Virus record (IMG/VR): IMGVR_UViG_3300010318_000046
Coordinates: 1-24,492 of that record
Length of the DNA: 24,492 bases
Strand: one strand, 5' to 3'
Origin: a virus
This document shows positions 1 to 24,492 of this stretch, in pieces. Made by a program: the position numbers and the translations under genes. Below the pieces are notes generated by a model. It was not told where the DNA came from. It saw nothing but the letters and a program-made list of their open reading frames with translations, and did no database searches. Numbering within the stretch: the first letter of the stretch is position 1; each line of letters starts with the position of its first letter.

Positions 1-1463
1 GAATATATTGCACCGTCTTCGGCAACAGAGGTCACTGACTGAAAAGTACTAGTAGGGTCAGTGATATCTATATATCTGCTGTGACCAGCATGAGTTTTAT
101 TTGTTACTTTAAGTTTTGAGATATTGGTACTTTTTGATATAGGTAATACTTGATAGTCCTGAGCCGATATCATTCTATCTTGTGCATAAAATGCTTGTGG
201 AGCACGTTCCTTAATACCTGCTAATGTTTCTGCAGGTAAACTGTTGTTTACTGCACTTTCTAATTTAGCAGACAAAATAATTTCGTACTGTTTATTATCA
301 CCATTTATATAAGGAATAGTGATATTTACTGTTCCCATATCATCGGGTTGTACACTAAATCTTTCGTTGTCACTTACTCTATAATAAGCTCTAAATCGAC
401 CAACAGGAGTGTTAGCAAAATTACCATCTGCAAATTGCAAAACAATTCCGTCTACACCTCTATTCTGTACAGCATACAACAATGGAGTGTTCTTTGCTTT
501 AACATTATACATCAATGTTTGACCTACCGTGTTAGGAACCTTTTCCCATTTTGTAAGAACTTGACCTGTTGTACTAATACCTTGAAAGTAAACATCATAT
601 TCGTTTATACCATCGATATTGATGGCTTGTTGTCTATTTTCTACTGGTCTATCAAAATTAAATGTTTGGCTTTGCAAACTACCTTGCTTAAACAACATAA
701 AAAATCCAGTGTTTGTGCTAGATAAGCCTAAGCCATCGTTTCTGTGTAAAATAGAAAAGTTATTAGTAGCATCAGGATGTTTTTCAAAAAATGAACCGTT
801 ATCTTCAAAGTCTACGTTTACTACATCAAATGATCTTGAAATACCATTGATAGTCTTTTTAAAATTGTATGCCAGTGGCGCAGTACCTGACGTTTTAATA
901 TCATATTGATCTGTGATAATGCCACCTACTGTGCCAGTTTTAACAGGCCTACTAAATCTGTTTACGTTGCCAAACGCACTGTTTAAAATTATAATAAATT
1001 GTTCATAACTGTCTTGATTGTTAGCATCATTCCAACTTATTGTTCTGTTATTTAACTGAGAACCCGAACTGTCTGTTATAGGCTCTGTGGTGGAAATAGA
1101 TTGTATTTTAAGTAAACCACTTGCAGGAATATTTCTTTTAGGATTGTAGCCTAATTGTCTTGCAAGTTTAAAAACAGAATCGCGTCTTTCGGCTGTTTCT
1201 AGAAAATTTTCTCTAGTGTTTACATCCATTCTGAATGCAATACTCTGAGCAAGATATGCCAACAGTTCTATGATAGCAATAAATTCTGAACTTTCGATAT
1301 AGTCGTTAAAGTTTTCAGGGAAGTTTGTTCTAATATAATCAACCATTGCACTTCGTATTGTGTCGAAGTCGTATGCTTGAAAATCTACTTGACTATAAGC
1401 CTGATATGCTACGTCCCAATCTTCCGCCGCAAATAAATTATTCTGTCTACTGTTGACTGCCAT
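1..1463 (-). CDS. 6: Baseplate wedge protein gp6 (partial, C-terminus beyond the left edge)
   Basis: The reading frame is open on the minus strand from an ATG at 1463 to the window edge, giving 487 codons with no stop in the parts I translated. The N-terminus starts MAVNSRQNNLFAAEDWD and continues with segments typical of T4-type gp6, such as the region around SSEFIAILELLAYLAQSIA, followed by FRMDVNTRENFLETAERR (J-like baseplate family). In T4, gp6 dimers form the inner ring that ties the baseplate wedges together; T4 gp6 is about 660 residues, so roughly a quarter is probably missing here. The start has a good ribosome site (AGAGGGA on the minus strand) inside the end of gene 25, and only one base separates the two genes, so they are co-transcribed. 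Family assignment is from recognisable sequence; the exact C-terminus is unseen. Confidence 0.9.
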   Translation of the reverse strand, partial: MAVNSRQNNLFAAEDWDVAYQAYSQVDFQAYDFDTIRSAMVDYIRTNFPENFNDYIESSEFIAIIELLAYLAQSIAFRMDVNTRENFLETAERRDSVFKLARQLGYNPKRNIPASGLLKIQSISTTEPITDSSGSQLNNRTISWNDANNQDSYEQFIIILNSAFGNVNRFSRPVKTGTVGGIITDQYDIKTSGTAPLAYNFKKTINGISRSFDVVNVDFEDNGSFFEKHPDATNNFSILHRNDGLGLSSTNTGFFMLFKQGSLQSQTFNFDRPVENRQQAINIDGINEYDVYFQGISTTGQVLTKWEKVPNTVGQTLMYNVKAKNTPLLYAVQNRGVDGIVLQFADGNFANTPVGRFRAYYRVSDNERFSVQPDDMGTVNITIPYINGDNKQYEIILSAKLESAVNNSLPAETLAGIKERAPQAFYAQDRMISAQDYQVLPISKSTNISKLKVTNKTHAGHSRYIDITDPTSTFQSVTSVAEDGAIY

Positions 1464-1464
1464 T

Positions 1465-1836
1465 TTATCCCTCTAAGTCTTTTCTTTGATATTCTAAATA
1501 AAGTTGATCTTCATCAAGAAAAGGCAAAATTTTTAAATTTATAATAAATTTCACAGTATGGTCTAATGCTTCAGTAAATATATCAAGTATTTCTACTCTA
1601 GCATCTTTTTGAATCACTCGACGGATTTCGTCCTCAACTTCTTGTACAACATAAGTATCCAATGGATTCATCAATATATCCTGTATATTTGTACCATAAG
1701 ACGGCCTCATTACTCTTTCGCCTTTTTTAGCATAAAGCTCATTGAGTAAATCAGTTTTTACAAGATCCGCATCAGTAAGTGTGTACGGAGGTCTAATCCT
1801 GCCAATTGTACTAAAGCCTCGATATATGTTTGCCAT
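1465..1836 (-). CDS. 25: Baseplate wedge protein gp25
   Basis: A 123-residue protein starting MANIYRGFSTIGR, with the gp25/GpW-type pattern: a short N-terminal tail, the GERVMRPSYGTNIQDILMNP segment, then a helix rich in acidic and basic residues and a C-terminal hydrophobic strand (VKFIINLKILPF). gp25 is a core wedge protein that links to gp6 and gp53 and is conserved across contractile injection systems. The frame can be extended upstream to a Met at 1857, but the late promoter box lies at 1842-1849, inside that extension, so I place the start at 1836. With a T4-like geometry the transcript would then begin at or next to the A of the ATG, and no ribosome site is visible. It is followed after one base by gp6. 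Confidence 0.92.
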   Translation of the reverse strand: MANIYRGFSTIGRIRPPYTLTDADLVKTDLLNELYAKKGERVMRPSYGTNIQDILMNPLDTYVVQEVEDEIRRVIQKDARVEILDIFTEALDHTVKFIINLKILPFLDEDQLYLEYQRKDLEG

Positions 1837-1841
1837 ATCAA

Positions 1842-1849
1842 TATTTATC
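1842..1849 (-). promoter_or_regulatory. Late promoter GATAAATA for genes 25-6
   Basis: The minus strand reads TGATAAATATTGAT followed by the gp25 ATG. GATAAATA is the recurring octamer of this window and matches T4 TATAAATA in seven of eight positions. If it spans -13 to -6 as in T4, +1 falls on position 1836, the first base of the gp25 start codon. Confidence 0.7.
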
Positions 1850-1856
1850 ATATACA

Positions 1857-1874
1857 TTTAAAACTAGTTTTAAA
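1857..1874. repeat. Perfect 18-bp palindrome upstream of the gp25 late promoter
   Basis: TTTAAAACTAGTTTTAAA is its own reverse complement. It lies just upstream of the minus-strand late box at 1842-1849 and on the far side of the plus-strand sigma70 promoter at 1891. Related copies sit beside the late boxes near 8046 and 17769. It may be an operator or a bend site; this is inferred only from position. Confidence 0.5.
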
Positions 1875-1890
1875 GAGTCAAAAAAAAAGG

Positions 1891-1919
1891 TTGACCTACT
1901 TCATATTTTCATATATAGT
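1891..1919 (+). promoter_or_regulatory. Sigma70-type promoter for the 1978-3068 cassette
   Basis: TTGACC at 1891-1896 and TATAGT at 1914-1919 are separated by exactly 17 bp. A run of eight A and GG directly precedes the -35 box, as at the promoter near 13685. The leader to the first ATG at 1978 is about 50 nt and ends in TAGGAAAAAC. Confidence 0.75.
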
Positions 1920-1977
1920 ATAGGCTGTATAGAAATAACTATGCAATAACTTTTTACTTTTTACATATAGGAAAAAC

Positions 1978-2256
1978 ATGCGTAAAGTAATTGAATATTT
2001 TGATAATATTTGTAAAAACGCCGACATTGCTAACAAAAAACTAATGCTGTCGGATCAGTCAACTGGTTATAGAAATCGTTTTCAAAAAATGGTATCTAAA
2101 CGCAATAATCGATATGATTCTATTGGGATTTACGATTATCATACTAAGCAACATGTGTTGTTTGAAATGGTAAATCTTGTTGGCCAACCCAAGGATTCTA
2201 TTCCTCAAGAATTGTATGATATGGAATCTTTGATCAATAATGCCATTGCAGAATAA
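1978..2256 (+). CDS. Small protein of unknown function (first gene of accessory cassette)
   Basis: A 92-residue soluble, basic protein (MRKVIEYFDNICKNAD...), with no signal peptide, membrane segment or metal motif that I can see. I do not recognise the family. The start at 1978 has AGGAAAA a few bases upstream and follows a clear sigma70-like promoter at 1891-1919. Its last 17 bases overlap the start of the alpha/beta hydrolase, so translation is probably coupled. It is transcribed against the surrounding baseplate genes, which suggests an accessory, early-expressed gene rather than a virion protein. Confidence 0.75.
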   Translation: MRKVIEYFDNICKNADIANKKLMLSDQSTGYRNRFQKMVSKRNNRYDSIGIYDYHTKQHVLFEMVNLVGQPKDSIPQELYDMESLINNAIAE

Positions 2257-2890
2257 AAATATTATTTTTTTACATGGCACCGGCCAAAGTTCTTTAAGTT
2301 ATAACTTTTTAGATGTATTTTTACCTAAGCATCGGGTGCATTGCCACGAGTATAATGTACAGGATGATATCCATGGCATAGTCAACAATGCTTATCAATT
2401 TTATTTGTATAATATGTTTAGTCAACCTGTTTCTATTGTTGCACACAGTTATGGTTGTTTAATAGGAATATTACTAGCAGAAAAAATTAAACAGATTGAG
2501 CATTTTATTGCACTGAGTGCCCCGTGGGGTGGCAGTAGAACTGCCGGGTGGCTTAGTATGGTTTTTAGGCAAAGCAAATTATTTGCAAATACTAAACCAG
2601 GAAGTGACCTTATCACCTCATTTGCTAACATAACCAACAATTATCCGATAACTAATGTTATAACAACAGGTAGTGCATCTAGTGGTAATGCTTTGGCAGG
2701 ATTTGGATCTTCAGATAATGATGGAATGCTAACAGTTGAAACGCAATGTGCTTATCCTAAAAGTTTTAAAAATGTAACCAATATCAAACTACCTCTCAGT
2801 CATAATGAAATATTGCTGAGTATGGACACAGTTGATATTATTAGGGGAGTAATTTTTGATTATGACAAACCAAAACATAACGTTGAATAA
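2240..2890 (+). CDS. Alpha/beta hydrolase (lipase/esterase-like)
   Basis: A 216-residue protein with the features of a small alpha/beta hydrolase. An early strand and oxyanion-hole motif (IIFLHGTGQ, residues 8-16) is followed by the nucleophile elbow VAHSYG with Ser70, in an AxSxG variant of GxSxG. A proline- and glycine-rich segment (SAPWGG) comes next, then Asp159 or Asp161 as candidate acid and His188 in LPLSHNE as candidate catalytic histidine. The order Ser-Asp-His is correct for the fold. There is no signal peptide, so it would act in the infected cell's cytoplasm unless released at lysis. The substrate cannot be inferred. The start at 2240 lies within the preceding gene and the end overlaps the next gene, so the three form one translationally coupled unit. 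The enzyme family is well supported; the role is unknown. Confidence 0.82.
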   Translation: MPLQNKNIIFLHGTGQSSLSYNFLDVFLPKHRVHCHEYNVQDDIHGIVNNAYQFYLYNMFSQPVSIVAHSYGCLIGILLAEKIKQIEHFIALSAPWGGSRTAGWLSMVFRQSKLFANTKPGSDLITSFANITNNYPITNVITTGSASSGNALAGFGSSDNDGMLTVETQCAYPKSFKNVTNIKLPLSHNEILLSMDTVDIIRGVIFDYDKPKHNVE

Positions 2891-3068
2891 TACCGTCGAA
2901 GAAGAATTACGCATAATGCTTTGCGAAGAGCGTAAGATTATTGCTGGTTTACAAACTCAAGTAAAGTTTCTTGAACAAAATGTAAGAGAGCTAGAAAATC
3001 AAAAATACCAAGCATACGCTCGTCTTGCCGAACTTACTAAATTAGATAAAGTACAAACTAGTATTTAA
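2856..3068 (+). CDS. Short coiled-coil protein of unknown function
   Basis: A roughly 70-residue protein dominated by one predicted helix with heptad spacing (from about EEELRIMLCEE through LQTQVKFLEQNV to ARLAEL), so probably a dimeric or oligomeric coiled coil. Two starts are possible: TTG at 2856, seven bases after AGGGGAG at 2842-2848, or ATG at 2862, thirteen bases after it. Spacing favours TTG and codon preference favours ATG. It overlaps the end of the hydrolase gene by about 30 bases. It ends one base short of the stop codon of the convergent spike gene, with no room for a terminator. The function is not recognisable; it may partner the hydrolase. Confidence 0.7.
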   Translation: MIMTNQNITLNNTVEEELRIMLCEERKIIAGLQTQVKFLEQNVRELENQKYQAYARLAELTKLDKVQTSI

Positions 3069-3069
3069 T

Positions 3070-4614
3070 CTATATTTGATCTGGGGGAATAGGTCTATAT
3101 TCCCAAGGCTCCCTTGTTGTGATATTTTGAGCAATACTTTTTATTAAATCTCTATCACCTTCTCGTAGACCTCTTGAAATCAAAGGATCAGTAGTATCAG
3201 TCACATCATCTGGGTCAGTAGGATAATCCCATGCCGGTGGAGTTATTGGTTGATCTTTAAATTCTTGTGTTTGAATTCTGTCAGCATTCATACCAACTGT
3301 TGCTTGTTCAGCGGCTCCCCCATCATTAAGATGAACTGTAGAACCTAACACATTATTTCTACCTGATGCTTGAGAATTTATTTCTCCTCCTGCTTTCATA
3401 TCAATACCAGACGCACCATACGTTTTTACTTTATTATTAGCGGCAATGTCTATGTTGTTTTTGGCAGTAACAAAAGTATTAGTGCTAGAAACTAAACTTA
3501 GTTGTCCTTCATCATCTGTCTGTAATTTAAAATCTTTTTTATTGAGCCAATTAGTCATATTGCCAACATTGATATTTAAGTCACCTTTTGGATTCCCGTC
3601 AACATCAGTGAGGCCAGAAGCAGTTTCATATTCTCCTGCATTTATAAACACAGAAGAGTTAGCCTCTAAATTTAAATTTTTATCTGACCTGATGCTAACA
3701 TTTCCTCGAGCTCTCATGTTAAAATCTCTGTCAGCATACACATTTATGTCACCGGCGTCGTTTAACTCGATCCATGCTGTACCCGATTTGTTTATAACAT
3801 AAATATCGCCTGACGTGTCGTCTAATAAAATTTGATGCCCGCCACCGGTGCGAATTCGAATGTTTTTACTTTGGCCTTCTATATCTCCGTCATCCATTAC
3901 AAAACTATGGCCTGCTTCGCGATGAGTATTATCTTTTTTGCTAGTTCTTAGGTTTGCTATTTCTGGACCAGGAGTTAAAAACCCAAATACTTGACTAGGA
4001 GATTCTCTTCTAGCAGTAGATCTACTTGCACCTCTTGTATCATCGAGAATCAGTCCTTGCCTAACAATAGCTCTTGATGCATATGGGTGTATTGGCCTTC
4101 TTCCTGAAACGCCGTGATTTATATCATCTTCGTTTCGATTTTTTTCGGCTACAGGCAAACGTTCTTCTAGACCGTATGCTGGACCTCCAGCATTACCTGG
4201 TACCATATACTGTAATTGATCGGGGAATAAACAGCCTAATACTACAGGAAATTTCTTTTTACCGTCTGCAAACGCAACCAATACAAAGTTACCGGGATCT
4301 GGTGGTACCATCCACATGCCATATGATTTTTGTGTGTCGTGAAAACCGTAAATTTGATCGCCTTCACCTATTTTACTAGATGCTGTACTACCTGCAAATG
4401 GGCTACTCCAATATGCATTATAGTAACCTGCAGGATCATCTCTGTCCTTGGACAGCATAGGTATATAAACAGTCAGTCTTCCAGAGTGTGTGTTATCTTT
4501 TGGCCTGACAATAATTTCGCCAATGTACACACCAAAATCTAAGTCGGCGTTTTCTCGTAATTTGTCAACAAAGTTTTTTTTGCTACTTTTAAATCTATCT
4601 GCTTTATATGCCAT
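3070..4614 (-). CDS. 5: gp5-like baseplate central spike, no lysozyme domain
   Basis: A 514-residue protein. Residues about 25-150 form a gp5/VgrG-type OB-fold (FGVYIGEIIVRPKDNTHSG, then RLTVYIPML and, later, FPVVLGCLF). From about residue 225 there is a long triple-stranded beta-helix region with short alternating repeats around GHSFVMDDG, NIRIRTGGGHQILLDD, GTAWIELND, DINVYAD, NVSIRSD and NLNLEA, as in gp5 and VgrG needles; a second such stretch lies near DLNINVG and NNIDIAAN. T4 gp5 has an about 165-residue lysozyme domain between OB-fold and beta-helix. Here only about 75 residues separate them, so that domain is absent. The start has AAGG nine bases upstream. It lies downstream of the hub-like gene in the same late operon, as expected for the spike that sits on the hub. 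Confidence 0.85.
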   Translation of the reverse strand: MAYKADRFKSSKKNFVDKLRENADLDFGVYIGEIIVRPKDNTHSGRLTVYIPMLSKDRDDPAGYYNAYWSSPFAGSTASSKIGEGDQIYGFHDTQKSYGMWMVPPDPGNFVLVAFADGKKKFPVVLGCLFPDQLQYMVPGNAGGPAYGLEERLPVAEKNRNEDDINHGVSGRRPIHPYASRAIVRQGLILDDTRGASRSTARRESPSQVFGFLTPGPEIANLRTSKKDNTHREAGHSFVMDDGDIEGQSKNIRIRTGGGHQILLDDTSGDIYVINKSGTAWIELNDAGDINVYADRDFNMRARGNVSIRSDKNLNLEANSSVFINAGEYETASGLTDVDGNPKGDLNINVGNMTNWLNKKDFKLQTDDEGQLSLVSSTNTFVTAKNNIDIAANNKVKTYGASGIDMKAGGEINSQASGRNNVLGSTVHLNDGGAAEQATVGMNADRIQTQEFKDQPITPPAWDYPTDPDDVTDTTDPLISRGLREGDRDLIKSIAQNITTREPWEYRPIPPDQI

Positions 4615-4628
4615 ATTGTATTACCTTG

Positions 4629-6980
4629 TTATTCTTCTTCTGCTGTCATGTCAAAGCCTGCTAAACTAAGTGCAGTTTGTTTTTTTGCCATTACGTCTAA
4701 TTCAAACATGCCGTTTGAAAAATTAGCAGTGACTCCGTATATCTGGTATACTCCACTTATAAAATATGCGGTGCCAGTTTTTGCCATATAACCAGTGTTA
4801 TCATCCTCGTCATCGATGTACGGGTCTCTAACTCTTGGTGTTTGCATTGTGAACAAAAAGTAATTATCAGTTCTATCATAAACAATGTACTGATCTGTGG
4901 AAATTTCTTCTTCGTCCTTTGCCAGCATAATTTGTTTTGGTGCTTTAGGTTCTACTTCAGGTGGTCCTAAATACCAAGGATCGCCTCTCACTTTTAAATT
5001 GAGATCAACTAAAATACTTGCATCGTTGGCATTTTGAAACATATAACCAAACAATGTTGCCTTAGATGTGCCGTCGCTAGTATTACTACTTGTAGAATAA
5101 ACACTTGCTTGATATTGAAAAGTTGGTGCAGGATCAGTTTTTAAATCTTTTGCTTGCAGTGCGGCCGCTAATGTGTTTGCTTCAAGTTGTCCAGTAAGTT
5201 CTCCTATAACTGTTTCAGAACCACCGGTTTGATCTAATAAATCTGCCGCATAGATGTATCCGCTTGGGTCTGGTTTATAGTTACCTGGAGTATTATCAAC
5301 CGGGGTCGAGGCATTTTGTCCTGCATTTGCTGTCCTATAAAATGACTCTGGTTCCTTACCATTGTTTTGTATGTAAATCAATGTTTGTGCTAATCTAGCT
5401 CTTGCTTGATCATCATTTTTAATTTGCTGTTTTTCTGCTTCAGTTAAATTTAATCCATCTAAACGTTCGTTTAAAAAAGCATCATCCTCACCTAATCGAT
5501 TTGCAAGTGCTTCTGCCTTTTCCTGTTCTGCCGCAATTTTTGCGGCTCGTTCTTCGCCGTCGAGATCGCCTTCTACTGAAGGCTTGCCTGGAGCATTTGG
5601 ACTGGTAGATGCATCTCCTAATAAGCCACCCCCAGGTGCGGCCAATAATACTTGTCCTGCTTTATATGATATATCGGCACTTAAAATTTGATCATTTAGT
5701 CCGGTATACAAATAATGGTATGCTTTCTTGATCAACATCTCTTTAACACGTTTTGTTATTTGTTCGTTTGTAAGATTAAATTCATCTGGCGTTAAAGCAT
5801 TTGCTTGATCAGCAGTGTTATAAATTATGGGTTTGTACGTGACTCTTCTTGCATAAACATTTCTCCTGCGATCGTATCCATTTTCTATGTATTCCATAGT
5901 TGCTTCTAAATTGTACCATGACGTCCAAGGTTTATCTAAATCTAGATTTTCTTTATCCATGTTTGGACTATCAAAAATCCTTTTACGGCTGATTAGATCT
6001 AAAAATGGCTCATTCATTACTAGTAGTGTTGTAAAGATTTTGTGGAAATTAGTTCCCTCTTTTACTTGAATTCTATCCCAAGAAAAAATACCTCCGCTTG
6101 CTTCTATACCACCATCTAAACTTTCTGGATTATCTTCTAACCTTTGTTCAAATTCTTTTCTCGATGTAATACCTTGTGCTTCAGCATTCATTAGCCTATT
6201 GATTTGCTCTGCATTTTTATAGTTACTGTATTTTATTTTTGTATCGGATAATCTATCTTGTAACTGACTTAAATCAAAAACTATTTCATCATGGACTAAT
6301 TCTTCTTTGAGATTTTCATCTCTGTATCGTTGTAGTGTTGTTTGTAATTGTTCTATACATTCTTCGATGGTATTACCTGTCATACTTGTATCTGCAGGTA
6401 ATGTAAAGTATTTGTCAGTCCACGACTCATCATCTCCAATGGTTACCATAACATCGTATGTGCTACCATTAGAATCAATGGATACATCTATTGTAGCAAT
6501 TTCACATTTGTAAATGAATGGTCCTGCTATCTGTGTTTCAATTTCGCCACCACCTTCTAAATTATCTAAATCTTCTATATAACCTTTAAAATCTATTCTG
6601 AGGAACAAAGGTACTGGTGCAAACATTCCTGCTTGAATACCAAGGTGAAGTTTGGCGGCTTGTATTTGGTCTAATAGATCAGCGGCTCCGGGTTGAATCA
6701 GTGTAAAGTTGGCTGATGTTGCAAACGCACCCGAGGGACCTTTTTTGACGTCTATTGACAAATTATCTATTTGTATGCCGGTAACACTTGATTGGGCAAT
6801 AACTACAGTTTCGCCTGGTTCGGCTTCCATTGCACCATTTATATATCCTCCACCGGAAGATGTTAGGTCTTTTATCATATATAACTTCATAGTGTATGAA
6901 GTGTTATTATAAGCATCAAGGATATTTCCTTGAACACTGCCTAAATATCTATCTTCTACTGGTACACTTGTTTCTGGCAT
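4629..6980 (-). CDS. Large baseplate hub-like protein (probable gp27 equivalent)
   Basis: A 783-residue protein beginning MPETSVPVEDRYLGSVQG. It lies between gp53 and the gp5-like spike, where a hub protein is expected. The N-terminal 200 residues are beta-rich (IDFKGYIEDL, GPFIYKCEIATIDVSI, YDVMVTIGDD). The middle has a charged helical, Ala/Glu-rich stretch at about 475-545. The C-terminus (TAYFISGVYQIYGVTANFSNG, then FELDVMAKKQT) looks like the tail-tube-like fold that ends hub proteins such as gp27 and gpD. T4 gp27 is 391 residues, so this would be about twice that size, with an inserted mid-region. The ATG overlaps the gp53 stop by one base (TAATG). Assignment rests on position and general architecture, so the family name is tentative. 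Confidence 0.6.
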   Translation of the reverse strand: MPETSVPVEDRYLGSVQGNILDAYNNTSYTMKLYMIKDLTSSGGGYINGAMEAEPGETVVIAQSSVTGIQIDNLSIDVKKGPSGAFATSANFTLIQPGAADLLDQIQAAKLHLGIQAGMFAPVPLFLRIDFKGYIEDLDNLEGGGEIETQIAGPFIYKCEIATIDVSIDSNGSTYDVMVTIGDDESWTDKYFTLPADTSMTGNTIEECIEQLQTTLQRYRDENLKEELVHDEIVFDLSQLQDRLSDTKIKYSNYKNAEQINRLMNAEAQGITSRKEFEQRLEDNPESLDGGIEASGGIFSWDRIQVKEGTNFHKIFTTLLVMNEPFLDLISRKRIFDSPNMDKENLDLDKPWTSWYNLEATMEYIENGYDRRRNVYARRVTYKPIIYNTADQANALTPDEFNLTNEQITKRVKEMLIKKAYHYLYTGLNDQILSADISYKAGQVLLAAPGGGLLGDASTSPNAPGKPSVEGDLDGEERAAKIAAEQEKAEALANRLGEDDAFLNERLDGLNLTEAEKQQIKNDDQARARLAQTLIYIQNNGKEPESFYRTANAGQNASTPVDNTPGNYKPDPSGYIYAADLLDQTGGSETVIGELTGQLEANTLAAALQAKDLKTDPAPTFQYQASVYSTSSNTSDGTSKATLFGYMFQNANDASILVDLNLKVRGDPWYLGPPEVEPKAPKQIMLAKDEEEISTDQYIVYDRTDNYFLFTMQTPRVRDPYIDDEDDNTGYMAKTGTAYFISGVYQIYGVTANFSNGMFELDVMAKKQTALSLAGFDMTAEEE

Positions 6981-7279
6981 TATGCTAATACTCTATCAAT
7001 AGTTTCTCTGGGTGGTATATAAATATTCTTACCTGACGTAAAATCCGTTAGCGGATCTAGTATTTGATCTGGATTACGCAGAGCAAATACCCACCATAGT
7101 TGTGTAGTACCATATAAGTCGTGTGCTAATAGGTCAGGTCTATTTTCATATTTAGATTCTATTGAATAAAGTCTGTCGCTTGTGCCCTTAGGAATTTTAG
7201 GCAATCTATTCACATCGAGAAAAAAATCCCTGATTTGTGCATTTTTCAAAAAACTGTTTTTATTATGAAAGGCTGCCAT
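6980..7279 (-). CDS. 53: Baseplate wedge protein gp53
   Basis: A 99-residue protein with the gp53 signature: an N-terminal arm, then a LysM-like segment (YENRPDLLAHDLYGTTQLWWV, followed by FALRNPDQILDPLTDF and KNIYIPP). gp53 fastens neighbouring wedges around gp25 and gp6 in the inner baseplate. It is shorter than T4 gp53 (about 196 residues), as in other marine T4-likes, and retains only the LysM-like core. The ATG shares its base at 7279 with the stop of the upstream tail-cap gene and its own stop overlaps the next start, so the operon is very tightly packed. Confidence 0.88.
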   Translation of the reverse strand: MAAFHNKNSFLKNAQIRDFFLDVNRLPKIPKGTSDRLYSIESKYENRPDLLAHDLYGTTQLWWVFALRNPDQILDPLTDFTSGKNIYIPPRETIDRVLA

Positions 7280-8010
7280 TAAATGAATCCTTGGTTATAT
7301 TGCTTACCGCTTGTAAAAGCATTAAGATCAAATCTTTTTCTTGTTTTCTTATATGTGTACTGTGGTGCTAATTCAATCATTATACTGGTTTCTGCAGGCA
7401 TGTATGTAGTAGTGCCTTTAAATTTAACAGGAACATAATCTACATCAGGTGGTAATTGGAAGTTATAGTTTCTAATAATTACTGGCACTTTATTAAATCC
7501 AAACTCTCCTAAATATTCAAATAACAATACCGGAGGAGGTGTACCATAGTATCCAGAAGTTACTGCACTGTCACCATAATATGCCTTAGTTACAGTTCTC
7601 AAAAAATGGAACAATGCTAACATGTATTGGCCTTCTTCTATTGTTTGTGCTGTGAATGTGCCTGTAATTGGCAAAGTTGGTGGCCTTGAGCTAATGTATG
7701 TATAGAAAGGATAGTTAGATCCATGTTGTTGTGCTTCGTTGTAATCTACTGACCCTTGTAAAAAGATATCAGGTGTATATGGAAACACAATTCCGCCCTT
7801 ATCTTGTAACGGTTTTAATATACTGTCTTGTACGTCGTTGCCGGCGCTGTCAACTAAACCGTATGCCCATTTTTCTCCGCCTCTTTTTGGTCGTATTCTT
7901 GCTCGCCAATCAACATCCTTGAATGTCTTTGATTCGGTGCGTTGTATCAATTGGTCGAATCGTGTATCAGGATACACGGATTCAGTTGTAAATTGAGTCT
8001 CTTCTGCCAT
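7279..8010 (-). CDS. 48: Baseplate tail-tube cap/initiator protein (gp48/gp54-like)
   Basis: A 243-residue protein, first gene of the late operon. The region from about residue 75 reads like the gp48-type cap: FPYTPDIFLQGSVDYNE, then LPITGTFTAQTIEEGQYMLALFHFLRTVTKAYYG, GTPPPVLLFEYLGEFGFNKVPVIIRNYNF and DVDYVPVKF. These proteins sit on the hub and nucleate the tail tube. The symbol 48 is my best match; gp54 is the alternative. The frame extends to 8037, but the late promoter box occupies 8028-8035, and a strong GGAG lies seven bases before the ATG at 8010, so 8010 is the start. The predicted leader is about 12 nt. Confidence 0.72.
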   Translation of the reverse strand: MAEETQFTTESVYPDTRFDQLIQRTESKTFKDVDWRARIRPKRGGEKWAYGLVDSAGNDVQDSILKPLQDKGGIVFPYTPDIFLQGSVDYNEAQQHGSNYPFYTYISSRPPTLPITGTFTAQTIEEGQYMLALFHFLRTVTKAYYGDSAVTSGYYGTPPPVLLFEYLGEFGFNKVPVIIRNYNFQLPPDVDYVPVKFKGTTTYMPAETSIMIELAPQYTYKKTRKRFDLNAFTSGKQYNQGFI

Positions 8011-8027
8011 AACTGTCTCCTGCACAA

Positions 8028-8035
8028 TATTTATC
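8028..8035 (-). promoter_or_regulatory. Late promoter GATAAATA for the tail-cap/53/hub/spike operon
   Basis: The minus strand carries GATAAATA 17 bases ahead of the ATG at 8010. With T4 geometry +1 is near 8022, giving a short leader containing GGAG. It forms one arm of a perfect inverted repeat with the plus-strand copy at 8038-8045. Confidence 0.78.
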
Positions 8036-8037
8036 AC

Positions 8038-8045
8038 GATAAATA
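8038..8045 (+). promoter_or_regulatory. Late-type promoter box GATAAATA upstream of gene 55
   Basis: A plus-strand GATAAATA separated by only two bases (AC) from the minus-strand copy. Transcription from it would start near 8051 and run through the sigma70 promoter into gene 55 (ATG 8128). This would let gp55 activate its own gene late in infection; inferred from sequence only. Confidence 0.55.
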
Positions 8046-8059
8046 AAAACGAGTTTTAA
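8046..8059. repeat. AAAACnnGTTTT element beside the divergent late promoters
   Basis: AAAACGAGTTTTAA has matching arms AAAAC and GTTTT. Its centre lies 16.5 bp from the upstream edge of the minus-strand late box at 8028-8035, the same offset as the palindrome at 1857-1874 from its late box. Confidence 0.4.
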
Positions 8060-8074
8060 TTCTTAAAATAAAAA

Positions 8075-8103
8075 TTGACTTTAACTTAAAAATGTATTAT
8101 AAT
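8075..8103 (+). promoter_or_regulatory. Sigma70-type promoter for gene 55
   Basis: TTGACT at 8075-8080 and a perfect TATAAT at 8098-8103 are separated by 17 bp. Start of transcription is expected near 8110, leaving a short leader with AAAGGAG before the ATG at 8128. This is a host-polymerase type promoter, so gp55 can be made before late transcription begins. Confidence 0.85.
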
Positions 8104-8127
8104 TGCATATCGAGTAAAGGAGACTAC

Positions 8128-8988
8128 ATGGTACAGGCTAAAAAAACAAATTATTTAAATAACAAAGATCTTTTAAAAGAAATACACAAAAGCAAAATGA
8201 CTTATTGTTATGTTCAAGATGAAAGATTTTTGAATCCAGACATTATTGTAGATAGCATCAAAAAAATAAACAAATCTGCGATAAAACAAGCACAATTAAA
8301 TCGTGTTGCAAAATTACAATCAGAGGCATATCAAACTGCTATTGCAGAAGGCAACTGGGATAAAAAACCAAAACAAAAAGATTTTGCAGTAGACCCAAAT
8401 TCCATTGCAGTCGATGATCTAGTGTTCAGAGTAATGACTTACGAGCATGTTCCAGAAGAACCCGGTAGGAAAAAGACAACAAAAACCGTTGCAGATACAA
8501 AATCAAAAGTAAACTTCCCGCCATTTAAACATTATATTTTAGACAGTAACGGCATCAATCCACGTGAAGTTGCAAGAAGCCACTGGGAAGGTAGTTTAAG
8601 TAACGGTCAATTTAATACAGAACACGGTCAAATAACCAATGAATTAGGAAGAATGTTTATGAAACTTGTTGAGCGTTATAGTCAACGAGGTAACTGGCGT
8701 GGTTACACTTATGTTGACGAAATGCGTGGTCAAGCATTAGTACAATTAGCCCAAGTTGGTTTACAATTTAATGAAGCAAAATCAGATAATCCTTTTGCTT
8801 ACTATACTGCTACAGTAAATAATAGTTTTACAAGAGTTTTAAATTTAGAAAAACGTAATCAATCAATTCGTGACGACATTCTTATTGAAAGCGGTCATTT
8901 ACCAAGTTATGGTAGACAAATACAGTATGAAAACGAAATGAGAGAATTGCGTGAAGCGGCTGAAACAGAATTAGAATCTAACGAGTAA
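8128..8988 (+). CDS. 55: Late-transcription sigma factor gp55
   Basis: A 286-residue protein (MVQAKKTNYLNNKDLL...). The C-terminal half carries the sigma-70 region 2-like core of phage late sigma factors: GRMFMKLVERYSQRGNWRGY, then YVDEMRGQALVQLAQVGLQF, followed by NPFAYYTATVNNSFTRVLNLEKRN, the helical block that binds polymerase and melts the late promoter. In T4, gp55 (185 residues) directs host RNA polymerase to TATAAATA together with gp33 and the clamp gp45. This protein has about 100 extra N-terminal residues, rich in Lys, which is common in marine T4-likes. An upstream in-frame ATG at 8092 lies inside the -10 region of the sigma70 promoter, so I use the ATG at 8128, which has AAAGGAGA just ahead. 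Followed closely by gene 47. Confidence 0.88.
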   Translation: MVQAKKTNYLNNKDLLKEIHKSKMTYCYVQDERFLNPDIIVDSIKKINKSAIKQAQLNRVAKLQSEAYQTAIAEGNWDKKPKQKDFAVDPNSIAVDDLVFRVMTYEHVPEEPGRKKTTKTVADTKSKVNFPPFKHYILDSNGINPREVARSHWEGSLSNGQFNTEHGQITNELGRMFMKLVERYSQRGNWRGYTYVDEMRGQALVQLAQVGLQFNEAKSDNPFAYYTATVNNSFTRVLNLEKRNQSIRDDILIESGHLPSYGRQIQYENEMRELREAAETELESNE

Positions 8989-8993
8989 TATAT

Positions 8994-10007
8994 ATGGCTA
9001 ACCTTTTTAAAAGGGCCGCATGTTTTACCGACATTCACTACGGCCTTAAACAAAACAGTAGGCAACATTTAAAAGATTGTCACGACTTTATAGATTGGTT
9101 CATTGCAGAATCGCATGCCAGAGGTGCAGAAACGTGTTTCTTTTTAGGTGACTGGCATCATCACAGAGCTAGTGTGAATGTTGCTACTATGAATGCTACC
9201 ATTAAAGATCTTAAAAAATTGAATGACAATTTTGAAAAGGTATATTTTATTACTGGTAATCATGATTTATACTACAGAGAAAAACGTGATTTAAACAGTG
9301 TAGAGTTTGCTAGAGATCTTGAAAATTTTGTAATGGTAGACGAATGGTTTTGTGAAGACGGCGTTGCTATTATTCCATGGTTAGTGGGCGACGAACACAA
9401 AAAGTTAAACAAACTAGATTGCAAATACATGTTTGGACATTTTGAGTTGCCCTACTTTAAAATGAATGCAATGGTAGAAATGCCAGATCACGGTGGTGTA
9501 AAAGCAAGCGATTTAACAAATCCAGAATATGTGTTTAGCGGTCATTTCCACAAACGTCAGTACAAAGGTAACATACATTATATAGGCAATGCATTCCCTC
9601 ATAACTATGCAGATGCAGGTGATAATGAACGCGGTGCAATGTTCCTTGAGTGGGGCGGTGAACCTCAGTATGTGAATTGGGAAGAATGTCCAAAATTTAT
9701 AATGACTGGACTTAAATCTTTGTTGGATAATCCAGATATCCTTGATGCAAAAACGCATGCTCGAGTTAAACTTGATATCGGTATTAGTTATGAAGAAGCA
9801 AACTTTGTTAGAGAAACGTTTGCAGAAAAATATAATGTTAGAGAAATACAACTTATTCCAGTTAAAGAGGAAGAGGAAATATACGAAGGTACTGAAATAA
9901 AGTTTGAAAGTGTAGATCAAATTGTTATACAACAGTTAGAAACAATTGAAAGTAACACCGTTGAAACGAACAAACTAATTGAAATTTATCGAGAGTTAGA
10001 AGTATAA
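8994..10007 (+). CDS. 47: Recombination endonuclease subunit gp47 (Mre11/SbcD-like)
   Basis: A 337-residue calcineurin-type metallophosphoesterase. The two-metal motifs are all visible in order: DIH at 13-15, GDWHH beginning at 52, GNHD at 88-91, GHFE with His149, and GHFHKR with His184 and His186. It partners gp46 to form the SbcCD/Mre11-Rad50-like complex that resects DNA ends for recombination-dependent replication and host DNA breakdown. The length matches the T4 protein (339). It starts five bases after the gp55 stop with only a weak ribosome site. Its stop overlaps the ATG of gene 46 by one base (TAATG), coupling synthesis of the two subunits. Confidence 0.95.
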   Translation: MANLFKRAACFTDIHYGLKQNSRQHLKDCHDFIDWFIAESHARGAETCFFLGDWHHHRASVNVATMNATIKDLKKLNDNFEKVYFITGNHDLYYREKRDLNSVEFARDLENFVMVDEWFCEDGVAIIPWLVGDEHKKLNKLDCKYMFGHFELPYFKMNAMVEMPDHGGVKASDLTNPEYVFSGHFHKRQYKGNIHYIGNAFPHNYADAGDNERGAMFLEWGGEPQYVNWEECPKFIMTGLKSLLDNPDILDAKTHARVKLDIGISYEEANFVRETFAEKYNVREIQLIPVKEEEEIYEGTEIKFESVDQIVIQQLETIESNTVETNKLIEIYRELEV

Positions 10008-11785
10008 TGCTGACTATTAAAAATGTAAGTGCAAAAAACTTTATGAGTATTGGTAATAATACTCAAGCAGTAAATTTTAACACTGAATCTTTAACATTGG
10101 TGTTGGGGCATAATTTAGATCTTGGTGGTGACGGTAGCAGAAATGGTACAGGTAAAACTACTATTATCAATGCACTCAGTTATGCACTATACGGTGATGC
10201 TTTAACAAACATTCGTAAAGATAATCTCATAAACAAAACAAACGGTAAAGGCATGATTGTTACTGTGGATTTTGAGATCAACGGAACCGAGTATCGTATT
10301 GAGCGTGGAAGACGACCAAATGTTTTGAGATTTTTTATAAACGGTGCTGAAAATGCTGATGATGAACAACAAGGCGACAGCAGAGAAACACAAAAAGAAA
10401 TAGAAAAAATAATCGGCTTCCCTCATAATATGTTCAAGCATTTAATTGCTCTTAACACATACACAGAACCGTTCCTCAGCATGAAAACAAACGATCAACG
10501 TGACATGATTGAGCAATTATTAGGTATCACTGAAATCAGTGCAAAAGCAGAAGTACTTAAAGAAAAATTAAAAGAAACCAGAGATAGTATCAAAGAAGAA
10601 GAGTTGCGTATTAGTGCTGTTAAAAACAGCAACGAAAGAGTAGGTAAAAATATTGTAGAAATTGAAAATCGTAGCAAAGTTTGGGCTAAAAACAAACATG
10701 ATAAAATTACTGAACTACAGCAAAGTTTAGATATTTTACAACAAACTGACATTGATCAAGAATTAAAAAATCACAAAATTATCACAGAAGTAAACGAAAA
10801 ATATTTAACAATAAAAGGCTTACAAAGTGAGCAAACTAATTTGCAAAGTAGTTTACTAAGAAGCGATAACAACTTAGAAACATTACAACTTAATATACAA
10901 AAAGCAGAAGAAGGTGTTTGCCCTACTTGCGAACAAAGTACTGCACACCTAGACACACACGAAGCCTACACACAGGACTTGCAAGATAAACTAAAAGTAG
11001 AAGAAGAATATAACAGTGAACTAAATAGTAAAGTAAAAACAATTCAGTCAAAGATTGATGACTTTGGTGAGTTGCCGGAAACACCAATTACTTTTTATAA
11101 CAATTTAGAAGATGCATTACAGCACAGGCATAATGTTGAAACGTTACAATCTCAAATAGAAGAAAAAACAAACGAAGTAAATCCATATATTGAACAAATT
11201 GATAGTCTAAAAAAGACTGCATTGGAAGAGATAGATTACGAACTTATAAATGATTTAACCTTTTTAAAAGAACATCAAGAATTTTTACATAAGTTGCTTA
11301 CCAGCAAAGACAGTTTTATTCGTAAAAAGATTATAGATCAGAATTTACAATATTTAAACTATAGGTTAAATCATTACTTAGACAAGTTAGGATTACCACA
11401 TGATGTTAAATTTAACAGTGACTTGTCAGTAGATATTACAGAATACGGTAGAGATTTAGATTTTGATAACTTGAGCAGAGGTGAACGTAATAGACTTATA
11501 CTCGGTATGAGTTGGGCATTCAGAGACATTTATGAAAGTTTAAATCAACCAATGAATTTGATGTGTATAGACGAACTGGTAGACAGTGGCATGGATACCA
11601 CTGGTGTTGAAAATGCATTGGCAGTTCTTAAGAAGATGGGTCGAGAGTCCAAGAAAAATGTGTTCCTTATTTCGCACAAAGAAGAGTTACAAGGTAGGGT
11701 AAACAATGTACTATATGTTGTCAAGGAGGGAGGATTTACTTCATATTCGAATGATATTGAAATCCTTGACTCGGAGAATGGATGA
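10007..11785 (+). CDS. 46: Recombination endonuclease subunit gp46 (Rad50/SbcC-like ATPase)
   Basis: A 592-residue SMC-type ATPase. The Walker A region is at about 34-52 (GHNLDLGGDGSRNGTGKTT), with a few more residues before GTGKTT than in most relatives. Two coiled-coil arms flank a zinc hook, CPTC at 305-308. The ABC signature LSRGERNRL begins near 489 and Walker B (LMCIDELVDSG) near 518. All catalytic landmarks of the Rad50/SbcC family are present, and the length is close to T4 gp46 (560). It forms the nuclease complex with gp47. Its stop overlaps the start of the following GIY-YIG gene (ATGA). Confidence 0.95.
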   Translation: MLTIKNVSAKNFMSIGNNTQAVNFNTESLTLVLGHNLDLGGDGSRNGTGKTTIINALSYALYGDALTNIRKDNLINKTNGKGMIVTVDFEINGTEYRIERGRRPNVLRFFINGAENADDEQQGDSRETQKEIEKIIGFPHNMFKHLIALNTYTEPFLSMKTNDQRDMIEQLLGITEISAKAEVLKEKLKETRDSIKEEELRISAVKNSNERVGKNIVEIENRSKVWAKNKHDKITELQQSLDILQQTDIDQELKNHKIITEVNEKYLTIKGLQSEQTNLQSSLLRSDNNLETLQLNIQKAEEGVCPTCEQSTAHLDTHEAYTQDLQDKLKVEEEYNSELNSKVKTIQSKIDDFGELPETPITFYNNLEDALQHRHNVETLQSQIEEKTNEVNPYIEQIDSLKKTALEEIDYELINDLTFLKEHQEFLHKLLTSKDSFIRKKIIDQNLQYLNYRLNHYLDKLGLPHDVKFNSDLSVDITEYGRDLDFDNLSRGERNRLILGMSWAFRDIYESLNQPMNLMCIDELVDSGMDTTGVENALAVLKKMGRESKKNVFLISHKEELQGRVNNVLYVVKEGGFTSYSNDIEILDSENG

Positions 11786-12210
11786 GTGCTGATTGGACAT
11801 ATAAAGGTAAAAAAATAGATGTTATACCCGAAGAATACGAGGGGTTTGTGTACCTTATCACTAATAAGACTAACGGCAAAAAATATATCGGTAAAAAACT
11901 TGCTAGGTTCAAAACAACCAAACCACCCTTAAAAGGCAAAAAGAACAAACGTCGAGGTACCAAAGAAAGCGACTGGCGTACATATTGGGGTAGTAGTGAT
12001 CATTTGATTGAGGATGTAGCAAAGTTGGGTGAGAATAACTTTACCAGAGAAATATTAGAGTTATGTACAACTAGGGGTGTAATGAGCTACATAGAAGCAG
12101 AATTACAATTCAAACACAAAGTATTACTAACTGATGATTATTACAATGGAATTATCAACTGTCGTATAGGTGGTTCAAAAATTCTTAAAGAAAGTTTGAA
12201 AGATAGATAA
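11782..12210 (+). CDS. GIY-YIG family endonuclease
   Basis: A 142-residue protein with a GIY-YIG nuclease core: VYL at 23-25 (in place of GIY) and YIG at 35-37, followed by a basic linker and a downstream Glu105 (SYIEAELQF) in the position of the catalytic metal-binding glutamate. A YWGSSDHL segment near 68-75 resembles free-standing phage Seg-type and related nucleases. There is no obvious extra DNA-binding domain beyond Lys/Arg-rich stretches at 38-65. The gene begins with an ATGA overlap of gene 46, so it is co-expressed with the 46/47 recombination nuclease. It could be a homing-type nuclease or a DNA-processing enzyme of the phage. It is followed by the GC-rich non-coding region at 12211-12690. 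Confidence 0.8.
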   Translation: MSADWTYKGKKIDVIPEEYEGFVYLITNKTNGKKYIGKKLARFKTTKPPLKGKKNKRRGTKESDWRTYWGSSDHLIEDVAKLGENNFTREILELCTTRGVMSYIEAELQFKHKVLLTDDYYNGIINCRIGGSKILKESLKDR

Positions 12211-12555
12211 CTATTTTTCGCAAGGCACTTCATAGACACCCAGTCAAACTAACACAGGCAACACATAGGCTCCACACCACCCCGCCGAGGCAGATAATAT
12301 CGGTATCCTTGACAATCCGTTAAACACGGTGCGAGAATCTGGATTGTGGACGGCAAGATACAAAAACGACACAGTATTAAAAAGATGTAGGCTCTGAGAA
12401 AAAGCAACCTACGAGTCAGTGTAACTAAACTCTACAAGGTTATACAGACTTCCGTGAGATTCGTGACGGTAGTGTATGGGGACAGAAGGCTCACCGGTTC
12501 CTAGTAGCACCCGAGTTAGAGATGGCGATGCTCATCATGATGACATCATTTTTTT
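12211..12555 (+). ncRNA. Candidate structured non-coding RNA (unclassified)
   Basis: No plausible reading frame covers this stretch. Across 12241-12540 I count 141 G or C in 300 bases (47%), against about 35% in the adjoining gene. Several complementary pairs could form local helices: CCGA/TCGG across about 12285-12303, ACAATCC/GGATTGT across about 12312-12347, GTAGG/CCTAC across about 12387-12411 and CCGT/ACGG near 12452-12469. The region ends in a strong intrinsic terminator on the plus strand (12527-12555), which fixes the orientation. It could be the structured 3' UTR of the GIY-YIG operon or an independent RNA. A perfect TTGACA at 12309-12314 with GAGAAT 18 bp on is a weak internal promoter candidate. 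I looked for tRNA, tmRNA, RNase P and group I intron core motifs and saw no convincing match. Confidence 0.5.
12527..12555 (+). terminator. Intrinsic terminator
   Basis: GATG, a bulged C, then TCAT pairs with ATGACATC around a CATG loop, giving an 8-bp stem (12527-12547). It is followed by A and seven T (12549-12555). It would end the gp55-47-46-GIY-YIG transcript or a separate RNA. Confidence 0.75.
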
Positions 12556-12573
12556 CACCCGGCAACGGGTGAA
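12554..12573. repeat. Strong hairpin with GCAA tetraloop
   Basis: Arms TTCACCCG and CGGGTGAA pair perfectly over 8 bp around a GCAA loop, which in RNA on the plus strand is a stable GNRA tetraloop. It directly abuts the T run of the preceding terminator but has no T run of its own on either strand, so it is not a second terminator. It might protect a 3' end if there is read-through, or be part of a longer RNA. Confidence 0.65.
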
Positions 12574-12598
12574 TTATGGCTCAACTTTCATGATAACG

Positions 12599-12620
12599 TT
12601 TAGATCTTAAAAGATCTAAA
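12599..12620. repeat. 10-bp inverted repeat
   Basis: TTTAGATCTT and AAGATCTAAA are perfect reverse complements separated by AA. There is no strong T run on either side. It is symmetrical and could be a hairpin in transcripts from both strands or a protein site. Confidence 0.5.
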
Positions 12621-12670
12621 AATTTCTTACAAGTGAATAAGTGAGTGAAACGAACGTATGAACGTAGTAA

Positions 12671-12689
12671 GAAAAGACACGAAGTGTCT
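12671..12689 (-). terminator. Weak intrinsic terminator of the 2OG-oxygenase pair
   Basis: On the minus strand AGACAC pairs with GTGTCT around a three-base TTC loop and is followed by TTTTCTT. The stem overlaps the stop codon of the gene ending at 12688. Confidence 0.5.
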
Positions 12690-13209
12690 ATAATATGGTA
12701 TCTAAGTATTCTACTGTGTCGTTGTAAGTTTTTCTAATGTTTAGAGTAAACAGTTTGGTAAGTTGATTTATTTCTTTATGATCGCATCCATGTTTTTTAG
12801 TAACATCTAAAACTAAAATTTGTTGTGGTTGAATATATTTGTTGTGTGTAGAATCCTCATGGATAATATAAACAGGAAAATCATTTAGGTTGAAAATTAT
12901 ATTGGATTTTCTAGTAAATGGATTTACCCAACCAGTTAAAAAATCTTGGTGTAATTGCACAACCTGATTAGGTCTGACATGTTCAAATCCTATACTGTGT
13001 TCTGGCAGTATTTCTATAGGGTTTAGAATTTCATTTACTTTATCAATACATGTTAAATCTTTGAGCATCAAGATATCTTGAGTCATGTCTGGAGTGTCAT
13101 CGCGATGCATAAAATATCCATGATCAGCCGGAGTAGTGTTTAATACTTCTTCCTCGAGGGATAATAATTCATCTACGTTGTATTTAAAATTATAAATTTT
13201 ACTAAACAT
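12688..13209 (-). CDS. 2OG-Fe(II) oxygenase-like protein, copy 2
   Basis: A 173-residue protein with the layout of a small 2-oxoglutarate/Fe(II) dioxygenase. There is an HxD pair at His87-Gln-Asp89 (QLHQDF), a core strand after KSNIIFNLND, a distal histidine at His140 (TKKHGCDH) and a candidate 2OG-binding Arg159 (FTLNIRK). Such enzymes are common accessory genes in marine T4-like phages and hydroxylate proteins, nucleobases or small molecules; the substrate is not predictable here. It is recognisably paralogous to the gene just upstream, sharing the order KSN(I/L)(I/L), strand, KxHG, LN(I/L). Its start overlaps that gene by 8 bases, so the two are a translationally coupled pair. No signal peptide is visible. 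Confidence 0.68.
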   Translation of the reverse strand: MFSKIYNFKYNVDELLSLEEEVLNTTPADHGYFMHRDDTPDMTQDILMLKDLTCIDKVNEILNPIEILPEHSIGFEHVRPNQVVQLHQDFLTGWVNPFTRKSNIIFNLNDFPVYIIHEDSTHNKYIQPQQILVLDVTKKHGCDHKEINQLTKLFTLNIRKTYNDTVEYLDTIL

Positions 13210-13648
13210 TAAAATGTATCCTTGCTTTTTCGTAATCAGTTTTTAAATTTATAGTCAAAAACTGATAATCGTAATCGTGTTTATTTTCTGATCCATGTAA
13301 TTTTCTAGTGTTTAACAAAAACATATCGTTAGGCGATATAACCACCTGTTCCGTGACATCATTGTTGCTGTGAAATATCACAGCATCATTGTCTCCTACA
13401 TTTATCAGCAAATTAGATTTTCGTATATGATCTATGTGGGGATCTAACTTGCTGTTAGCAGGTATTGTTTCTGCACCAATTAAATGGTCATCGTGCAGAT
13501 TAAATTGTTCCATGAATTGTGTTGTAATCCAGTCAAAATGCTTGAGTTGACCTACAGGAAAAACACACTGCACAATGTTATTATACTCGAATTCCCAACG
13601 TCCAAAGCCTTGTGTTTCTTGTAATTTAGTGTAAATTTGCCTGTACAT
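13202..13648 (-). CDS. 2OG-Fe(II) oxygenase-like protein, copy 1
   Basis: A 148-residue protein with His71-Ile-Asp73 (DPHIDH) as the HxD pair and His118 (RKLHGSEN) as the distal ligand, in the cupin order expected for a 2OG-Fe(II) oxygenase. The arginine expected to bind 2-oxoglutarate near the C-terminus is replaced by Lys136 (TINLKTD), unlike its paralogue downstream, so the cosubstrate site may differ or be weakened. A GTG at 13654 could extend it by two residues, but ATG at 13648 is better. No ribosome site is obvious. A late-like CATAAATA box at 13656-13663 would put the transcript start about two bases before the ATG. It overlaps the next gene by 8 bases. Confidence 0.68.
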   Translation of the reverse strand: MYRQIYTKLQETQGFGRWEFEYNNIVQCVFPVGQLKHFDWITTQFMEQFNLHDDHLIGAETIPANSKLDPHIDHIRKSNLLINVGDNDAVIFHSNNDVTEQVVISPNDMFLLNTRKLHGSENKHDYDYQFLTINLKTDYEKARIHFNV

Positions 13649-13655
13649 TTGCACA

Positions 13656-13663
13656 TATTTATG
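13656..13663 (-). promoter_or_regulatory. Late-promoter-like box CATAAATA
   Basis: The minus strand reads CATAAATA, one base away from the GATAAATA consensus of this window and two from T4 TATAAATA at most. Predicted +1 is near 13650, two bases before the ATG at 13648. It faces away from the sigma70 promoter at 13685. Confidence 0.45.
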
Positions 13664-13684
13664 GTATTTTTTGTGAAAAAAAGG

Positions 13685-13713
13685 TTGACTTTGGCCAGTT
13701 TTTGTGGCATAAT
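13685..13713 (+). promoter_or_regulatory. Sigma70-type promoter for the 13720-16595 cassette
   Basis: TTGACT at 13685-13690 and CATAAT at 13708-13713 are separated by 17 bp. The box is preceded by seven A and GG, nearly identical to the stretch before the promoter at 1891. Transcription would start at about 13719-13721, on the ATG of the first gene. Confidence 0.7.
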
Positions 13714-13719
13714 ATACTC

Positions 13720-13974
13720 ATGGCTAACAAAACACAGGTTGATAATATGAACATTGCCAAATCGTATGTACGCATAGATCATTACGGCAAACTGCTTATT
13801 CCTACAAACATGTTGGAAAAACTGCTGGAACATGCATTTATAGCAGATACCGATTATGTCAATGGTAAAGAGGTTCTTTCAAAACTTGAACAAATCGACC
13901 GCGTTAAAGTTCACAGTGCTGATGAAGTAAAAGGAATTTTAATGCATCAAGAACTAGGTGGTAACAGTGATTGA
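13720..13974 (+). CDS. Small conserved-looking protein of unknown function
   Basis: An 84-residue protein starting MANKTQVDNMNIAKSYVRID, soluble and mixed alpha/beta, with no recognised motif. Start choice is uncertain. The ATG at 13720 coincides with the predicted transcription start of the sigma70 promoter, which would make it leaderless. A second ATG at 13747 has CAGG eight bases ahead and would give a 75-residue protein beginning MNIAKSYVR. A TTG at 13702 lies inside the promoter and is unlikely. It overlaps the SWIM gene at its 3' end. I do not recognise the family. Confidence 0.7.
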   Translation: MANKTQVDNMNIAKSYVRIDHYGKLLIPTNMLEKLLEHAFIADTDYVNGKEVLSKLEQIDRVKVHSADEVKGILMHQELGGNSD

Positions 13975-14272
13975 GATATTACAAGAAGTAACCGATTGGG
14001 GTGACTACTCAGTCGCCAATGGAATATATCATGTCAACAGTGCCGGACAACTTGTTCAGCACAATGACACTGTTTTTAAGAATCCAATTAAACAATTCAG
14101 CAAGGCTCGTAGGCAGTTTGTTAAAATAGGCGAACGACCAGAAGAGTTTAGCAAAGATGTTATCGTGGTTCAAGGTTCAAATGGCAACACTTACACAATC
14201 GAAGATGGTAAGTGTAGTTGCCCTGGTTTTACTTTTAGGGGAGATTGTAAGCATGTTAAAGAACATTGTTAG
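13967..14272 (+). CDS. SWIM zinc-finger protein
   Basis: A 101-residue protein with one clear motif at its C-terminus: CSCPGFTFRGDCKH, which is C-x-C-x8-C-x-H (Cys83, Cys85, Cys94, His96), the SWIM zinc-finger pattern. SWIM domains bind DNA or proteins and occur in recombination mediators and transposases. The N-terminal 70 residues are unassigned and include a basic helix (KQFSKARRQFVK). Initiation is at GTG: the one at 13967 has AGGTGG five bases upstream, while an in-frame GTG at 13958 has no such site. The gene overlaps both neighbours, so the three cassette genes are coupled. The role in infection is unknown; regulation or recombination are reasonable guesses. Confidence 0.75.
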   Translation: MIEILQEVTDWGDYSVANGIYHVNSAGQLVQHNDTVFKNPIKQFSKARRQFVKIGERPEEFSKDVIVVQGSNGNTYTIEDGKCSCPGFTFRGDCKHVKEHC

Positions 14273-16595
14273 TTTATTTTTAGTGTTGTCTGTGATTGGC
14301 TGTGCAAGTGGCGGCGGTTCAGTAGGCGTTGCAACAACCACTGTTTCACCTCCTCCCACCACAACCACTACTAATACCGACAAACGATATCAATTTGATG
14401 CGTTTTCAGACCAGTTCACAGAATCAACCAGCAAATTAGGTTATAACAAAGTTACCTATCAAGTAGGTGAGTTTAATAACACTCAGTGGGTAAATGGCAA
14501 ATACACTGTGGAAGATTTTTCATTTTTGCAGGTTGTCATAGACGGCAGTCATGGTGGTAAAGACCAAAGCGATCCAAACAGTGACGAGTACTCTGAACCG
14601 GGTAATTGGATGACCAATGCATCTGTGGTTGTAGAAAATGATGTCAATCAAGACGGTCACAGCGATTTTATAATTTACATGCAGACATTTGGTGATAGAA
14701 ATACATTACCGGGTACGCGAATGTTACAATTTGTAAATGACGGGGAAGGACATTTTAAACTAGATTGCAGTGTGTTTGAAAACAATGTGTGTCCTATTGT
14801 GTTTGGGGAAGGTTCTGTGATGAATAATCTTGGATGGTGGCACAATGAAGAAGCACCTGTACAAGAATATAACATGGGCATAGTACATCAATACGATCTA
14901 AACGGTGACGGCAACAAAGACATTTTTAATGTGAGTCAGTTGTGGCTTACTGATAACGGAAAGTTTGTTGACTCCCATACCAATCTACCTGATTTTATGT
15001 TTGAAAACTTAAATCCTGATGGTGTTGATGTAGGCATTTTTGTGCATGACCACGCAGTCGGTGATCTCAACGGAGATGGGTTTAATGATATTTTTATGCC
15101 TAATACCACACCAGTGTATTCACAAAATAATGGTTACATGTTTTTTATGCTCAACGACGGCAAAGGAAACTTTAAGAACACCAGTTTTAAAGTTGGACAT
15201 GCTGGTCATTTTGCAACATCTACCACTATTGGAGATTTTGACAATGACGGATACGGCGATATTGTTTTAGGCTGGAGTAACAATGCATACAAGAATCTAG
15301 GTGGCAATAGTGTTGGTGGGATTTACTGGGGCAACAGCAACTCTGACTACACTAAAGACTACACAGCACTTCCTGCAGGGTATTATGAACAGAATATAGC
15401 ATTTGATGTACAGGCTATGGATTTTAACAACGATGGATTGTTAGACTTGGTTTTTGCAAACACTAATGCTGATCCTTACTATCAAGGGCATGTATTACAA
15501 CTAATAGAAAATCTTGGTAACAGACAGTTTGGTCAATTTAAGTTTTTTGACGAAGGCGCAGAAACTAGTAATCTTGGAGTTGGACATATCTATATATTAG
15601 ATTTTGACCATGACGGTGACAATGATATTTTTGTAGGTCCTTACACTGATGCATATGTTTTAAAAAATAACGGTGATGGCACATTTGATAGATACAACCA
15701 ATTTGCTGTACCTGAAAATAATCCAGATATGTCGTTGCTGTTTCCAGTGGAAGTAGATGGCAAGTATGAATACGATTTTGTTGGAATGGATATTTTGTCC
15801 ATGAGTGATACACAAACTGTTACAAACTTTTTTATCAGTTTAGATCCTCCATCACAATTACAAGAAATGCACGATGAATTGTTTGACAAGTCTATAAATT
15901 ATGCTCAATCGATATTCAAAAACAAGACCATGTATCACAACATTAAAAATACATCATTGTCTGACAGTGTATTCTTTGTAAACAATTCACAAAATAACAT
16001 TGCAGGGTATTCTCATAACTTTGAAAACTTTGGTATTACTTTTGGACAGACAGATGATGGCGGCTTGTTATATTTAGACAGACAGCATGACAGATATCAT
16101 TATGGTATTGGTTATTTTAACAACAGTGTGAACTCATTGAATGTTGGTAAATGGTATGGTACCGGTACAGCAACAATTGATTTTGAGACTATAAATGCAT
16201 TTGCTGAAACATTTATACCTTTAAACGCAAATGTTTTTATAACATCGGGTGTTGCATTGTTTAACACAAAAGTAAAAGGTTTTACTGAAGAAAACAGTCG
16301 ATACAATATTTCTGTACAAAATTTTACAATGAATGATATTGAGTTGTACACTGACATTACAGGTTATAAATCTACCAAATTTGGAACCACAATGTTAAGT
16401 CTAGGACTTAGTTCATATTACAGTTTGGGCAACACTGACATTGTGTGGGATGGTGGTTTAGTTTCTAAGTTTAAGGAATCTGAGCAAGTTGCTAGAGCAA
16501 CTCTTACACATACATACAATATTTTTTATGCTAAGGCAACGTTTAGCTCGTTTGATAGTGACACGTTTGAAATAGGATTTAATTTAAGTTTTTAA
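14253..16595 (+). CDS. Outer-membrane lipoprotein with FG-GAP/VCBS repeats and barrel-like C-terminus
   Basis: A 780-residue exported protein. Residues 1-16 are a lipoprotein signal (MLKNIVSLFLVLSVIG) with Cys17 in the lipobox VIGC. Ala18 at +2 fits outer-membrane sorting. A Ser/Pro/Thr linker (about 29-42) follows. Six calcium-binding loops of the DxNxDGxxD type start at residues 130, 215, 271, 328, 390 and 450, as in FG-GAP/VCBS beta-propellers. The last about 250 residues alternate polar and hydrophobic residues, and the protein ends FEIGFNLSF, with hydrophobic residues at -1, -3, -5, -7 and -9. That is the beta-signal of outer-membrane barrels. The start at 14253 has AGGGGAGA upstream. 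The longer frame from 14157 would bury the signal peptide and is rejected. Its stop abuts the stop of the convergent gp26 extension. A role in altering the infected cell's surface is inferred. Confidence 0.8.
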   Translation: MLKNIVSLFLVLSVIGCASGGGSVGVATTTVSPPPTTTTTNTDKRYQFDAFSDQFTESTSKLGYNKVTYQVGEFNNTQWVNGKYTVEDFSFLQVVIDGSHGGKDQSDPNSDEYSEPGNWMTNASVVVENDVNQDGHSDFIIYMQTFGDRNTLPGTRMLQFVNDGEGHFKLDCSVFENNVCPIVFGEGSVMNNLGWWHNEEAPVQEYNMGIVHQYDLNGDGNKDIFNVSQLWLTDNGKFVDSHTNLPDFMFENLNPDGVDVGIFVHDHAVGDLNGDGFNDIFMPNTTPVYSQNNGYMFFMLNDGKGNFKNTSFKVGHAGHFATSTTIGDFDNDGYGDIVLGWSNNAYKNLGGNSVGGIYWGNSNSDYTKDYTALPAGYYEQNIAFDVQAMDFNNDGLLDLVFANTNADPYYQGHVLQLIENLGNRQFGQFKFFDEGAETSNLGVGHIYILDFDHDGDNDIFVGPYTDAYVLKNNGDGTFDRYNQFAVPENNPDMSLLFPVEVDGKYEYDFVGMDILSMSDTQTVTNFFISLDPPSQLQEMHDELFDKSINYAQSIFKNKTMYHNIKNTSLSDSVFFVNNSQNNIAGYSHNFENFGITFGQTDDGGLLYLDRQHDRYHYGIGYFNNSVNSLNVGKWYGTGTATIDFETINAFAETFIPLNANVFITSGVALFNTKVKGFTEENSRYNISVQNFTMNDIELYTDITGYKSTKFGTTMLSLGLSSYYSLGNTDIVWDGGLVSKFKESEQVARATLTHTYNIFYAKATFSSFDSDTFEIGFNLSF

Positions 16596-16829
16596 TTACA
16601 TCCAGTCGCCGCTTTTATCACCACTCTTTGCTTTATTATATCTGTTTAAGGTATTGATTAAAAGCTCTCTTTCCACAGGACTAAGGTGCCAAGCCTCTGT
16701 ATAGGTAACGGCACCTTCACTGTATATAGCCAACTCTGCTACTTGTTTTAGAATCTGTTTTTGATCTTTATCGAGTTTACCTAAGTAACCAGTAATTTCT
16801 TCTGGTTCGGCTGACCCTAGGAACCCGTG
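16596..16829 (-). CDS. Probable -1 frameshift extension of gp26 (77 codons)
   Basis: This minus-strand frame is open from just after a TGA at 16845-16847 to a TAA at 16596-16598. It has no ATG, GTG or TTG before residue 33, so it cannot easily start alone. At the end of gene 26 the zero-frame codons are AAT TTT TTC. This contains T TTT TTC (16835-16829), a canonical X XXY YYZ slippery heptamer, six codons before the gp26 stop (TAG at 16817-16819). A -1 slip enters this frame exactly and yields a 362-residue fusion whose added part begins HGFLGSAEPEE and contains YTEAWHLSPVERELLINTLN. Downstream GGTTC (16825-16821) can pair with GAACC (16808-16804), a possible stimulatory hairpin. It resembles the lambda gpG/gpGT arrangement next to a tape-measure gene. 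No second product has been observed; this is a prediction. Confidence 0.75.
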   Translation of the reverse strand, partial: HGFLGSAEPEEITGYLGKLDKDQKQILKQVAELAIYSEGAVTYTEAWHLSPVERELLINTLNRYNKAKSGDKSGDWM

Positions 16830-17683
16830 AAAAAATTTACAGGATCAAAGTTGATAGGTGCTGTAAATACTTGATCACAAGTTTCACTACTGCACTCTAT
16901 TTGCACTTCTTGTTTAACTCCTTTAGAGTTGACAGAATTTACAAAGGTCTCAATTTCTTTTCCTGTTTTGCTGTCTGTGTTTTCTAAAAATTCTCTAATA
17001 GTGGATTTGTCTTTGACGACCATTGGTTGACCGTCTTCGCCATCAAATGTTACTGATGATATACACTCAATAAGTAATTCAAAGTTCAAGTCTGCTAAAG
17101 TAACAAAACTGGTGTTGAATGCTTTAAGACGTTCCATATCATCTTTCATTTCTGAAATGCTTTGCATACTTCTTGTACTTTGAAAACTTGCTATTCCTGC
17201 TTTAATAGTATTTTGGTATGTAAAAGGTAATGCTTTTATAATAAGACCGTTAGCAAGGGTTTTTTCATATTCTTTATCTAACTCTTCCATGCTCATCAAA
17301 GATGATTCTACACTAATTACAACGTCTGTTACATTTTCGCATGCAGGACATGTTGCACTAACATCTACTTCATCACCACCACTTGCTCCTCTGATAGCAA
17401 TCAAAAGTGCATCAACGTCTGCACTGTATAATCGTTTAGGTTGCTTGATTTGTGGTACACATGATTTTATCAATGCTGACACTGCTTCGCCGTTTAATAG
17501 TGCATCAGGATTTTTTAGCAATAATTCATCCTTTGTGGTCATAGGATAAATTGCTAATTCTTCGCCTACAGCATCTTGATCCATGACATTTTCGTCGTAA
17601 AACTTGCCGCCACTTGGAATTTTTGTATAAAGTTTGGGCGATCTAAAATACGCACTTAATGGATTCTGGTTATTTTTGCTCAT
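16817..17683 (-). CDS. 26: gp26-like baseplate hub/tail assembly protein
   Basis: A 288-residue protein beginning MSKNNQNPLSAYFRSPK, followed by LYTKIPSGGKFY, the recognisable start of the T4 gp26-type baseplate family in marine T4-likes. Two cysteine pairs, Cys112/Cys115 (CPAC) and Cys264/Cys269 (CSSETC), could form a zinc ribbon. T4 gp26 (208 residues) is needed for hub assembly but is not abundant in the virion. The start has CAGGAG seven bases upstream. A late box at 17757-17764 would give a leader of about 68 nt. It is divergent from the adjacent tape-measure gene, and the slippery heptamer near its 3' end suggests a second, longer product. These features fit a tail assembly chaperone; that role is inferred. 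Confidence 0.8.
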   Translation of the reverse strand: MSKNNQNPLSAYFRSPKLYTKIPSGGKFYDENVMDQDAVGEELAIYPMTTKDELLLKNPDALLNGEAVSALIKSCVPQIKQPKRLYSADVDALLIAIRGASGGDEVDVSATCPACENVTDVVISVESSLMSMEELDKEYEKTLANGLIIKALPFTYQNTIKAGIASFQSTRSMQSISEMKDDMERLKAFNTSFVTLADLNFELLIECISSVTFDGEDGQPMVVKDKSTIREFLENTDSKTGKEIETFVNSVNSKGVKQEVQIECSSETCDQVFTAPINFDPVNFFTGS

Positions 17684-17706
17684 TAAAACTCCTGTTTATA
17701 ATTTAT

Positions 17707-17714
17707 GATAAATA
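17707..17714 (+). promoter_or_regulatory. Late promoter GATAAATA for the tape-measure gene
   Basis: Plus-strand GATAAATA with predicted +1 near 17720, about 83 nt ahead of the ATG at 17803. The leader contains a bulged AT-rich hairpin (17716-17737) followed by a T run to 17745. Confidence 0.7.
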
Positions 17715-17715
17715 T

Positions 17716-17745
17716 AACTTAACAACTCGTTAAAGTTATTTTTTT
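17716..17745 (+). other. Hairpin plus T-run at the start of the tape-measure leader
   Basis: AACTTAAC (17716-17723) pairs with GTTAAAGTT (17729-17737) with one bulged A and an AACTC loop. An A and seven T follow. The shape is that of a weak terminator or attenuator, but the stem is AT-rich and it begins at the predicted +1, so function is doubtful. Confidence 0.35.
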
Positions 17746-17756
17746 AACATGTTACT

Positions 17757-17764
17757 TATTTATC
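17757..17764 (-). promoter_or_regulatory. Late promoter GATAAATA for gene 26
   Basis: Minus-strand GATAAATA with predicted +1 near 17751. It lies downstream of the plus-strand late box at 17707, so the two divergent messages share about 32 complementary bases at their 5' ends. Confidence 0.65.
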
Positions 17765-17768
17765 TGAG

Positions 17769-17780
17769 TTAAAACTAGTT
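17769..17780. repeat. TTAAAACTAGTT element beside the gene 26 late box
   Basis: This 12-mer also occurs inside the 18-bp palindrome at 1857-1874, again just upstream of a minus-strand late box. A diverged relative lies at 8046-8059. Confidence 0.4.
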
Positions 17781-17802
17781 ATAAAGGATTTTTTGAACAC
17801 AA

Positions 17803-20800
17803 ATGATTGAATTCCAAATAGACGGCCAAAACTATAGGTTCCCTGAATGGGCAACAGAGTCTACACAAGTTCAACTTCGTGATCTTATGGCTGAACTGGC
17901 TAAAAGGAATGGTGTCAGTAATAATGCATTAAACAGAATTCTAAAAGCACAAGAAGATGCGTTAGAAGAATTAAAAGATCAAGCAAAAGGCGACAAGAAA
18001 TCCGAAGACGACAAGAAAAAAGCAGATGACAAACTGATTAAAAAACTTGACGAAATGGTAGAAGGCTTAGACGAAGTCAGAGATGCTACACAAGAAATCA
18101 AAGTAGAAGTACCAAAATCATTTAGAGACCAAATTGCAGACACATTAGAACGTGATGGCGAGTATCTAGGGGGTGCCTTGTTGGGTGCCGCAGGCACAGT
18201 TGTTAAGTTTGGTGGTGTAATAGGTGGTACACTTTTAACTGGTGCCGGATTTGTTGGCAACAAGTTGATGGAAGCCGGCTCTACTGTAAATGAATTAGTT
18301 CAAAGTGGTGTAGGTTTTAACACAACATTCTCTGAAATGGGCATGGGTGTTGTTGAAGCCACAGGACACCTAGGGGCATTAGGTTTAGGATTTGGTGAAG
18401 CGGCTGAATTGATGAAACGCAGTTCAGCAGTAATTGCAACACAAGGATTTAAACGTTTTGAGCAAACCATGCAATTTGCCGCTGATACTTCAGAAGAACT
18501 TGGTATGAGTTTTGATGAGAGCATGAACACATTTGGTGAGGCATTGACTAGACGCCAACGTATGTTAAATATTGGCAGTTTAGATCAAGGTAGATTAAAT
18601 GCACAGATTGCCAAAACAACCAAGGTACAAACAGCATACGCCACAGCATTGGGTGTTAGCACAGAAACGTTACAAGCATTTGTTGACGGGTTATTAAGCA
18701 ACAATGGATTACTAACATCTTCTATTTTGAGATTCAGCGACACAGTTAGAGCAGACTTAGTTGCCGGCATAGAAGTTTTTGCTAGTGGCATAGCCGCAAT
18801 GGGCGGCAAATCGGGTGAAGACATTGCCGCGGCATTTTTAGAAGCCGGTTCAGCAGGCGCAATAGGACTTAGCGATGCGGCAGTAGGATTAGTTACAGCA
18901 TTGCCTAATTTGGCTGGACCAATGAACCAGTTTATCAAAGGCATTCAAAGCGGCACAATGAATCAAGACGAAGCCAATGATATGGTTCAAGGCCTGTCAA
19001 AAAACTTAGGAAATCTCAGTAACACTGAAAAAGAAAGAATTAGATTACTGGCAAGAACAGGCGACCAATCTGCACAGATGTTAGCAAATGCTATAGCACA
19101 ATTTGAGCAATCAGAATCAAAAATCAAAGAAATAAACAAAGCATTAGGCACAGGCTTTGACATGGACATGGTACAAAAAGGCAGAAACGAATTTGCAAAA
19201 ACCATGGCACAAATAAGCGGCGGTGTTGAAAATGCATTCTTTAGTTTGTTTGCAGACCCAGAAATTACCAAAGCACTCACAGATGGATTTAAAGAAATAT
19301 TGGGTGTGTTTGGTATGGGGGTTGATGACACAGGCAAAGTTGCTCAAGATATGGGTAAAACTGTTAAAAAGTTTGTGCCTATAGTTAAAAATTTAGTAAC
19401 AGGTGCAGTAACATTAGTTAAAGATTTATTAGAATATTTTAAAGGCTTCATGGGAGACGACGGATTTGACTTCTCGGGTCTCATTGGCGATTTAATAGGC
19501 AAAGCATTAGGCGCCGCAGTCAAAGGACTGCTCTTTGCAATTCCTAGTTTTGCTCTTGCACTATTTGGTCTTGCAGTTGCAAAAACAGCAGTAACAAACT
19601 TTTTAATGCCACAAATACAATCTTTTACTAGTGCGTTGTTCAGTAAAGGTTCAGAGCTTGCTAAAAAAGTAGGTGAAACTGCACTTGGATTCGCCAAGAG
19701 CATGTTTGACAGCAAAGGCGGAAAAGCCACACAAGCATTTATAGGCAAAGCCGCAGGATTTATCAAAGACAAAGCAGGCGGCATATCCGAAAAAATACAA
19801 AGCAGTCCTATAGGGCAAAAAGTTGCAGACAAATTAGGCAGTTTTCAAAAAGACGGTGCCAAGATGACCGAAAAACTTCAAGGGTCTATGACTGGAGGAG
19901 GTTCATCTGGAGGATTCTTAAAAAGTATTGCAGATGGTGTTGCCAAGTTTGGCGATACCAAAGTTGTTAAAGGTGCCGCCAGTTTAACATTATTGGCAGG
20001 TGCAGTTATACTCACAGCAATAGGACTTAAAAAGTTTAACGATGTAGACTTTATGTCTGTAGTTAAAGGCACTGTTGCAATGGCAGGCTTGGCCACTATG
20101 GCACAATTCTTAGGCAAAGGTTCAACAGGCATGATCAAAGGTGCCGCGGCAATATTATTGTTAGGCACAGCAGTAGTACCAATGGCATTTGGTTTAAGCC
20201 TAATGAAAGATGTTGGCCTAGATACCATAGGTATTATGGCAGCCGGATTAGTAACATTAGGTATTGCGGCTGCCGGATTAGGTTTAGCATTACCATTTAT
20301 ACTGTCAGGCGCCGCCGCTATAGGTGCGTTAGGATTAGCCCTCATACCGTTTGGAATAGCACTTAATTTAGTTTCTTTAGCATTACCAACATTTACTGAA
20401 AGCATGGATGCTATGTCAAAGATAGATGGTGGTGGTTTATTAAATGCGGCAGGTGGTATGTTAGCAATCGGTGGCGCAATGGCACTGATGGCTCCGCTAT
20501 TACCGTTTATGTTGATAGGCACTTTAGCGGCACCAGCCATTATTGCAATGGCATCAGCATTAAAATCGTTCAATGATGTTGACATGTTTAATCTCTTGTT
20601 AGCAGGAGAAGCCATGAAGTCTATCGGCTCGGGCATGTCTACTTTAAGTGGCGGCTCGTTGATGAGCAGTCTCAAAGACGGTATAGGGTCACTGTTTGGA
20701 GCAGACAGCCCAATAGACAAAATCAAGAAATTTGCAGATGGATTAAGTGAAATAGATGTTCGTCCGCTTTTAGATGTTTCATACGGATTAGAAAGCATAG

Positions 20801-21750
20801 TTGACAGCAGTCAACGATTACCTCAAGCCGCCGCCGGAATGCTGATGCTTGCAGAACTTTCTAAGCCATTTGTAGACGGTATGTCTCGATTAAGCAGATC
20901 ACTAGATAAAATGGGGCAAGATCCATTTGAGAAGTTTTCAACACTAGAACAACATGCAGAATCAATGAACATATTCAGAGGAAGTATCGACGGTGTTGTA
21001 ACAGGTATTGGCAATATTCAAAGTTCACTTGACACTATAGATGGTGATTACATATCTGATCAATTCTATGTAATAGGCGATAGCATTGAGTACATGAATG
21101 AACAGCTCAGCAATATAAAGATGGGCGACATGTTAAAACTTGGCGCAATGAAACTGTTTGGACCTAGCAAAGAAGAAAAAGAAGCAGAAACACAGACACA
21201 AGCAGTAAAAAATATTGCAAATGAAAAACTATATGGCGAAGACATGATGAGTGGTCTTACAGGCATCATGCGAGACATAGGTCGAGATAACTTTGGTTCT
21301 GAAGGAATTTACAGAAACATGGAGGCTATCCATGCCGCAGGCATCGATATCGACGTCAGCAAACTAAGAAGCTCTTCAGCAACAGATATTGTGGCAGAAG
21401 AAGGCAGGATTTTGTCAGCATTACAGCAACAGATTGACATGTATAAAATGCAAGAATCTACTGGTATAGCAATGCCTGTTCCTCTGCCAGCACAAGCACA
21501 AGTTCGTGGTTCAACTGCCACAGTTGATCCTGCAAGCATTCCGGTTATTGGTGCAAGACCCGAAGACCAAAACCAACAACAACAACCTCAACCTACAACG
21601 CCTACAGTTGCAGAAACACAAAAAGAAACCCAAGACGGCACTGCTATGATGAGCCAACAAGAAATGTTAGCAGAACTAATTAGACTGCAAGCAGAAAATA
21701 ACAGGTTAGTCAAAAAACAAATCAAAGCAACCGGTGAGCTAGATCTGTAA
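17803..21750 (+). CDS. Tail tape measure protein
   Basis: A 1315-residue protein with tape-measure architecture. The first 110 residues are charged and helical (coiled-coil stretch near LKDQAKGDKKSEDDKKKAD). A Gly/Ala-rich hydrophobic segment follows at about 125-155. There is then a long helical middle, several strongly hydrophobic segments between about 570 and 930 (for example LLFAIPSFALALFGLAVA and LALPFILSGAAAIGALGLAL), and a Gln/Pro-rich tail (QNQQQQPQPTTPTV) before a short C-terminal helix. Tape measures set tail length and are ejected into the host envelope, consistent with the hydrophobic segments. It is more than twice T4 gp29 (590 residues), so gp29 would be its positional analogue. 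The start at 17803 has AAGGA about 14 bases upstream. The many antisense open frames beneath it are artefacts of its Gly/Ala-rich codons. Confidence 0.85.
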   Translation: MIEFQIDGQNYRFPEWATESTQVQLRDLMAELAKRNGVSNNALNRILKAQEDALEELKDQAKGDKKSEDDKKKADDKLIKKLDEMVEGLDEVRDATQEIKVEVPKSFRDQIADTLERDGEYLGGALLGAAGTVVKFGGVIGGTLLTGAGFVGNKLMEAGSTVNELVQSGVGFNTTFSEMGMGVVEATGHLGALGLGFGEAAELMKRSSAVIATQGFKRFEQTMQFAADTSEELGMSFDESMNTFGEALTRRQRMLNIGSLDQGRLNAQIAKTTKVQTAYATALGVSTETLQAFVDGLLSNNGLLTSSILRFSDTVRADLVAGIEVFASGIAAMGGKSGEDIAAAFLEAGSAGAIGLSDAAVGLVTALPNLAGPMNQFIKGIQSGTMNQDEANDMVQGLSKNLGNLSNTEKERIRLLARTGDQSAQMLANAIAQFEQSESKIKEINKALGTGFDMDMVQKGRNEFAKTMAQISGGVENAFFSLFADPEITKALTDGFKEILGVFGMGVDDTGKVAQDMGKTVKKFVPIVKNLVTGAVTLVKDLLEYFKGFMGDDGFDFSGLIGDLIGKALGAAVKGLLFAIPSFALALFGLAVAKTAVTNFLMPQIQSFTSALFSKGSELAKKVGETALGFAKSMFDSKGGKATQAFIGKAAGFIKDKAGGISEKIQSSPIGQKVADKLGSFQKDGAKMTEKLQGSMTGGGSSGGFLKSIADGVAKFGDTKVVKGAASLTLLAGAVILTAIGLKKFNDVDFMSVVKGTVAMAGLATMAQFLGKGSTGMIKGAAAILLLGTAVVPMAFGLSLMKDVGLDTIGIMAAGLVTLGIAAAGLGLALPFILSGAAAIGALGLALIPFGIALNLVSLALPTFTESMDAMSKIDGGGLLNAAGGMLAIGGAMALMAPLLPFMLIGTLAAPAIIAMASALKSFNDVDMFNLLLAGEAMKSIGSGMSTLSGGSLMSSLKDGIGSLFGADSPIDKIKKFADGLSEIDVRPLLDVSYGLESIVDSSQRLPQAAAGMLMLAELSKPFVDGMSRLSRSLDKMGQDPFEKFSTLEQHAESMNIFRGSIDGVVTGIGNIQSSLDTIDGDYISDQFYVIGDSIEYMNEQLSNIKMGDMLKLGAMKLFGPSKEEKEAETQTQAVKNIANEKLYGEDMMSGLTGIMRDIGRDNFGSEGIYRNMEAIHAAGIDIDVSKLRSSSATDIVAEEGRILSALQQQIDMYKMQESTGIAMPVPLPAQAQVRGSTATVDPASIPVIGARPEDQNQQQQPQPTTPTVAETQKETQDGTAMMSQQEMLAELIRLQAENNRLVKKQIKATGELDL

Positions 21751-21781
21751 TCATAATTTTTTTCTATATTTTCTAATAAGT

Positions 21782-21789
21782 GATAAATA
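21782..21789 (+). promoter_or_regulatory. Late promoter GATAAATA for gene 20
   Basis: Plus-strand GATAAATA 20 bases ahead of the portal ATG at 21810. Predicted +1 is near 21795, giving a 15-nt leader with AAAGGAA. This is the clearest late promoter in the window. Confidence 0.82.
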
Positions 21790-21809
21790 TACACAAATAA
21801 AGGAAATAT

Positions 21810-23519
21810 ATGGCAACTTGGCGAAAATATTTTAATAGTACTAACAGCGGCCTCCCTGTAAATGTTACAGGTGAAGGTGTTGACGGCTACAGTACTGCCC
21901 ATACACGTTACAGCAGTTGGTTACCCGAAGTTTATGCAGGAAGTCCTAATAGACTTATGCGTTATATTCAGTATGATCAAATGGATAACGATTTAGAAAT
22001 AAATGCTGGATTAGACATTATTGCAGAATTTAGTTCACAAGACGACGAATACACAGAATTACCATTTGTGTTAAAATTTACTGAAGATCCCAGTGAAACT
22101 GAAATGAAAATCCTCAGCAAATCCTTAGACCAGTGGAACAAATTAAATGACTTAAGAAGACGTGCATTTAAAATAGTTCGTAGCACAATCAAATATGGCG
22201 ATCAATTTTTTATCAGAGACCCAGAAACTTATAAATTATACTGGGTAGATCCAGCAAACATTGAAAAAGTTGTTGTAAACGAAAGCGAAGGCAAAAAAAT
22301 TGAAACATATTTTATTAAAAACCTAGATGCTAACTTTGAGCAATTAGCGGCCACAAGTGTGTCACCTATACATGCTAGACCATATGGAAGTGGACAAGGC
22401 CTTACAGGAATGTATTCATCAGTTGGATCAACAGTAGGAAATTATCAGACTCAAACAGGCGATTCGGGTGCCACTTATGGTACACCTGTAGATGCACAAC
22501 ATGTGGTGCATATCAGTTTAACTGAAGGCATGGATCATAACTGGCCGTTTGGTGTCAGTGTTTTAGAACCAGTATTCAAAGTTTTCAAGCAGAAGGAACT
22601 GCTTGAAGACTCGATTATTATTTACAGAGTGCATAGAGCACCAGAAAGACGTGTGTTCTTTATTGATGTGGGCAACATGCCTCCTCACAAGGCACAACAA
22701 TACTTAGAACGTGTTAAGTATGAAGTACAACAAAAACGTGTTCCTAACAAAAACAAGGACGGTGGTAATGTAGCAGATGCCGCTTATAATCCAATGAGCA
22801 TGTTAGAAGACTACTTCTTTGCTCAAACTGCTGACGGTAGAGGTTCTAAAGTTGATACACTACCAGGCGGTGAAAACTTAGGTCAAATTGACGACTTAAA
22901 ATATTTTAACAACAAATTGATTAGAGGACTTAGAGTACCTAGTTCTTATCTACCTACTGGACCAGATGATGGTACAGCACAATACAATGATGGTAAAGTG
23001 GGTGTAGCATATATTCAAGAGCACCAATTTTCAAAATATTGCGAAAGGTTACAAAAGCAGATTATCAGAAACTTAGATAGAGAATTTAAAATGTTTTTGA
23101 ATTACAAGGGCATTGAAATTGATAATTCTACTTTTAACTTGGAATTTACCAAACCACAAAACTTTAGTTCTTACAGAGAATTAGATCTAGACACACAAAG
23201 AGCACAACTGTTTACCAGTTTAGAGGCAGTACCATATCTTTCTCAACAATTTAAACTGAAAAAATATTTAGGTTTAACTGAAGAAGAAATGAACGACAAT
23301 GAACACTACTGGAAAATGGAAAATCAATACACAAGTGATAATTCTCAGCAAGTAGGTTTGAGAAACGTAGGTGTTAGACCAGGTCCTAGTGCAGATTTAG
23401 ATATAGATGCACCGGTGGAAGATCTTCCTATGCCTGAAGATGACATACAAACACCCGACGTTGATGTAATGGGTGCCGGCAACCCAGAGATTGGCGGACA
23501 AACGCCAGGCGGAGTATAA
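21810..23519 (+). CDS. 20: Portal vertex protein gp20
   Basis: A 569-residue T4-type portal protein, close to T4 gp20 (524). Recognisable blocks include RYIQYDQMDNDLEINAGLDI, then FKIVRSTIKYGDQFFIRDPE, KQKELLEDSIIIYRVHRAPERR, NPMSMLEDYFF, LPGGENLGQIDDLKYFNNKL and LRVPSSYLP. The dodecameric portal initiates prohead assembly, is the channel for DNA packaging by gp16/gp17 and connects to the tail. The C-terminus is Asp/Pro/Gly-rich. The start at 21810 has AAGGAA and a late promoter directly upstream; the next gene begins two bases after the stop. Confidence 0.95.
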   Translation: MATWRKYFNSTNSGLPVNVTGEGVDGYSTAHTRYSSWLPEVYAGSPNRLMRYIQYDQMDNDLEINAGLDIIAEFSSQDDEYTELPFVLKFTEDPSETEMKILSKSLDQWNKLNDLRRRAFKIVRSTIKYGDQFFIRDPETYKLYWVDPANIEKVVVNESEGKKIETYFIKNLDANFEQLAATSVSPIHARPYGSGQGLTGMYSSVGSTVGNYQTQTGDSGATYGTPVDAQHVVHISLTEGMDHNWPFGVSVLEPVFKVFKQKELLEDSIIIYRVHRAPERRVFFIDVGNMPPHKAQQYLERVKYEVQQKRVPNKNKDGGNVADAAYNPMSMLEDYFFAQTADGRGSKVDTLPGGENLGQIDDLKYFNNKLIRGLRVPSSYLPTGPDDGTAQYNDGKVGVAYIQEHQFSKYCERLQKQIIRNLDREFKMFLNYKGIEIDNSTFNLEFTKPQNFSSYRELDLDTQRAQLFTSLEAVPYLSQQFKLKKYLGLTEEEMNDNEHYWKMENQYTSDNSQQVGLRNVGVRPGPSADLDIDAPVEDLPMPEDDIQTPDVDVMGAGNPEIGGQTPGGV

Positions 23520-23520
23520 C

Positions 23521-23727
23521 ATGAGATTAGACGAGTTTTACAATCCAGAAAAAGATAGGCAGGCTTCTCGTAGCATTGATGATGTAAGAAAAACCAAACT
23601 TACATTAGAAACTTTGAATAAATTAAGAAAGTATAGAGAAATTAAAAAATCAGAGGCTATTGAACAGAAGAAGTTTGCATCTTTGATGTATGCAAAACAA
23701 GCACAGGCAGACACTGGCGGTTTCTAA
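23521..23727 (+). CDS. Small prohead protein (gp67-like by position)
   Basis: A 68-residue protein (MRLDEFYNPEKDRQASRSID...), highly charged and predicted helical, with a Lys/Arg/Glu-rich core (LNKLRKYREIKKSEAIEQKK). T4 encodes gp67, an 80-residue prohead core protein, directly after gene 20, and marine T4-likes have a similar short ORF in this place. Sequence similarity to T4 gp67 itself cannot be judged here, so the role is inferred from position, size and composition. The ATG follows the portal stop by one base with GGAG upstream inside gene 20. An in-frame upstream start at 23473 would overlap the portal needlessly. Its stop overlaps the next ATG (TAATG). Confidence 0.7.
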   Translation: MRLDEFYNPEKDRQASRSIDDVRKTKLTLETLNKLRKYREIKKSEAIEQKKFASLMYAKQAQADTGGF

Positions 23728-24492
23728 TGCTGTTAGCAGTATGCGGTTGCAGTTGGAGTTGCCGCGATCCCAAACACCCTAATATTGAATTCGGTCAGCA
23801 CCTAGCAGATGAGTTAGGTTATGAGTATGTGAATCTAGCAAAACCAGGTTGTAGTAATTTTGGTATTGCATTACAAATAGAATATGCTCTTACAGAACTT
23901 GACCCAGACTTACTTATTATAAATGCCACAACAGTTACTCGCGGAGAGTTCAAACTCAATAATAACAAACGTTATGTTCCACAAAATCATTATCATAATG
24001 TAGATTACGATCACAAATTAGTAGAAAAATTCACAGATCAGGATGCTCCTGGATACGGTAAAAATTATGATCCCACAATACTGATAGACAGTTTTGGAAG
24101 TATACTTAATGATCGGTTAGATGCTGATTTTGAGCAATTATATCTATTACCTAGATATGCAAAAGCCTTTGATAAAAACAGTTATGATGCGTTTAGAAAG
24201 TGGTTTTTATACCTTTTTGATGCCGATTTAGAAAGACATAAACAACAAATGATACTACAGTATGCCTTATTAAAATTGCAATTAAAGGGCAAAAAATATA
24301 TTTTTTCTCCAAATACTTTCGACTGGGCTGAAGGGTTCGACCTTAAAAGTCCGTTAGTTTATGCCGATCCGCCTACGGTTTGGGACATAGACAAAAAGTA
24401 TTTTATGCTTAAAGGGATATCAGAATATTTAGAAGTATGCGACAAAATTTACGGTAGTTGGGAAAATAGCCCAGGAGTCAATTACGACCATC
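23727..24492 (+). CDS. SGNH/GDSL-hydrolase-like protein (partial, runs off the right edge)
   Basis: The frame is open from an ATG at 23727, overlapping the preceding stop, to the window end (255 codons). The N-terminus MLLAVCGCSWSCRD resembles block I of SGNH hydrolases, with Ser9 in GCSWS as candidate nucleophile. It is followed by FGQHLADELGYEYVNLAKPG, where Gly41 and Asn44 (PGCSN) fit block II, and by INATTVTRGEF near 65-75, which may be block III. The C-terminal Asp/His block expected in the family would lie at or beyond the edge (VNYDH is the last visible segment). Such proteins appear as accessory genes in marine phages; possible roles are esterase action on glycans or lipids. It interrupts the usual run from the prohead core gene to gene 21. 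Family moderately sure; activity unproven. Confidence 0.65.
   Translation, partial: MLLAVCGCSWSCRDPKHPNIEFGQHLADELGYEYVNLAKPGCSNFGIALQIEYALTELDPDLLIINATTVTRGEFKLNNNKRYVPQNHYHNVDYDHKLVEKFTDQDAPGYGKNYDPTILIDSFGSILNDRLDADFEQLYLLPRYAKAFDKNSYDAFRKWFLYLFDADLERHKQQMILQYALLKLQLKGKKYIFSPNTFDWAEGFDLKSPLVYADPPTVWDIDKKYFMLKGISEYLEVCDKIYGSWENSPGVNYDH

Follow-up and report, generated by a model that had tools for sequence, protein, structure and literature searches.

The intergenic stretch described here (8011-8127, 117 bases) lies within a virus record of 24,492 bases, which was analysed over its full length and is referred to as the window, and forms the divider between two operons: a leftward one that encodes baseplate proteins, and a rightward one in which gene 55 is followed by genes 47 and 46. 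The leftward operon, on the minus strand, opens with a virion structural protein (phrog_12050, 7279-8010), followed by a gp53-like baseplate wedge protein (6980-7279) and by a second virion structural protein (phrog_11190, 4629-6980); a gp5-like baseplate hub protein (phrog_13211, Phage_base_V) is encoded on the same strand at 3070-4614. The rightward operon, on the plus strand, comprises gene 55, which encodes a late sigma factor of 286 residues (8128-8988, with its ATG at 8128), as well as a gp47-like nuclease subunit (8994-10007) and a gp46-like ATPase subunit (10007-11785), both recognised by family matches. The sigma factor was identified by homology to phrog_12791 (1e-94) and phrog_234 (6.6e-26), and by a profile match to the T4 gp55 chain 7d7c_F (1.6e-6, profile positions 142-243); the same chain is the best, albeit weak, Foldseek match (E 0.064) of a structure model with a mean pLDDT of 62, whose N-terminal part gave no useful structural match. 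The protein is not of the short T4/cyanophage form; among the best 60 of 447 matching records, 57 of the 447 covering at least 80% of the protein, the closest cultured matches listed are those of jumbo phages such as Cassandra, CBB, 121Q and RaK2, with 38-48% identity over 91-94% coverage. A divergent layout with baseplate-type genes on one side is present in 9 of the 12 cultured jumbo records examined, Phosso, Atu_ph07 and SCTP-2 having it in common with the window only in part. Relatives of the window occur on contigs of up to 340 kb, and the phage is a marine relative of the jumbo phages. The sliding clamp profile PF02916 matched none of four records, and the control was likewise without a match in any genome. 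Elsewhere in the window, an ORF of 780 residues (14253-16595, plus strand) contains many DxDxDG-like repeats and a lipoprotein-like start.

Within the divider, two copies of the octamer GATAAATA stand back to back. The minus box, which reads TATTTATC as shown (8028-8035, minus strand), heads the baseplate operon, and is followed by AC (8036-8037) and by the plus box (8038-8045, plus strand), which points towards gene 55, so that two opposed -10-type elements abut. An earlier note had reported this inverted repeat with exactly these letters and positions, and its assignment of one box to the baseplate operon and of the other to gene 55 is upheld. If T4-type positions are assumed (box at -13 to -6), transcription is predicted to start at 8022 on the minus strand and at 8051 on the plus strand, as the note had proposed, with 29 bases between the two starts; the baseplate operon would then have a leader of 12 nt that contains AGGAGA and ends at the ATG at 8010. 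Downstream of the plus box lie a sigma70-type, early promoter (TTGACT-17-TATAAT, 8075-8103, plus strand) and the ribosome site of gene 55, AAAGGAGA (8116-8123, plus strand). This promoter, also recognised earlier, matches 11 of 12 consensus letters, and a TTGAC..TATAAT-like counterpart is present in 81 of 81 loci (the window and the best 80 of at least 600 matching stretches). A further feature, absent from the earlier note, is the near-perfect palindrome ATAAAAACGAGTTTTAAT (8043-8060, without strand), which can be written ATAAAAAC-GA-GTTTTAAT and matches ATTAAAACNNGTTTTAAT at 15 of 16 positions; it shares the final three bases of the plus box, occupies the minus promoter from -38 to -21, and includes the predicted plus start at 8051.

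The back-to-back pair is not a product of chance, since shuffling produced an exact pair with a gap of 0-5 bases in none of 300 dinucleotide-shuffled windows and in only one of 20,000 shuffled versions of the 117-base intergenic stretch. The possibility that the inverted repeat acts as an RNA hairpin or terminator was examined and rejected: there is no terminator-like site between the plus start and gene 55, and folding z-scores against shuffles were -0.44 for the plus and 0.62 for the minus strand.

Judging by its distribution, GATAAATA is the late box of the window's clade. In 28 non-redundant loci where 8% of bases are intergenic, 66 of its 71 copies are intergenic and 5 genic, while the other three first letters of NATAAATA account for 14 intergenic and 13 genic copies; G thus occupies -13 in 66 of the 80 intergenic NATAAATA sites. 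In the 340-kb relative, eight separate stretches (157,902 bases, 5.9% intergenic, gp55 region left out) contain 28 intergenic and 9 genic copies of GATAAATA; for 23 of the 28, a start on their own strand is no more than 120 bases away, genes in the relatives having been called by a crude ORF script. The window itself holds six copies, compared to a shuffle mean of 2.0 (sd 1.3) and with six or more in only 1 of 100 shuffles; all six are intergenic, given a gp25 start at 1836. GATAAATA boxes also precede genes in Pseudomonas phage Cassandra (99,801 bases). By every sequence test run, both boxes at 8028-8045 qualify as late boxes.

Comparison with T4, S-PM2, Syn9, RB49 and CBB was based on the accessible portions of the corresponding publications (PMC5259590, PMC2988020, PMC1524935, PMC2984593, PMC2988021, PMC6024815), which give the late promoter box as TATAAATA for the T4 type, NATAAATA for S-PM2 and ATAAATA for CBB. 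As described there for T4, S-PM2 and CBB, the clade of the window employs a single 8-base box approximately one helix turn before the start, located by structural genes, in a genome that encodes gp55. Unlike the T4 type, for whose late promoters the same portions report no conserved upstream element, this clade displays a G at -13 and, in a subset of promoters, an upstream palindrome.

Other late boxes of the window present features of their own. The ATG of gp25 (start 1836) comes exactly 5 bases after its late box (1842-1849, minus strand), which predicts a leaderless transcript; the 5-base gap is kept in 40 of 41 distinct gp25-like contexts selected by a regular-expression filter, and is found in 6 of the 19 boxes of the 340-kb relative that have an ORF of at least 60 residues from the first ATG. 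Another late box (21782-21789, plus strand) lies 20 bases before a gp20-like portal gene, with no palindrome seen before it. The late boxes of a pair at 17682-17785 point towards each other (17707, plus; 17757, minus), each with a palindrome behind it, and their predicted transcripts would overlap by approximately 32 bases at the 5' ends; Cassandra (L095) also has a facing pair, 8158 (plus) and 8178 (minus), adjoining the baseplate hub gene.

Conservation was followed in a first set of loci, consisting of the window and the best 80 of at least 600 matching stretches, and in another set, the best 80 of at least 599; in one set of relatives the match often begins inside the gp55 gene, which makes upstream distances rough. 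Within the first set, 'near' denotes the window, L001-L044 and L047 (46 loci), and 'far' denotes L045, L046 and L048-L080 (35 loci). Of the 81 loci, 80 have the minus box TATTTATC; only L072, whose sequence breaks off 86 bases upstream, does not show it, and two of its close relatives, L263 and L265, carry the box. As NATAAATA (TATTTATN as shown between the two operons), it is also found in 11 of 12 cultured jumbo phages. By this distribution, the minus box is an old, orthodox late promoter of the baseplate operon. Gene 55 also has a conserved leader roughly 50 bases before the ATG (for example in L009 and L048), which reads AATATAAACGAACGATAGTTTTGAGGAG in the near set and AATATAAATGAACGATAATTTTGAGGAG in many loci of the far set; the change from AAAC/GTTT to AAAT/ATTT looks as if the segments were paired, and two examples folded without a consistent hairpin. 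The window is without this conserved leader.

The earlier note had made conservation of the plus box a test of its proposal, and this expectation holds in part: the box, as NATAAATA, is kept in 45 of 46 near relatives of the first set, but is absent at that place from all 35 far relatives (one of them cut off 86 bases upstream) and from all 12 cultured jumbo relatives. As a candidate promoter of the sigma factor's own class before its gene, the plus box is, on this evidence, lineage-bound. Among the 46 near loci the plus box occurs as GATAAATA (32), AATAAATA (11), TATAAATA (2) and AATAAATT (1), its first base being G in 32, A in 12 and T in 2, and the gap between the boxes is sometimes 1 base instead of 2 (L011, L030). 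In 17 near representatives, the core ATAAATA is invariant in 16, while none of 41 fourfold sites of gp55 is invariant and median pairwise identity at these sites is 49%. Retention of the core while fourfold sites are saturated indicates that selection maintains the plus box in the near clade. The spacer of the gp25 late promoter varies at the equivalent place in the 15 of the 17 near genomes that show this promoter, and the plus core is thus not a by-product of minus-promoter structure. Since the first G of the plus box drifts, the same alignments indicate that perfect dyad symmetry is not the conserved property, and the perfection of the repeat, remarked on in the earlier note, is incidental.

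Beyond the near clade, late-type sequences precede gp55 in other arrangements. In 34 of the 35 far loci TAAATA precedes the TTGAC of the early promoter by no more than 7 bases, and 2 of 35 gp55 fourfold sites are invariant in the far set; other early-type promoters of the same loci carry TAAATA in the 15 bases before the -35 box in 3 of 66 cases. L244, L247 and L248 have a plus-strand GATAAATA beyond a palindrome-like stretch before gp55; in L232 the two boxes stand back to back, the minus one being degenerate. Among the 87 representatives placed on a tree of gp55, 51 have no plus late box, 16 have the back-to-back arrangement, 14 have the box before the -35 box and 6 have another plus box; the near clade is a starred group, in which 15 of 16 rows carry the pair and the remaining row differs from it by one base in the plus box. 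To account for the plus late box on this tree, at least 4 changes are needed, whether gains or losses. The stretches scanned before T4 gene 55 and before gp55 of cyanophage ACG-2014b contain no NATAAATA. The exact pair is found in 95 IMG/VR stretches, 46 of which adjoin a gp55 gene; beyond these 46, L173 and L193 carry it on cut loci with the same upstream sequence. Back-to-back GATAAATA pairs with both gene starts within 25 bases, like that of the window, also occur at L125, L131, L170, L199 and L203, where, unlike in the window, gp55 is not adjacent. A recurrent back-to-back late pair of other phages (L125, L131, L163, L199, L203) lies between the gene of a small virion structural protein (phrog_11854 in L199) and that of an unnamed protein of approximately 140-160 residues. 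Back-to-back late pairs are therefore an already known kind, and what is new is the placement of the late sigma gene and a structural operon on one proposed bidirectional late promoter with an upstream element.

We infer that 8028-8060 is probably such a bidirectional late promoter, read by polymerase carrying gp55, which would provide late positive feedback on gp55 together with polymerase competition. Leftward, it would act as an orthodox late promoter, composed of box and upstream palindrome, for the baseplate operon; rightward, the second late box, two bases off, would add late transcription of genes 55, 47 and 46 to that from the early sigma70-type promoter. As the promoter types suggest, host sigma70 would direct early transcription and yield the first gp55; polymerase bound by gp55 would then recognise both boxes, as their motif predicts, and rightward use would produce more gp55. 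The earlier note's proposal of an early start followed by late feedback at gene 55 is plausible. With starts predicted 29 bases apart, binding in one direction should exclude binding in the other, and the two operons would compete late in infection; this mutual exclusion, also put forward earlier, follows from geometry only. In E. coli, exclusion of this type counts only where one direction is highly active, as may be the case late in infection. Recurrence of a plus late box before gp55 in other layouts and other lineages speaks for late transcription of gp55. Counting against it, the G at -13 that is nearly fixed elsewhere drifts in the plus box, which also lacks an upstream palindrome, although 28 of 28 late-type boxes elsewhere in the 340-kb relative lack one at that place as well. 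Its absence from the cultured relatives and from 51 of 87 representatives, the use of early and middle promoters by T4 gene 55, the lack of NATAAATA in the stretches scanned before gp55 of T4 and of ACG-2014b, and the restriction of competition to strongly activated promoters in E. coli likewise weigh against this reading.

The two promoters are unequal in this respect, the minus one having the extra palindrome and the plus one not. In the gp55 neighbourhood, ATTAAAACNNGTTTTAAT typically lies about 6-7 bases before the late box, and for the 83 of 84 sites that were scored, a palindrome score of at least 12/16 was obtained at 28 of 28 gp55-minus boxes, 31 of 36 other intergenic boxes and 7 of 8 sites called genic, at 1 of 11 gp55-plus boxes (that one in the far clade), and in 2.4% of shuffled upstreams. 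When six contigs were searched for the palindrome alone, 37 sites were found versus 9 for a control pattern; GATAAATA lies 4-10 bases away from 14 of the 16 sites fetched, and from all 11 of those with at most one mismatch, while an over-strict pattern (full palindrome, gap and box) gave one match each in 3 of 5 records. In the eight stretches of the 340-kb contig outside the gp55 region, none of the 28 intergenic GATAAATA boxes has the palindrome at that place, which rules it out as part of every late promoter of the clade; by these counts it is an element of a late-promoter subset. In the window, this subset comprises the promoters before gp25 and before the neighbour of gp55, as well as the facing pair 17707/17757. 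By eye and unscored, no such palindrome was seen before the GATAAATA boxes of Cassandra (99,801 bases).

These data offer some support to a different reading, possible yet clearly less probable than a bidirectional promoter, in which true control lies with the palindrome at 8043-8060: a phage protein, bound there as a dimer, would aid the minus promoter, cover the plus start and thereby set direction. The high scores before gp55-minus and other intergenic boxes, as opposed to shuffled upstreams, and the proximity of nearly all fetched palindromes to GATAAATA are in its favour, and a protein bound there could presumably not easily leave the plus start free. The reader protein is, however, only hypothetical, and binding by a host protein or another role would also be compatible with the site; the boxes without palindrome in other parts of the 340-kb relative imply that it is not needed for late transcription generally, and 2 of the 6 window sites scoring at least 13 lie away from late boxes. 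The more specific version, in which the putative dimer reads ATTAAAACNNGTTTTAAT upstream of a subset of gp55-dependent promoters (baseplate, tail) and turns self-amplification of gp55 off as the baseplate operon is turned on, is a slightly longer shot again. A palindrome over the plus start lends more concrete form to the idea, advanced in the earlier note, that the site is a candidate switch.

It is rather unlikely that the plus box is a decoy, which would bind gp55-polymerase without productive transcription, and in so doing moderate the baseplate promoter or hold polymerase in place. Such a role would suit a box whose -13 base is variable and which has no palindrome of its own, the existing one sitting on its start, and would leave the minus box as the only orthodox promoter; but in other lineages of gp55 the layouts with a plus late box would involve no overlap with a minus box, as expected if late gp55 transcripts, and not interference, were what is needed. 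Improbable too is the suggestion that a repressor or activator binds the dyad as a dimer, which would make it an operator with only a secondary likeness to late boxes. The perfect 8-base arms seen in the window and their location between two operons would be expected of an operator, whereas each arm is a late box found singly upstream of many genes, far relatives keep the minus arm without the plus arm, and drift in the first base of one arm, with a gap of 1 or 2 bases, means that dyad symmetry is not kept. Finally, it is scarcely credible that the plus box arose by chance from the AT-richness of the DNA: the box alone arises in 343 of 20,000 shuffles of the intergenic stretch, but comparison of its core with fourfold sites, together with clade-wide retention, refutes this explanation for the near clade, unless the alignment misleads.

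A bidirectional late promoter that feeds back on gp55 has parallels in known systems. In the accessible text of the publications cited above, T4 gene 55 is assigned early and middle promoters, and gp55 of CBB, a phage in which gp33 and gp45 are not recognisable, is preceded by a promoter of a second, non-late class; the intergenic stretch before CBB gp55 contains no plus late box. According to the same partial sources, RB49, S-PM2 and Syn9 have genes in which early and late promoters replace middle ones, and the window likewise has one gene with both a predicted early and a predicted late promoter; here, unlike in those phages, it is the late sigma factor itself that the gene encodes, and a divergent late promoter is joined to its late box. 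A published precedent for feedback on a late sigma gene concerns phage 7-11, for whose late sigma gene 47 the available part of the report proposes early promoters first and then feedback via a late promoter (PMC8948821). There too a late sigma gene would be served first by early promoters and then by its own late promoter, but sigma factor and motif are unrelated to those of the window, the promoter was mapped there and is predicted here, and, as far as that part describes it, the 7-11 late promoter is apparently not divergent, unlike the window pair. In E. coli, Warman and colleagues describe, in the portion accessible, bidirectional promoters with symmetric -10 elements, two starts and exclusive polymerase binding, those tested competing only when strongly activated (PMC12825309); their starts are commonly 18, 10 or 23 bp apart and share a -10 element, whereas the window has two separate boxes and a predicted distance of 29. 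Within the open-licence library searched, no paper was found on a late promoter of gene 55 itself.

If the bidirectional promoter functions as proposed, some phages with gp55 of the jumbo type would place their late sigma factor under its own control, in more than one layout, and such self-control would constitute a compact timer for the change from early to late transcription. In phages without a recognisable gp33 and gp45, as reported for CBB, the palindrome associated with a subset of late promoters provides a concrete candidate site at which a late activator might act; should the directional reading of this element be true, it would represent a second tier of late control in marine phages related to jumbo phages.
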